From Bacteroidota bacterium (GTDB lineage Bacteria > Bacteroidota > Bacteroidia > NS11-12g > UBA955), in contig JAGXTF010000117.1 in the NCBI GenBank assembly GCA_018333525.1, positions 1 to 52,984 of the forward strand: a DNA stretch of 52,984 nt. Direction: 5' to 3'. The notes beneath the pieces were generated by a model, which did no database searches, was not told the DNA's origin, and saw nothing but the letters and a program-made list of their open reading frames with translations. Shown in pieces: positions 1-52,984 of this stretch (positions are counted from its first letter, which is position 1; every line of letters begins with the position of its first letter). Position numbers and translations under genes: made by a program.

Positions 1-1
1 T

Positions 2-442
2 GGTTATGTACCATCAGAATGGTATAGGAATGGTCAGTTAATTTCATCCAATTCAAATTTATCTTATAACCCAAAGAAACTGGATTTCTTAATATTAAAG
101 ACTATTGGGCAATGTATCCAGCAAGATACTGTAAAGATAACCGGGTCAATTTGTGGAACCAATGAATTGGATGAAATATTCATACCTAATGCTTTTACTC
201 CAAATGAAAGTAATTTGAATGATATGTTTTATCCTGTTTCTAAAAACTGGAAGTTGGCAGATTTGCGTATTTATGACAGGTGGGGTCAAATAATATATAG
301 CGGGGAAACCGCATGGAATGGGACGTTTAACAATAAGGCATGTCCGGAAGGCGTTTATATCTATCGTATAAAATTCGAACATGCATTTTTAGAAAGCATA
401 CCTTTTGAAATCAGGACTGGAACTTTGAATTTAATTAGGTAA
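2..442 (+). CDS. C-terminal fragment of a T9SS type B (gliding-motility-type) sorted surface protein
   Basis: The reading frame is open from the left window edge, so the gene begins upstream and only the last 146 residues are seen. The final ~90 residues fit the CHU_C / type B T9SS sorting domain: IPNAFTPN near the start, then DMFYPV, an RIYDRWGQ(I/L)IY strand, a W-N-G-T turn and CPEGVYIYRIKF. Such domains direct export through the outer membrane by the type IX system and surface attachment. The residues before it look like part of an Ig-like or PKD-like extracellular module (an SEWYRNGQLI strand). Family knowledge says these proteins are usually very large adhesins or enzymes. The functional part lies outside the window, so no activity can be named. 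Confidence 0.85.
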   Translation, partial: GYVPSEWYRNGQLISSNSNLSYNPKKLDFLILKTIGQCIQQDTVKITGSICGTNELDEIFIPNAFTPNESNLNDMFYPVSKNWKLADLRIYDRWGQIIYSGETAWNGTFNNKACPEGVYIYRIKFEHAFLESIPFEIRTGTLNLIR

Positions 443-501
443 TCGAATTCCCAAACATCAATTCAAAAATAGTTTCGATAGAGTTACGCAAAAAAGATGA
501 C

Positions 502-518
502 TCAACATTTTGTGTTGA
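502..518. other. small hairpin in the 442-567 gap between convergent genes
   Basis: A 6-bp inverted repeat (TCAACA/TGTTGA, loop TTTTG) lies between two convergent genes. It has no clear T-tract, so it is at best a weak terminator. Confidence 0.25.
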
Positions 519-566
519 TATTCTATAAATTTGTGAAACACGTGCGCTGGGCGCGTTCCAATTTAA

Positions 567-2144
567 TCACTTCACCATCAGCGGCAATTGCAACAACTTG
601 TTTTTGGATGTAATTCGAGCGAAATAAATTCCAGGCACAAAACTATCTACCGGTACATAAAAACCGGAATACAAACCCGGTGGTATGTTGTTTTCATTTA
701 AAATAATTTTACCGTTTGCGTCAGTAATTTGCACGGAAAATACAGGAGTTTCCGATACTTTACTTTTGATAGTAAAGCCCGAATGTGTGGGATTTGGAAA
801 GAGATAAAAATCTTCATTTTGCAAAAAATTCACATTCGCAGCAGTGGGATTTACCGCTTTGTATGCATTAATTCTACCAGCTCCCAGTTTGTCGGTTTTG
901 CCTGCATTGGATGCCGTTACATCGTCACATGCTTTCTTTAGGCTTGCTTCCACATAGTCGGTGGTATAACTGAAATTCTGCGATTTGATCAATGCAGCCA
1001 ATCCCGCTGTAAGCGCTGCCGCTTGCGAAGTTCCGCTCCTATATCCATAATTGTTATTTCCTGATGCCAGACAACTGTACATCATCACTCCGGGGGCAAC
1101 CGCATCCAGGTTTTTATTGTAATTGCTGAAAGAGCTGAGTTTGTCATTTTGGTCCGTTGCTCCAACAGAAAATACATTTCCGTATGCAGCAGGATATGCG
1201 AGGATATCTGCACTGTCATTTCCAGAAGAAGCTACCAGAAAAATATGCATGCCATGCGCTTTTTGCACCAGCATTTCCCAGGTTTTGGAAAAATTCCGGA
1301 AACCAAAAGGCATACAAATTACATTGGGTTTTAATTTTAATGCATAATACAAACCACCTGCCGCAAAAGGCAATCCTGCGGTAGTATCAGCATCTCTGCT
1401 GCATTTTACGGGTATCAGATTTGTTTTAAATCCGATGCTGGAAATTCCCTTTCCATTATCTGTAACGCCACAACATATTCCTGCGCAATGCGTACCATGG
1501 TTCCAAAAAGAACTGTCGGAAATTCCTGAAGGTGGATTCACATCAGCATCCCAATCAGCTACGTCAAATCCATGGGAATCATCCACATATCCATTGCTGT
1601 CGTCATCCAAAAAATTACCGCTTATTTCGGCAGAATTGGTCCAGATATTACTACTTAAATCTGTATGTGTGATGAGTACAGAATTATCCAGCAAAGCAAT
1701 TCTGCATTGGTAGGTACTTTTGCCAAAATCCCAGGCTCCGAGCGCATTTATTTTTGGCAGATACCATTGCATCGGTTTTAAATCGTTGGGTGTATAATGC
1801 AAATAAATATGCTGCACCGGTTCTGCAAAATCAATTAATGGAATTTTGTTTAAGTCTGCACTCAATGAATCTGCACTGAGATTACTGGCGAATTTTAATT
1901 TGTAAATTTTACTCAATGAAAAATCAAATGCAGAATCCGGAAATGGCCTTTCAATTTCCGATACCTGAACACCGTATTTGTTAAAGGCTTTATTAATTCC
2001 GGACCAGGAATAATCATAATGTTGCAAATCTACCTGCCAGGTATCCCTTACTTTTACATACACCTCATTATTCTGCGCAAACAGTCCCTGAAATAAAAAG
2101 CTGGAAATGAAGAAGAGTAAAAGTTTGTAATGGGCGAGCACCAA
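567..2144 (-). CDS. secreted subtilisin-like serine protease (S8) with T9SS type A sorting domain
   Basis: A predicted extracellular endopeptidase of 525 residues. A signal peptide (about 1-23, ending LFAQ) is followed by a pro-region to ~120 and an S8 catalytic domain ~125-435. The triad is visible: Asp153 in ALLDNS, His216 in NHGTHCAG and Ser373 in SGTSQAAA, with the oxyanion Asn309 in SSGND. The usual Pro after GTSMAA is Leu here. The last ~80 residues (FYLFPNPTHSGFTIK to the end) are a type A T9SS sorting domain, so the enzyme should cross the outer membrane by T9SS. No ATG fits: the frame opens with TTG (2144) then GTG (2141), and a TAA codon lies just upstream. A TAACTTTG box ends one nucleotide before the TTG, so GTG at or near the transcript 5' end is plausible. 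It is convergent with the type B protein. Substrate unknown. Confidence 0.9.
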   Translation of the reverse strand: MVLAHYKLLLFFISSFLFQGLFAQNNEVYVKVRDTWQVDLQHYDYSWSGINKAFNKYGVQVSEIERPFPDSAFDFSLSKIYKLKFASNLSADSLSADLNKIPLIDFAEPVQHIYLHYTPNDLKPMQWYLPKINALGAWDFGKSTYQCRIALLDNSVLITHTDLSSNIWTNSAEISGNFLDDDSNGYVDDSHGFDVADWDADVNPPSGISDSSFWNHGTHCAGICCGVTDNGKGISSIGFKTNLIPVKCSRDADTTAGLPFAAGGLYYALKLKPNVICMPFGFRNFSKTWEMLVQKAHGMHIFLVASSGNDSADILAYPAAYGNVFSVGATDQNDKLSSFSNYNKNLDAVAPGVMMYSCLASGNNNYGYRSGTSQAAALTAGLAALIKSQNFSYTTDYVEASLKKACDDVTASNAGKTDKLGAGRINAYKAVNPTAANVNFLQNEDFYLFPNPTHSGFTIKSKVSETPVFSVQITDANGKIILNENNIPPGLYSGFYVPVDSFVPGIYFARITSKNKLLQLPLMVK

Positions 2145-2145
2145 A

Positions 2146-2153
2146 CAAAGTTA
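2146..2153 (-). promoter_or_regulatory. TAACTTTG -7 promoter box of the S8 protease
   Basis: Exact match to the Bacteroidota -7 consensus TAnnTTTG on the minus strand, one nucleotide before the first possible start codon (TTG 2144). A transcription start 4-7 nt downstream would fall on or beside the GTG at 2141. Confidence 0.6.
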
Positions 2154-2196
2154 GACCAAAAAAAATGTTCTGTTGCCAGATCCGGTGAAAGGATTT

Positions 2197-2553
2197 TCAG
2201 GAATCCTGCAATTTTTGAACCGGCAAATCTGCAATCCACTCCCCCACATAACTCGTTCCATCGGAATACCAATGCCTCCCAAAGCCTTGTCGCACGCCAT
2301 TTTCCCAGGAACCTTCATAGATATCGCCATCGGCAAATCGGTATACGCCATGACCATGGGGTTTCCCCAATCGCATTTCCCCTTTATATGTAGAAATTAC
2401 TCTCTTAAAATAATACCAGGTTAAATGTCCTTTTCCTTCAGCAAATCCATTTTTCACCGGGCCATGCCACAACACAGACTCCCCTTCCATAGGATTTGGA
2501 TTCCATATCCAGATGCCATTCTGGTCTTTAATAAATTCAGATTTTTCTGCCAT
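2197..2553 (-). CDS. MORN-repeat protein
   Basis: A 118-residue cytoplasmic protein with no signal peptide. Residues ~55-108 hold MORN repeats with the typical Y-x-G-x(6,8)-G-x-G pattern: YKGEMRLGKPHGHGVY, YEGSWENGVRQGFGRHW and YVGEWIADL. The first half (WNPNPMEGESVLWHG) contains a degenerate copy, with GFAEGKGHLTWY. MORN repeats generally act as binding or scaffolding modules; no enzyme activity is implied. It lies 52 bp upstream of the S8 protease on the same strand, but that gene has its own promoter box, so co-transcription is uncertain. The start is ATG 2553. Confidence 0.8.
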   Translation of the reverse strand: MAEKSEFIKDQNGIWIWNPNPMEGESVLWHGPVKNGFAEGKGHLTWYYFKRVISTYKGEMRLGKPHGHGVYRFADGDIYEGSWENGVRQGFGRHWYSDGTSYVGEWIADLPVQKLQDS

Positions 2554-2739
2554 AAACTATGTATTTGATAGATGCATCCAATTCCTGTTTCGTTATCAGT
2601 TATTTGTAAAAAAAACCATCCGGAAATTATACCTCCGGGTAGTCCTAATAATTAGGGGACGTCAGTTGGATGTCTTTAATACGTACCAACATTTATCATC
2701 GAGAGATTATATGCTCGCATTAAATTAAAGGGTTTTTAT

Positions 2740-3000
2740 ATTCGACCCCTTCAGGGTCGCATTCAAAGGAAGGTGATTTTTTAAGAACATTTGAATCCTT
2801 CGGATTCTTTGATTGCATTTCAAATAGCAAAATTGTTATTCATTTTTAAGGGATCGCTATTGTGCTATTTTCACAAATCTCGAAACAATCAGATAAAACT
2901 GTTTTTTTAATCCTGAAGGGATTATATGTTCTTAAAAAACATAATAAAAGGCTATTCGACCCCGAGGGGGTCGTATTCAGCAGAGGTTGTATTATTAAGA
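2740..3000. repeat. cluster of short REP-like palindromes
   Basis: This gene-free stretch holds a series of short imperfect palindromes of the same style: ATTCGACCCCTTCAGGGTCG (about 2742), GAATCCTTCGGATTC (about 2794 and again about 3007), a single arm AATCCTGAAGGGATT (about 2911) and ATTCGACCCCGAGGGGGTCG (about 2953). They resemble the clustered intergenic palindromes common in some Bacteroidota genomes. No gene was seen between 2554 and 3505. Confidence 0.65.
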
Positions 3001-3505
3001 ACATTCGAATCCTTCGGATTCGAATGTTCTTATTCCAATTGCCCAAATTTTCTCCGTTTTCATAATCGCTCAGGGAAAAAATATCGCTAACAATGCACAA
3101 TTATAGTATTCGACCCTGTAGGGGTCGCATATTGCTAGCCCCGGGTTTCAACCCGGGGATGGCAATATGTTTTGAAGGGGTTTGGCGATTTTTTTGCGGC
3201 GAAAGCAGGCAAAAAAAATGACAAACTACAAATTGTGCTATTTTAATTTTTCCAAGAATATTCGAATCCTTCGGATTCGTTTGATCGCATTTCAATTGAC
3301 CAAATTTTCTCCGTTTTCATAGTCGCTCAGGGAATAAATATCGCTAACAATGCACGATCATAGTATTCGACCCTGTAGGGGTCACATATTGCTAGCCCCG
3401 GGTTTCAACCCGGGGATGGCAATATGTTTTGAAGGGGTTTGGCGATTTTTTTGCGGCGAAAGCAGGCAAAAAAAATGACAAACCGCGAAAGGTGCTATTT
3501 TAATT
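2997..3505. repeat. two-copy tandem direct repeat, unit about 257 bp, containing palindromes
   Basis: Copy 1 runs about 2997-3253 and copy 2 about 3254-3505. Both hold, in the same order, a CGAATCCTTCGGATTCG palindrome, a segment CTCCGTTTTCATA(A/G)TCGC, the palindrome CGACCCTGTAGGGGTC, a strong hairpin CCCCGGGTTTCAACCCGGGG, and a tail TTGCGGCGAAAGCAGGC. About 185 nt in the middle are nearly identical. Copy 2 stops at the 3' end of the antiporter gene (its stop codon begins at 3506). The CCCCGGGTT hairpins could also act in transcription termination for that gene. Confidence 0.9.
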
Positions 3506-4936
3506 TTATTTATCTGAACCCGGAATCAATCGGTTGATGAGATTGAGCAAAGGGGTAGACAAAAAGGTAGTTATCAATGCCATCAGCAAGAATATGGTGT
3601 ACAATTCCGCCCCAATTATTTTGAGATCCAACCCAATGTTCAATACAATAATCTCCATTAATCCACGTGTATTCATAAGTGCGCCAATGCGCAGGGAATC
3701 GCCCATTCCCTGACCACTTATTTTGGAAAACACAAATCCTCCCAACAATTTTCCAAATATTGCAAAACACAAAACTATAATACCGAGCCATATCAATTTG
3801 GGATCGTTTAAAAATTCCACATGCGCACGCAAACCAGCGAGCGTAAAAAATACCGGCAATAATAACCGGGATCCCACATCCCTGACTTTTTCACTTACCG
3901 ATTCCCGCATTTCTTTGATATCAGGCATTACAATTCCGGCAATAAAAGCACCAAACAATGCATGTATTCCGATAAATCTTGCCAAAAAAGAAGAACAAAG
4001 TAACAGCATAAATGCCACACCGGTCTGAGATAGATTTATGCCAAATAATTTTTTATTTGTTCCAATATATCTTTTCAACACAGGCTTCACTACAAAAAAC
4101 ATCAGCAACAAATACAAGCCCATTAACGCCCCTGTAATCAATGCTGCCGAAATACTGCTTGCGCTTACCACACCCACCAGTGCTGCAAGTAAAAACCAGG
4201 CAGTAACGTCATCCACAGCTGCAATGGCCATCATTAAACTGCCCAACGGTGTTTTCATGAGATTGCGTTCTTGTAAAATTCTCGCCAATACCGGAAATGC
4301 GGTTATACTCAAACTCACTGAAATAAATAATGCGAATTCTGTAAAATTTGCATCCGGTGGTGAATTTGATGGAAATAAAATCAGGCTTAAAACAAAACCC
4401 AGAATTACACAAAAGGCAATGGTGGTATGTGAAATAAATACCGCCTGATTCCCTTTTTTATTGAATACAGAAATATCGACTTCCATACCGACTACAAACA
4501 TGAAAAGGATGAGGCCTAATTGGCTTAAAACATACAAACTGGTGTGAGAATAAGCAGGAAATAAAAAATTATAATATTCAGGCCAAATCAACCCTAATAG
4601 AGAAGGGCCAAGAACCAGACCTGCAATTACTTCACCAATTACCCTCTGCTGTCCAACCAACCTCGCTAAAAAGCCGAACAGCTTGGAAACAGTAATAATT
4701 ACCACCAACTGTAACAACACCAGAATAAATGGTTTATTGGCGTCATGAAAATATTTGTCCCAATCTCTGTCCGCCAATGTACTTGCATCTTTAATCGGTT
4801 TGTCCACATAATTTACTTCTGTTTGATCATGTCCGGTGCTCACCAAATCAGCGCCACTTTTATCAAGTGCGATCACAATTCCAATTGCAATACCAATAAT
4901 AACCAGATATAACAGCAGATTCCGAAAAAGTTTCAT
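3506..4936 (-). CDS. CPA2-family cation/proton antiporter (KefB/Na+-H+ exchanger type)
   Basis: An inner-membrane antiporter of 476 residues. A short N-terminal helix (~5-24) precedes a polar stretch ~25-68 and then about 12 membrane segments. The conserved exchanger core is visible: GEVIAGLVLGPSLLG (~100-115), LGLILFMFVVGMEVD (~140-155), SLSITAFPVLARIL (~207-221) and the ion-binding AAVDDVTAW (~238-246, adjacent aspartates). There is no C-terminal RCK/TrkA-N domain, so it is not a full KefB/KefC. The ion (K+ or Na+) cannot be told from sequence. The extra N-terminal helix and periplasmic-looking stretch are a variant seen in Bacteroidota. It is transcribed alone from its own TAGTTTTG box. 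Confidence 0.88.
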   Translation of the reverse strand: MKLFRNLLLYLVIIGIAIGIVIALDKSGADLVSTGHDQTEVNYVDKPIKDASTLADRDWDKYFHDANKPFILVLLQLVVIITVSKLFGFLARLVGQQRVIGEVIAGLVLGPSLLGLIWPEYYNFLFPAYSHTSLYVLSQLGLILFMFVVGMEVDISVFNKKGNQAVFISHTTIAFCVILGFVLSLILFPSNSPPDANFTEFALFISVSLSITAFPVLARILQERNLMKTPLGSLMMAIAAVDDVTAWFLLAALVGVVSASSISAALITGALMGLYLLLMFFVVKPVLKRYIGTNKKLFGINLSQTGVAFMLLLCSSFLARFIGIHALFGAFIAGIVMPDIKEMRESVSEKVRDVGSRLLLPVFFTLAGLRAHVEFLNDPKLIWLGIIVLCFAIFGKLLGGFVFSKISGQGMGDSLRIGALMNTRGLMEIIVLNIGLDLKIIGAELYTIFLLMALITTFLSTPLLNLINRLIPGSDK

Positions 4937-4944
4937 TGTCGCCC

Positions 4945-4952
4945 AAAACTAT
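4945..4952 (-). promoter_or_regulatory. TAGTTTTG -7 promoter box of the antiporter gene
   Basis: Exact TAnnTTTG match on the minus strand with 8 nt between the box and ATG 4936. The mRNA would have almost no leader. Confidence 0.55.
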
Positions 4953-5027
4953 AATAATACAGGTTCAACTTATATTCAAGTTATTCACGATCAATGGGGT
5001 ACAGTAAGAAGAGAATTTATCTTCAAT

Positions 5028-5738
5028 CTATTCCGGATTCAAATTTAAATCCGGTATCAATGCTGCATAAACTTTGTTGCGGTTTTCCCGAGAAATGGGA
5101 AGCCTAAAATCTGATATTCGTATGGTGAGTTTATCTATCAAATCCACTTTGTCTTTATGGATGATATAGGAGCGATGAATGCGCAGGAAATGTTCGGTTG
5201 GCAATTGATTTTCAATCCAACGCATGGTGCATTTACAGATGAGTTTTTTGTTTATGGTTTGAATAATCACATAATTTTCCATGCCTTCCAAAAATAAAAT
5301 ATCATTGAATGCAATTCTGTGGTATTTTCCATCGCAGCGCAGGTAAATTTCTTTGCGGTTTAGGTTTTTATGAAGAAATTTATGGTAAGCCCTGCTCACT
5401 GCACGCTCCAGCAAGGCCGGTTCTATTGGCTTCAACAAATAATCAATTGCCGGAAATTCATAGCTTTTTATCGCATATTCCGCATAGGCTGTTGTAAATA
5501 CAATTTCCACATTATTCTGCCATTCCTGCATGCTTTCCAAAACATTTTCATCGCGAAGCATAATATCCAGAAATACCAAATCCGGATTTAATTTCTGCAT
5601 AGCACTTACAAATGAAGCTGCATGATACGCTTCCCCTATTACCTGCAAATTGGAATATTTCTGCAACATTTCCTGAAGGCCCTTCCTGGCAACAAACTCA
5701 TCTTCCACTATCAAACAACGCATTTTTTGCATTACCAT
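5028..5738 (-). CDS. LytTR-family response regulator
   Basis: A 236-residue two-component regulator. The receiver domain spans ~6-120, with the acidic pair in VEDE (12-14), phospho-acceptor Asp58 in LVFLDIML, Thr82/83 and Lys103 in LLKPIEP. A LytTR DNA-binding domain follows (~133-230), with IYLRCDGKYHRI, ILFLEGMENYV, FLRIHRSYII and LPISRENR. It should bind DNA after phosphorylation by the kinase encoded immediately upstream. The kinase stop TAA and this gene's ATG codons interlock: ATG 5738 overlaps the kinase by 7 nt and ATG 5732 by 1 nt, so translational coupling is likely. Either ATG could be used. Target genes are not visible. Confidence 0.93.
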   Translation of the reverse strand: MVMQKMRCLIVEDEFVARKGLQEMLQKYSNLQVIGEAYHAASFVSAMQKLNPDLVFLDIMLRDENVLESMQEWQNNVEIVFTTAYAEYAIKSYEFPAIDYLLKPIEPALLERAVSRAYHKFLHKNLNRKEIYLRCDGKYHRIAFNDILFLEGMENYVIIQTINKKLICKCTMRWIENQLPTEHFLRIHRSYIIHKDKVDLIDKLTIRISDFRLPISRENRNKVYAALIPDLNLNPE

Positions 5739-6844
5739 ATTTTTAATTCACAAGTGAATAATGATTTTTCCGGCTGATTTACCAACTCCAGAAAATGTCT
5801 TCCAGGATAAAGTATATCCAAACGTCTTTTTAAATTCCGAAGTCCTATATTACTGCCTTGCCTCTTCAAAATTGTTTTGGGTGAATACGTATTTTGCACA
5901 AAAATTTCCAATTTTTTATTTTCACAACGCATGATCAATTTCATTTTACCTTTTCCCAATTGGTTGCCATTGCAAAATTTAACTGCGTTCTCTACCAGTG
6001 GTAATAACAGTAGCGGTTCAATACCCATATCTTCACCAGATGCTCTGAATTCTGCCTGAATATCCATAAAATCCCGGGTGCGCTTCTTCTGAAATGAAAC
6101 ATAGCATTTCAAATAGTCCATTTCTTCCTTTAGAGATACTTTGTCTCCCGCCGCATATTGCAGATGGTATCTCAATATTCCGGAAAATTGTAACAAACTT
6201 TCTCTCGCTGCAGCGTTATTTTCCGGAACCTGGTGGTATATCATATTCAACCCGTTAAAAACAAAGTGAGGATCCATTTGACTTTTCAAATATTTTAATT
6301 CCACTCTCTGGTTTTCAAGTTCCATAATTTCCATTGCGCGTTCAATTTGATTTCGATCATAATGTTGTTTTTGAACAATAACCACCAATGCACCGGAAAT
6401 AACAATTGCAACAGAATCCAATAATTGAAAACAAACCGAATCAAATAACCCTCGGAATTCCGGTGTTAACAAGCCAAATGAACCATAAACCAAAATATGT
6501 GACTGATATAAAATAAAAGAACAGGTTGCAATCAAAGCCAATACAACCGGTAAGAAAATTCGACCGAATATTTTTCTGATTTGCAGGTAATAAATCAGAA
6601 ATCCGCATGCGCAGGATAAAAATGCATCGGCCAGGGTATTGAGTACAATTTGCCGGCTATGTATGCGTATATCTTGCCAGAAATAGGTACGATAGGCAAA
6701 AAATGCGAGCCAAATCAGGGTGCAGGATAAAAGGAGTTTCCAATTCGGGTTGCGCCATAACATGCTTACAAATTTCGAGTTTCGGGAAAAAAAAGTATCC
6801 CCGATGGTCAACGCTTTTAAACTGTTTGTCATACAATGTAGCAT
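5732..6844 (-). CDS. LytS/YehU-type membrane sensor histidine kinase
   Basis: A 370-residue inner-membrane kinase. Four to five hydrophobic helices lie between ~35 and ~160 (for example LLLSCTLIWLAFFAY and IFLPVVLALIATCSFIL), followed by a short coiled segment (IERAMEIMELENQRVELKYL). The His_kinase domain carries the acceptor in LKSQMDPHFVFNGLNMI, and the ATPase domain has the N-box in LLLLPLVENAVKFC and a glycine motif GSNIGLRNLKRRL. There is no PAS or periplasmic domain, so the stimulus is probably membrane-linked. It pairs with the overlapping LytTR regulator downstream. Two starts are possible, ATG 6844 and ATG 6832; a TACATTG sequence between them weakly favours the second. Confidence 0.92.
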   Translation of the reverse strand: MLHCMTNSLKALTIGDTFFSRNSKFVSMLWRNPNWKLLLSCTLIWLAFFAYRTYFWQDIRIHSRQIVLNTLADAFLSCACGFLIYYLQIRKIFGRIFLPVVLALIATCSFILYQSHILVYGSFGLLTPEFRGLFDSVCFQLLDSVAIVISGALVVIVQKQHYDRNQIERAMEIMELENQRVELKYLKSQMDPHFVFNGLNMIYHQVPENNAAARESLLQFSGILRYHLQYAAGDKVSLKEEMDYLKCYVSFQKKRTRDFMDIQAEFRASGEDMGIEPLLLLPLVENAVKFCNGNQLGKGKMKLIMRCENKKLEIFVQNTYSPKTILKRQGSNIGLRNLKRRLDILYPGRHFLELVNQPEKSLFTCELKIW

Positions 6845-7006
6845 TTAAATAGACGCCAATCGACTATAAAGAGATGCCTGAAATTGCCCATCGGTTTGTC
6901 AGTGTTTTTTCACATTTCAAAACTGATTCATTGCAGTCCATCAATGATGCTGTGATACACCGCTTGCACCTGGCAACAGAAAATATTGGGAAATTGTCAT
7001 TCAGGC

Positions 7007-7423
7007 ATGAAATTAAACCATTTAATTATCGCCACATCCATTATTGTCATGGGATCTACGGCATGCAAAAAAGACAAACCTACATCCGGTGGTGGCAATA
7101 ACAACACAACCAGAGTAAGCCAGAAATCGCTTTTGGAAAACACATGGGTGCTAAGTGAGACTTACGAAGACGATGTACAAAAAACACAAAACGGAACCGG
7201 GCAGTACAAATTTACGGACGGGCAATTTCAGTATTTATACAATGGAAACTGGACCGTAGTTGGTACTTACCAATGGAATGACACTGACTCCAATTCCATT
7301 TCTGTTTTGTTCACCGGCGCCAGCATGAGTTATTGGTGGTATATCAAAAAATTAGACGACCATAACTACAACACGGAATTTAATGCGAATGGGAAGAAGT
7401 TTAATTACAATTACACACGGTAA
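7007..7423 (+). CDS. small lipoprotein, lipocalin-like
   Basis: A 138-residue predicted lipoprotein. The signal sequence starts MKLNHLIIATSIIV and the lipidated residue is Cys20 (GSTAC), followed by a Lys/Gly/Asn-rich tether. The rest is beta-rich: LLENTWVLSETY, GQYKFTDGQFQYLYNG, VVGTYQWNDTDSNSISVLF and WWYIKKLDDHNY. That order (W..., a display of the measured text, then WxIKKLdd) fits the Bacteroidota lipocalin-like lipoprotein group, whose function is unknown. ATG 7007 is chosen because it opens the signal peptide; a TTG further upstream does not. It has a downstream terminator at 7440 and a distant look-alike at 8998. Confidence 0.72.
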   Translation: MKLNHLIIATSIIVMGSTACKKDKPTSGGGNNNTTRVSQKSLLENTWVLSETYEDDVQKTQNGTGQYKFTDGQFQYLYNGNWTVVGTYQWNDTDSNSISVLFTGASMSYWWYIKKLDDHNYNTEFNANGKKFNYNYTR

Positions 7424-7439
7424 ATTACTTTAAGCAAAG

Positions 7440-7471
7440 AAGGCCGCATTTGAATGGTGTGGCCTTTTTTT
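7440..7471 (+). terminator. rho-independent terminator after the 7007 lipoprotein
   Basis: Stem AAGGCC/GGCCTT with a ~15-nt loop, followed by a run of T. It ends the lipoprotein transcript. Confidence 0.75.
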
Positions 7472-7581
7472 GTGGAGTGTGTTAGAGCGATAGCGGGAGG
7501 AGAGCGTAAGAGCGTTAGAGAGAATAGCGAGGCAATTCAGAATAGATTTTTTAATTTTTTTTATCTTTTTACCCTATTTCT

Positions 7582-7589
7582 TATATTCG
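7582..7589 (+). promoter_or_regulatory. TATATTCG box upstream of the 7598 gene
   Basis: A TAnnTTCG variant of the -7 consensus with 8 nt to ATG 7598. The same variant occurs before nuoE and secA. Confidence 0.45.
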
Positions 7590-7597
7590 TATATAAT

Positions 7598-8224
7598 ATG
7601 CGCATTTTTATTTTATTTATTTTTCACATTGCCTTCTACAACTTTTCATTTGGACAGTCCTTTGGTCTTGGTACATTTTCATTTGCACCAATTGACAATC
7701 CTCGAAGCTTTACGATTTTTCCCGAATTCCGTTATAACATTTTACACAGAGGTCATCATATTTTCGGTGTATCTTATGCAAGAATCAAAAAAACAGATTA
7801 CGATATTTTTAGTAGCATCAAAACAAGGACAAATTATCTGCTAAAAATTCGCAACAGTGCGCAGCAAATTGGCCTAAATTATACTGCATTGTTCAATACA
7901 AAAAATAGATTTATTTACTCCTTCCACGCAGAAAATGGACTCTGGGTTTTTCGCCAATTAAAAACAGAATCCTGGGACGGCTATTACTCACGATTCTTAT
8001 ATAAGGATTTTGGCTGGAGTGCAGGTTGCGGATTGGGACTGGATTTTCATTTCCCAAGATGGTATCGGATTTCCTTCGGGTCAAATTTCATTACCGGTGT
8101 GCTTCGCGGAGCAAAAATGGATGATGATGCCTATAATCCGGACTATCTAATCTCGGGGCATTACGCATATTATAAATTAAATATACAGGCAAGATATCTG
8201 ATACATAAAGGAAAAGCACTTTAA
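7598..8224 (+). CDS. small outer-membrane beta-barrel-like protein of unknown function
   Basis: A 208-residue exported protein. The signal peptide is MRIFILFIFHIAFYNFSFGQ, with cleavage after FG. The mature part alternates polar and hydrophobic residues with many aromatics (RSFTIFPEFRYNIL, HIFGVSYARI, NRFIYSFHAENGLWVF, GWSAGCGLGLDFHFPRWY, YAYYKLNIQARYLI), as in 8-strand outer-membrane barrels. The frame extends upstream to 7454, but that part is translated intergenic repeat; ATG 7598, just after a TATATTCG box, is the likely start. No family is recognised. Cys occurs once. Confidence 0.65.
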   Translation: MRIFILFIFHIAFYNFSFGQSFGLGTFSFAPIDNPRSFTIFPEFRYNILHRGHHIFGVSYARIKKTDYDIFSSIKTRTNYLLKIRNSAQQIGLNYTALFNTKNRFIYSFHAENGLWVFRQLKTESWDGYYSRFLYKDFGWSAGCGLGLDFHFPRWYRISFGSNFITGVLRGAKMDDDAYNPDYLISGHYAYYKLNIQARYLIHKGKAL

Positions 8225-8310
8225 TGGGCATCTGAAATTGAAAAGTAAATTCAACTACGGAAGTAAAGAACACATCTATTTATAAATTATTTCACTGTGC
8301 CTCCGGCAGC

Positions 8311-8347
8311 AGGATTTTCCGGATTAGAGGATTGGCAGGATTAGGAC
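8311..8347. repeat. degenerate GGATT tandem repeat beside the GxxExxY gene
   Basis: About four spaced GGATT units run into the 3' end of the GxxExxY gene. A similar run (GGGATTTACAGG, AAGATTAACGAGATT on the minus strand) precedes its start at about 8755-8800. Confidence 0.55.
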
Positions 8348-8748
8348 ATTGTTGAATTATCGGGATTATCTTCACCAAAGCGTTTTGGTTTATAGATTCT
8401 TTTGTATTGCAAGCTTTTACTTCCAAAATTGATGAGCAGGCCAATGGGGAGATCGTATGCGATTACATAATTTTTTGCCTGGGCTAAATGAACCTCATTC
8501 AATTCAATAACTGCTTTGAGTTCGATCATCACTCTTCCATCGACAATAAAATCAGCTCTTCTCGTGCCAATATGAATGCCATCATAAAATATTTTGTGGG
8601 ACTTTTCTCTGGCGAAATCCAAACGCGCTTTATGCAACTCAATAGCCAAACATCTCTGATAAATAACCTCCTGAAAACCGCCGCCAAGTGTATTGTGCAC
8701 CTTCATCGCACAACCAATAATCTTAAATGTAATCTCGTCTAACTCCAT
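8341..8748 (-). CDS. GxxExxY protein (PD-(D/E)XK-like fold)
   Basis: A 135-residue member of the GxxExxY family, named for the motif seen here as GGFQEVIYQRCL. The PD-(D/E)XK-type core is visible as RADFIVDG followed by MIELKAV, which would carry the acidic and lysine residues of a nuclease-like site. The C-terminal strand YDLPIGLLINFGSKSLQYKRI is also typical. Family function is not established. The frame extends 30 codons upstream, but those codons translate the flanking repeat; ATG 8748 (MELDEITFKIIG) matches the family start. Flanking GGATT-type repeats suggest the gene travels or accumulates together with its repeat environment. Confidence 0.85.
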   Translation of the reverse strand: MELDEITFKIIGCAMKVHNTLGGGFQEVIYQRCLAIELHKARLDFAREKSHKIFYDGIHIGTRRADFIVDGRVMIELKAVIELNEVHLAQAKNYVIAYDLPIGLLINFGSKSLQYKRIYKPKRFGEDNPDNSTMS

Positions 8749-8997
8749 TTTTATTTTTAATCTCGTTAATCTTAAGTTCCTGTAAATCCCGATCCAAACC
8801 TTTAATTTACCGCAAATTTTATCAGAATAATTTACCACTCCATAACTATTCCTGAAATTAACCGATTACTTTCATTTCACAACATATTCTGTCAATTAAA
8901 CACCCATTTAAATTGTCCATTGGTCATCGAATTCTCACCATTAACCAACAAATTCTCCATTTTATAAACGCCAATTCCATACTTCCGTCTTTGAGTA

Positions 8998-9432
8998 ATG
9001 GAAATTGTAAAAACAAAACAAATTGTAATGGTATTGACAGTTTTTGGAATACTTTTTTGCGCGTGTAAAAAAGAATCCGGAACCAATACCAATGACAACC
9101 AAAAGGACACCATTGTAAAACCCAGAAATATTCCTGAGGATACCTTATGCAGAAGCTGGACTGTTACCAAATCCACGCACAACGGGGATCCTGACCCGGG
9201 TACCATTGGATTGAATATGGATTTTCACAAAGATGGCACCTATGATTTAACCACAACCGGGTACAAGGGAACATGGGAATTCATCGAGAATTATTCCAAA
9301 ATTCTAATAGACAAAGACGAACCAAAATTCAAAACAACATGGACAGTAAAAAAACTCACCGCAAAGAGTTTTATTGTCACATTTGTCAGTCCATTTTCAG
9401 GTGGTAATGTATATTGGGAAATGGAACCCTAA
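8998..9432 (+). CDS. small lipoprotein, lipocalin-like
   Basis: A 144-residue predicted lipoprotein with lipidated Cys23 (ILFCAC) followed by KKE and a polar Asn/Asp/Gln tether. The mature domain follows the order LCRSWTVTKST, IGLNMDFHKDGTYDLTT, YKGTWEFIENYSKILID, WTVKKLTAKSFIVTF, which matches lipocalin-like lipoproteins of Bacteroidota. It shares this plan with the 7007 gene but little sequence. ATG 8998 is used. The terminator at 9514 follows. No function is known. Confidence 0.7.
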   Translation: MEIVKTKQIVMVLTVFGILFCACKKESGTNTNDNQKDTIVKPRNIPEDTLCRSWTVTKSTHNGDPDPGTIGLNMDFHKDGTYDLTTTGYKGTWEFIENYSKILIDKDEPKFKTTWTVKKLTAKSFIVTFVSPFSGGNVYWEMEP

Positions 9433-9471
9433 AGGTTACGAGGGACGGGTACGAGCTACGGGTTTTTATGT

Positions 9472-9502
9472 GGGAAGTCAGAAGTGAGAAGTGGGATGTA
9501 TT
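9472..9502. repeat. dispersed intergenic word repeat (copy 1)
   Basis: GGAAGTCAGAAGTGAGAAGT followed by GGGATGT. The reverse-complement form recurs at about 37564-37603 and 38761-38790. Just upstream, ACGAGGGACGGGTACGAGCT is similar low-complexity intergenic text. Confidence 0.55.
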
Positions 9503-9513
9503 ATATTCTTCCA

Positions 9514-9547
9514 TAAAAAAAGCGGAATAAATTCCGCTTTTTTTTAT
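9514..9547. terminator. bidirectional rho-independent terminator between 8998 lipoprotein and nuoH
   Basis: Perfect stem AAAAAAGCGGAA/TTCCGCTTTTTT with a TAAA loop. A-tract and T-tract on the two sides serve both convergent transcripts. Confidence 0.9.
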
Positions 9548-9561
9548 ATTATTTTAATTCC

Positions 9562-10605
9562 TTATTTCCCAAATAACAGCATCCATCCACCGGTAATCAC
9601 CATATTGGCAATGGCCAGTGGAATAAGGCCTTTCCAGCCCAAATGCATAAGTTGGTCGTAACGAAAACGAGGCAATGTCCAACGAATCCACATAAAGCAG
9701 AAAATAAAGAAAGATACTTTTGCAAACATCACTCCCACTTCAATCATGGATAGCCAATTGGGATGCGTGGAAAACCAGGCTGCATCCATTCCCGGAAAAT
9801 TGTATCCGCCAAGATAAATACATGCCATTACTGCGGAAGAAATAAACATATTGATATATTCCGCAAACAAATAAAATCCCAATTTCATAGAAGAATATTC
9901 GGTATGGTAACCTCCTATCAACTCTGTTTCACATTCAGGCAAATCAAAAGGTGCGCGGTTGGTTTCTGCCAATGCACAGGTAAAAAATATAATAAATCCA
10001 AGTGGCTGAAAAAAGATATTCCATTTCATTCCATGCCAGCCACTTTGTTCATCAACAATATGGCGAAGACTCAAATCGCCGCTCATCATGATTACTGCAA
10101 TCAAGGCAAGTCCCATTGCCAACTCATAGCTTATCATTTGCGAGCTGGCGCGAATTGCACCATAAAGTGAATATTTATTATTGGAAGCCCATCCTCCGAT
10201 CATAATTCCATATACACCAACACTCACAATTCCCATGATATACAGAATCCCGATATCCACATCTGCAACCTGCAGCGATATGGTGCGACCGCCCAGTATC
10301 AAATCTCCTCCCCATGGAATTACTGCACTGGTAATGCAAGCAGTAACCATGGCAATTCCGGGACCTAAAATAAACAACCATTTTTCGGCATTTTTGGGAA
10401 TAAGTTCTTCCTTAAAAAACATTTTACCGGCATCTGCCAAAGGTTGAAAAATTCCAAAAATTCCGGCGCGATTTGGACCAAGCCTGTCTTGCAAAAATGC
10501 TGCAACCTTCCTTTCACCATAGGTAAGATACGTTGCAATTCCAAGTGTAATTGCAGTGAGTATTAATACCAAAATACTTTTTTCCAATATCAATGAAAAT
10601 TCCAT
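9562..10605 (-). CDS. nuoH: NADH-quinone oxidoreductase subunit H
   Basis: Membrane subunit of complex I that, with the connecting arm, forms the quinone pocket and the first proton path. At 347 residues it has normal length, with about eight membrane helices. Family signatures are clear: YGERKVAAFLQDRLGPNRAG near the N-terminus, QPLADAGKMFFKEELIP, IRASSQMISYELAMGL, and the quinone-site loop CALAETNRAPFDLPECETEL followed by GYHTEYSSMKLG. Its ATG overlaps the nuoG stop by one nucleotide (TGATG), so it is translationally coupled to nuoG. A strong terminator follows, so nuoI and the later subunits are not in this transcript. Confidence 0.97.
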   Translation of the reverse strand: MEFSLILEKSILVLILTAITLGIATYLTYGERKVAAFLQDRLGPNRAGIFGIFQPLADAGKMFFKEELIPKNAEKWLFILGPGIAMVTACITSAVIPWGGDLILGGRTISLQVADVDIGILYIMGIVSVGVYGIMIGGWASNNKYSLYGAIRASSQMISYELAMGLALIAVIMMSGDLSLRHIVDEQSGWHGMKWNIFFQPLGFIIFFTCALAETNRAPFDLPECETELIGGYHTEYSSMKLGFYLFAEYINMFISSAVMACIYLGGYNFPGMDAAWFSTHPNWLSMIEVGVMFAKVSFFIFCFMWIRWTLPRFRYDQLMHLGWKGLIPLAIANMVITGGWMLLFGK

Positions 10606-11555
10606 CAGGCTTTATTCAATAAGGTGGTGTGTTCGGGAATCGGAGTCTCATATTTATTTGCAGAAATTACCGAATGTCGATTGATATGTCTTGGCCCTTC
10701 AATAGTCCAGTCAGACATTTCTTTCTTTTCAAAACGGCATTCGTTGCAAATAAATTCTTTCACTTCACCATACTGGTCTTTTCTCGCAGTTACCCTGGCA
10801 ATGTCATTGCCAATCATCCAAACCACGGCATTTCCGCTGCATTTGCTGCAATTGCGATGCGCATCCATTGGTTTGGTATACCAAACACGGCTTTTAAACC
10901 GAAATGTTTTATCTGTTAATGCACCTACCGGACAAACATCAATTACATTTCCAATAAAATCATTATCCAGCGCATTCTGGATGTAAGTGCTAATTTCCGA
11001 TTGGTCTCCTCTTTTTATAATTCCATGTTCTCTTTTTTCCGTAAGCTGGTCCGCGGTGTAAACACAACGATAACACAGAATACAGCGTGTCATGTGCAAT
11101 TTGATATATTCGCCAATATCAATTTTGTCAAATTCGCGACGCTCAAATTCATAACGGCTGTGTTCCATACCGTGTTCAAATGCCAAATTTTGCAGGTCAC
11201 ATTCACCGGCCTGATCACAAATAGGACAATCCAAAGGATGGTTGATGAGCAAAAACTCCACAACTCCTTTTCGCGCATCCAAAGTTCTGTCACTGGTTTT
11301 ATTTTTCACCTCCATTCCATCCATCACTGTAGTGCTGCAACTTGCAACCAGCTTAGGCATGGGTCTCGGATCTTTTTCGCTTCCCTTGCTCACTTCCACC
11401 AGGCAAGTGCGGCATTTACCACCGCTACCTTTCAGGGAACTGTAATAACACATGGCCGGCGGAACAACATCACCGCCTATCATTCGGGCGGCATTCAGAA
11501 TGGTGGTGCCCTCCGGCACTTCAATCTGTTTTCCGTCTATGGTAACTAATGGCAT
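10605..11555 (-). CDS. nuoG: NADH-quinone oxidoreductase subunit G, short (Fe-S domains only)
   Basis: Peripheral-arm subunit of complex I carrying iron-sulfur clusters. Residues ~1-80 are a 2Fe-2S ferredoxin domain (CYYSSLKGSGGKCRTCLVEV and a later Cys in VASCST). Next come the His-Cys motif HPLDCPICDQAGECDLQ and the 4Fe-4S motif CILCYRCVYTAD with a further Cys in VIDVCPVGAL. A CSKC...ICNEC segment near the C-terminus marks the start of the molybdopterin-type fold. The protein then stops at 316 residues, whereas enterobacterial NuoG has about 900; the short form is normal in many Bacteroidota. ATG 11555 (MPLVTIDG) is chosen over an upstream TTG that overlaps the promoter box. It follows an FkbM methyltransferase gene rather than nuoF. 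Confidence 0.93.
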   Translation of the reverse strand: MPLVTIDGKQIEVPEGTTILNAARMIGGDVVPPAMCYYSSLKGSGGKCRTCLVEVSKGSEKDPRPMPKLVASCSTTVMDGMEVKNKTSDRTLDARKGVVEFLLINHPLDCPICDQAGECDLQNLAFEHGMEHSRYEFERREFDKIDIGEYIKLHMTRCILCYRCVYTADQLTEKREHGIIKRGDQSEISTYIQNALDNDFIGNVIDVCPVGALTDKTFRFKSRVWYTKPMDAHRNCSKCSGNAVVWMIGNDIARVTARKDQYGEVKEFICNECRFEKKEMSDWTIEGPRHINRHSVISANKYETPIPEHTTLLNKA

Positions 11556-11585
11556 TTTCGTTAAAGAAATTGGCTTTATTCCGTG

Positions 11586-11593
11586 CAAAAATA
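11586..11593 (-). promoter_or_regulatory. TATTTTTG -7 promoter box before nuoG
   Basis: Exact TAnnTTTG match on the minus strand, 30 nt before ATG 11555. It would let nuoG-nuoH be transcribed independently of the methyltransferase gene upstream. Confidence 0.55.
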
Positions 11594-11655
11594 GTTAAAC
11601 CAAACCATGAAATTGGATTTTTTTTATGCATAAAACAAATGAGTTAAAACGCTCG

Positions 11656-12465
11656 TCAATCCACACTCTCAGACATTTTAAGGTTATAGAAATATCCGAT
11701 GATCCCTCTTTTTTCATATGTATATCCAACAACATCAAATGCGGATTTCACTTTTTGAAACACTTTATCTCCAAATCGCTCAGTGTGAAACTCAATTAAC
11801 CAGTGTCCTGCACAGGTCAGAGAGTTATTTTGAATCACAGAATCCATCACTTCAGCTTCCGCCCCTTCCACATCCAGTTTTACCAAATCACATGGATTTT
11901 CCAATAACCATTTTCCGAAATCTATTGCGGAAATTTTTATTGCGGAATTGCCGGATTCTGAAAAATTGCGATTGGTTGTTGAAGTCGAATTATCTCCGGA
12001 AAAATAAAGTTCTGTGTTCTTATTCCATGCCGCAAATTTCAACAATTCGGGTTTGTTATTTTCGGAAAATGGAATTGCAGAAATATTTTCTTTCAATAAT
12101 TCAAAATTTCTTTCATCGGGTTCCATTGCGGTATATCGTATATCTCCAAAATTCTGATAAAAATAAAACAGTGAAAATCCTTGATTGGCGCCAACATCCG
12201 CTATTTTACCAATACCTTTTTTTGGATACAATTCATAGGGTTTCTCCAGCCATATTTCCTTAATCATAAATTGGGTATCGGCAGGATTACAAACGTGAAA
12301 TTCCTTGCCAAAAAAGCGAATAAAAACCGAGCCGTCTGATTGTTTTTTTCTGCGCAGTTTCAGCTGCAATACGGCATAAAATACCTGCAGTTTTACCTGC
12401 AAAGAAATTCCAGACTTGGTTAAAATTTTTAGCAGGTCAATTGTCGCAAGAATTGCTTTTTTCAA
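11656..12465 (-). CDS. FkbM-family SAM-dependent methyltransferase inserted between nuoF and nuoG
   Basis: A 269-residue class I methyltransferase. The SAM-binding motif is IADVGANQGFSLFYFY (~88-103), followed by the acidic loop YTAMEPDERNFELLKEN and the FkbM signature CDLVKLDVEGAEAEVM (~192-207), with HWLIEFH near the end. FkbM enzymes O-methylate sugars or natural products; the substrate here is unknown. It is not a complex I subunit. The gene starts with TTG (no ATG nearby), 21 nt after the nuoF stop, and ends 100 nt before nuoG ATG, on the same strand. It may be co-transcribed with nuoE-nuoF. It looks like a late insertion that split the nuoF-nuoG junction. Confidence 0.9.
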   Translation of the reverse strand: MKKAILATIDLLKILTKSGISLQVKLQVFYAVLQLKLRRKKQSDGSVFIRFFGKEFHVCNPADTQFMIKEIWLEKPYELYPKKGIGKIADVGANQGFSLFYFYQNFGDIRYTAMEPDERNFELLKENISAIPFSENNKPELLKFAAWNKNTELYFSGDNSTSTTNRNFSESGNSAIKISAIDFGKWLLENPCDLVKLDVEGAEAEVMDSVIQNNSLTCAGHWLIEFHTERFGDKVFQKVKSAFDVVGYTYEKRGIIGYFYNLKMSESVD

Positions 12466-12486
12466 TATGCAACAATTAGGTTTTTA

Positions 12487-13839
12487 TCAGGCGGTTACCG
12501 GTTCAAATACCTTTTCTGCAACTAGTCCGTAATTCTTTTCCAAACAGCGAACCGGTTCATTTACATGCCATTCAAACTCTTCTCTGAAATGGCGTATGGC
12601 CGCTGCAACCGGCCAGGCTGCCGCATCTCCCAAAGGACAAATGGTATTGCCTTCAATCTTTCTTTGAATGTCCCACAACAAATCAATATCTTCCATTTTA
12701 CCGTGGCCATATTCCAATCTGTGCAGTACTTTTTCCATCCAACCGGTACCTTCTCTGCAAGGGCTGCACTGACCACAACTTTCGTGGTGGTAAAATCTGG
12801 TGAAATTCCAGGTATTTCTTACGATGCACTGGTCTTCATCGTACACAACAAAGCCGCCTGACCCCAACATACTTCCTGTTGCAAAGCCGCCATCAGCAAG
12901 ACTTTCATAAGACATTAAACGGTCTTGCCCTGCAGCTGTTTTACAAACCAGATAATGGGGTAAAATCGGAACTGAAGAACCACCCGGAACACAGGCCTTT
13001 AATTTTTTGCCATTTTTTATTCCGCCACAATATTGATCGCTGTAAATGAATTCTTCCACCGTAATATTCATTTCAATTTCGAATACTCCGGGCTTATTAA
13101 TATTTCCACTTGCAGAAATTAATTTGGTTCCCGTAGAACGCCCAATGCCAATTTTCGCATACTCGGCTCCACCATCATTAATAATTGGAACAACCGCTGC
13201 AATGGTTTCTACATTATTCACCACTGTTGGATTTTGCCATAAACCTTTTACTGCCGGAAATGGAGGTTTAATTCTGGGGTTACCACGCTCTCCTTCCAGA
13301 CTTTCAATCAATGCCGTTTCTTCTCCACAGATATAGGCACCTGCGCCGCAGGTGACAGCCAAATCAAAATCATATCCCGATCCCAAAATGTTTTTACCAA
13401 GCCATCCGTTTTGGTAAGCTTCTGCAATCGCTTTTTCCAGAATACGCAGCACATACATGTATTCGCCACGTATATAAATATAGCCCTGATTTGCACCCAA
13501 CGCATAACTACTGGTAACCATCCCTTCCACCAAAAGGTGTGGAATTTTTTCCATCAGGTAACGGTCTTTAAAAGTTCCGGGCTCACTTTCATCTGCATTA
13601 CACAGCAGAAATCTGGGAACACCTTCGGGTTTTGCAATGAAACTCCATTTCATTCCAGTGGGAAATCCAGCGCCTCCCCTTCCCCGCAAACCACTGGTTT
13701 TTACTTCTTCCAGCACTTCCTCGGGAGTCATTTTTTTAAGTGCTTTTTCAACACTTCTATATCCGCCTTCTTTGCGATAAACATCGTAGGTATTTATTCC
13801 TGCAACGTTAACTTTATCCAATAACAACTGTCTTCCCAT
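12487..13839 (-). CDS. nuoF: NADH-quinone oxidoreductase subunit F
   Basis: NADH-binding subunit of complex I, 450 residues, holding FMN and one 4Fe-4S cluster. Visible motifs are GLRGRGGAGFPTGMKWSF (NADH/FMN glycine-rich loop), CNADESEPGTFKDR, GAGAYICGEETALIESLEG, and the cluster ligands ESCGQCSPCREGTGW plus Cys in NTICPLGDAAAW. Length and motif order are normal. It begins 3 nt after the nuoE stop. Electrons pass from NADH through FMN to the clusters in NuoE and NuoG. Confidence 0.97.
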   Translation of the reverse strand: MGRQLLLDKVNVAGINTYDVYRKEGGYRSVEKALKKMTPEEVLEEVKTSGLRGRGGAGFPTGMKWSFIAKPEGVPRFLLCNADESEPGTFKDRYLMEKIPHLLVEGMVTSSYALGANQGYIYIRGEYMYVLRILEKAIAEAYQNGWLGKNILGSGYDFDLAVTCGAGAYICGEETALIESLEGERGNPRIKPPFPAVKGLWQNPTVVNNVETIAAVVPIINDGGAEYAKIGIGRSTGTKLISASGNINKPGVFEIEMNITVEEFIYSDQYCGGIKNGKKLKACVPGGSSVPILPHYLVCKTAAGQDRLMSYESLADGGFATGSMLGSGGFVVYDEDQCIVRNTWNFTRFYHHESCGQCSPCREGTGWMEKVLHRLEYGHGKMEDIDLLWDIQRKIEGNTICPLGDAAAWPVAAAIRHFREEFEWHVNEPVRCLEKNYGLVAEKVFEPVTA

Positions 13840-13842
13840 TGC

Positions 13843-14376
13843 TTACATCCCCATATAATTTGCCTTCGGATTCTTCCTATATGCCTCTATCAGGGCATCC
13901 ACTTTCTCTTCCGTAAGGTGTTCGTGGTATTTCTCTCCGCATTGCAACATTGGTGCATAACCGCATGCACCCAAACATTCTACACTTTTTAAAGTGAATA
14001 TTCCATCTGCCGTTGTTTCACCATCTTTAATACCGAGTTTGTTTTCGATATAGCTGATAATTTTTTCTGCTCCTTCAATTGCACAAGGTCCGGTACGGCA
14101 AACTTCCAGTTTTACTTTCCCAACGGGCACGGTATCGTACATGCTGTAAAACGTAGCTACCTCATACACTTCAATTGGCTGAATATGCAGCAATCTGGCG
14201 ATGTAATCCATCACAGGCACGTCCAGCCAGCCATAATGGGCCTGGGCAATATGCAGCACCCGCAATAATGCACTCTTTTGTTTTCCCTCCGGAAAAAGCT
14301 TTATGATTCGATCTACTTCCGCGAGCATTTCGGGAGTAAATTCGGTTGTTTGTTTAACGGCTTCCACTGATTGCAA
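13843..14376 (-). CDS. nuoE: NADH-quinone oxidoreductase subunit E
   Basis: Complex I 24-kDa subunit, 177 residues, with a thioredoxin-like 2Fe-2S domain. Ligands are seen in EVCRTGPCAIEGAEKI and ECLGACGYAPMLQ. The N-terminal helical part (ALLRVLHIAQAHYGWLDVPV, then EVYEVATFYSMYD) is typical. The frame has no ATG at its start; TTG 14376 or GTG 14367 must be used. A TATATTCG box lies 9 nt before the TTG, so the transcript would be nearly leaderless. nuoA-D are not upstream, so this is the first gene of a separate nuo unit. Confidence 0.95.
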   Translation of the reverse strand: MQSVEAVKQTTEFTPEMLAEVDRIIKLFPEGKQKSALLRVLHIAQAHYGWLDVPVMDYIARLLHIQPIEVYEVATFYSMYDTVPVGKVKLEVCRTGPCAIEGAEKIISYIENKLGIKDGETTADGIFTLKSVECLGACGYAPMLQCGEKYHEHLTEEKVDALIEAYRKNPKANYMGM

Positions 14377-14385
14377 TAACAGGCG

Positions 14386-14393
14386 CGAATATA
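14386..14393 (-). promoter_or_regulatory. TATATTCG box before nuoE
   Basis: TAnnTTCG variant of the -7 consensus on the minus strand, 9 nt from the TTG start. Confidence 0.45.
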
Positions 14394-14829
14394 AAACAGA
14401 GCGAACTTGTTATGAAGCATCTAAAGCCTTTTTTCTTTTCGATCGAAAAACCCGGATATGCCTGCATTTCAAAGTTTATTGGACTGTTTTTGCAGAGGAA
14501 GGGAATACGGCTCAAAATTTGATCCAACCTTTTTCGGAAATTTGTGCCTCCTTTCCCGGGCTTTAATGACCAAAATTGACATGGGCAGATTAGGATCTAT
14601 TTCTGATGCTGATTTTGTTGACGGCTCAAACCACATTGCAGCAGATATGCCGTGCACCTGAACTTTACAGTTATTTTCATGAACACAGGCAACAAGAACC
14701 CGAATAGGATTTATCCATTTTCTTTTTGTCCATTACAGATGATTGAATCCCATCAGAAGATCTAAAAGACAGGAAGTTACCTTTTCATTCTGCAAAATGC
14801 AATATTTATCTAAACAGTTTTGAATGTCT
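14394..14829. other. gene-free stretch between divergent nuoE and MBL hydrolase
   Basis: About 440 nt between divergent genes. Short frames exist on both strands at 14458-14661 but have no recognisable domains, no signal peptide and no good start. Apart from the two promoter boxes at its ends, nothing is seen. Confidence 0.5.
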
Positions 14830-14837
14830 TAAATTTG
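14830..14837 (+). promoter_or_regulatory. TAAATTTG -7 promoter box of the MBL hydrolase
   Basis: Exact TAnnTTTG match, 3 nt before ATG 14841. The expected transcription start falls on the start codon, so the mRNA is probably leaderless. Confidence 0.6.
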
Positions 14838-14840
14838 CAT

Positions 14841-15476
14841 ATGCAATTGCATGTTTTCACATTCAATCCTTTGCAGGAAAACACTTATGTAATCTGGGAT
14901 GAAAACAGTATGGAATGCGCAATTGTAGATCCGGGAAATTACAACAGTACCGAAAATCAAATTCTGCGAGATTTTATTTTAAATCAGAATTTAAATCCGG
15001 TGTTTCTGCTTGGCACGCATGCACATATAGACCATATTTTTGGGAATTGGTTTGTAAAACACCACTGGAATATTTCCTATTTGTTACATTCCGACGGATT
15101 GCCAATGTTTCACAGAAGTGAGCAAATGGCTGCGCTCTGGGGGCTCAATTACACCCCATCTCCCATGCCGGATTTACCACTTGAACACCGTCAAAAATTA
15201 AATATTGGAAACACGGAATTAGAAATCCGCCTGGTACCCGGACATGCACCGGGACATGTGATTTTTGTTAATCATAGCGATCGTTGGGTGATTGGCGGAG
15301 ATACTTTATTTAAAGGGAGCATTGGACGCACCGATTTACCTGGAGGTGATCACGAATTATTGCTGGAAAAAATCCGCGAAGAAATGTTTACACTTCCCGA
15401 TGATTATTTGGTTTATAGTGGCCATGGACCTGAAACAAACATCGGATTTGAAAGAAATCACAATCCATTTTTCTAG
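14841..15476 (+). CDS. MBL-fold metallo-hydrolase, glyoxalase II-like
   Basis: A 211-residue cytoplasmic metallo-beta-lactamase-fold enzyme. Metal ligands are visible in GTHAHIDH (His60, His62, Asp64, His65), LVPGHAPGHVIF, the aspartate in VIGGDTLFKGSIGRTDLPGG and the late histidine in YSGHGPETNIG. This pattern is that of the glyoxalase II / YcbL branch, which hydrolyses thioesters such as S-lactoylglutathione, though glutathione use in this organism is uncertain. The N-terminus FTFNPLQENTYVIWDE fits family starts at ATG 14841. An upstream in-frame TTG at 14820 lies before the promoter box and can be dismissed. Confidence 0.92.
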   Translation: MQLHVFTFNPLQENTYVIWDENSMECAIVDPGNYNSTENQILRDFILNQNLNPVFLLGTHAHIDHIFGNWFVKHHWNISYLLHSDGLPMFHRSEQMAALWGLNYTPSPMPDLPLEHRQKLNIGNTELEIRLVPGHAPGHVIFVNHSDRWVIGGDTLFKGSIGRTDLPGGDHELLLEKIREEMFTLPDDYLVYSGHGPETNIGFERNHNPFF

Positions 15477-15526
15477 AAGCTAATTCGAATAACCTGTTAG
15501 ATTTTTTTTAGAGAAACTGCTAACTT

Positions 15527-16132
15527 TTATTGCGTCATTTTGTGGTAGCGTACATGGTAGTCTACCAGATCTCTGGTTTCGTATAAACCATTCTGGTAAT
15601 ACCACTCAGACTTAACAATCCCTATGCTGTCGGCCACATAAATCTGCACATATTTGCCTGAATCGGCATAATAATTTTCATAATTTCTGCACTTCATTAC
15701 CTTATTAAAAATGCGATCTCCAACACGAAAACTGTCATAAAATCCTAAATATCTGTAATTGTTATAGGTAGATATGGAATCTCTGGTTTTGAATCCAATA
15801 TAAATAAGCGCATTGGGCCAGTTTTTCCAGCAATCCGTAAAATTGACCATCTGGCAATAATCTTCAGAACGAACCTTATTCCGCATTTTCATTAAATAAG
15901 CAACCATACTAACCGGATTTTCCGGTTTCCCTGAAATCACTTCGGACTCCGATGTTGCGTAAATCTTTACTGAATCTATTGTACCATCTGAACTTCGGTA
16001 TTTCCAACAGCTTCCTTTTTCAAACAAAAACCCGTACATAGAGGAGTCAATGGGTATACTTCCAGCATGTCTGCTGCGGTTTTCACAAGCGCAAACAAAA
16101 AGGAGGAGAAAACAACCCATCATAAAACGCAT
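15527..16132 (-). CDS. lipoprotein, tandem paralogue 1 of a ~200-residue family
   Basis: A 201-residue predicted lipoprotein with lipidated Cys16 (LLFVCAC). It shares with the next gene upstream the frame PIDSxMxGxLFxxGSxWxY, GxxDsV, and near the C-terminus VADSIGxVxxExYxxxxLxxTRxLVxYxVxYH. The repeated aromatic and DSI patterns suggest a beta-rich periplasmic or surface domain. I do not recognise the family. The start is ATG 16132. It lies 136 nt downstream of its paralogue on the same strand and could be co-transcribed. Confidence 0.75.
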   Translation of the reverse strand: MRFMMGCFLLLFVCACENRSRHAGSIPIDSSMYGFLFEKGSCWKYRSSDGTIDSVKIYATSESEVISGKPENPVSMVAYLMKMRNKVRSEDYCQMVNFTDCWKNWPNALIYIGFKTRDSISTYNNYRYLGFYDSFRVGDRIFNKVMKCRNYENYYADSGKYVQIYVADSIGIVKSEWYYQNGLYETRDLVDYHVRYHKMTQ

Positions 16133-16268
16133 AAGGATAATACAACAAAAGTGTATTTTACCCTAAATGAAAATTGTAAATATTTGGTTAGAGAACTTTA
16201 TAGGATAATATCTGGTGTTGAAGAACTTTCCTGATTCCAGTAAGCCGTTCCTTTAGAAAGCTCTGTAA

Positions 16269-16892
16269 TCAATGATTCTTTTTTAAAATATGATATTTAA
16301 CATCATAAGATACTAAATTTCTTGTATTTAATAATTTATGATCATTGTAAAACTCCCTTCTTACAACTCCAATGCTATCTGCGACATAGTAATACTCCTG
16401 AGCTCCAGAATCAATCTTGTTGTTTTTAGATATGATGGAGACTCTCACATTTTTGTACCATTTTCCTTCAACATAAATACTGTCTTTTGTCCAATTATCC
16501 GTATATGTTGATCCGGTTACCCAAGTCTGTGCAGGAACTTCGCATGAATAAAAAAGATCCATCCAGTTCAAAAACCAATAGTGGCTGGCGACTTCAGATT
16601 GATATATTTCATTTCTCTTATGGTTCGACAATGTCATTTGATAACTAACCCAACCTCCGGCACTATGTCCGAATGACCTACCTGTTTCATTTGTTCCGGT
16701 TACTACAACTGTATCCGTTATTCCAAATGAATCCTTATAAGTCCAGTAGCTACCTATATCGAACAACACCCCAAACATCCTGGAGTCTATTGGTGTATAG
16801 TTACGTTCTATAGGTTTATCTGAACATGATGGAAAAGTTAAAATGAACGAAATGAGTAAAACACAAATTAAATTTACAAACTTTAACTTCAT
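16269..16892 (-). CDS. lipoprotein, tandem paralogue 2 of a ~200-residue family
   Basis: A 207-residue predicted lipoprotein with lipidated Cys23 (LTFPSC). It is clearly related to the 15527 gene: PIDSRMFGVLFDIGSYWTY, then YYVADSIGVVRREFYND, LLNTRNLVSYDVKYH. The middle is divergent (NHKRNEIYQSEVASHYWFLN). ATG 16892 begins a good signal peptide; a TTG three codons upstream is less likely. Upstream on the minus strand is TAATTTGAATTTTATG, close to but not matching TAnnTTTG. Function unknown. Confidence 0.72.
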   Translation of the reverse strand: MKLKFVNLICVLLISFILTFPSCSDKPIERNYTPIDSRMFGVLFDIGSYWTYKDSFGITDTVVVTGTNETGRSFGHSAGGWVSYQMTLSNHKRNEIYQSEVASHYWFLNWMDLFYSCEVPAQTWVTGSTYTDNWTKDSIYVEGKWYKNVRVSIISKNNKIDSGAQEYYYVADSIGVVRREFYNDHKLLNTRNLVSYDVKYHILKKNH

Positions 16893-16990
16893 AAAATTCA
16901 AATTACTGCAAATTACATTTTTTTTAATGTTACCCCTTAAATCTGATATAAATTACAATTAATGTGTCGGATAAGTAAAACTCTCTATAA

Positions 16991-16998
16991 TACATTTG
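16991..16998 (+). promoter_or_regulatory. TACATTTG -7 promoter box of menD
   Basis: Exact TAnnTTTG match ending 1 nt before ATG 17000 and 4 nt before ATG 17003. With a normal -7 spacing the transcript would start at the second ATG, giving a leaderless menD mRNA. Confidence 0.6.
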
Positions 16999-16999
16999 C

Positions 17000-18616
17000 A
17001 TGATGTCTAACCTTCGCCAAAATCTCGATTTTATTGCAGAATTGCTACAGCAGGCCGGAGTTGTGAGTTGGGCAGTAAGCCCGGGTTCCCGCAATGCGCC
17101 TATTGTTGCAGGGATGCTGAGACGTGGTGATTTTAAGCTACACAGCTTCCCCGATGAGCGTTGCGCAGGTTTCGCGGCTCTGGGAATGTCACTCGCCGAA
17201 AAATATCCTGCAGGGGTAATTTGCACCAGCGGAACTGCCGTTTTGAATTTGTATCCGGCAATTTGTGAGGCATTTTACCAAAGAGTTCCAATGCTGGTGA
17301 TTACTGCTGACAGGCCAAAAGAACTCATTGACCAATGGGACGGTCAAACCATTCACCAAAAAGATATTTTCGAAAAACATATTCTGGCATCTTATGAAGT
17401 TCCGGATCTGGATGATGATTTCAGCATGCCGGAATTAGAAACATTGATTTATGAAGCAGTGAACATAGCCTGCGGCCCTATACCCGGCCCTGTTCATATC
17501 AACATTCCGCTTCGCGACCCTATTTATTCCGGTATTGAAGAAGAATTTGAATTTCATTCTGACCTTCCCGATTTTATTCCATTTGTTTCTGAAAAGAAAA
17601 TCCCGGATTTTTCGGTTTTAAAATCTGATTTATCCCAATACAATAAAATATTACTTTTATTCGGACAGGAGGTACCGAATATCCATGTAGAAAATGCGGT
17701 TAGAAACCTGCAAAATGCATTTCCGGTGTTTGCGGATGTGTGTAGCAATCTGCAAACTTTTTCTGTTAAAAATTGGGAATGCGCTTTATCCGGTTCTCAG
17801 GTACCGGAAGAATTTGAACCGGATTTGGTCATCAGTTTTGGCCTTTCCATTACATCTAAATCATTAAAAAAATATCTACAAGGATTGGAATTTGAGCACT
17901 GGCATATATCTCCTGCGGGATTTGTCGGAGATCCATTTCAAAGCAATCCGAGAATCATACGAAATGATCCCGCACTGTTTTTGGAATCTTTGATCGAATG
18001 TGGCAATGAATCTCACCAAAATTATTGCAATTTATGGAAGCAGCATTGCATGAAAACAGATACCGAAAATCCTATTTTTTTAAAGAAACAGTTCTTAAAT
18101 GAATTCCTCAATGTAAAACACATTTTGCACCTCACCGGTAAAGAACATGCCTTGCATTTGGCCAATAGCATGACAGTGAGATATGCAGGGTGGGCGGGAA
18201 ATTCAACTTCAGAAATCTATTGCAACCGCGGTACCAGCGGTATAGATGGAACAATGAGTACGGCAATTGGGTATGCATTAAAAAGACCGGAGCAAAAAGT
18301 AATTTGTGTTACCGGAGATATTGGATTTTTTTATGACGCTAATGCTTTATGGACAACTTTAATACCCAACAATTTGAGGATTATTATCAATAATAATTTT
18401 GGCGGAAAAATATTTGAATTTATTGAAGGGCCAAACCGGATAAAAGAATTGAAACCTTTTGTCCAAACAAATCATAAGATGACTGCTTCCCTGATTGCAG
18501 CGCAATATGGGTTAACGTATTTGTCATTTCAAAACTCTATTACCAATGAGGCAATTGAAGATTTTTTAAACCTCCCTTCAGCGGCAATTCTTGAGATTAT
18601 TTACCCGGAAAAATAG
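17000..18616 (+). CDS. menD: 2-succinyl-5-enolpyruvyl-6-hydroxy-3-cyclohexene-1-carboxylate synthase
   Basis: Thiamine-diphosphate enzyme of menaquinone synthesis that joins isochorismate and 2-oxoglutarate with loss of CO2. At 538 residues it has normal length. Visible motifs are VSPGSRNAPI, FPDERCAGFAALG (with the catalytic glutamate), VICTSGTAVLNLYPA, VITADRPKELIDQWDGQTI, GPVHINIPLRDP, and the C-terminal ThDP/metal motif VTGDIGFFYDANALW followed by IIINNNFGG. Menaquinone would be the quinone reduced by the complex I encoded nearby. Two ATG codons are adjacent; the second (17003) may be the true start. The gene is convergent with smpB, 2 nt apart. Confidence 0.96.
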   Translation: MMSNLRQNLDFIAELLQQAGVVSWAVSPGSRNAPIVAGMLRRGDFKLHSFPDERCAGFAALGMSLAEKYPAGVICTSGTAVLNLYPAICEAFYQRVPMLVITADRPKELIDQWDGQTIHQKDIFEKHILASYEVPDLDDDFSMPELETLIYEAVNIACGPIPGPVHINIPLRDPIYSGIEEEFEFHSDLPDFIPFVSEKKIPDFSVLKSDLSQYNKILLLFGQEVPNIHVENAVRNLQNAFPVFADVCSNLQTFSVKNWECALSGSQVPEEFEPDLVISFGLSITSKSLKKYLQGLEFEHWHISPAGFVGDPFQSNPRIIRNDPALFLESLIECGNESHQNYCNLWKQHCMKTDTENPIFLKKQFLNEFLNVKHILHLTGKEHALHLANSMTVRYAGWAGNSTSEIYCNRGTSGIDGTMSTAIGYALKRPEQKVICVTGDIGFFYDANALWTTLIPNNLRIIINNNFGGKIFEFIEGPNRIKELKPFVQTNHKMTASLIAAQYGLTYLSFQNSITNEAIEDFLNLPSAAILEIIYPEK

Positions 18617-18618
18617 AA

Positions 18619-19068
18619 TTATTTAAATCTTTCCAGATCGCGTTTTACATCGCGTTCCTTAATATCTTCTCTTTTATCGAATTGTTTTTTCCCTTGTCCG
18701 ATTCCAATTTCCAGTTTAAAAAACCCGCGTTCATTTTCGAATAATCGGATTGGGAAAATGGTATATCCCTTGGTTTTGGCTTTTTGGGATAATTTTTTTA
18801 ATTCTTTGGATGTCAGCAATAATTTTCTCTCCCGCAAAGGTTCATGTTGCACAAATCCCGCATTTTTAAATTCAGAAATATGCAAATTTTTTATCCATAA
18901 TTCGCCCGAGGAAAAATAACAATACGCATCCCCCATATTTACATGAGACGCCCGCACAGACTTCACTTCTGAGCCCGTAAGCGCCATGCCGGCCTGGTAT
19001 TTCTCTTCTACATGAAATTGAAAACCGGCTTTTTTATTCGCTATTTCTATGCGTTTGTTACTTGCCAC
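18619..19068 (-). CDS. smpB: SsrA-binding protein
   Basis: Partner of tmRNA in rescue of stalled ribosomes, 149 residues. Family motifs are seen: IANKKAGFQFHVEEKYQAGM, LTGSEVKSVRA, NMGDAYCYFSSGELW, then LRERKLLLTSKELKKL, GYTIFPIRLF and the basic tail GKKQFDKREDIKERD. The start is GTG 19068, overlapping the end of the thioesterase gene by 11 nt, which suggests coupling. No tmRNA gene lies in the window. Confidence 0.96.
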   Translation of the reverse strand: MASNKRIEIANKKAGFQFHVEEKYQAGMALTGSEVKSVRASHVNMGDAYCYFSSGELWIKNLHISEFKNAGFVQHEPLRERKLLLTSKELKKLSQKAKTKGYTIFPIRLFENERGFFKLEIGIGQGKKQFDKREDIKERDVKRDLERFK

Positions 19069-19519
19069 TTTGGATACTCTGAATCAATCTTTCTACCTTT
19101 TCCTTTTTTAATATTTTTTGACCCGCGGATCCAACAGCAATCAGCCTGTCGCCAACTTTTGCTTCATAGGAACACACAATGCTGTGGTGCTCCAGCGATG
19201 AAATTTTTGCAGTAATTGTTACGGTTTCACCGAGCATTGCAGGGGAGCGGTGCTCAATATTTAAAAATGTACCTATACCCTCTTCGTCTTCCTCTTTCAT
19301 TTCCAGAACAAACTGTCTGCAAGCCCATTCTGCATCGCGTCCAAGAGCAAAAGTAGCATAAAAAGGATGTACCACTCCTGTGGTAAATTCCGCAATATCC
19401 TCGCGTCCCACCAGGTGGTTTATGCTAATTGTGTCTCCTATTTTAAATAGCTGTTTGATGCCTCGAAAATACAAATAATCGCATGGAGCTGTACTATGAT
19501 ACAACACAGTATTCACCAA
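19058..19519 (-). CDS. hotdog-fold thioesterase (FlK-like)
   Basis: Up to 153 residues. The sequence KIGDTISINHLVGREDIAEF, then GVVHPFYATFALGRDAEWACRQF, DEEGIGTFLNIEHRSPAML, GETVTITAKI and AKVGDRLIAVGSAGQKIL fits the small thioesterase group related to fluoroacetyl-CoA thioesterase FlK. It would hydrolyse an acyl-CoA; the substrate is unknown. Family members normally start just before (L/I)FKIGDT, but no ATG exists there. Possible starts are TTG 19519, GTG 19516, GTG 19507 and TTG 19474, so the true N-terminus is uncertain. It overlaps smpB and is likely in one transcript with it. Confidence 0.8.
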   Translation of the reverse strand: MVNTVLYHSTAPCDYLYFRGIKQLFKIGDTISINHLVGREDIAEFTTGVVHPFYATFALGRDAEWACRQFVLEMKEEDEEGIGTFLNIEHRSPAMLGETVTITAKISSLEHHSIVCSYEAKVGDRLIAVGSAGQKILKKEKVERLIQSIQSGK

Positions 19520-19545
19520 TGTGCGCTGCGTTTCTGCCGGAATTT

Positions 19546-19576
19546 GAAAAAAAATAACGCCTGTACAGACAGGCGC
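19546..19576 (-). terminator. rho-independent terminator after the 42-residue lipoprotein
   Basis: On the minus strand a stem CGCCTGT/ACAGGCG (loop of 4) is followed by TTATTTTTTTT. It stops transcription between the small lipoprotein and the thioesterase. Confidence 0.8.
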
Positions 19577-19604
19577 AATTTATTTTCGGTTAAATAGGTT
19601 TGGC

Positions 19605-19733
19605 TTATTTGTGTTCTACCAAACCGGGCTTAGCCTGTCCTACCTGAGGACATCGATCTTTTTTCTGTACAAAACAGCTCGTCATGGAGGCTACCGCCAT
19701 AACCAGGATCCATATTACATTTGCTTTTTTCAT
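19605..19733 (-). CDS. 42-residue predicted lipoprotein
   Basis: A short complete gene: ATG 19733, signal MKKANVIWILVMAVASMT, lipobox SMTSC with lipidated Cys20, a tail FVQKKDRCPQVGQAKPG and stop TAA at 19605. It has its own TAATTTTG promoter box at 19752-19759 and its own terminator at 19546-19576, which supports a real gene despite its size. The mature peptide is only about 23 residues, with one further Cys. Similar tiny lipoproteins are common in Bacteroidota; function unknown. It lies head-to-head with the PG_1098-type methyltransferase gene, and their 5' ends meet. Confidence 0.75.
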   Translation of the reverse strand: MKKANVIWILVMAVASMTSCFVQKKDRCPQVGQAKPGLVEHK

Positions 19734-20913
19734 GTTACACAGTGTCTATTGCAAAATTAACGAATATCATGCCAAATTTCGTCTGTTGCAGGACTTATTA
19801 GTTACAAACAGATTACAAATCAGGACAGATATCTCTTCTTTACATACCATTTTTGAAGAGGCTACCCCCATTGTTACAGAACATTTGGCCTGCCTGGCCA
19901 AAGCCATGAAAAAGCTGCCAAACATGGTGCAGGCAGAATGTTTATTTGCCAAAACACCTTACGAACAAAGCAGTTCTGAGGCTGTAGCTAAATTTCATGC
20001 AAGCCTTGCCCATAAAAACTCAGTTTTGAGCATTACAGGTGGACTGGGAGTAGATGACCTCGCATTTTTTCAAGCCGGGTGTAAGGTTACCAGTCTTGAC
20101 CCTGACGCCTGCTTGAATGCATTGGTTCTGTATAATTTTCGTAAACTGCACATAGAAGGTATAGATAGACTCACTACAACTGCTGAGGATTTTCTGGCAA
20201 CAAATCCCTCTTTATATAACATTATCTTCGCAGACCCTGACAGGCGGCCAAAGGGAGACAAACAATATGGCAGGGTTTCGGAATACTCCCCGGATGTATT
20301 TCAACTCATGCGCAATTATCCCCAAATCGCTCCACGGTGGATCATAAAATTAAGCCCGCTTACCGATTTGCTATGGCTGCGAAATCAGGGTTTTCCAATG
20401 GATATTTATATACTTAGCCAGCAAGGCGAGGTAAAAGAAGTTTTGTGCGATGTGCATGCAAAAGTTGCCGAAAAAACTACTTTGGTTTCCCTGGAAACTG
20501 ACAACAATCGGAGTTGGCACGGCGAGATTCTACAGCCGGAAAAAGTAACTTTCGATGTTTTTTCTGAAGCTACCTCGGGTACCATAAAATGTGGTTATAA
20601 CAAAACCTTGGCGAACGATTACGGCATGCAAAATCTAAATGCCCAACATACTTATTTTTTGTCTCATTCCATTCTACCCAACCATGTTGCCAGAAATTTT
20701 AAGCTGCTTAAAACACTGGAAGGAAGTATGCGGGAGATTCAAAAAGAATTGAAAATAATGGGAATAACTCAGGCCAATATCAGCGCAAGGGAATTTATTT
20801 TAGACGCAGAAAACACCAGGAAAAAACTGGGAATAAAAGATGGCGGTGAAACGTACTTGTTCTTTACGGGAAAAGAAAAAAAAGTATGTTACGTGACCCA
20901 AAAACCGGGGTAA
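19732..20913 (+). CDS. PG_1098/THUMP-like class I SAM-dependent methyltransferase
   Basis: A predicted cytoplasmic methyltransferase of about 393 residues. The SAM domain carries VLSITGGLGVDDLAFFQAG (motif I), VTSLDPDACLNAL and the catalytic-type IIFADPDRRPKGDKQYG. A ferredoxin-like insert and a C-terminal THUMP-like domain (GGETYLFFTGKEKKV at the end) follow. Family members are thought to act on RNA, but the target is not established. The frame extends upstream to ATG 19684, but that part is antisense to the 42-residue lipoprotein. ATG 19732 is more likely, and a still later TTG is possible. The N-terminal region seems shorter than is typical for the family. Confidence 0.82.
   Translation: MLHSVYCKINEYHAKFRLLQDLLVTNRLQIRTDISSLHTIFEEATPIVTEHLACLAKAMKKLPNMVQAECLFAKTPYEQSSSEAVAKFHASLAHKNSVLSITGGLGVDDLAFFQAGCKVTSLDPDACLNALVLYNFRKLHIEGIDRLTTTAEDFLATNPSLYNIIFADPDRRPKGDKQYGRVSEYSPDVFQLMRNYPQIAPRWIIKLSPLTDLLWLRNQGFPMDIYILSQQGEVKEVLCDVHAKVAEKTTLVSLETDNNRSWHGEILQPEKVTFDVFSEATSGTIKCGYNKTLANDYGMQNLNAQHTYFLSHSILPNHVARNFKLLKTLEGSMREIQKELKIMGITQANISAREFILDAENTRKKLGIKDGGETYLFFTGKEKKVCYVTQKPG
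19752..19759 (-). promoter_or_regulatory. TAATTTTG -7 promoter box of the 42-residue lipoprotein
   Basis: Exact TAnnTTTG match on the minus strand, 18 nt before ATG 19733. It lies inside the 5' part of the divergent methyltransferase gene. Confidence 0.55.
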
Positions 20914-20919
20914 AAAAAA

Positions 20920-21693
20920 TTAACTCTTCTTTTCGGAATTGGCTCGTGCAACATAACGCTCCAATGCATTGAGCATACTTGGAGAATCCACAGTAGGTGC
21001 AGGGATGTCCAATATCAGCTTATGCTCATCAATGGCTTGCTGTGTGCTGGTTCCAAAGCCTGCCAGGCGGGTATCGTTCTGAATAAAATCCGGAAAGTTA
21101 TCGTACAAGGACTTGATATCCGCAGGGCTGAAAAATACCAGAATATCGTAGAATACATCTTTCAAATCGCTGAGGTCGCTGCTCACCGTTCTGTAAATAA
21201 TGCATTCCGTAAAATTGAGTTTGTTCTTATTGAAAAAATCCGGAATGGTAGATTTTCTTATATCACTGCAAGGGAAAAGGAATTTTTCTTTGGGATGGTT
21301 TTTACACAAGGCCAGAAAATCTTTTTCAGTCCCTTTTCCGTTAAACATTTTCCTTTTTCTGGGCACAATGTACTTCTGAACATAATTGGAAACACTTTCA
21401 TTGATACTAAAATATTTGGTATCAGCGGGCATTTCCACTTTCATTTCTGAAGCGATATTGAAAAAATTATCTACTGCATTCTTGCTATTAAAAATAATAG
21501 CAGTAAAATCCAGAAAATTTACTTTTTGCTTGCGAATGTCGCGCGGAGCAAGTGGGTCAATATGAATAAAAGCCCTGAAGTCAATTTTTAGTTTGTGCTT
21601 CTTTGCAAATTCTTCATAAATGTTTTTACCCGGCTCGGGAGCGGGTTGCGTAATTAAAATGCTCTTTACTTTCTTTACTCTGTCTGAATTCAT
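20920..21693 (-). CDS. hemD: uroporphyrinogen-III synthase
   Basis: Heme-pathway enzyme that cyclises hydroxymethylbilane with inversion of ring D. At 257 residues it is normal length. Seen are SILITQPAPEP near the start, FTAIIFNSKNAVDNFF, KFLFPCSDIRKSTIPDFF, ECIIYRTV, ILVFFSPADIKSLYDNFPDF, LAGFGTSTQQAIDEH and DIPAPTVDSPSMLNALERYV. The sequence is divergent from proteobacterial HemD but typical of Bacteroidota. Its ATG overlaps the DUF4271 stop by 4 nt (ATGA), so it is translationally coupled. A second heme-related gene, hemW, lies 2.6 kb away on the other strand. Confidence 0.9.
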   Translation of the reverse strand: MNSDRVKKVKSILITQPAPEPGKNIYEEFAKKHKLKIDFRAFIHIDPLAPRDIRKQKVNFLDFTAIIFNSKNAVDNFFNIASEMKVEMPADTKYFSINESVSNYVQKYIVPRKRKMFNGKGTEKDFLALCKNHPKEKFLFPCSDIRKSTIPDFFNKNKLNFTECIIYRTVSSDLSDLKDVFYDILVFFSPADIKSLYDNFPDFIQNDTRLAGFGTSTQQAIDEHKLILDIPAPTVDSPSMLNALERYVARANSEKKS

Positions 21694-22589
21694 GCGGTGT
21701 ACATCCTGAACAATGCGGTTAACAATACTGCGTGGGGTATAATTTCAAAGCCGCAAAAATACAAAATACCTGAGAAACTTAAACCTGATTCTCGAAATAA
21801 GCCGATAAACTCCAATATGACCCTCAAGGTAAACCACACTGTAATCATTACTACCATTATCAAAGCCACATCTACACCGGCCAATCTGGAAGCATTAAAA
21901 TAAGCCAGGGTTACAAAAGGAAAAATCAACATGGATACACCAAAATCGATGTTAATCTGCCGCTGGGTCTGGTTTCTGCTCACTTCAGACAGATCCAGTA
22001 CATACGCCTGGAGTCGTTGAACAAACAGCAGCATAACCTTCCAAATAACCACCACCAGTACCACCAGCAAATAAAAGATAATGGAATTCAGGTTCACATA
22101 ACCTGAATAAACCACCACAACTACCACGGCCTGTGCCAGTACCAAAGTGGAAATTATACCGGCAACCACGGAACCTGAGGTAAAGCTGATACCAAATTCA
22201 GAAATCAATTCCCTGAAATAATATCCGTTGAACAAACTGCGCACCCGCAAAACCAGCTGATTTGGAAAAGCAGACCGGAAATACAACATGAGTCCGACAA
22301 TAAGCATACTCACAATAAAAAACCAGAATTTACCCAAGCCATGCCTCAGAAAATTCTCTTTGTTAAATGGATCGAACGGGTCAATAATTCTGCCCACTTT
22401 AGAAGTTGGGACTTTCATCAGAAAAGGAGCCTCCAGGTATTGGCTCAGGCTGTCATTTCTGAGACTATCTATAAATGGTATTCGACCATGATTGATTTTT
22501 GCGATACTATCCTGAGGAATACTGTCTATTTCCTGCCCTGATAGAGCACTGATAAACAATGTACAAACAAATAACAGCAGATATTTCAT
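21690..22589 (-). CDS. DUF4271 membrane protein
   Basis: A 299-residue inner-membrane protein. A signal-like N-terminus (MKYLLLFVCTLFISALSGQ) is followed by a polar segment to ~85 and then about seven hydrophobic helices (for example FWFFIVSMLIVGLMLYF, SIIFYLLVVLVVVIW). The EFISFT-like region GISFTSGSVVAGIISTL and the tail GILYFCGFEIIPHAVLLTA match DUF4271, which in Bacteroidota often sits next to hemD. Function unknown. The ATG overlaps the stop of the Omp85-like gene (TGATG). A heme- or porphyrin-linked role is an inference from context only. Confidence 0.87.
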   Translation of the reverse strand: MKYLLLFVCTLFISALSGQEIDSIPQDSIAKINHGRIPFIDSLRNDSLSQYLEAPFLMKVPTSKVGRIIDPFDPFNKENFLRHGLGKFWFFIVSMLIVGLMLYFRSAFPNQLVLRVRSLFNGYYFRELISEFGISFTSGSVVAGIISTLVLAQAVVVVVVYSGYVNLNSIIFYLLVVLVVVIWKVMLLFVQRLQAYVLDLSEVSRNQTQRQINIDFGVSMLIFPFVTLAYFNASRLAGVDVALIMVVMITVWFTLRVILEFIGLFRESGLSFSGILYFCGFEIIPHAVLLTALFRMYTA

Positions 22590-24295
22590 CAAAATGTGGC
22601 GCTGATACCTGCGTGGAAACGACTTTGATTGAGTGAAAATGGCAAAGTACCGGTTTTACTAATAGCCCAGGCTAAATTCAATATGCCGGCCGCCGTGCGA
22701 AATCCGGTTTGGATACCGGTTCCCTGCAACCAACCAGAATATGTAATTCTCGATTTGCTGGCATCGTTAAACCATGCCAAATGGTAAAAAGGGCCTATAT
22801 AGCCTTGATTTCCGGTTACAAATCTCAATTCGGCGGTTGCCATGTAAAATTCGTTTGCAAAAATACTCTGTTCGTTAAAGCCTCTGAGGTTTTTTATTCC
22901 CCCAAAACGCTCCAGTTCATTAAAATAAATCTGTGGCGCACGATATAATGATGCATCAAGGCTTGTGCGCAGTACCATCCAGGATTTCAAGGGAACAAAC
23001 GATTGAATTTTAGTTTGAAGCTTATATCTGGAAACCTGCATCTGACCTACTCGTTTTAAACTGTCATAAATGTTTTCTGTTATACCCTGGCCATTTAACC
23101 AGGTTATGGCTCCAATTTCCGGATCACTTACTAATTTTCTGGTACCGGCTCCGGCTGACAGCGCAATTTCCAAACCCTTTACAGGGAGAACTCCTGATTG
23201 CAGATTGCTAAACTCCAGACCAATCTGATACATACTGTTACGACTCGGCGGATTTTCCGGAAGCTGCCTGAAGTTACTCACCGTGCTCAAATCCGCATAA
23301 ATTCTGTATCTATCCGTATAGTTAGCACCAATCCATATTCCCAGGTTCTTCTTCAACGGAAATTTGAGTGAAAGTCCACGTGTGAATGCAGAATAAAGAG
23401 TATCATATTTTTCATAAGCCAGATTAAGTCTGGTATTGAAAGGCATTCCGAACAAATAAGGAACAGAAGTTTGTATCCGTAGTTCCTGGGATCTGGCTTT
23501 AAAACTCCGCCACTCCAGCGCCCCATACACGCCTGAACGAAACATATTGTAGAACTTACCGGAAAGTTCACCGGTAATCACCGGCCGGCCCCCCGGAACG
23601 GTGGCCAATCCGGCAAGTCCGCTCAATTGGTCCCGCATTGCCTTTCCAGCCTGAACAAAAGTGAACAGGTGCCCGTCAATTGCCGCCAGTTGAGGATCTC
23701 CGAAAATATAAAATCCATCTGCCGCTCCCAGTTTGTTTTGCAACACGAGAACGGCTTTGTGGTTATAAGGTTTGCCCACTTGAATTCCTGCAGCCCATTT
23801 CATAAATACAGGACTGAGTTCAAAACCTTTAAAAACAAAAGTATCGAATGTATAAGCATCTCCCCGTTCAGCAAAGGCTTCTAATTGAATTCCCGCTGAA
23901 TCCTGAATGCCGGGCATTAACTTAATATATGAAAATGGATACCCGCTATTTTCCATCTGAATGAGCCATTCTGAAGCATAATGCAGATAATCGGAAACAT
24001 TCAAGTTTAAGGTTTTTCTTCCATTCCAGTCATTCCAAACCACATGAATACTATCAAAGTACTTTCCTTTATGCACCAAAGCCTGATCCGGGGCTATACT
24101 ATCTGCCCAGGCAAGTAAAAAGCCTTTTTCCTGATAAGAAACAGCCAGATTTTTTCGCCATTGCAAAGCGGAAATCTGCTTGTTTTTTTGATTGTGTAGA
24201 ACCAGACTGTCATTGGATGAAATGGGATTTTGTTGCGCGTATAGCGCGACTGCCAAGGGCAAAAGCAACAAAAATAAGACTGTATGGCGCAACAC
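22589..24295 (-). CDS. Omp85/BamA-TamA-like outer-membrane protein
   Basis: A 568-residue outer-membrane protein. A signal peptide (~1-21, LAVALYAQ) is followed by a POTRA-like region to ~230 (TFDTFVFKGFELSPVFMKW, VGKPYNHKAVLVLQNKLG) and a C-terminal beta-barrel ending in Phe (HAGISATF). The conserved lid-loop segment FGGIKNLRGFNEQSIFANEF carries the RGF motif typical of Omp85 proteins. With only one or two POTRA-like domains it resembles TamA-like or surface-lipoprotein-type homologues more than BamA. Start is GTG 24295 or TTG 24292; no ATG is close. It heads an operon with DUF4271 and hemD. Confidence 0.84.
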   Translation of the reverse strand: MLRHTVLFLLLLPLAVALYAQQNPISSNDSLVLHNQKNKQISALQWRKNLAVSYQEKGFLLAWADSIAPDQALVHKGKYFDSIHVVWNDWNGRKTLNLNVSDYLHYASEWLIQMENSGYPFSYIKLMPGIQDSAGIQLEAFAERGDAYTFDTFVFKGFELSPVFMKWAAGIQVGKPYNHKAVLVLQNKLGAADGFYIFGDPQLAAIDGHLFTFVQAGKAMRDQLSGLAGLATVPGGRPVITGELSGKFYNMFRSGVYGALEWRSFKARSQELRIQTSVPYLFGMPFNTRLNLAYEKYDTLYSAFTRGLSLKFPLKKNLGIWIGANYTDRYRIYADLSTVSNFRQLPENPPSRNSMYQIGLEFSNLQSGVLPVKGLEIALSAGAGTRKLVSDPEIGAITWLNGQGITENIYDSLKRVGQMQVSRYKLQTKIQSFVPLKSWMVLRTSLDASLYRAPQIYFNELERFGGIKNLRGFNEQSIFANEFYMATAELRFVTGNQGYIGPFYHLAWFNDASKSRITYSGWLQGTGIQTGFRTAAGILNLAWAISKTGTLPFSLNQSRFHAGISATF

Positions 24296-24329
24296 GAATC
24301 TGTCTGCAAATAACGAATTTTGAGCCCAA

Positions 24330-25451
24330 ATGGCAGGACTGTATATTCACATTCCCTTTTGCAGAAAGGCCTGCGTTTATTGTAATTTTCATTTTACAAT
24401 TCAACATCGCGGGATGCCTGAAATGACTGCTGCCATTGCGAAAGAAAGTGATCTGCGCAGCAATTTCTTTGAAGGCGAAGCATTGGAGACATTATACTTC
24501 GGAGGAGGAACGCCTTCTGCAGTTCCACACCAGGATATTGATTATCTGATTCGAAAAATGCGGGGCAATTTTGACATTCAGGACAATGCCGAAATTACGC
24601 TGGAAGCCAATCCGGAAGATGTAACTACCGAAAACCTGGATGCCTGGGCAAAATCAGGAGTCAACAGGCTAAGCATTGGCATTCAAAGCCTGCAGGATAA
24701 GGAATTGCAATGGATGAACCGCAACCACCACGCAGAAAGGGCAAGAAACTGCGTGGAAGATGCGCTAAAAGCGGGTATCCGATCTGTAAACGTGGATTTA
24801 ATTTATGGCTCTCCCCTATTGGACAATCATGACTGGAAATTAAATCTGGACTGGGCTTTTGGATGCGGGGCCGACCATATTTCGGCATACGGGCTTACCG
24901 TGGAACCCGGTACTTTATTATACAAAAAGGTGCAAAAGGCCGTGTTACCTGATGTGGATGAAAACATACAAGCAAGTCAGTATGAAATTTTATATCACAC
25001 GGCATTGCAACAGGGGTGGGACTTTTATGAGATCAGCAATCTGAGTAAGCCGGGCCATAGGGCAAAGCACAATTCCAATTACTGGAAAAATAAACCCTAT
25101 TTGGGTTTGGGCCCATCTGCACATAGTTTCACAGGAAAGCAAAGAAGTTGGAATGTTCGGGACAATAAAAAATATGTAGAGGCATTGGATCGGGGTGAAT
25201 TGCCATTGGAATCTGAGATACTTACTGAGAAGGACTTGTACAATGAATTTGTAATGACCCGATTGCGCATGTCGGAAGGTTTTGGATTAGAGGAATTGGA
25301 CTCATTCAAGATTTTGGCTCCAAAAAATTTTCAGGCAATTTTTTCTGAATGGCGAAGCCTGGGGTACCTCCAAGAAGATGCAAACAGGGTATCCCTTTCG
25401 CTCAAAGGCCGTCTAATCTGCGATACACTTACCACAGACTTGATGATTTGA
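24330..25451 (+). CDS. hemW: radical SAM heme chaperone HemW
   Basis: A 373-residue radical SAM protein. The 4Fe-4S cluster motif is CRKACVYC (Cys11, Cys15, Cys18). Other HemW features are LYFGGGTPSAV, ITLEANPEDVT, GVNRLSIGIQSLQD, SVNVDLIYGSP, HISAYGLTVEPGT, YEISNLSKPGHRAKHNSNYW and YLGLGPSAHSF. It lacks the extra Cys of coproporphyrinogen dehydrogenase HemN (CX3CX2CX1C), which favours a heme-binding chaperone over the oxidase. ATG 24330 is used. It is divergent from the Omp85-like operon. Confidence 0.93.
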   Translation: MAGLYIHIPFCRKACVYCNFHFTIQHRGMPEMTAAIAKESDLRSNFFEGEALETLYFGGGTPSAVPHQDIDYLIRKMRGNFDIQDNAEITLEANPEDVTTENLDAWAKSGVNRLSIGIQSLQDKELQWMNRNHHAERARNCVEDALKAGIRSVNVDLIYGSPLLDNHDWKLNLDWAFGCGADHISAYGLTVEPGTLLYKKVQKAVLPDVDENIQASQYEILYHTALQQGWDFYEISNLSKPGHRAKHNSNYWKNKPYLGLGPSAHSFTGKQRSWNVRDNKKYVEALDRGELPLESEILTEKDLYNEFVMTRLRMSEGFGLEELDSFKILAPKNFQAIFSEWRSLGYLQEDANRVSLSLKGRLICDTLTTDLMI

Positions 25452-25555
25452 AGACAGAGGACAAGCCTATGAGGGATGAATTCATTTTCTTTGTGAAGAA
25501 AATACCGGAGACTGTGCAACCATTATTCAGGGGGCACGACTAAAAGGTGTTGTGA

Positions 25556-26113
25556 GTGAGCATAATACACGAAATCATAGCGAAATGCAAAGCCGGGGAC
25601 AGGCATGCCCAGCAAGAGCTTTTCAGGCTTACAGGCCCGAAAATGCTGGCTTTTTGCAGGCGCTATTGCAAGTCGGACGACGATGCTCACGATGCACTTC
25701 AGGAAGGATTTATCAAAGTGTTTCATAGTTTGGAAAAATACAGGGGCGACAGCGCTCCCGAGACCTGGATGAGCCGTATTTTCATAAATACCGCAATAGA
25801 CCAATATAAAAAAGGTCAAACTTATGGAAACATGTTTGCCAGCCTTCCGGATGAAGTAGAACGGGAAGACGAAGTATATGATGAAGATTCTTTTCCCTGT
25901 AAGGCTACTGATATCCTTAGAATCATGGACACCATGCCCGAAGGCTACCGCGTAATATTCAACTTATACTGCCTGGAAAGTTACACCCACAGGCAGATTG
26001 CGGAACTTTTGGGCATTTCAGAAGGAACATCAAAATCCCAGTATGCCAGAGCGAAGAAATTTATTTACGACGCACTGGTAGCTAATAAAACCATAGTTGG
26101 AAAACGAATTTGA
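25556..26113 (+). CDS. ECF-type RNA polymerase sigma factor
   Basis: A 185-residue sigma-70 family factor. Region 2 is seen as RRYCKSDDDAHDALQEGFIKVFHSLEKY (~36-63) and the TWMSRIFINTAIDQYKK segment. A short acidic linker (EVEREDEVYDED) leads to region 4 with MPEGYRVIFNLYCLESYTH and the helix-turn-helix QIAELLGISEGTSKSQYARA. The start is GTG 25556. Its 3' end overlaps the next gene by 17 nt, so the two are coupled. The next gene encodes a membrane protein with a short cytoplasmic head that is likely the cognate anti-sigma factor. Confidence 0.93.
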   Translation: MSIIHEIIAKCKAGDRHAQQELFRLTGPKMLAFCRRYCKSDDDAHDALQEGFIKVFHSLEKYRGDSAPETWMSRIFINTAIDQYKKGQTYGNMFASLPDEVEREDEVYDEDSFPCKATDILRIMDTMPEGYRVIFNLYCLESYTHRQIAELLGISEGTSKSQYARAKKFIYDALVANKTIVGKRI

Positions 26114-27572
26114 CCATATAGAAGATTCAATACGCAAAGGCTTTGATGGCTTTGAGTTGCCGGTTTCGGATACCGACTGGTCGCGTATTGCAGCTGCTAT
26201 GGAAAAAGGCGCTTCTGTGAAACCAGTAGTATGGTGGAAGCGGAAAACCAACAAACGTTTGTTGACTGCCGGTATTTTACTGTTATTTATTTCAGGTATC
26301 ATTTATTGGTTAAGCAACGAAAACACCACCAAAAACATCCATACCAATGAGATGCAAAGAGTGGAAAAAGATAAAGGCGTGGAAAGGCAGGCACCTGCAG
26401 CTTCCGGAGAAAATGGCAAGGAAAGGAATGTCACTGAAGGGGAGGTAACCGGTGGCAATCCTTCCGGACCATCCACCGCTATTCAGTCTCCAAATACAGA
26501 TGCCGGCAGTGACCAACCGAATAAAACCGGAAGGCAAAACCGCCAGAATTCGGGTGGGGTAAATCCAATCCATATCGCCAATGACAATCCGGGCGACGGG
26601 AACCCAAATACAAATCCGGCAAATCCCGAAGGAAGCAGCGGATCTCAGGGAACAGTTCAAAATCCGTCTGCAAATACCAACGGCGTTGAAATTGCTCCGG
26701 ATTTTCAATGGCTTCCGGGTAAAGGATTAAAAGTGGAAGAATTGGCATACAACACCTCAGATTTGGTGGTGCTGCCCATGTTGATTGACCCTGTGGTGAA
26801 GAATAAAATCAAACCTCCTACCCCACCGGTGACGCTTCCATTTTATGTGGGCCTGCAAACTACTTATGCGCCGGGTAATTTAAAATTGGGAAATAGCAAT
26901 GTGTTATGGACCAATGTGAAGGATGTAAACGGCAAATTCTCTGCGGTAAACCTCAGGCTAGACGCTGGTGTGATGTTTGGCAATCAGGATTGGAAATTTA
27001 CAGTAGGCGGAGCATTTGAAGGCACTGCTTTACAAGATAAAAAACGAGATTCCATTGTAATCCAGGTAGCAGACCGTTTCTTATCATATCAAGACACGCA
27101 TGGCACCACCTTATATTATCTTGCAATACGCTGGCATGATTCTGTTATCTATATCAATAATGGGCCAAAAATGATATGGGCGGAATTGCCAATTGGATTT
27201 AATCGTTCATTCCAATATCAAAAAGATTTAAAAATAAACTTTGGTTTTACTTTTAATCCCGGCATAATGCTCAATGGCTCTGGAAATATTTCAAGTCCAT
27301 TTGTTTACCGGGCTGGCAGTGAATGGGATTATGTGCATGGAATTAAAAATGCAGATACCACAACTATGGTAATTGCTGCAAACCCTTATTTGAATAAATA
27401 CCGGTTAGGTAGCGGAATCCAACTGGGAATTGAAAAGGAAATGGGCTATTGGAACTGGGCCATTCAGGCGCAAACCAGATATTATTTTACTCCTGTTTGG
27501 AAAACAGGGGTACCTATTAAACAGAATACATTACAGTATGGTATAAATTTACGGTTGGGCTTCAAGATCTAA
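26097..27572 (+). CDS. predicted dual-membrane-spanning anti-sigma factor with C-terminal beta-barrel
   Basis: A 491-residue protein with four parts. Residues 1-50 are a small cytoplasmic head (DSIRKGFDGFELPVSDTDW, like anti-sigma heads of Bacteroidota). Residues ~54-72 form one membrane helix (LLTAGILLLFISGIIYWL). Residues ~75-245 are a disordered Asn/Gly/Pro/Ser-rich linker long enough to cross the periplasm. Residues ~247-491 alternate in the manner of an 8-strand outer-membrane barrel (FYVGLQTTYAPG ... YGINLRLGF, ending KI). This matches the Dma architecture described in Bacteroides thetaiotaomicron, where one protein links the outer membrane to a sigma factor. The start is TTG 26097, inside the sigma gene. 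The function is inferred from architecture and overlap. Confidence 0.78.
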   Translation: MENEFDHIEDSIRKGFDGFELPVSDTDWSRIAAAMEKGASVKPVVWWKRKTNKRLLTAGILLLFISGIIYWLSNENTTKNIHTNEMQRVEKDKGVERQAPAASGENGKERNVTEGEVTGGNPSGPSTAIQSPNTDAGSDQPNKTGRQNRQNSGGVNPIHIANDNPGDGNPNTNPANPEGSSGSQGTVQNPSANTNGVEIAPDFQWLPGKGLKVEELAYNTSDLVVLPMLIDPVVKNKIKPPTPPVTLPFYVGLQTTYAPGNLKLGNSNVLWTNVKDVNGKFSAVNLRLDAGVMFGNQDWKFTVGGAFEGTALQDKKRDSIVIQVADRFLSYQDTHGTTLYYLAIRWHDSVIYINNGPKMIWAELPIGFNRSFQYQKDLKINFGFTFNPGIMLNGSGNISSPFVYRAGSEWDYVHGIKNADTTTMVIAANPYLNKYRLGSGIQLGIEKEMGYWNWAIQAQTRYYFTPVWKTGVPIKQNTLQYGINLRLGFKI

Positions 27573-27576
27573 AAAA

Positions 27577-30096
27577 ATGAGAGGAATTTTACGAAATATT
27601 GCGTCCCTGGGAATCTTTATCTGCGCTGCCTTGCCGCTGAAGTCGCAGATATTGATACCGGAAGAATTGCAGGCTGCAAGCAATCTTACATTATTGCAAT
27701 CCGCGGGAAACAGACTTTGGGTGGTACAACCGGTAGCAGAAAACTCCGGTGTAATTACCTATTCACTTGCTTATAAACTCAGTGGCGTATGGAAAAGATT
27801 ACCTGCTTTTAAACTGGTGGCGCAAATCAATTCAAAAAGCATTGAATTTACAGATATTGAATTGTATAATAATCGCATTTATTTGTCGGGAAATTTTACA
27901 GATCCCAATACCAAAAACAATTGTTTGATGGTATTTGATATTACAACCCAAACCTGGCATTCAGACCGGTTATATTATGCTGGCGGCGGATCAACTGTTA
28001 CTACCATTACATCTCTTACACTCGCAAATGATGCCCTTTTTATGGGAGGAAATTTTATTATGGCGGGCGCAACGAAAGCTAATTTTTTAGCGAAAATTAT
28101 TAAAAATGATCTCTTCCCTGTAAAAATTAAAACTTCTGTTGGAGCAAATGCACCTGTAATTGCAATGGAATCCGATTCCACCCAAAAAGTTATTTATATA
28201 TCCGGAATATTCAGAAATATTCTCGGAATGACATCCACCGGATTTTCCATATACAGACCGCAGGATTCCACATTTTTAACATCGCCAGTAAGCAGTGGTA
28301 CTTTGGTTATTCGCATGCGCAATATCGGATCGAAACTTTTGTTCTATTCCGAGGATTCTTCTAATAAAGAAAAGAAGATATTTTTTATGGAAAATAATTC
28401 TGTGTTAACCAGAGCAGCAGGTATTGATAGTTTATATTCTGTTACGAATATTTTCAGCAATAAAGGCAATTATTATTTCAGCGGAGAAGCACAGGCGGAG
28501 TTGGATGTCAGGGCATACGGCATATTTAGAATTTCCACTATCAACAAAACTGAGAGATTATACAGGCAATTCTATAAAGTTTTTAAAGCCGAAGGTTTTG
28601 AAGGAAATATATATGTATATGGATATTTTGTGCGGTTATTCACAAATGCAAGTATTGCAGAAAATTTTAATCTCGCCAGAATTGAAGACAATTTCAAGCG
28701 CTTTTATGGACGGGTATTTCAGGATAATAGCCCCGATGGAAAATACCAGGCTTCTACGGACAAACTCGCAGGCGGAAATAGCGTTAATGTATATGCCAAT
28801 GGTAGTTTTCAGTTTACCATTCCGGTAGAAAAAAATGGATACTTTTCATTTATTATTCCCACTAAAAATGCTATAGTTTTTAAGGCGATTGTTGAGAAAA
28901 CCCCTGAATTAAAAACCATATCCAACTATATGTTCCGTTCCGATACTTTTAACGAACGTGTTGTTGATTTTCCGGTGCAATATTTAAGCAGCAGCTACAA
29001 CAATGTACGTGTAAGAGTAACAGCGGCCGCAGGCTGGCAAATTCGTAAAGATACCAGCGAATTATATGTGATACGCGTGGTGAATACCGGACTGGTTGCC
29101 GCACAACCGGATATTACCCTTTCGGTAAATGGAAAAATTCAGGCCATACAATCCGATCCTGCGCCATTTCAAATTGACCCCGGACAAAGTACCAAACTTA
29201 CCTGGAAATTAAGCAAAGCCATTTTACCGGGAGAGGAAAGTTCCATTATGGTAAAATTAACTGCCCCTTCTACAGATTTCACCAATAATGACCATCTGGA
29301 TTTCAATGCCGGAATTGCCAATTTTACGGATAATTATCCTGCAGATAATACTGACACCTTACAACAAACTGTAATCTCCTCTTTAGATGCCAATTCTAAA
29401 TTTCAGTATCCGGAAATTCCAAGCGGTGAGAATTTTGCATGGCTGGATCCCAACGCAGGAAAAATCGAATATATCATACGGTTTACCAATATTACTACAG
29501 ATACCATTGGAACTGTAGTAGTTCGGGACACCATTTCCACACCGGATTACGTTACATATATTCAGGAAACCGGTGCCAGTCACCCTTATTCCAGACTGGT
29601 TTACACCACCCCATATTTGCCAAACAAAGTGATTGTGGCATATACATTTTCCAATCTGACATTAACTCCCAATCCTCTGGGCAACTCCGAGTTACTGACC
29701 AGCTCTGGCTATATTGGTTTCCGTCTTGGATTAAAACCCATGCTAGCCTCTGGTACTGATTTAGCCAATCGGGCTTGCATATATCTGGGTACAGAAGAAC
29801 CCATTATGACAAAAACAGTGAATGCCAAAGTTGCTACGCTTGGAATCAAGAATATCACCCATAAGCAAACCAAGAATATATATCCCAATCCGTTTGACAA
29901 TACGCTATACTTTGAAGGCAGTGAAGCAGGTGAAATATTCTCATTGTATGATATGCAGGGAAAGAAATTGGTGGAATCTGTGGTAAGTGACAATAAAATT
30001 GATCTGGAGAATCTGAATCTTACTTCAGGAATTTACATGTGGACCAGCAGAACCAGAAGCGGAGAAGTATTTTCCGGCCTGGTATCAAAAAAATAA
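27577..30096 (+). CDS. secreted T9SS type A cargo with propeller-like repeats
   Basis: An 839-residue exported protein. A signal peptide (~1-24, ALPLKSQ) is followed by beta-rich repeats to ~430 of the form (I/L)(Y/F)(L/M)(S/G)GNF (IYLSGNFTDPNTKNN, LFMGGNFIMAGATKAN, IYISGIFRNILG, YYFSGEAQAELD), as in propeller-type proteins. A CARDB-like segment (~470-575; VVNTGLVAAQPDITLSVNG) and a DUF11/DUF7619-like domain (~590-750; IEYIIRFTNITTDTIGTVVV) come next. The type A sorting domain starts at IYPNPFDNTLYFEG. It begins 5 nt after the beta-barrel anti-sigma gene, so it belongs to the same operon. No enzyme site was seen. Confidence 0.85.
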   Translation: MRGILRNIASLGIFICAALPLKSQILIPEELQAASNLTLLQSAGNRLWVVQPVAENSGVITYSLAYKLSGVWKRLPAFKLVAQINSKSIEFTDIELYNNRIYLSGNFTDPNTKNNCLMVFDITTQTWHSDRLYYAGGGSTVTTITSLTLANDALFMGGNFIMAGATKANFLAKIIKNDLFPVKIKTSVGANAPVIAMESDSTQKVIYISGIFRNILGMTSTGFSIYRPQDSTFLTSPVSSGTLVIRMRNIGSKLLFYSEDSSNKEKKIFFMENNSVLTRAAGIDSLYSVTNIFSNKGNYYFSGEAQAELDVRAYGIFRISTINKTERLYRQFYKVFKAEGFEGNIYVYGYFVRLFTNASIAENFNLARIEDNFKRFYGRVFQDNSPDGKYQASTDKLAGGNSVNVYANGSFQFTIPVEKNGYFSFIIPTKNAIVFKAIVEKTPELKTISNYMFRSDTFNERVVDFPVQYLSSSYNNVRVRVTAAAGWQIRKDTSELYVIRVVNTGLVAAQPDITLSVNGKIQAIQSDPAPFQIDPGQSTKLTWKLSKAILPGEESSIMVKLTAPSTDFTNNDHLDFNAGIANFTDNYPADNTDTLQQTVISSLDANSKFQYPEIPSGENFAWLDPNAGKIEYIIRFTNITTDTIGTVVVRDTISTPDYVTYIQETGASHPYSRLVYTTPYLPNKVIVAYTFSNLTLTPNPLGNSELLTSSGYIGFRLGLKPMLASGTDLANRACIYLGTEEPIMTKTVNAKVATLGIKNITHKQTKNIYPNPFDNTLYFEGSEAGEIFSLYDMQGKKLVESVVSDNKIDLENLNLTSGIYMWTSRTRSGEVFSGLVSKK

Positions 30097-30155
30097 AAAA
30101 CCAATGCAACTAATTGAAGATTTACAAGACAAATACTAAAAGGACTAAAATTACT

Positions 30156-33068
30156 ATGAAAAGAATATACAAATTTTTACTGGCGATTATTATGGTGGCA
30201 GCCACAGCGGCCGGTTCGCAGGTGAAAGCCCAAACCAATTATAACGGGTTTGAGTTTTCCGCCAAATGCCTCACTGTTTCCCTTTGGGCAACAGATAAGC
30301 GCGCGTATGACAGTTGCGCAATGGTGAAATACACCTTAAACAACACTTATGTTATGGGCGCTAAGGCCAGTTACACATTCCCTAGTGCAGGAACCTATAC
30401 GGTTTGCATGAAGATTTTAGACACCTGTAAAAAGTGGGATACTTCGGTTTGCAAAACCATCACTGTAAAGAATTGCTGTAATTGGTCCGGAATCGGATTT
30501 TCCTATTCCAACAAATGCCGGGCATACACTTTTGAAGGAAACAACTCCAACGGTTGCCTGAAATACCAGTTTTACACCATGGTAAACGGTTCTGTAGTTA
30601 CTTTAAAAGCAGGAAGGGTTGCTACCTATACTTACAGTACCAGTGGAAGTTATTATGTAAAAATGGTTGTGCAGGATACCTGTAACAAATGTGATACTGC
30701 AATTTATCAATATGTTAAAGTGGATTGCAATCCATGCAGTTTAAACCCTGAATTTACTTTCAAATACGATTGCTTCAAATACAAATTTGTAGCTACCAAT
30801 ACCATTTCAGGAGCTACTTATTACTGGAGTTTTGGCGATGGTTCAACAGGCAGTGGTGTTGATGCAACCCATACCTACCTGAAAAACGGAGTTTACAAAA
30901 TCTGTCTGGTAATGAAATGGAAAGATCCCCATACCGGTGATGAATGTAAAAAAGAAGTTTGTAAAGAAATAAAAGTTAGTTGTGGAAGCGGATGCGACCT
31001 GAAAGGCGACTTCAAATACACCACCAGCGGTGGATATGCGAAATTTTATGCCTACAGCAATACCGGTTATTATTACGAGTGGAGTTTTGGTGACGGTACT
31101 TACGGAGTAGGTAAAGACCCTTACCACCAGTACAAAAAACCCGGTACTTATACCGTATGTGTGAAGATCTACGACAAATCGAAAAAATGCAGTATTAAAA
31201 TCTGCAAAACTATTGTGATTGAAGAGCCGTGCAGCGTTCGTGCAACCTTCACCTGGCTGGAAGGTTCAGGCGGAAATGTGAAATTTGGTGCACTAAGTTA
31301 TGGCGGTTATAAATATGTTTGGGATTATGGGGATGGTTCTACCGGCAGCGGCCAGTACAGCGACCACACCTATTCCAAACCAGGTACGTACAAAGTTTGC
31401 CTTACCGTATATTCTAAAAGCGGAAAATGTAAAACAACCATTTGCAAATCTGTAAAAGTAGGTGGCGGTACAAGTAGCAGATGCAACTGGGCAGCTAAAG
31501 GTGCAGGTTGGGGTTATTCCATAGTTTGTCCGAAACTCTATTTAGAAGCTAAAAATCTGGATAATGGTTCCAACTGTATCAAATACTATTGGGGAATTAC
31601 ACCTGCAAATACCAACCAAACAACTTATTTCACCGGACGTGTTCAGGGTATCACATTCTCCAGCAATGGAACATATAATGTGTGCCTGAAATTGGTGGAT
31701 TCATGCCACAAATGCGATACCGTAATTTGCAAAACCATTACCATCAACTGCAATGATAAATGCAACCTGCCAGGTGGCTGGACCCAAAGCAACAAATGCA
31801 GAGATTTTACCTTTAGTGGAAATAGTGTAATAGATAAAAACGGAACCACCTATTCCAACCCTTGTCACAAATACTCCTGGAGTTTTGGTGACGGCACTTA
31901 CGGTTCAGGAAAATATGTAACACACAGCTATGCAAAAACCGGTATTTACAAGGTTTGCATGAAAGTGATTGATACTTGCCTGAAATGCGATACCATAATC
32001 TGCAGAGAAATCAAAGTTGAATGTGCAGACAGTAGTAAGTGCGACTGGAGTTGGGCCAAATTATACTCCTCCATTTCCTGTAATGTGGTTGGTCTTGGAG
32101 TGAGTGCCCCGTCCAGTAATGCAGGTTGCTACAAATACACCTATACATTGGGTAACACCAGTGGTTCTACTTCAGACAACAGGTATGCGAAATATACCTT
32201 TACTACTAAAGGAACATACACCATCTGCGTGAAGATTCAGGATACCTGTCACAATTGCGATACGGTACTTTGCACATCAGTAACCATCAGTTGTCTCCCA
32301 ACCAAATGCGATTGGAGCAAAGCAGGATTTGGCAGTTCCAACAAATGCAGGGATTACACATTCGAAGCAAATAACCTTTACAATGGCTGTGTGAAATATT
32401 CATGGAGCATCGCCGGCACACTAGCAGGTACCGGAAGATTGATGACCCACTCGTTCAGCAAAACCGGAACCTATTATGTCTGCCTGAAAATGATAGATAC
32501 CTGCAACAAATGCGATACTGTAATTTGTCAGTACATTAAAGTAGATTGCAACCCTTGCAGTGCAACAGCGAAATTCACAATAGACAGCGTAAGCAAGTCC
32601 GGTGTGGTTTATCTGACCAATGGCAGCACAGGCGGATACTATTATGTTTGGGATTTTGGTGACAGCACTTACAGCTACCTGCAAAACCCGGGAAAACATG
32701 CATATTCTAACAGCAGTACCAGAAAAATTTGCCTCACCGTTTATGATAGTTTGAAAACCTGCAGCACTACTTATTGTGTAACAGTCCAAATTGTGAAGAG
32801 CAGAAATTCTGCATCGGTTGCAAACGTCAATGTAATGCCAAACGTGAGCATATTCCCGAACCCGGCTTCTGATTATTTCAATATAAGTGTAGCCGGAATG
32901 AAAGCGGAATACGAGGTGTTGAATTTACAGGGACAAGTAATCCAAAATGGTACAGTCCAAAACGAAACAACTGTGTCTACCCAAAGTTGGGCTGAAGGTA
33001 TTTACCTGATTAAAACCAGGGCCAACGGTACACAGAACACAACCCGACTGGTTGTGGTAAGACAATAA
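30156..33068 (+). CDS. cysteine-rich PKD-module repeat protein with T9SS type A sorting domain
   Basis: A 970-residue exported protein. A signal peptide (MKRIYKFLLAIIMVAATAAG to VKAQ) is followed by ten tandem modules of about 80-95 residues, then a type A T9SS domain (SIFPNPASDYFNISVAG to the end). Five or more modules show PKD signatures such as YYWSFGDGSTGSG and HTYLKNGVYKICL. Most end in a cysteine pattern DTCxKCDTxIC...I.V.C, and the protein has about 60 cysteines. Such content suggests disulfide-braced modules outside the cell. ATG 30156 is chosen; an upstream in-frame TTG at 30114 has no signal-like sequence. It is the last gene of the sigma-factor operon, 59 nt after the previous stop. 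Likely a surface filament, adhesin or coat protein. Confidence 0.88.
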   Translation: MKRIYKFLLAIIMVAATAAGSQVKAQTNYNGFEFSAKCLTVSLWATDKRAYDSCAMVKYTLNNTYVMGAKASYTFPSAGTYTVCMKILDTCKKWDTSVCKTITVKNCCNWSGIGFSYSNKCRAYTFEGNNSNGCLKYQFYTMVNGSVVTLKAGRVATYTYSTSGSYYVKMVVQDTCNKCDTAIYQYVKVDCNPCSLNPEFTFKYDCFKYKFVATNTISGATYYWSFGDGSTGSGVDATHTYLKNGVYKICLVMKWKDPHTGDECKKEVCKEIKVSCGSGCDLKGDFKYTTSGGYAKFYAYSNTGYYYEWSFGDGTYGVGKDPYHQYKKPGTYTVCVKIYDKSKKCSIKICKTIVIEEPCSVRATFTWLEGSGGNVKFGALSYGGYKYVWDYGDGSTGSGQYSDHTYSKPGTYKVCLTVYSKSGKCKTTICKSVKVGGGTSSRCNWAAKGAGWGYSIVCPKLYLEAKNLDNGSNCIKYYWGITPANTNQTTYFTGRVQGITFSSNGTYNVCLKLVDSCHKCDTVICKTITINCNDKCNLPGGWTQSNKCRDFTFSGNSVIDKNGTTYSNPCHKYSWSFGDGTYGSGKYVTHSYAKTGIYKVCMKVIDTCLKCDTIICREIKVECADSSKCDWSWAKLYSSISCNVVGLGVSAPSSNAGCYKYTYTLGNTSGSTSDNRYAKYTFTTKGTYTICVKIQDTCHNCDTVLCTSVTISCLPTKCDWSKAGFGSSNKCRDYTFEANNLYNGCVKYSWSIAGTLAGTGRLMTHSFSKTGTYYVCLKMIDTCNKCDTVICQYIKVDCNPCSATAKFTIDSVSKSGVVYLTNGSTGGYYYVWDFGDSTYSYLQNPGKHAYSNSSTRKICLTVYDSLKTCSTTYCVTVQIVKSRNSASVANVNVMPNVSIFPNPASDYFNISVAGMKAEYEVLNLQGQVIQNGTVQNETTVSTQSWAEGIYLIKTRANGTQNTTRLVVVRQ

Positions 33069-33105
33069 GGCGGGCACAAGACCACTTTATTAAACTCTCA
33101 TTTAG

Positions 33106-33136
33106 AAGCCGCTTATCGATGATAAGCGGCTTTTTT
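33106..33136 (+). terminator. rho-independent terminator of the sigma-factor operon
   Basis: A 12-bp perfect stem AAGCCGCTTATC/GATAAGCGGCTT with a 3-nt loop and a T run, 40 nt after the PKD-protein stop. Confidence 0.93.
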
Positions 33137-33172
33137 GTGCCTTTTACTTTCATCGGAAGCAGAAAATTGGAG

Positions 33173-33180
33173 TAACTTTG
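33173..33180 (+). promoter_or_regulatory. TAACTTTG -7 promoter box of the universal stress protein
   Basis: Exact TAnnTTTG match with 15 nt to ATG 33196. It contains the TTG that would otherwise extend the gene upstream, which settles the start. Confidence 0.65.
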
Positions 33181-33195
33181 CGGCGGAAAACATTT

Positions 33196-34062
33196 ATGCA
33201 ACGCCAAACGAATAATTTAATTCTGGTTCCCACCGACTTTTCAGAAGTAGCCACCAATGCACTCAACCATGCGGTTGCTGTTGCCAAGGCCTACAAAAAT
33301 GGAATTGTTTTATTGAACATTATCGACGAAGGATTTTTAGGAGGAATATTTTCTTCCGGACAAAAAGATCTGGTAAAGGAAGCCGTAGAAAATCGCCTGG
33401 AAAAGTTAGCTGCTCAAATTCGCCAGACATATAATCTGGAAATCAGCACCAGAATTGAAACCGGAAGGGTTTATAAAACCATTTCAGAAATAGCCAACAG
33501 TGAAAATTTTGATTCTGTAATTATGGGAAGCCATGGTGCCAGCGGCTTGGAAAGAGTTATTGGCAGCAATGCTTCCAGAACCATTCAATATGCAAAAGTT
33601 CCGGTAGTGGTGGTCAAAAACCAACCCATTCGCGAAGGGTATAAAAAAATCATTATGCCTATTGATCTCAGCATCGAATCGCGCCAAAAGGTGGATTGGG
33701 CCATTCATCTCGCCAAACAATTCGATTCCGAAATTCACGTAGTTTATACCGGTAGCAGTGATGAATTTAATGCCAACCGAATCAATGCAACTATCAAGCA
33801 CGTGGAACATGATTTAAGCAATGAAGGTGTGAAATTTGTTTCCACTGAAATTGAAGATAAAATGCTGGAGAATTTTGCCACAGAAGTACTTACCTATGCT
33901 GAAAACGTAAAAGCTGATTTGTTGCTAGTAATGACGCATACAGAACGCGGACTTACTGAAATGGTAATAGGAACTCTTACACAGCAATTGGTGAACCGCA
34001 GCGAGAACATCCCGGTTATGTGCATCCATCCGCACGATACAGGGTTTACATACGACTATTAA
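33196..34062 (+). CDS. tandem-domain universal stress protein
   Basis: A 288-residue cytoplasmic protein with two UspA domains. Domain 1 (~1-145) opens NLILVPTDFSEVATNALNHA and has the ATP-binding pattern G-x2-G-x9-G-S in GSHGASGLERVIGSN. Domain 2 (~150-288) opens YKKIIMPIDLS and has MTHTERGLTEMVIGT with a partial glycine motif. Usp proteins bind ATP or other nucleotides and support survival in stress or stasis; a precise role is unknown. ATG 33196 is chosen because the promoter box overlaps the earlier TTG. It is a single-gene transcript ended by the terminator at 34078. Confidence 0.92.
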   Translation: MQRQTNNLILVPTDFSEVATNALNHAVAVAKAYKNGIVLLNIIDEGFLGGIFSSGQKDLVKEAVENRLEKLAAQIRQTYNLEISTRIETGRVYKTISEIANSENFDSVIMGSHGASGLERVIGSNASRTIQYAKVPVVVVKNQPIREGYKKIIMPIDLSIESRQKVDWAIHLAKQFDSEIHVVYTGSSDEFNANRINATIKHVEHDLSNEGVKFVSTEIEDKMLENFATEVLTYAENVKADLLLVMTHTERGLTEMVIGTLTQQLVNRSENIPVMCIHPHDTGFTYDY

Positions 34063-34077
34063 TTATTTAAATAAAAT

Positions 34078-34107
34078 AAAAAAGGCGGGAAAATCCCGCC
34101 TTTTTTT
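34078..34107. terminator. bidirectional terminator between the stress protein and the TRIC-like gene
   Basis: Stem AAAGGCGGGA/TCCCGCCTTT with an AAA loop, A-run on one side and T-run on the other. It serves both convergent transcripts. Confidence 0.93.
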
Positions 34108-34726
34108 ATTGCTCTTTTTGTCTGCCAAATTGTGGCAAACTCCAATGGTATTTCACTGCTAAATATCTCAGACCAAAAATAAACAAAGCTGCAGCGGAAA
34201 TACAGAGCCTTCTCTCCAATCCATAATGGTTTAAGATCAAATAAAGAATGGCTCCGGAAAGGCATGCAGTGGCATATATTTCCTTGCGGAAAATTACCGG
34301 AATTTCATTGCTCAATACATCCCGAATTACCCCGCCCATTACTGCAGAAAACATCCCCAACATGGCGGCCACCAAAGGATGAACGTCATAAGCCAGCGCT
34401 TTTTCAACCCCAAGGGTGGTAAACATAGCAATGCCCAAAGAATCAAATACAAAAAACAATTTTGGCAGTTTTAATAAATTCCTGAAAAAGAGTGATGCAA
34501 TCAATATCCCTGCAAAAACCGCGAGAATGACATTGACATCCGATATCCAACCCAATGGATATGCACCTAATAAAATATCACGCAAACTACCTCCTCCAGT
34601 TGCAGTAATAAAACTGATAAAGGTTACACCAAACCAGTCAGGACTAGCTTTTCGTGCAGCAGCAAGTGCGCCTGAAATTGCAAAAAATGCGGTGCCTGCC
34701 AATTCGAGATAATACTGATAGTGCAT
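34106..34726 (-). CDS. TRIC-type channel / UPF0126 family membrane protein
   Basis: A 206-residue inner-membrane protein with about seven helices. It shows the internal duplication of the UPF0126 family: AFFAISGALAAARK with ATGGGSLRDILLG in the first half, and LGIAMFTTLGVEKAL with VMGGVIRDVLSNEIP in the second. Homologues of known structure are trimeric cation channels related to animal TRIC, so a monovalent-cation channel is likely. Older annotations suggest glycine transport. ATG 34726 lies 15 nt after the homoserine dehydrogenase stop, so it may be the last gene of the riboswitch operon. Confidence 0.88.
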   Translation of the reverse strand: MHYQYYLELAGTAFFAISGALAAARKASPDWFGVTFISFITATGGGSLRDILLGAYPLGWISDVNVILAVFAGILIASLFFRNLLKLPKLFFVFDSLGIAMFTTLGVEKALAYDVHPLVAAMLGMFSAVMGGVIRDVLSNEIPVIFRKEIYATACLSGAILYLILNHYGLERRLCISAAALFIFGLRYLAVKYHWSLPQFGRQKEQ

Positions 34727-34741
34727 AGTAAAGGATTCAAA

Positions 34742-35923
34742 TTAAAACAAAACTACAGAGATGTTTTCCAACGCACTTAATTCCCTAAGGCCTGATAAAA
34801 CCGTGTTGCCAATGATATATCCGTGTGTTTGGTTGAGAAAGGATTCATCGATATGGGTAAAATATCCGCGCAATTCATCTTCCTGACCCTTTTCATGTCT
34901 CAATAATATTTTTACCGAAACATCTTCCTTTAAAATATTGTTCTGGTTCTGATTCATTTTTTTGTATTCGTATTTGTATTGGTAAGTAAGTGCTGAAATA
35001 TCGGAAAGTACCGCCGAAGCAGTGGGATATGCTCCTGCTCCCTTGCCCACAAAAAACTGATTTTCTGCAAACGCCGTATGTGTAATTACACCATTATAAA
35101 TCCCATCCACATCGAACAATTTTTCACCGGGTTTTACAAATCGGGGAGCAACCCATGCGGCGATAGAATCATTTTCATCTTTCCATGCGCCGGCAACCAA
35201 TTTGATTTTCAAGCCTTTTTCGCGGGCATATTGCAATTCCAAATCCCCAAGTCGGTTAATGCCTACATTTAGGATATCTTTTGGCTCAGACACCACTCCA
35301 AATGCGTGAGCAAGCAAAATCAACAGCTTGTATTTCGCATCAAAACCACCGGTATCTAAAAGCGGATTACTTTCTGCATATCCAAGTTCCTGTGCTTCTT
35401 TCAAGGCATTGGCGTAACTCAGATTTTCGGTTGCTGTTTTTGTGAGAATATAATTGGTACTTCCATTCACAATTCCTTCAATACTCTGAAGCATATCGTT
35501 ATCGTAATATTCTTCCAGGTTACGAATGATGGGAATACTTGCACAGCAACTGGCTTCATACAGTAATGTGGCATTAAATTCTTGTTGCAACTGAACAAAT
35601 TCCGCGAAATGCTCAGCTACCATTTTTTTATTCGCTGTAACTACGGATTTGCCTTTTTTCAAAGCATATTTTACAATGTCATATGCTGCATCTGCATCGT
35701 CAATCAATTCCACTATAATGTCCAAAGTATCATCATCGAGAATTTGATATTTATCGTAACAGAAATTTTCTTCCGGAATGGGTCTCGGTATATTCGGTTG
35801 TTTCACACATATTTTGACAATATCTGCTTTTAAACCGGGAGTTTTTTGCAATACCTGGTAAAGTCCATAACCCACACATCCAAAGCCAAACAGGCCTATT
35901 CTAAATTCTTTTTGTTGTTTCAT
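34742..35923 (-). CDS. hom: homoserine dehydrogenase
   Basis: A 393-residue NAD(P)-dependent enzyme that reduces aspartate semialdehyde to homoserine. The nucleotide-binding loop is IGLFGFGCVGYGL (~9-21), followed by KSVVTANKKMVAEH, GIVNGSTNYILT and the catalytic segment LDTGGFDAKYKLLILLAHAFG. It is not fused to an aspartokinase. The C-terminal ~60 residues (EDVSVKILLRH ... ENISVVLF) look like a reduced or divergent ACT-type domain. It lies 8 nt after the PLP-enzyme gene and is under the same SAM riboswitch, consistent with methionine synthesis. Confidence 0.93.
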   Translation of the reverse strand: MKQQKEFRIGLFGFGCVGYGLYQVLQKTPGLKADIVKICVKQPNIPRPIPEENFCYDKYQILDDDTLDIIVELIDDADAAYDIVKYALKKGKSVVTANKKMVAEHFAEFVQLQQEFNATLLYEASCCASIPIIRNLEEYYDNDMLQSIEGIVNGSTNYILTKTATENLSYANALKEAQELGYAESNPLLDTGGFDAKYKLLILLAHAFGVVSEPKDILNVGINRLGDLELQYAREKGLKIKLVAGAWKDENDSIAAWVAPRFVKPGEKLFDVDGIYNGVITHTAFAENQFFVGKGAGAYPTASAVLSDISALTYQYKYEYKKMNQNQNNILKEDVSVKILLRHEKGQEDELRGYFTHIDESFLNQTHGYIIGNTVLSGLRELSALENISVVLF

Positions 35924-35931
35924 TTTTTTAT

Positions 35932-37119
35932 TTAATTAATTGTTGCACGATTAGGATTCTTATCCTGGTTATTATGGAATTCCAATTGTAAAAAAGCATT
36001 TTCCAGATCATGGATCAGGTCTTCTGCTTCTTCAAGTCCTACAGACAATCGGATGAGGCTGTTACTTACCCCACTTGCGATTCTGGTTGCTTCCGGTATG
36101 CTTTTATGGGTCATTTGAGAGGGCAGGCAACACAAACTTTTTACACCACCCAAACTCTCTGCGAGTTTAAAAAAACGGAGATTTTTGATAAATTCTGAAG
36201 CTACATTTTCATCATTTATTTTGAAGTCAAAGCTGATAACGCCTCCAAAATATTTCATCTGTTTTTTAGCGACATTATGGTTAGCGTGGTCCGCCAGTCC
36301 TGGGTAATACACATGATCGACTTCAGTTTTTGTCTGTAAATATTCCGCAATTTTTTGTGCATTTTCACTATGTTTTTGGAATCGCAATCCAAGAGTTTCA
36401 ATTCCGCGTATTACCAAAAAGCTGTCAAAAGGAGCTAAAATTCCACCACTGGCATTTTGAATAAATTTGATTTTTTCAGAGAGTATTTCGTTAGTGGTAA
36501 TTACGAGACCACTAATGAGATCACTATGTCCACCGAGATATTTGGTGGCGCTGTGCACCACAATATCGGCCCCCAAATTAATAGGTTTTTGAGCAACAGG
36601 TGTTGCAAAAGTATTGTCTACACAAAGCCAGGCCCCGCAACTCTTTGCTATGGATGCAATGCTTTGAATATCCGATATTTTTAATGTGGGATTGGTGGGA
36701 CTCTCAATCCAGATTAATTTTGTTTTTGCAGTTATATTTTTTGCAATATTCTCCGGGTTCGTGCTATCTACATAGGTTACATCGATTCCGAATTTCTGAT
36801 ATACATGGGTAAATAATCTAAAAGCTCCGCCATATATATCATCTACTGCAATAATTTCATCACCGGATTTTAACAATTTTAATACTGCATCAATAGCGGC
36901 CAGGCCACTTGCAAATGCAAATCCGGCATGGCCATTTTCGAGTTTGGCAGCGAGATTTTCCAATACTTGTCTGGTAGGATTGTTGGAGCGGGCATAATCA
37001 AAGCCTTTGTGCACCCCCGGAGCATCCTGCACAAATGTGGAAGTTTGATAAATGGGAACTGAAATAGAACCGGTAAGTGGATCTACGGGAATGGAATGAA
37101 TGATTTCTGTGTTGTTCAT
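35932..37119 (-). CDS. cystathionine gamma-synthase / O-acylhomoserine sulfhydrylase-like PLP enzyme
   Basis: A 395-residue member of the Cys/Met metabolism PLP family. Key elements are SVPIYQTSTFVQ (~20-31), YARSNNPTRQVLE, FASGLAAIDAVL, VDDIYGGAFRLF, CVDNTFATPVAQKP, and the PLP lysine Lys193 in HSATKYLGGHSDLISG, ending with ESLGGVKSLCCLPSQMTH and RLSVGLEEAEDL. The family cannot be split into metB-, metC-, metY- or metZ-like by motif alone. The SAM riboswitch and the following homoserine dehydrogenase gene favour a methionine-synthesis role using an acyl-homoserine. ATG 37119 is used; an upstream TTG extension runs into riboswitch sequence. Confidence 0.9.
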   Translation of the reverse strand: MNNTEIIHSIPVDPLTGSISVPIYQTSTFVQDAPGVHKGFDYARSNNPTRQVLENLAAKLENGHAGFAFASGLAAIDAVLKLLKSGDEIIAVDDIYGGAFRLFTHVYQKFGIDVTYVDSTNPENIAKNITAKTKLIWIESPTNPTLKISDIQSIASIAKSCGAWLCVDNTFATPVAQKPINLGADIVVHSATKYLGGHSDLISGLVITTNEILSEKIKFIQNASGGILAPFDSFLVIRGIETLGLRFQKHSENAQKIAEYLQTKTEVDHVYYPGLADHANHNVAKKQMKYFGGVISFDFKINDENVASEFIKNLRFFKLAESLGGVKSLCCLPSQMTHKSIPEATRIASGVSNSLIRLSVGLEEAEDLIHDLENAFLQLEFHNNQDKNPNRATIN

Positions 37120-37215
37120 TTTTGTAAGATTTTTTAGGTTTAACTGTTGTTTTGGAACTGGCACAGTTATCCGGAAAAACCTTACCGACAAGCTTTTTAC
37201 GCAATTTTATTGCAT

Positions 37216-37251
37216 AAAAAAAGCTCTTCCGGTAAGTCAGAAGAGCTTTTT
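37216..37251 (-). terminator. expression-platform terminator of the SAM riboswitch
   Basis: On the minus strand a stem AAAAGCTCTTC/GAAGAGCTTTT is followed by a T-run, about 40 nt after the aptamer and about 97 nt before the coding start. This is a ligand-controlled transcription terminator. Confidence 0.88.
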
Positions 37252-37292
37252 GTCGCATCATTTTCAGATGATAATTTCAAAGCTTGATTCTA

Positions 37293-37407
37293 ACTTATCT
37301 CCCCTTGGCTTGCGCTTCAGGTTGGAGTTGGCACCTTATCTCGAGGCATGCTCGCGACAGGTTGTCAAGACGTCATAGGGCCATTCCCTCAGTCTTTCTG
37401 GATAAGT
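37293..37407 (-). promoter_or_regulatory. SAM-I (S-box) riboswitch aptamer
   Basis: Minus-strand RNA with P1 arms ACTTATC (37407-37401) and GATAAGT (37299-37293). Between them are the conserved S-box blocks: CAGAAAGACTGAGGGAATGG, CCCTATGACG and TGACAACCTG (kink-turn and P2 side), then AGGTGCCAACTCC and AACCTG (P3/P4 side), and GGGGAGATAAG closing. SAM binding should favour the downstream terminator at 37216 and shut off the PLP enzyme, homoserine dehydrogenase and perhaps the TRIC-like gene. Confidence 0.92.
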
Positions 37408-37426
37408 GTGTAACAGAACGCGGGTG

Positions 37427-37434
37427 CAAAGATA
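37427..37434 (-). promoter_or_regulatory. TATCTTTG -7 promoter box of the riboswitch operon
   Basis: Exact TAnnTTTG match on the minus strand about 20 nt before the aptamer. A TTGAC element lies about 21 nt upstream of it, near the expected -33 position. Confidence 0.65.
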
Positions 37435-37466
37435 AGAGAAGACGGAATAAAAAGTCAAGAAAAAAA

Positions 37467-37555
37467 ATACGCTTCCTGCTGGAAGCGTATACAAAACGTA
37501 CTTGCAGACTTTGTGTTGTGCGCGCTTCAAGCAGGAAGTGCATACAAGAATACTC
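37467..37555. repeat. paired imperfect hairpins upstream of the riboswitch promoter
   Basis: A palindrome ATACGCTTCC/GGAAGCGTAT (37467-37490, loop TGCT) is followed about 35 nt later by a related but less perfect one (GCGCTTCAAGCAGGAAGTGC, about 37522-37541). The downstream flanks (GTATACAAAACGTACT and GCATACAAGAATACT) are also similar, so this is an old duplication. Confidence 0.6.
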
Positions 37556-37563
37556 TAAAACAT

Positions 37564-37603
37564 TGTATACAACATCCCATTTCTCACATCGAACATCCCA
37601 CAT
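37564..37603. repeat. dispersed intergenic word repeat (copy 2)
   Basis: Text of the form CATCCCATTTCTCACAT then CATCCCACATCG. It matches the reverse complement of the 9472 copy and the 38761 copy. Confidence 0.55.
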
Positions 37604-37677
37604 CGTTTTGTGAATTCATTGTGTAAACAAAACACAAGCTTAATCCTCGTTAAGCAACAAATACATTTAAGATTCGT

Positions 37678-37685
37678 TAAATTTG
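37678..37685 (+). promoter_or_regulatory. TAAATTTG -7 promoter box of the YkuK-like gene
   Basis: Exact TAnnTTTG match with 16 nt to ATG 37702. Confidence 0.6.
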
Positions 37686-37701
37686 AATAAACACAGTAAA
37701 T

Positions 37702-38175
37702 ATGTCTTGGAGAAAACTTAACGGAGAATTGCTTCCCAACATCATGGATGCTGTGGAAAGTACTATTATCAAGGAAATTGCTGAAGGAAATTCCATTCAA
37801 ATTTGTATTGGCACCGATAGCCAAATGCACAGCACCACCGCAGAATTTGCTACTGTAATTGTTTTTCTGCGCAAAAAAAGAGGTGGATTTATTTTCGTTA
37901 ATAAGGATGATATAAAAAAATACAAAGGCAGTCTGAAACAGCGTATGCTGGACGAAGTGAGCCGTTCTATTTCCATTGCTTACGAACTTTGTGCATTGCT
38001 GGATCGGTATGATATTCCAATGGAAGTGCATGCAGATATCAACACCGACCCGCATTTCGACAGCAATGTTGCGTTAAAAGAAGCAATGGGCTATATACTC
38101 GGAATGGGTTTTCAGTTCAAAGCCAAACCCGAAGCATTCGCCAGCAGTAATTGCGCGAATAAGGTGGTTCAGTAG
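37702..38175 (+). CDS. RNase H-like YkuK-family (DUF458) protein
   Basis: A 157-residue cytoplasmic protein. QICIGTDSQMHSTTAEFATV (~33-52) carries the first acidic residue of an RNase H-type fold. LKQRMLDEVSRSISIAYEL holds a glutamate, and VHADINTDPHFDSNVALKEAMGYI a further aspartate cluster, matching the YkuK / DUF458 family. It may be a nuclease acting on nucleic acids, but no activity is proven for the family. The start is ATG 37702 behind a clear promoter box. A repeat-rich gap follows, and no terminator was found. Confidence 0.87.
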   Translation: MSWRKLNGELLPNIMDAVESTIIKEIAEGNSIQICIGTDSQMHSTTAEFATVIVFLRKKRGGFIFVNKDDIKKYKGSLKQRMLDEVSRSISIAYELCALLDRYDIPMEVHADINTDPHFDSNVALKEAMGYILGMGFQFKAKPEAFASSNCANKVVQ

Positions 38176-38196
38176 GGATTTTTTTAACACAACGTA

Positions 38197-38350
38197 CACT
38201 AAGGCGCTGTGCTTATCACAATGGACACAAATATTTTATTAAATACTCATTTACATAAATTAACTCATCGCAACAGCTTGACACAATAGCTCGTTTCACT
38301 CGCATGCGGCCTGCAGCTTGATGCCTGAGTCTGTAATTTAAAAAGCGCAC
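38197..38350. repeat. intergenic direct repeat, copy A
   Basis: About 154 nt starting CACTAAGGCGCTGTGCTTATCAC and ending TAATTTAAAAAGCGCAC matches copy B at 38516-38670. The best conserved parts are the AAGGCGCTG start, GCTCGTTTCACTCGCA, GCCTGCAGCTTGA, and TAATTTAAAAAGCGCACA. Confidence 0.8.
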
Positions 38351-38410
38351 ACTTCCTTACCGGCACGGGCGGCAGAAACTCCAAAAAAAACCGCATCGAG
38401 CTTGTGGCTT

Positions 38411-38452
38411 GAAGCTTGAGGCTATTTTAGAAAAAGCGCACAGAAACCACAG
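38411..38452. repeat. intergenic direct repeat, partial third copy
   Basis: GAAGCTTGAGGCTATTTTAG then AAAAAGCGCACAGAAACCAC repeats the 3' end of copies A and B. A fourth fragment, TTAGCTTGAGGCAGTATTAC, occurs at about 38718. Confidence 0.6.
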
Positions 38453-38515
38453 AACCCAAAGAAAAAACGAATCGAGCCAGCGGCCAGAAGCATGTGGCCA
38501 GCAGCCATTTTTCAC

Positions 38516-38670
38516 CACAAAGGCGCTGCGCTCATCACTAAGAACACGAAGATTTTTTTAGCAACTCAATTATAGCAAATTACTCAACACAGCAGTTCGA
38601 CACAAGGGCTCGTTTCACTCGCAAACAGCCTGCAGCTTGAGGCCTGAGGCAGTAATTTAAAAAGCGCACA
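38516..38670. repeat. intergenic direct repeat, copy B
   Basis: Second long copy, 319 nt after copy A, continuing into GATACCACAGATCACACAGA, a word style found in degenerate intergenic repeats of several phyla. No gene was seen in 38176-38909. Confidence 0.8.
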
Positions 38671-38760
38671 GATACCACAGATCACACAGATCAAAGACGA
38701 AACTTACCAGCAGTGTTTTAGCTTGAGGCAGTATTACCTCACATCCACACCAGAACGCGC

Positions 38761-38790
38761 AAACATCCCACTTCTCACATCCCACATCCA
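38761..38790. repeat. dispersed intergenic word repeat (copy 3)
   Basis: ACATCCCACTTCTCACATCC then CACATCCA; same family as 9472 (inverted) and 37564. Confidence 0.55.
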
Positions 38791-38888
38791 ACGTCTAATA
38801 TTGAACTTTACCTTCCGCCTTTTTGTCACCCAATATCCAATTCCCTGACCATGTGTCGGCATTTTTTCGCGCGGACCGCTATTTGCCC

Positions 38889-38896
38889 TAAATTCG
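38889..38896 (+). promoter_or_regulatory. TAAATTCG box of secA
   Basis: TAnnTTCG variant of the -7 consensus, 13 nt before ATG 38910. Confidence 0.45.
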
Positions 38897-38909
38897 CAAA
38901 CTTGTAATT

Positions 38910-41900
38910 ATGATAGGCGGAATCATTAAAGGCGTCTCCAAAATCTTCGGTGGAAATAAATCCGACCGCGATTTGCGAGAGGTGTCTCCCATTGTAGAAT
39001 CTGTTAACAGATATTTTGACGAATACCAATCTTTAACCAATGACCAATTGCGGGCTAAAACCGATGAGTTTATTCAACGCATCAACAGTTTTCTCGCTGA
39101 CATAGACAATGAAATAAACGATGCCAAAAAGCGTTTGGACGAAACACCAGAAACAGAAACTGACGTTCGTGATGCTCTTTTTCATCAGGTAGATGAACTG
39201 GAAAAAAGCAGAGATACGAAGTTGGAAGAAATACTGGATGAACTTCTTCCGGAAGCGTTTGCCGTTGTAAAAGAAACCGCACACCGTTTTTCTTCCAACA
39301 AGGTTTTGGAAGCATCCGCCACTAGTTTGGATAGAGATTTGGCAATCAAGCACCCCCATATTACCATAAAAAATGATACCGTTTATTATGCCAACGAATG
39401 GCAGGCTGCAGGTGGATTAATTGAATGGAATATGGTGCATTATGATGTGCAACTTATTGGTGGTTGGGCACTACACAAGGGTAAAATTGCAGAGATGGCT
39501 ACAGGTGAAGGTAAAACCCTGGTTTCTACACTTCCTTCTTACTTAAATGCGCTTGGCAAACGCGGTGTGCACTTAGTAACCGTTAACGATTATCTGGCAC
39601 GACGCGATGCAGAGTGGAATGCCCCGATATTTAATTTTTTAGGACTTACCGTTGACTGTCTGGAATACCACCAGCCAAACAGTAAAGAGCGCCGAAACGC
39701 ATACCTGGCCGATATTACCTATGGAACCAACAATGAATTTGGTTTCGATTATTTGCGCGACAATATGGCGCATAGTCCGGAAGAACAAGTACAGCGCAAA
39801 CACCATTTCGCTATGGTGGATGAGGTCGACAGCGTGTTGATTGACGATGCCCGAACTCCATTAATTATCAGTGGTCCAACACCGCATGGAGATGATCAAC
39901 AATTTGAATTTCTGAAACCCAGAATTCAAAAATTAGTAGATGCACAAAAAAAATACATCAATACGGTTTTAAATGATGCAAAAAAATTAATTACAGAAGG
40001 TAATACAGGCCATAAAGAAGGGGAAGGCGGACTGGCTCTTTTCCGCGCCCACAGAGGCCTACCAAGGAATAAAGCTTTAATTAAATTCTTGGGAGAATCC
40101 GGATTGCGTGGTATTTTAACCAAAACGGAAAATCACTATTTGCAGGACCAACAAAAGGAAATGCCAAAAGCAGATGCCGCATTATATTTTACCATTGAAG
40201 AAAAAACAAATTCTGTTGACCTTACCGAAAAAGGAATTGAATTAATTACAGGTGAAGGGGAAGATCCCCATTTCTTTATTATGCCCGATGTGGGAAGTGA
40301 AATGGCAGAGATTGAAAAAAGTGCCGGAAATGAGGAAGAAAAACGCAAGAAAAAAGAAGCATTGATGAGCGATTTTGCTGTAAAAAGCGATCGCATACAC
40401 TCCGTACAACAATTGTTAAAAGCATATACCTTATTTGAACGCGATGTGGAATATATTGTGCAGAATAATAAGGTAATGATTGTGGATGAACAAACCGGAC
40501 GCGTTCTGGACGGGCGCAGGTATTCCGACGGTTTACACCAGGCAATTGAAGCAAAAGAAAATGTAAATGTGGAAGCAGCTACCCAAACTTATGCTACCAT
40601 TACATTACAGAATTATTTCCGCATGTACCACAAACTTGCGGGGATGACCGGTACTGCGGAAACAGAAGCTCAGGAATTATGGGATATTTATAAATTACCC
40701 GTAATGGTAATTCCAACCAACCGCAATATTGTGCGTAAGGATATGGAAGATCTGGTGTATAAAACAGTACGTGAAAAATTCAATGCCGTAATTGAGGAGA
40801 TTAACAATCTAACTGCTGCAGGCAGACCGGTACTGGTTGGTACGACATCCGTTGAAATTAGTGAAGTATTAAGCCGCATGTTAAAATTGCGTGGTATAAA
40901 GCACAATGTTTTAAATGCAAAACAACACCAGCGTGAAGCAGAAATTGTAGCAGAAGCAGGTAAACCAAGTGCTGTAACCATTGCAACCAACATGGCAGGA
41001 CGTGGTACCGATATTAAAATTGGAGAAGAAGTAAAAGCTGCAGGCGGACTTGCGATTATTGGTACAGAAAGGCATGACAGCAGACGCGTGGATCGCCAGT
41101 TGCGCGGTCGTGCAGGTCGCCAGGGAGACCCTGGAACCAGCAGGTTTTATGTGTCACTGGAAGATGATTTAATGCGCATTTTTGGTGCAGAAAGAGTGAG
41201 CAAATTCATGGATCGTTTTGGTTATAAAGAAGGTGATGTAATCGAACACAAATGGATGTCGAAAACCATCGAAAGAAACCAAAAACGTATGGAGCAAAAC
41301 AATTTCGGTATTAGAAAAAGATTGCTGGAATACGATGATGTAATGAACAAACAGCGAACCAGTATTTATCGCATGAGACGCAATGCTCTGTATGGAGACA
41401 GGCTGAGCATCGATCTTAGAAATATGCTGTACAACTGGTGTGAGCAACAGGTATCCAATGCAAAAGATTCTGATAATTATTTTGAACTGGAAGTAGAATT
41501 ATTGAAATCGCTTGCTGCTTCCCTTCCATTTAATGAGGAAGAATTTAAATCAACCAGCGCAGAAAAACTTACAGAGAAATTGTTTTTTGAATTAACAGGA
41601 AAGTACACGCAAAAAACCGAAGAGATGCGTTTGCAGGCAACTCCGGTTTTCAGACAAATTCGTCAGGAGCAAGGTGAAAGAATTGAAAATGTTGTGGTTC
41701 CAATGACGGATGGTTTTCACAAATTTGAGATAGTGGTAAACATGAATAAATCTTTGCAAAACGAATGCAGGGAACTGGTTCATGAATTTGAAAAACTCAC
41801 CACTTTGCAGGTAATTGACGATGAATGGAAAGAACATTTGCGCGAGTTGGATGAATTAAAACAAAGCACTGGTAACGCACAATATGAACAAAAAGATCCT

Positions 41901-42242
41901 CTATTAATTTATAAAATTGAGAGCTTTGAAATGTATGGCCAAATGCTGCACAGACTGAATAACCGTGTATTGGGATTGTTGTTCCGCAGTCATATAGATG
42001 GAGGAGATCAGGTAGAGGAAGCGCGCAGACCATTGAAAAGGGAAAACAGCAAAATCAAAACAGGACGTGAAGAGCTGGCTGGTTCACCTGTAATGCCAGG
42101 AGCAAATCCAATGCAACCCAACGATCCTTCCGAGCGTATTATTCAGGAACCAATCCGCAATGAAGTAAAGGTTGGAAGAAACGATCCTTGTCCTTGTGGA
42201 AGTGGCAAGAAATTTAAAAATTGCCACGGCAAAGAAAATTGA
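38910..42242 (+). CDS. secA: preprotein translocase ATPase SecA
   Basis: ATPase motor of the Sec pathway, 1110 residues, longer than the ~900 of E. coli as is usual in Bacteroidota. Walker A is ATGEGKT (197-203), with VTVNDYLARRDAEW, the DEAD-type DEVDSVLIDDARTPLI (~308), VGTTSVEISE, ATNMAGRGTDIKIG and RQLRGRAGRQGDPG. An insertion of charged sequence lies in the first nucleotide-binding domain, between about 330 and 500 (AQKKYINTVLNDAKKLI onward). The C-terminus is a SEC-C zinc motif, GRNDPCPCGSGKKFKNCHG, after a disordered linker. It should energise export of the many signal-peptide proteins encoded here before T9SS or Bam handling. Monocistronic, with its own promoter box. Confidence 0.98.
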   Translation: MIGGIIKGVSKIFGGNKSDRDLREVSPIVESVNRYFDEYQSLTNDQLRAKTDEFIQRINSFLADIDNEINDAKKRLDETPETETDVRDALFHQVDELEKSRDTKLEEILDELLPEAFAVVKETAHRFSSNKVLEASATSLDRDLAIKHPHITIKNDTVYYANEWQAAGGLIEWNMVHYDVQLIGGWALHKGKIAEMATGEGKTLVSTLPSYLNALGKRGVHLVTVNDYLARRDAEWNAPIFNFLGLTVDCLEYHQPNSKERRNAYLADITYGTNNEFGFDYLRDNMAHSPEEQVQRKHHFAMVDEVDSVLIDDARTPLIISGPTPHGDDQQFEFLKPRIQKLVDAQKKYINTVLNDAKKLITEGNTGHKEGEGGLALFRAHRGLPRNKALIKFLGESGLRGILTKTENHYLQDQQKEMPKADAALYFTIEEKTNSVDLTEKGIELITGEGEDPHFFIMPDVGSEMAEIEKSAGNEEEKRKKKEALMSDFAVKSDRIHSVQQLLKAYTLFERDVEYIVQNNKVMIVDEQTGRVLDGRRYSDGLHQAIEAKENVNVEAATQTYATITLQNYFRMYHKLAGMTGTAETEAQELWDIYKLPVMVIPTNRNIVRKDMEDLVYKTVREKFNAVIEEINNLTAAGRPVLVGTTSVEISEVLSRMLKLRGIKHNVLNAKQHQREAEIVAEAGKPSAVTIATNMAGRGTDIKIGEEVKAAGGLAIIGTERHDSRRVDRQLRGRAGRQGDPGTSRFYVSLEDDLMRIFGAERVSKFMDRFGYKEGDVIEHKWMSKTIERNQKRMEQNNFGIRKRLLEYDDVMNKQRTSIYRMRRNALYGDRLSIDLRNMLYNWCEQQVSNAKDSDNYFELEVELLKSLAASLPFNEEEFKSTSAEKLTEKLFFELTGKYTQKTEEMRLQATPVFRQIRQEQGERIENVVVPMTDGFHKFEIVVNMNKSLQNECRELVHEFEKLTTLQVIDDEWKEHLRELDELKQSTGNAQYEQKDPLLIYKIESFEMYGQMLHRLNNRVLGLLFRSHIDGGDQVEEARRPLKRENSKIKTGREELAGSPVMPGANPMQPNDPSERIIQEPIRNEVKVGRNDPCPCGSGKKFKNCHGKEN

Positions 42243-42245
42243 GTA

Positions 42246-42311
42246 GCGACAAGTCATGACTTGTCGCCTCTAATGCATTATATTGTTTTCGTTGCAATTT
42301 TCAAATTGCAA
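42246..42311. repeat. two adjacent perfect palindromes after secA
   Basis: First, a 22-bp perfect palindrome at 42246-42267 with half-site GCGACAAGTCA. Second, TTGCAATTT/AAATTGCAA with a 2-nt spacer at 42292-42311. Neither is followed by a good T-run. They resemble the mobile palindromic elements scattered through Bacteroidota genomes, and may also serve as weak 3' ends for secA mRNA. Confidence 0.7.
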
Positions 42312-42422
42312 TATGCCCATCCCATTTTTTCCCGAAAAACCGCATAAATACAAGGTTGAATTTGTAGTTAGTGGTATTTGGAATTTTAATATTTTATTAA
42401 AATTCTGCTCTGTTTCCTCTAA

Positions 42423-43490
42423 TCAGGAATTTATTTTCGGCAAATAAATATCAATGGTGGTTCCCTTTCTGGGCTTACTTTTTACTTTAATAACACCATT
42501 TAATTTATTCACCAGTTTGTACACTGTAAATAATCCAAAGCCGATCATTTTTGGTTTGGATTCCATTTCTGTTTTGAATACAAATAAATTATCGAGCTTT
42601 TGTGGTGCAATACCAATTCCGTTATCCTGAACTGTGAGTACGAAATTCTCTTCTTTTTCTACAAATTTTACCTTGACCAAAGGTTTAAATTCTTTGGGTT
42701 TGCGAAAGAAAATAGCATTTTCAATTAATTCATACAGCACATAAAAAATGGCGTTTACATCGCTGATAAATTCGTTCTGGATATTTACTTCACGTTGAAA
42801 TTCCACCTCCTCTACACTAGGGTTCATAGAAAACATCAGCAATACATTTTCGAGTACATTATCCAGATCCACCGTTTGAAAAACCACATTTTGAAGCGTG
42901 GTTCCGGTAACATCCATCACGTGGTGCAGGGTGCCATCCAGATTGATCATTTCGCGATTTATTTCCTTGAAATAATTTTTCCCTTCCTGATTTACAATAT
43001 CGCTTTTTAACGCTTCATTGGTGAGATACATTAATCGGGTGAGCGGATGTTTAATTTCAGATGCGGCCAGGTTGGTCAGAAACTTATGTTCATCTCGCAT
43101 CAGTTTTAACTCTGTAATATCAGTGATAAAAAGCGCAATGTTATTCCCACTTTTTACAGCCTTTATACGTGTATAGAGATGACTTAGTTCCGGATGGGTA
43201 ATATTGACATCTAAAGTAATGGGTTTCCCGCTCAGCAAAGCGCTCTGATATAACTCTATGCGTGCATTTTCCACAGGATCCAGTCCAAACTCCGAAATAT
43301 TCCTGCCCACAAGGAGCTCTTTCTTTACTTTAAACTTGTCACAAGTAGTTTGATTTACATAAAGAATGGTAAGCTGGTCGTCACAAAGCACGAACATTTG
43401 ATCGGCCGCATCAAAAAACAAGGCGTGCATTTCCGTTTCCGCAATAGAATTGGGAGTCTTATGTGATTTTGCTTTTAAGTTCTGATACAT
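42423..43490 (-). CDS. PAS-domain histidine kinase with an atypical H-box
   Basis: A 355-residue cytoplasmic sensor kinase without membrane helices. A PAS domain spans ~18-128 (MFVLCDDQLTILYVNQTTC, GRNISEFG). The dimerisation helix has HKFLTNLAASEIKHPLTRL, where kinases normally have (S)HE(I/L)(R/K)xPL. The acceptor position is Ser144, though a histidine stands four residues later (His148). The ATPase domain looks intact: N-box LYELIENAIFF (Asn258), G1 DNGIGIAP and G2 GFGLFTVYKLVNKLNG. The protein could be a pseudokinase, use His148, or act by binding. No response regulator gene is adjacent. The start is ATG 43490. Confidence 0.85.
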   Translation of the reverse strand: MYQNLKAKSHKTPNSIAETEMHALFFDAADQMFVLCDDQLTILYVNQTTCDKFKVKKELLVGRNISEFGLDPVENARIELYQSALLSGKPITLDVNITHPELSHLYTRIKAVKSGNNIALFITDITELKLMRDEHKFLTNLAASEIKHPLTRLMYLTNEALKSDIVNQEGKNYFKEINREMINLDGTLHHVMDVTGTTLQNVVFQTVDLDNVLENVLLMFSMNPSVEEVEFQREVNIQNEFISDVNAIFYVLYELIENAIFFRKPKEFKPLVKVKFVEKEENFVLTVQDNGIGIAPQKLDNLFVFKTEMESKPKMIGFGLFTVYKLVNKLNGVIKVKSKPRKGTTIDIYLPKINS

Positions 43491-43653
43491 TGCTTAGGGG
43501 TATTTTTATATCAAAAAACGGGAGCAATATATTGCAAGTTAACAAAAAAGAGCATCTTTTCCAACCATTTATCCGGATAGGTAGACCTCTAACTCAAGGT
43601 TTTAAAGTTTGAAAAAGCACTACACAGCTTCAAAGTCCAATACCGGAATTGCT

Positions 43654-43661
43654 TAAATTTG
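43654..43661 (+). promoter_or_regulatory. TAAATTTG -7 promoter box of the S46 peptidase
   Basis: Exact TAnnTTTG match, 6 nt before ATG 43668 and 9 nt before ATG 43671, giving at most a very short leader. Confidence 0.6.
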
Positions 43662-43667
43662 TAAAAT

Positions 43668-45788
43668 ATGATGGCGAAACCAGTTAACCGCTTTTTGGGA
43701 TTTATAACTATAATATTCATACTGATTGCAGGAACTTCTCATACCCACGAAGAGGGTATGTTTCCATTAAACTACCTCAATGAAAAAAACCTGAAAGAGG
43801 CGGGATTGAAACTGAATGCTTCTGAAATTTTCAATCCGGATGGGGTGGCATTAACCAATGCTTTGGTCAAAGTTGGAGGCTGCACCGGTTCATTTATTTC
43901 TGATAAGGGCTTGATTATAACCAACCACCATTGCGTGTATGGTGGGGTTGCCGGCTTGAGTAATTCCGATCACAATTATCTGGAAAATGGATTTGTGGCA
44001 AAAGAAAATTCCGAAGAATTACCCATTGATATGCCCTGCAGGATTACCCAGAGTTACGAAGATGTAACTGACAAAGTTCTGCGTGGAATTGATGCATCAG
44101 CAACTCCGGAAACCAGAGCTGCTGCGATTGCAGCAAACATCAAACAAATACGAACTGAAGAATCTTCCAAATTTCCCGAACTTTCTATAGAAGTGAGTGA
44201 AATGTTTGTAGGTAAAAGTTATACCTTGTTTCGCTACTTATTAATTACAGATGTACGACTTGTTTTTGCACCACCGGTAACCATTGGTCAATTTGGCGGT
44301 GATCTGGACAATTGGGAATGGCCCAGACACAATGGCGATTTTGGTCTGGTGCGCGCTTATGTTGGCAAAAACGGGAAACCTGCGAAATATAGCAAAGACA
44401 ATATTCCGTATAAGCCCGAAAAACATTTGAAAATAAATGCGAAGGGAACCAAGGAAGGAGATTTCGTTTTTATTATGGGTTATCCGGGCAGAACATTCCG
44501 ACATGAGAGTGCAGGTTATATGGATTTTCAACAGAATTATCAATTACCTGAAATACAGAAATGGTACAAATGGTGCATTGATAAAATGCGCGAAATATCC
44601 AGAGATAATGAAAATAAATATTTGGCTTTTGCAGGCAATATTCAATCCATGGAAAATGTAGAAAAAAATTATCGTGGAAAAATACAAGGTTTGCGCCGAA
44701 CAGATTTGGTAAATCAAAAATATATGGACGAGGATGCAATGCTATCATTCGCCACAGACAAGGGAATTAACGCTAATCACATACCCGAAATACGCAGTAT
44801 TTGGAAACGCAAAAAAGAGCTTGCAGAAAAGAGATTTACCTATTTATTTTTATCCTCGCAAAGCGAAAGTTTTGCGCTCTCCAGAGAAATAGAATCCGCA
44901 GAAAATGCATTGGAAAACGCAAAGGATGCAAACACTAAAAATGCGGTTTTTCAAAAATTAAGAGATTATGTAAAAAATGATTTTTTGCTTATTGATAAAG
45001 AATATGAAAAAGCAATACTCCGGGAACTTTTACAGCGCATTTCCAAATTCAGGAATTTAAATACTTTAATTGGAAAATCCAGTATGGATAAATGGGTGAA
45101 TGACCTGGAGAAAAAAGAAAAATTATTGGATACGAATTGGGTTTCAATAAACGCAAATACAAAAACAGCAAAACTTGCAGATTATGATGGACCCGTTGTA
45201 AGTCTTGTGGAATTTTTGGAAGAAGATATGGATGCCGTATTTAAGGAATGGAATGATCTGGATTTGAAATTAAAGGCATTAATGCCCCGATATTTGGATT
45301 TAAAAGAGAGTTTTAAATCCGGTCAATTTATTCCTGACGCTAACAGTACCTTGCGATTAACGTATGGATATATCAAACGATTTAGTCCAAATGATGCAGA
45401 AATTCACACCCCGTATACTTCATTAAAAGGTGTTTTTGAAAAAGCAAATTCTGCTCCGGATTATCGCCTCCCACAATTAATGGCCGATAATCTCAGCGTT
45501 AAAAATGTACCGGCCTTTTTTAAGGATCCGGCAACCGGCGAAGTGGTGGTTTGTTTTTTATATAACCTGGACACCACAGGTGGAAATAGTGGAAGCCCTG
45601 TATTGGATGCCAATGGCGACCTGATTGGTGTAAATTTCGACCGCAGCTTTACCGCAACTATTAATGATTATGCCTGGAACGACAAATACAGCAGAAGCAT
45701 TGGGGTAGACATACGATATGTTGTATATATTATCAAGTATATTGGAAAAGCAGACCATATTCTGGAAGAAATTGGCATTGAAATCTAA
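43668..45788 (+). CDS. S46 dipeptidyl-peptidase, DPP11-like (Asp/Glu-preferring)
   Basis: A 706-residue periplasmic or surface serine peptidase that removes dipeptides from peptide N-termini. A signal segment (~8-25) precedes a chymotrypsin-like double barrel interrupted by a helical domain. The triad is visible: the His in LIITNHHCVYGG (87-88), Asp in GGDLDNWEWPRH, and Ser641 in TGGNSGSPV. In Porphyromonas gingivalis DPP11 an Arg lies 18 residues after the catalytic Ser (Ser655/Arg673) and sets acidic specificity; here Arg659 in VNFDRSF has exactly that spacing, whereas DPP7 has Gly. Peptide use as carbon source is likely. A TTG-started esterase gene overlaps its end. Confidence 0.93.
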   Translation: MMAKPVNRFLGFITIIFILIAGTSHTHEEGMFPLNYLNEKNLKEAGLKLNASEIFNPDGVALTNALVKVGGCTGSFISDKGLIITNHHCVYGGVAGLSNSDHNYLENGFVAKENSEELPIDMPCRITQSYEDVTDKVLRGIDASATPETRAAAIAANIKQIRTEESSKFPELSIEVSEMFVGKSYTLFRYLLITDVRLVFAPPVTIGQFGGDLDNWEWPRHNGDFGLVRAYVGKNGKPAKYSKDNIPYKPEKHLKINAKGTKEGDFVFIMGYPGRTFRHESAGYMDFQQNYQLPEIQKWYKWCIDKMREISRDNENKYLAFAGNIQSMENVEKNYRGKIQGLRRTDLVNQKYMDEDAMLSFATDKGINANHIPEIRSIWKRKKELAEKRFTYLFLSSQSESFALSREIESAENALENAKDANTKNAVFQKLRDYVKNDFLLIDKEYEKAILRELLQRISKFRNLNTLIGKSSMDKWVNDLEKKEKLLDTNWVSINANTKTAKLADYDGPVVSLVEFLEEDMDAVFKEWNDLDLKLKALMPRYLDLKESFKSGQFIPDANSTLRLTYGYIKRFSPNDAEIHTPYTSLKGVFEKANSAPDYRLPQLMADNLSVKNVPAFFKDPATGEVVVCFLYNLDTTGGNSGSPVLDANGDLIGVNFDRSFTATINDYAWNDKYSRSIGVDIRYVVYIIKYIGKADHILEEIGIEI

Positions 45789-47202
45789 AGCAATTCATTG
45801 TTCTTTTATTGCACTGTTTTTTATCGCATCTGCATCTGCGCAATTTTATCAGTCAAAATCTTACACTTTTTCTATTGCGACTAACATAGAATATGGAAAG
45901 GATACCACATTTGAAGGCACAGAACAGTCTTTGAAACTGGATATCTACAAACCCAACAACGACACCAATTGCAAAAGACCGATTATGCTTGTAGTTCATG
46001 GAGGGTCATGGCTCGCTGGAGATAAAGCGGATGGGGGAATTGTTAATATTTGTAAAGAATTCGCCGCAAGGGGTTATGTAGTTGCGTCTGTAAATTACAG
46101 AATGGGTATGCATCCTTCGGCTTATTATGTGCCATATGCGCTTTGTGTTCAGCCAAAATGCAGTTATGTAGCAGATTCTGCAGAGTTTTACAGGGCATTA
46201 TACCGCGCACAGCAAGATGTAAAAGGAGCAATCCGATTTATGAAAAACAGGTCCGCAACGGATTCTACAGATGTTGAAAATGTTTATCTACTCGGAGAAA
46301 GCGCGGGCGCATTTACGTGCAATTATGCTGCATTTATGGATTCAGATTTGGAAAAACCTGAACCATGTAACACTCTTGCAGATGCACCTACCCCTGATGC
46401 CGATGTACAATCCTGTGTTTCCGGTACTGCCTCCAAAAAACGCCCGGATTTAGGTCCCTATTATGGACGATTAAATTTGGGGAACCACGATTATCGGGTG
46501 AAAGGAGTTGCATCTTTTTTCGGAGGAACATTCGATCCCAAAATCTTTAAAAATTCAAGTTCTTCTGATACCCCCGATTTGTATCTGTACCATCAAACCT
46601 GCGATGTGGTGGTTGACAATAATACAGGAAGAATTTTTTGGAAAGTTTATTACTATTGTTATGATCCTGTGAATTTATGCCAGCCGCATTCTACCGGTCC
46701 TGTGTCTTACGGAAGTACCAGCATCAAAGGGTATTTGGATACGGCAGGCTTTCACAAACCAAGAATCAGTTATACCCTTTTAACGGCAAAAGGCGCGTAT
46801 AGCTGTAATACTTCAGACAATTGCCATGGAACAGACAATGTTCCGTTGAGGTGTTCTGATGTCGCTCAGTTTTTTTCAGCGCGTATTCAAAATTCCGGAA
46901 ATAATCCGGCTACAAATTGTAGTTCCGGTTCCATAATTAATAATGAAAAACCTGAATTCAGAATTTATCCAAATGCAGCTTCCAAAAACGTGACGATTGC
47001 ATTTTCACCCGAATTTTACGGCAAATCTGCTACATACATTCTAACAGGTATGGATGGCAAAACCTTTATCTGTGGCCAGATAGAGAACATATTGCAGACA
47101 TATGAAATTTCATTGATAAATCTAATCCCGGGAACTTATTTCCTATGTGTAAGAACTGAAAAAACCATGCAATGCGAGAAAATTATCACAATAGAAAACT
47201 AA
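45778..47202 (+). CDS. secreted alpha/beta-hydrolase (carboxylesterase) with T9SS-type C-terminus
   Basis: About 474 residues. A signal peptide (KSKAIHCSFIALFFIASASA, then Q) precedes an alpha/beta-hydrolase domain. The oxyanion-hole motif is VVHGGSW (His74 in the numbering from this start) and the nucleophile elbow LLGESAGAF (Ser175); a candidate catalytic His is in DNCHGTDNVP. The core resembles the BD-FAE/carboxylesterase branch (EQSLKLDIYKP, VASVNYRMG). Ten or more Cys suggest disulfides. The last ~80 residues (EFRIYPNAASKNVTIAFS to the end) fit a type A sorting domain. No ATG fits; TTG 45778 or 45772 gives a good signal peptide and overlaps the S46 gene by 11-17 nt. Substrate unknown. 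Confidence 0.83.
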   Translation: MKSKAIHCSFIALFFIASASAQFYQSKSYTFSIATNIEYGKDTTFEGTEQSLKLDIYKPNNDTNCKRPIMLVVHGGSWLAGDKADGGIVNICKEFAARGYVVASVNYRMGMHPSAYYVPYALCVQPKCSYVADSAEFYRALYRAQQDVKGAIRFMKNRSATDSTDVENVYLLGESAGAFTCNYAAFMDSDLEKPEPCNTLADAPTPDADVQSCVSGTASKKRPDLGPYYGRLNLGNHDYRVKGVASFFGGTFDPKIFKNSSSSDTPDLYLYHQTCDVVVDNNTGRIFWKVYYYCYDPVNLCQPHSTGPVSYGSTSIKGYLDTAGFHKPRISYTLLTAKGAYSCNTSDNCHGTDNVPLRCSDVAQFFSARIQNSGNNPATNCSSGSIINNEKPEFRIYPNAASKNVTIAFSPEFYGKSATYILTGMDGKTFICGQIENILQTYEISLINLIPGTYFLCVRTEKTMQCEKIITIEN

Positions 47203-47780
47203 TATGGATAGTGCTTTTTGTCGCAATCATGGAATGTATTTCTCCGATTGTACAAAGTTGTTGTCCTAACCCGGATAAAACGGAAACCATTAAACCCAAT
47301 GAAATTTTATTCGATATTTACGAAATAACCAACCCTTCACGCACAATAAAAGATGCTGGTGATTCGGCCCATCTCCAATGGAATTCGATGATTTTAGATT
47401 TTAAGTTTAAAAGTCTGGTTACAATAGCACAAAATACACCATCATATTCTATCCCGGATCTATTTTATGCTGCAAATGCGCATAAATGCCAACCACTTAA
47501 CAGGCGATTGTTCGAAAACATGAAGGATTTCCAGGTTATCTCCGTAAACCCCTGGAATTCATTTTTACTAAGCGGAGATACATTGACAAAATTTGTTCTG
47601 ATAAACTCATTAAACTCCGTTCAATATATGGAAGAATTTAATCACGGACATTCATACGACTATCATTTGGTAATTTCTGCAGATCCAGATCCAGGCAATT
47701 GGCAACAAATTAAGATTGTAGTGCAATTTGAAACCTATCATCTGGAAGCGCTTTCTCCGGTTTTTAAAATCAAACCATAA
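47172..47780 (+). CDS. lipoprotein of a three-copy tandem family (copy 1)
   Basis: A 202-residue predicted lipoprotein. A hydrophobic signal (LIWIVLFVAIMECISPIVQS) ends at lipidated Cys30, followed by a second Cys (QSCC). The mature domain shares with the two genes downstream FxxxxxAxAxKC-like centre (DLFYAANAHKC), VISVNPWNSFLLSGDTLTKF and the C-terminal DPGNWQQIKIVVQFETYHLE with SPVFKIKP. It is probably a beta-sandwich-like surface or periplasmic protein; I cannot assign a family with confidence (DUF5034 is a possibility). Its ATG overlaps the esterase gene end by 31 nt, so it is coupled to it. Confidence 0.75.
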   Translation: MRENYHNRKLIWIVLFVAIMECISPIVQSCCPNPDKTETIKPNEILFDIYEITNPSRTIKDAGDSAHLQWNSMILDFKFKSLVTIAQNTPSYSIPDLFYAANAHKCQPLNRRLFENMKDFQVISVNPWNSFLLSGDTLTKFVLINSLNSVQYMEEFNHGHSYDYHLVISADPDPGNWQQIKIVVQFETYHLEALSPVFKIKP

Positions 47781-47789
47781 AAAATAATT

Positions 47790-48416
47790 ATGTTAAATCA
47801 GACTTCACGGAGAAAAGCAACCATAAGTTTTCTTTGGATTTCATTTTTCCTAACAGCAAGTATTATTTCCGAGGCATGTAATCCATGTAAATGTGCCAAA
47901 ACTGAAAGATTATTCCGCACAGAAAAAGCGGATTTAGGTATATACAGGGAATATGCAAAACCTGATGTGGTAATTCAGGAGGTGTCGGATTCCGGAAAAG
48001 TGAGTGTGGCCGAATTCCTTTTAAAACTGAACTTTAATTATAGTTATCACAGTTCCAATGATCGCCCTTTTCAATTTTCCGTTTTCAACCATGCAATGGC
48101 ATGTGATTGCAGAATGAATGGCGATGAAGGGAGCGACGAGAAATTGGTTTCTGTGCAATTTGTAACGGTAAATGCATATAGCAGTACCTTTTCTGCCAGC
48201 GATACCATAAATTCTCTGGTACGGTTTAATGGCAGTACCATTCCGGATTTTATTGTGGATTGGAATAAGGAAAACGACCAGTTTTACATGATGAAACAAA
48301 AAATCACCCTAACCCAAATGCCGGATATGGAAACCTGGCAAAGGCTGCGGGTGGAGATAAAATTCGAAAAACACAGTCTGATTGCGGAATCTGGCGTTTT
48401 TTGGCTTATACCTTGA
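47790..48416 (+). CDS. lipoprotein of a three-copy tandem family (copy 2)
   Basis: A 208-residue predicted lipoprotein with lipidated Cys30 (IISEAC) and extra Cys nearby (CNPCKC). It is the most divergent copy: FSVFNHAMACDCRMNG corresponds to the central Ala/Cys motif, VQFVTVNAYSSTFSASDTI to the middle, and DMETWQRLRVEIKFEKHSL with GVFWLIP to the end. It starts 9 nt after copy 1 (ATG 47790), so it is in the same operon. Function unknown. Confidence 0.75.
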   Translation: MLNQTSRRKATISFLWISFFLTASIISEACNPCKCAKTERLFRTEKADLGIYREYAKPDVVIQEVSDSGKVSVAEFLLKLNFNYSYHSSNDRPFQFSVFNHAMACDCRMNGDEGSDEKLVSVQFVTVNAYSSTFSASDTINSLVRFNGSTIPDFIVDWNKENDQFYMMKQKITLTQMPDMETWQRLRVEIKFEKHSLIAESGVFWLIP

Positions 48417-48514
48417 TACGCAAAATCACAATTTGAATTGCATTTAGCGAACTTTCACATATTGAAAACGAAACAGAATTCGTTGATGTTCTAACAAAAT
48501 TAAAATACGGGAAT

Positions 48515-49123
48515 ATGAAATCTAACCTCCTCTTTCAACGAGTTCTGATAATTCCAATTATCATTTTCATTGCTGAGGTATTGGGTTTTATTGTCCAGAG
48601 TTGTTGCAAACCCCAAAATGTCACATATAGACGACATCCTGAATCATTGATAATAAATATGGCGGAATTGATTCAAACTCCAAGCAAATATCGATCTGTT
48701 AAAGACAGCGCAACTATACATTATGATAGCCTTTCATGGTCATTTTCATTTAACAGAATTAGTCTAAGTTGTAGAAGCACAAAAAAAACTTTTAGCTTTT
48801 TTAACGAAGCACTTGCAACTAAATGTTCTGATAAAGCGACATTCTTGCTAGATGAAGATTTAAAATCACTTCACTTCATTAGTACCAATGCATGGAACAA
48901 TGTTATTAAAGCCGGTGATACCTTAGATAGTTTTATTCGCATAAGAAATTGGAGCCCTTTAGAATTTGTTAAGATATTTAATGAACATAACGGATGGTTT
49001 GGAGATGTATTTTCTATTTCAGTTCTTCCGGACCCTGGGGAATGGCGTCAAATAAAGGTGATTGCAACATTTGAAACTTATGTTGAGGAAGGATTCAGTC
49101 CAGTATTCAAGGTATTCCCCTGA
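48515..49123 (+). CDS. lipoprotein of a three-copy tandem family (copy 3)
   Basis: A 202-residue predicted lipoprotein with lipidated Cys30 and a neighbouring Cys (FIVQSCC). It is closest to copy 1: FSFFNEALATKC, LHFISTNAWNNVIKAGDTLDSF, FVKIFNEHN and LPDPGEWRQIKVIATFETYV with SPVFKVFP. ATG 48515 lies 98 nt after copy 2. No clear promoter box was seen in that gap. The lipidation site is at Cys30 in all three copies, so the whole gene, including the signal, was duplicated. Confidence 0.75.
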   Translation: MKSNLLFQRVLIIPIIIFIAEVLGFIVQSCCKPQNVTYRRHPESLIINMAELIQTPSKYRSVKDSATIHYDSLSWSFSFNRISLSCRSTKKTFSFFNEALATKCSDKATFLLDEDLKSLHFISTNAWNNVIKAGDTLDSFIRIRNWSPLEFVKIFNEHNGWFGDVFSISVLPDPGEWRQIKVIATFETYVEEGFSPVFKVFP

Positions 49124-49438
49124 TTTGCTACTTTTATTACATAAGGAATTCGCAACCCTAAATTAAGACTCCAATTTTGTAAACTGATATACTTCGTTTA
49201 CAAAGCGTTTGAAGTTCCATGGCGTCAATTGCATTAGTTTGTATATAACAATCCCTTCCTACCCATTAAATCTACCATTAAACAGGAAGCCCGCAATGGA
49301 TTGTATTGGCGGAAATTCTTTGTGCTTAATGGTCGATGCTTTTGCTGGCGGTTTGGGTTGTATAAGGCAACTGAATGAATATTCATTTTATTGCGGATTG
49401 AAAAACGCATAAAATAAATAGCTAATAAACCCTGTGAT
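49124..49438. other. gene-free stretch before the Crp/Fnr gene
   Basis: About 315 nt. Short frames on both strands carry no recognisable domain or good start. No TAnnTTTG box was found. Nothing else is seen except the hairpin at its right end. Confidence 0.45.
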
Positions 49439-49465
49439 GGCCGGAGTTCTTGCCAAATTCCGGCC
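49439..49465 (+). promoter_or_regulatory. hairpin in the leader of the Crp/Fnr gene
   Basis: Stem GGCCGGA/TCCGGCC with a 13-nt loop, 15 nt before ATG 49481 and followed by an A-rich ribosome-entry stretch. There is no T-run, so it is more likely an mRNA leader or operator structure than a terminator. Confidence 0.4.
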
Positions 49466-49480
49466 TTCCAAAAAAAAGAA

Positions 49481-50089
49481 ATGAAAAGACTGGAGAACAA
49501 CCTTGAATTAATGGGAGAGATTGGAAAGCACACTCTCACTGCCTTCTACCCTGCCGGAACTACCCTGAGTTCGGGAAATTTAAAAGCCCTGCCTATTGTA
49601 AAAACCGGAGTTTTAAAAGTGATGCAAATTGATGAATCCGGTCACCATAAATTTTTATACTATGTGCAACCCGGAGAAACCTGCGTAATCTCAATGCTGG
49701 AGTCGGAAGTAGACCAACCCAGCAGCATTGTTGCCCGGGTGGACCGCGATGCGGAAATCATGTTTGTTCCACTTGAAAAATCCCGCACCTGGATGCAACA
49801 GTATCCGGAATGGCTGGAATTTATGATGACCACCTATTATAAGCGTTTCAATGAAGTGATAAAGGCGTTTAACAGCGCATCCGCAGAGAAACTGGAAACC
49901 AGGATCATGCGATATCTCAAACAGCGAAAGAATGTGGTTGGACAATCTGTGGTTGCTATTACGCATCAGAACATGGCTACCGATCTGGCCACTAACCGAG
50001 TGGTAATCTCAAGACTTTTAAAGTCTTTGGAAAACCGCGGATTGATCAAACTCGGCAGAAATAAAATAGAACTGACCGAGGCTCTGTAA
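49481..50089 (+). CDS. Crp/Fnr-family transcriptional regulator
   Basis: A 202-residue regulator. The N-terminal cyclic-nucleotide-binding-type beta-roll (~15-115) has FYPAGTTLSSGN, VKTGVLKVMQIDESGHHKFL, YVQPGETCVISML and a helix AEKLETRIMRYLKQR. The C-terminal winged helix (~150-200) has THQNMATDLATNRVVISRLLKSLENRGLIKLGRNKIEL. The canonical cAMP-contact residues are not evident, so the ligand is unknown. One Cys (CVISM) is not enough for an Fnr-type cluster. It is followed at 75 nt by a rhodanese gene, a pairing seen elsewhere in Bacteroidota and perhaps linked to sulfur or redox state. Confidence 0.93.
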   Translation: MKRLENNLELMGEIGKHTLTAFYPAGTTLSSGNLKALPIVKTGVLKVMQIDESGHHKFLYYVQPGETCVISMLESEVDQPSSIVARVDRDAEIMFVPLEKSRTWMQQYPEWLEFMMTTYYKRFNEVIKAFNSASAEKLETRIMRYLKQRKNVVGQSVVAITHQNMATDLATNRVVISRLLKSLENRGLIKLGRNKIELTEAL

Positions 50090-50164
50090 CATAAGTCATA
50101 TGAATTCACGCGGCAAATCACTTGTTTTGCCGTTCGTTCTAATAAAAAGCAAATACAAAAGAAT

Positions 50165-50428
50165 ATGTCAACGAAAAAAGTAACGGTAATTGATGTAAGA
50201 AATCAGGATGATTTTAATGCAAACCATATGAATGGCGCATTGAATATTCCCTTCAATGAACTTCCACAGCGAATGCGCGAAATTTCCGGCGAAAACGACG
50301 CCGTATTTATATGTTCTTCATCTGGAGAAAGCAGCAGCAAAGCAGAACAATTGCTGCGCGGAAATGGGTTTTCCAATGTTTATGACGGTGGTTCATGGCA
50401 AGACCTGAACCAGCTGATGAACAACTAA
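50165..50428 (+). CDS. single-domain rhodanese-like protein
   Basis: An 87-residue cytoplasmic rhodanese domain. VIDVRNQDDFNANHMNGALN is the typical N-terminal part, and the active-site Cys50 lies in VFICSSSGESSSKAEQLL, followed by GFSNVYDGG and a C-terminal helix. The loop lacks the Arg usual in CRxGxR sulfurtransferases, so the donor or activity may differ. It would carry persulfide sulfur. ATG 50165 is preceded by an AT-rich leader. It follows the Crp/Fnr gene and is likely co-regulated with it. Confidence 0.9.
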   Translation: MSTKKVTVIDVRNQDDFNANHMNGALNIPFNELPQRMREISGENDAVFICSSSGESSSKAEQLLRGNGFSNVYDGGSWQDLNQLMNN

Positions 50429-50510
50429 AATTTCGTTTCACTTATTTACCCCAAATTTGCGAATGATCGCGGGTCCGGGTATTGCCCAAAAATTTCAGAT
50501 TCCGTTTTAG

Positions 50511-50541
50511 GCAAAAAAAAAGCGCAATAATGCGCTTTTCT
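50511..50541. terminator. bidirectional terminator between rhodanese and rplQ
   Basis: Stem AAAAGCGCA/TGCGCTTTT with an ATAA loop, flanked by A- and T-runs. It closes the ribosomal protein operon (minus strand) and the rhodanese transcript (plus strand). Confidence 0.92.
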
Positions 50542-50558
50542 ATAAAATACAATTTGAA

Positions 50559-51203
50559 TTATGCTTTGTTATCTTCTTCTGAACCTTCAGCAGGTGCATC
50601 TTCACTTGCGGGAGTTTCTTCAGCAGTTTCAGTAGTTTCAGCGGCTACTTCAGCAGCAGCTTCTTCTACAACCGGTGCTTCGGTTTCTTCCACTTCAGTT
50701 TCCACTACGTCAATTACTTCAGCAGGAGCAACAGTTTCAACCACTGCAGCTGTAGTTTCAGTTTTTGCAGTGCTGGTTTTTGCTTTTCCACGACGAGTGC
50801 GTTTGGATGCAGCTTTTTTCGCAGTTCCATACCCTTCGAAATATTCGTTGAAATCTACCAGCTCAATCATTGCCATATCTGCATTATCTCCGGCTCTGTT
50901 GCCGATTTTTAAAATGCGGGTATAACCACCAGGCCTGGAAGCTACTTTTTCACCTACAACTGTAAACAGCTCATGCACAGCTTCTTTATCCTGAAGATAA
51001 GAGAACACCGTACGGTGGTTGTGTGTGTTGTTTTCTTTGCCTTTGGTAATCAGGGGCTCCACATAAACGCGCAAAGCTTTGGCTTTTGCCACAGTAGTGG
51101 TAATTTTCTTGTGCTTAATCAGAGAAGATGCCATGTTGGCCATCAGCGCCCTTCTATGGGGAGCGGTTCTTCCAAGATGATTAACTTTCTTTCCGTGTCT
51201 CAT
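50559..51203 (-). CDS. rplQ: 50S ribosomal protein L17 with acidic C-terminal extension
   Basis: Large-subunit ribosomal protein. The core (~1-120) is typical: [57 protein letters not shown] and [21 protein letters not shown] basic patch ([15 protein letters not shown]) leads to ~75 residues rich in Glu, Ala, Thr and Val. The total of 214 residues compares with about 127 in E. coli. Extended L17 is known in Bacteroidota, but the tail here is strongly acidic and low in complexity. It ends the rpsK-rpsD-rpoA-rplQ operon, 6 nt after rpoA. Confidence 0.97.
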
Positions 51204-51209
51204 TTTTAA

Positions 51210-52202
51210 TTAATCTTCATTCAGGTTGTACTTCGATACATCCATACCGAAATGCAGGCCTTTTTCTCTTACAAATTCTTCTAATTCAGAAAGGGATTTC
51301 TTACCGAAGTTTCTGAACTTCAACAAGTCATCTATCTGGTAATTCACCAATTCACCCAAGGTGCGGATCTCTGCTGCTTTCAGGCAATTGTATGCTCTTA
51401 CAGACAAATCGAGGTCTGCCAGAGGTGTTTTGAGGATTTTGCGCATTTGCAGGAATCCTTCATCCACTTCTTCTACAGCTTTGCTCGCTTTTGACTCAGG
51501 CATAATGTTTTCATCGCTGAACAATACAAAGTGCTGAATCAGGATTTTAGCAGCCTCTTTCAATGCCTCTTCCGGATGAATGCTACCATCGGTAGAAACT
51601 TCCATTACGAGTTTTTCAAAGTCAGTACGCTGCTCCACACGAAAATCTTCAATGGTGTATTTTACATTTCGGATTGGAGTGTAAATAGAGTCGATTGGAA
51701 TCAATCCAATAGGTGAATCTTTTACCTTATTTTCTTCAGCAGGAACATAACCACGGCCTTTGCCAATGGTGAGTTCCAATTCCAGATTGATAGTTGGCTC
51801 CAGATTGCAGATAACCAATTCCGGATTCAATACATTGAAAGCGTTGGTATAACGTCCGATATCGCCGGCCAGAAACTGGTCTTTGCCTTTGATGGAGATA
51901 TAAATCTTTTCTGAATCTTCAGTGGAGGAATTGGCTTTGAAACGCACTTGTTTCAAATTCAAAACCACTTCAACCACATCTTCAACTACTCCTTTAATAG
52001 AGCTGAATTCGTGATCTACACCCTGAATTTTTACAGAGGTAATTGCATGCCCTTCCAATGAGGAAAGGAGAATGCGCCTCATGGCATTGCCAATAGTAAC
52101 TCCGTAGCCTTTTTCCAATGGTGAAAATTCGAACACACCATGAAAATCTGTGGCTTTGTTCATTACCACTTTATTCGGTTTTTGAAATGGTATAACTCCC
52201 AT
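51210..52202 (-). CDS. rpoA: DNA-directed RNA polymerase subunit alpha
   Basis: Alpha subunit of RNA polymerase, 330 residues. The N-terminal dimerisation domain has [20 protein letters not shown] and [29 protein letters not shown] and [19 protein letters not shown] follow. The C-terminal domain, which contacts UP elements and activators, has [20 protein letters not shown] and [16 protein letters not shown]. Length and motif order are normal. It is preceded by rpsD with 20 nt between. Confidence 0.98.
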
Positions 52203-52222
52203 GTTTTTTTCTCTTTAATTAA

Positions 52223-52828
52223 TTATTTGCTGTACAATTCTACAATCAGTTGTTCCTTGATGTTCTCAGGAATCTCATCTCTTTCCGGATAGGTCAGGAA
52301 AGTTCCGCTAAATGCATCGCCATTCCAATCGAGCCAGTTAAAGCGCTTGCGCACATTGCTCACACTGTCGGAAATTACTTCCAGTGATTTTGACTTTTCG
52401 CGAACAGCAACCACATCTCCTGGGCGCAAAGCGTAGCTGGGGATATTTACAACTTCACCGTTAACAGTGATGTGGCAATGTCCAACCAACTGGCGTGCAG
52501 CACGGCGGGTAGGTGCAATTCCGAGGCGGAATACGGTGTTATCCAAACGAGCTTCGAGGAATTTCAACAGGTTCTCACCAGTGATTCCTTTTTTCGCAGC
52601 AGCGCGTTTGAAGGTATTGCGGAACTGGCGTTCCAGCAATCCGTATGTATATTTTGCTTTCTGCTTTTCAGCAAGCTGAACAGCATATTCGGAAAGCTTT
52701 GGCCTACGGCGTGAATTGCCATGAATGCCTGGTCCGTAGTTCTTTTTCTCCAATGCTTTATCGCGTCCGAAGATTGGTTCGCGGAAACGACGTGCTACTT
52801 TGGATTTGGGGCCTGTATATCTTGCCAT
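52223..52828 (-). CDS. rpsD: 30S ribosomal protein S4
   Basis: Small-subunit assembly protein, 201 residues. [20 protein letters not shown] at the start, then [28 protein letters not shown] and the S4 RNA-binding domain [20 protein letters not shown] with [16 protein letters not shown] and [14 protein letters not shown]. It lies 22 nt after rpsK. In other bacteria S4 represses this operon post-transcriptionally; no leader site is visible here. Confidence 0.98.
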
Positions 52829-52850
52829 GTACTTTTCTTATTTGATTGCG

Positions 52851-52984
52851 TTAAACCCTGCGGCGCTTTGGAGGACGACATCCGTTATGTGGTAATGGAG
52901 TTGTATCTGTAATAGAAATCACTTCCAATCCAACGGTTTGGAGGTTACGGATTGCGCTGTCGCGCCCGCCTCCCGGACCTTTAA
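52851..52984 (-). CDS. rpsK: 30S ribosomal protein S11, C-terminal part
   Basis: The last 44 residues of S11, cut by the right window edge. They include [20 protein letters not shown] and the conserved end [20 protein letters not shown], with stop TAA at 52853. S11 contacts the mRNA exit side of the small subunit. It is the first visible gene of the rpsK-rpsD-rpoA-rplQ unit, which should continue upstream with rpsM. Confidence 0.95.

Follow-up and report, generated by a model that had tools for sequence, protein, structure and literature searches.

How Bacteroidota report the state of their surface to gene expression is poorly known. We address this question for a locus in a 52,984-nt stretch of Bacteroidota DNA (hereafter the window), in which an ECF sigma factor gene adjoins a gene for a putative dual membrane-spanning anti-sigma factor (Dma) and two genes for cargo of the type IX secretion system (T9SS). 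The arrangement suggests direct signalling from cell surface to gene expression. Our reading, which we hold to be probable, is a conserved three-gene surface-signalling cassette: a Dma-held sigma factor, a propeller protein docked on the Dma barrel, and a regulon of T9SS adhesins.

Organization of the locus

All four genes lie on the plus strand, with a hemW-like gene on one side and a double universal-stress gene on the other. The first (25556..26113, GTG start) encodes a 185-aa ECF sigma factor that matches Pfam Sigma70_r2 and r4_2 (E 1e-15) and falls in a tree clade with support 97/91; above cut-off, NCBIfam assigns it to the ECF superfamily only. The positions of the open reading frames bear out the preliminary description of a 17-nt overlap between this gene and that of a 491-aa protein (26097..27572, TTG start), the candidate anti-sigma factor. 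In locus L060, the homologue of the latter starts at the equivalent residue with a GTG and overlaps its sigma gene by 8 nt. The gap from the Dma stop codon to the gene for cargo 1 (839 aa, 27577..30096) is 4 nt rather than the 5 nt first given, while the 59 nt between cargo 1 and the ATG of cargo 2 was correct. Cargo 2 (30156..33068, plus strand) is a PKD-array T9SS protein of 970 aa, whose likely true start is the ATG at 30156. The cassette contains no gene for a TonB-dependent receptor or a FecR-type protein.

The locus had been described as one operon closed by one terminator. An intrinsic terminator, consisting of a hairpin and a U tract, does follow cargo 2 (33104..33137, plus strand; predicted folding energy -19.8 kcal/mol); a generic scan for sigma-70 promoters and terminators, which returned nothing clearly over shuffled sequences, missed this hairpin. 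The four genes are, however, not simply one operon, because an ECF-type promoter signature lies not only 41 nt upstream of the sigma start (TGCAACC-N16-GACTAA, 25515..25543, plus strand) but also directly before cargo 2, 51 nt upstream of its ATG (TGCAACT-N16-GACAAA, 30105..30133, plus strand).

Both cargo proteins end in a Por_Secre_tail domain (Pfam), in agreement with their first assignment to type IX secretion. With a signal peptide (read from the sequence), this C-terminal domain (CTD) and T9SS machinery in the genome, where SprA is present, both classify as T9SS type A cargo. In the model of cargo 1, a beta-propeller (residues ~20-372; propeller matches at Z ~21) leads into Ig-like legs, after which come DUF7619 and the T9SS type A CTD. 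A match of cargo 1 to integrin-alpha (E 6e-17) aligned at a TM-score of only ~0.25 and an rmsd of 31, so we retain a similar layout of propeller and Ig-like legs and reject kinship. Cargo 2 is 43% and 35% identical to its counterparts in loci L060 and L064, respectively.

Architecture of the Dma-like protein

We modelled the Dma-like protein with AlphaFold together with 26 other sequences, namely 25 homologues and one outlier (L107). The small cytoplasmic head, single membrane helix, disordered linker of ~170 residues and C-terminal barrel that had been proposed all appear in the model. The predicted head (residues 8-37; 26118..26207, plus strand) consists of helices at residues 8-15 and 25-37 and contains an invariant tryptophan, W28. 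It is followed by a predicted transmembrane helix (residues 43-76; 26223..26324, plus strand), with a hydropathy peak from residue 55, and by a disordered tether (residues ~76-239, pLDDT<50; 26322..26813, plus strand). The tether measures 114-201 residues in the homologues and could in principle span the periplasm. The C-terminal part (residues ~248-491; 26838..27569, plus strand) is modelled, mostly at pLDDT 75-97, as a small outer-membrane-type barrel of ~10 strand segments, and its best fold matches (Foldseek, VIA-align) are the 8-stranded OmpA (Z 17.6), NspA (Z 17.1) and OmpW (15.7). Pfam and NCBIfam assign no family to the window protein; Pfam OMP_b-brl models match several of its homologues, the window protein excepted. 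Its profile matches sigma-linked barrel proteins of Bacteroidales metagenome-assembled genomes (90%, E 1e-6) and of Cyclobacteriaceae (99%, E 9e-18).

This architecture resembles that of Dma1 and Dma2 of Bacteroides thetaiotaomicron, which, in the part of the report consulted, pair with the sigma factors Das1 and Das2 and likewise combine an adjacent ECF sigma factor with a head, a transmembrane helix, a long disordered tether and a C-terminal beta-barrel (PMC13088901). There, Dma proteins are described as restraining their own sigma factors, the release of which alters the regulon (PMC13088901). By the architecture of its model, on which the likeness rests, the window protein would count as a Dma, which supports the preliminary classification. 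The window cassette differs in adding an invariant T9SS propeller protein as a third gene. Its predicted regulon comprises T9SS surface proteins, as opposed to vesiculation functions or PULs for Dma1 and Dma2, and the portion of that report consulted mentions no T9SS link (PMC13088901). The Dma literature, as far as consulted, names no input signal.

Unlike Dma1 and Dma2 as described in the sections consulted, several relatives of the window protein carry additional copies of the head motif (F..FE.PV...DW....L) ahead of the transmembrane helix. They occur in L061, L066, L071, L073, L074 and L075 and likewise in L077, L078, L082, L084 and L088, and the helix of such multi-head proteins begins at about residue 111-129 or later. 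The repeats are possibly several sigma-binding sites.

Conservation of the gene order

To define how far the order sigma–Dma–cargo is conserved, we sampled 80 loci by sigma-factor similarity alone. The window sigma factor falls in a supported clade (97/91) of 28 rows, with 23 evaluable loci. In all 23, the sigma and Dma genes are followed by a protein of ~820 residues with propeller, DUF7619 and CTD, compared with 2/43 loci outside the clade (Fisher 3e-14); our script counted 22/23, and the last locus was added once the Dma frame of L073 was found intact. The spacing between Dma and cargo 1 genes across the clade is about -4 to +9 nt. For a reciprocal sample, loci were chosen for a cargo propeller or a cargo 1 paralogue, and 21 of 23 have sigma and Dma genes directly upstream of the propeller cargo. 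Cargo-family genes also stand alone, with no sigma-Dma pair upstream (L179:4228-6690 and L181:3991-6453). The three-gene cassette recurs across many uncultured Bacteroidota, and the conserved order on which the preliminary description had staked its reading holds in the clade. The window genome itself encodes four cassettes (on contigs C117, C58, C75 and C76); on C118, a fifth sigma-Dma pair lacks the cargo gene.

The window genome is rich in T9SS cargo genes, with 144 CTD matches in 3.7 Mb or roughly one gene per 20 to 25, so that their adjacency to a sigma-Dma pair might be incidental. The clade and reciprocal neighbourhood counts, along with four cassettes in one genome, rule out chance adjacency and make this explanation vanishingly improbable: the T9SS link of the sigma-Dma pair exceeds coincidence.

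We also compared the divergence of the cassette's parts. Distances for sigma factor, barrel and propeller correlate at 0.82-0.91 (45 rows, a few of them from duplicate records). No two parts correlate more strongly than barrel and propeller, at r 0.91, or 0.69 with sigma distances removed; the partial correlation for the CTD, 0.62, nearly equals the latter value, and barrel and propeller may correlate because both evolve fast.

Promoter signature and predicted regulon

Aligning the upstream regions yielded the signature TGCAACC-N15/16-GWCWA, placed ~10-55 nt before the sigma start. It precedes the sigma gene in 36/51 cassette rows (48 distinct loci) and in 0/49 other sigma loci, a count that is not independent because the motif was derived from cassette loci; the genome-wide counts are independent. 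The 3.7-Mb window genome contains five matches and none to the reversed control. When the pattern is tuned to this sigma factor, as TGCAACY-N16-GACWAA, it occurs six times in the window genome and three times in the related genome G008, and never in the controls. The sigma promoter accounts for one of these matches in each genome, and a site directly before cargo 2 for another. Within the window, these two matches compare with 0.01 expected. The cargo 2 homologue with the counterpart second signature in G008 (locus L060) belongs to a second genus. Three cassettes of the window genome (C58, C75 and C76) have no strict match.

Beyond the cassettes, 13 of 28 promoter-placed matches in 13 genomes precede genes for T9SS CTD proteins, against a baseline of ~5% (1,498 CTD matches in ~39 Mb; P ~ 2e-10). 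As some of these genomes are related, the targets are not all independent, and the count becomes ~11/25 once orthologues are removed. Specificity in 12 other genomes is only about threefold, at 68 matches versus 22 for the reversed control. We infer that the window sigma factor recognises TGCAACC-N15/16-GWCWA. Since the signature stands before the sigma gene, before cargo 2 and before T9SS genes elsewhere, the sigma factor most likely activates both its own cassette and the genes of exported adhesins.

The two cargo proteins therefore differ in status. The preliminary description had coupled the sigma-Dma pair to two exported surface proteins alike. This stands for cargo 1, the invariant third member of the cassette, and does not for cargo 2, an accessory gene that looks like a regulon member because it carries its own copy of the sigma factor's promoter. 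Genes of the cargo 2 type vary and bring their own promoters, which sets regulon members apart from cassette members.

Signature copies also occur at lipoprotein genes. One lies 62 nt ahead of a lipoprotein/DUF4214-like operon that is DUF1501-like in appearance (L200:2392-5131, on contig C29 of the window genome, G000), and this type of operon recurs with the signature at similar first genes in G070 and G072. At L202:4455-5147 (contig C89 of the window genome) there are two divergent copies, one of them 59 nt before the gene for a 230-residue lipoprotein. In G008, similar-looking lipoproteins of 229 and 234 residues each have a copy.

A model for surface signalling and its alternatives

In the cassette that we propose, the cytoplasmic head of the Dma-like protein would keep the ECF sigma factor inactive. 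The protein would cross the inner membrane once, continue as a disordered periplasmic tether and end in a small barrel presumably located in the outer membrane. The propeller, exported by the T9SS, would most likely dock on the outer face of this barrel and set its state. A surface change, which may be a ligand bound to the propeller or a lack of the propeller when the T9SS is blocked, would reach the head through the tether, by pulling or by relay, and thereby free the sigma factor. The freed sigma factor would then read TGCAACC-N15/16-GWCWA and express its own cassette plus a small regulon in which T9SS adhesins abound and to which cargo 2 belongs. The propeller itself may either activate or restrain the switch.

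We regard the propeller as the candidate surface partner of the barrel because one fixed propeller architecture is invariant in the clade and because Cyclobacteriaceae fill the same slot with a different propeller: their sigma-Dma pair is followed by a lipoprotein with an LVIVD propeller. Cargo 1 might instead be merely an output, the sigma-Dma pair sensing the outer membrane alone and the propeller protein being a co-transcribed effector like cargo 2. Co-transcription with its regulators would fit an output, other T9SS cargo proteins belong to the regulon through their own promoters, and no cargo gene accompanies many of the related sigma-Dma pairs (L110-L137). Outputs normally vary, however, whereas the architecture of cargo 1 is fixed across the clade, directly after Dma; moreover, 21/23 members of the cargo family occur in a sigma-Dma setting, and Cyclobacteriaceae substitute another propeller. 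We consider the output explanation unlikely, if still a serious competitor.

The pairing of barrel and T9SS cargo genes also recalls PorP-PG1035 and SprF-SprB, in which the T9SS cargo is bound by its partner barrel in the outer membrane and sprF adjoins sprB (PMC9143113). The Dma-like barrel could accordingly be a dedicated export or anchoring partner of cargo 1, with the head reporting occupancy. The PorP-PG1035 and SprF-SprB complexes have been demonstrated (PMC9143113), and barrel and propeller evolve together in our data. PorP and SprF, however, are 14-stranded FadL-type barrels with type B CTD cargo and no anti-sigma function (PMC9143113), in contrast to the small OmpA-like model and type A CTD found here, and SprA and the general T9SS already serve ~140 cargo proteins. 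Export partnership is thus improbable, and we rejected membership of the window barrel (~10 strand segments) in the PorP/SprF group on grounds of fold and CTD type.

Returning to the signalling cassette, a more specific version is a self-monitoring switch: the exported propeller would have to reach the anti-sigma barrel and occupy its outer face, and a single protein would convey the propeller's arrival or ligand state directly to RNA polymerase, adjusting the output of T9SS adhesins. We advance this version tentatively, at rather less than an even chance. If true, it would be a secretion-coupled feedback loop that requires neither TonB nor a two-component system and exists in several parallel copies per genome.

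In FecI-FecR-type signalling, a one-pass anti-sigma factor transmits an outer-membrane event to an ECF sigma factor, which becomes active. The window cassette differs from this type in having no gene for a TonB-dependent receptor and in that the anti-sigma factor itself carries the predicted barrel. The PorA-PorXY-SigP system of Porphyromonas gingivalis shares the idea of a surface T9SS CTD protein feeding an ECF sigma factor over T9SS-related genes; as described in the part of the source consulted, PorA is a small FimH-like protein of Porphyromonas only that works via a two-component system, and SigP is given no Dma-like partner there (PMC7712824). Through the cassette, a sigma factor would be tied to type IX secretion with no need of PorXY.

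We found no description of the cassette in the open-access literature, in keeping with the earlier surmise that the coupling may be undescribed; Dma and type IX secretion co-occur in a TamL paper that mentions Dma once. What is new here is the promoter signature. Since each Dma has a candidate partner of its own, exposed at the surface, and a promoter that can be read, input and output alike are testable, and the signature offers regulon prediction in uncultured Bacteroidota.

Related loci with other third genes

Other third genes accompany related sigma-Dma pairs. In loci of the Cyclobacteriaceae type (L080, L087, L091, L094, L095, L100, L101, L102 and L105), the gene after Dma encodes a lipoprotein of ~435 residues, with LVIVD propeller repeats in 7/8 examined, and a ~200-residue protein is usually next. 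The Bacteroidales loci L125, L131, L134, L135, L136 and L139 combine an ECF sigma factor and a Dma-like protein with a different conserved third gene, for a 144-residue universal-stress-like protein. The barrel itself is replaced in the outlier L107:2995-4230, where the anti-sigma-like protein encoded after the ECF sigma gene has a head and a transmembrane helix and ends in CHU_C (a type B T9SS signal; E 2e-9). Finally, L132:10449-11696 and L137 encode ECF-linked proteins with one transmembrane helix, a long tether and a non-barrel-looking C-terminal domain (NLVNNPSFE...) that is possibly another type of sensor.
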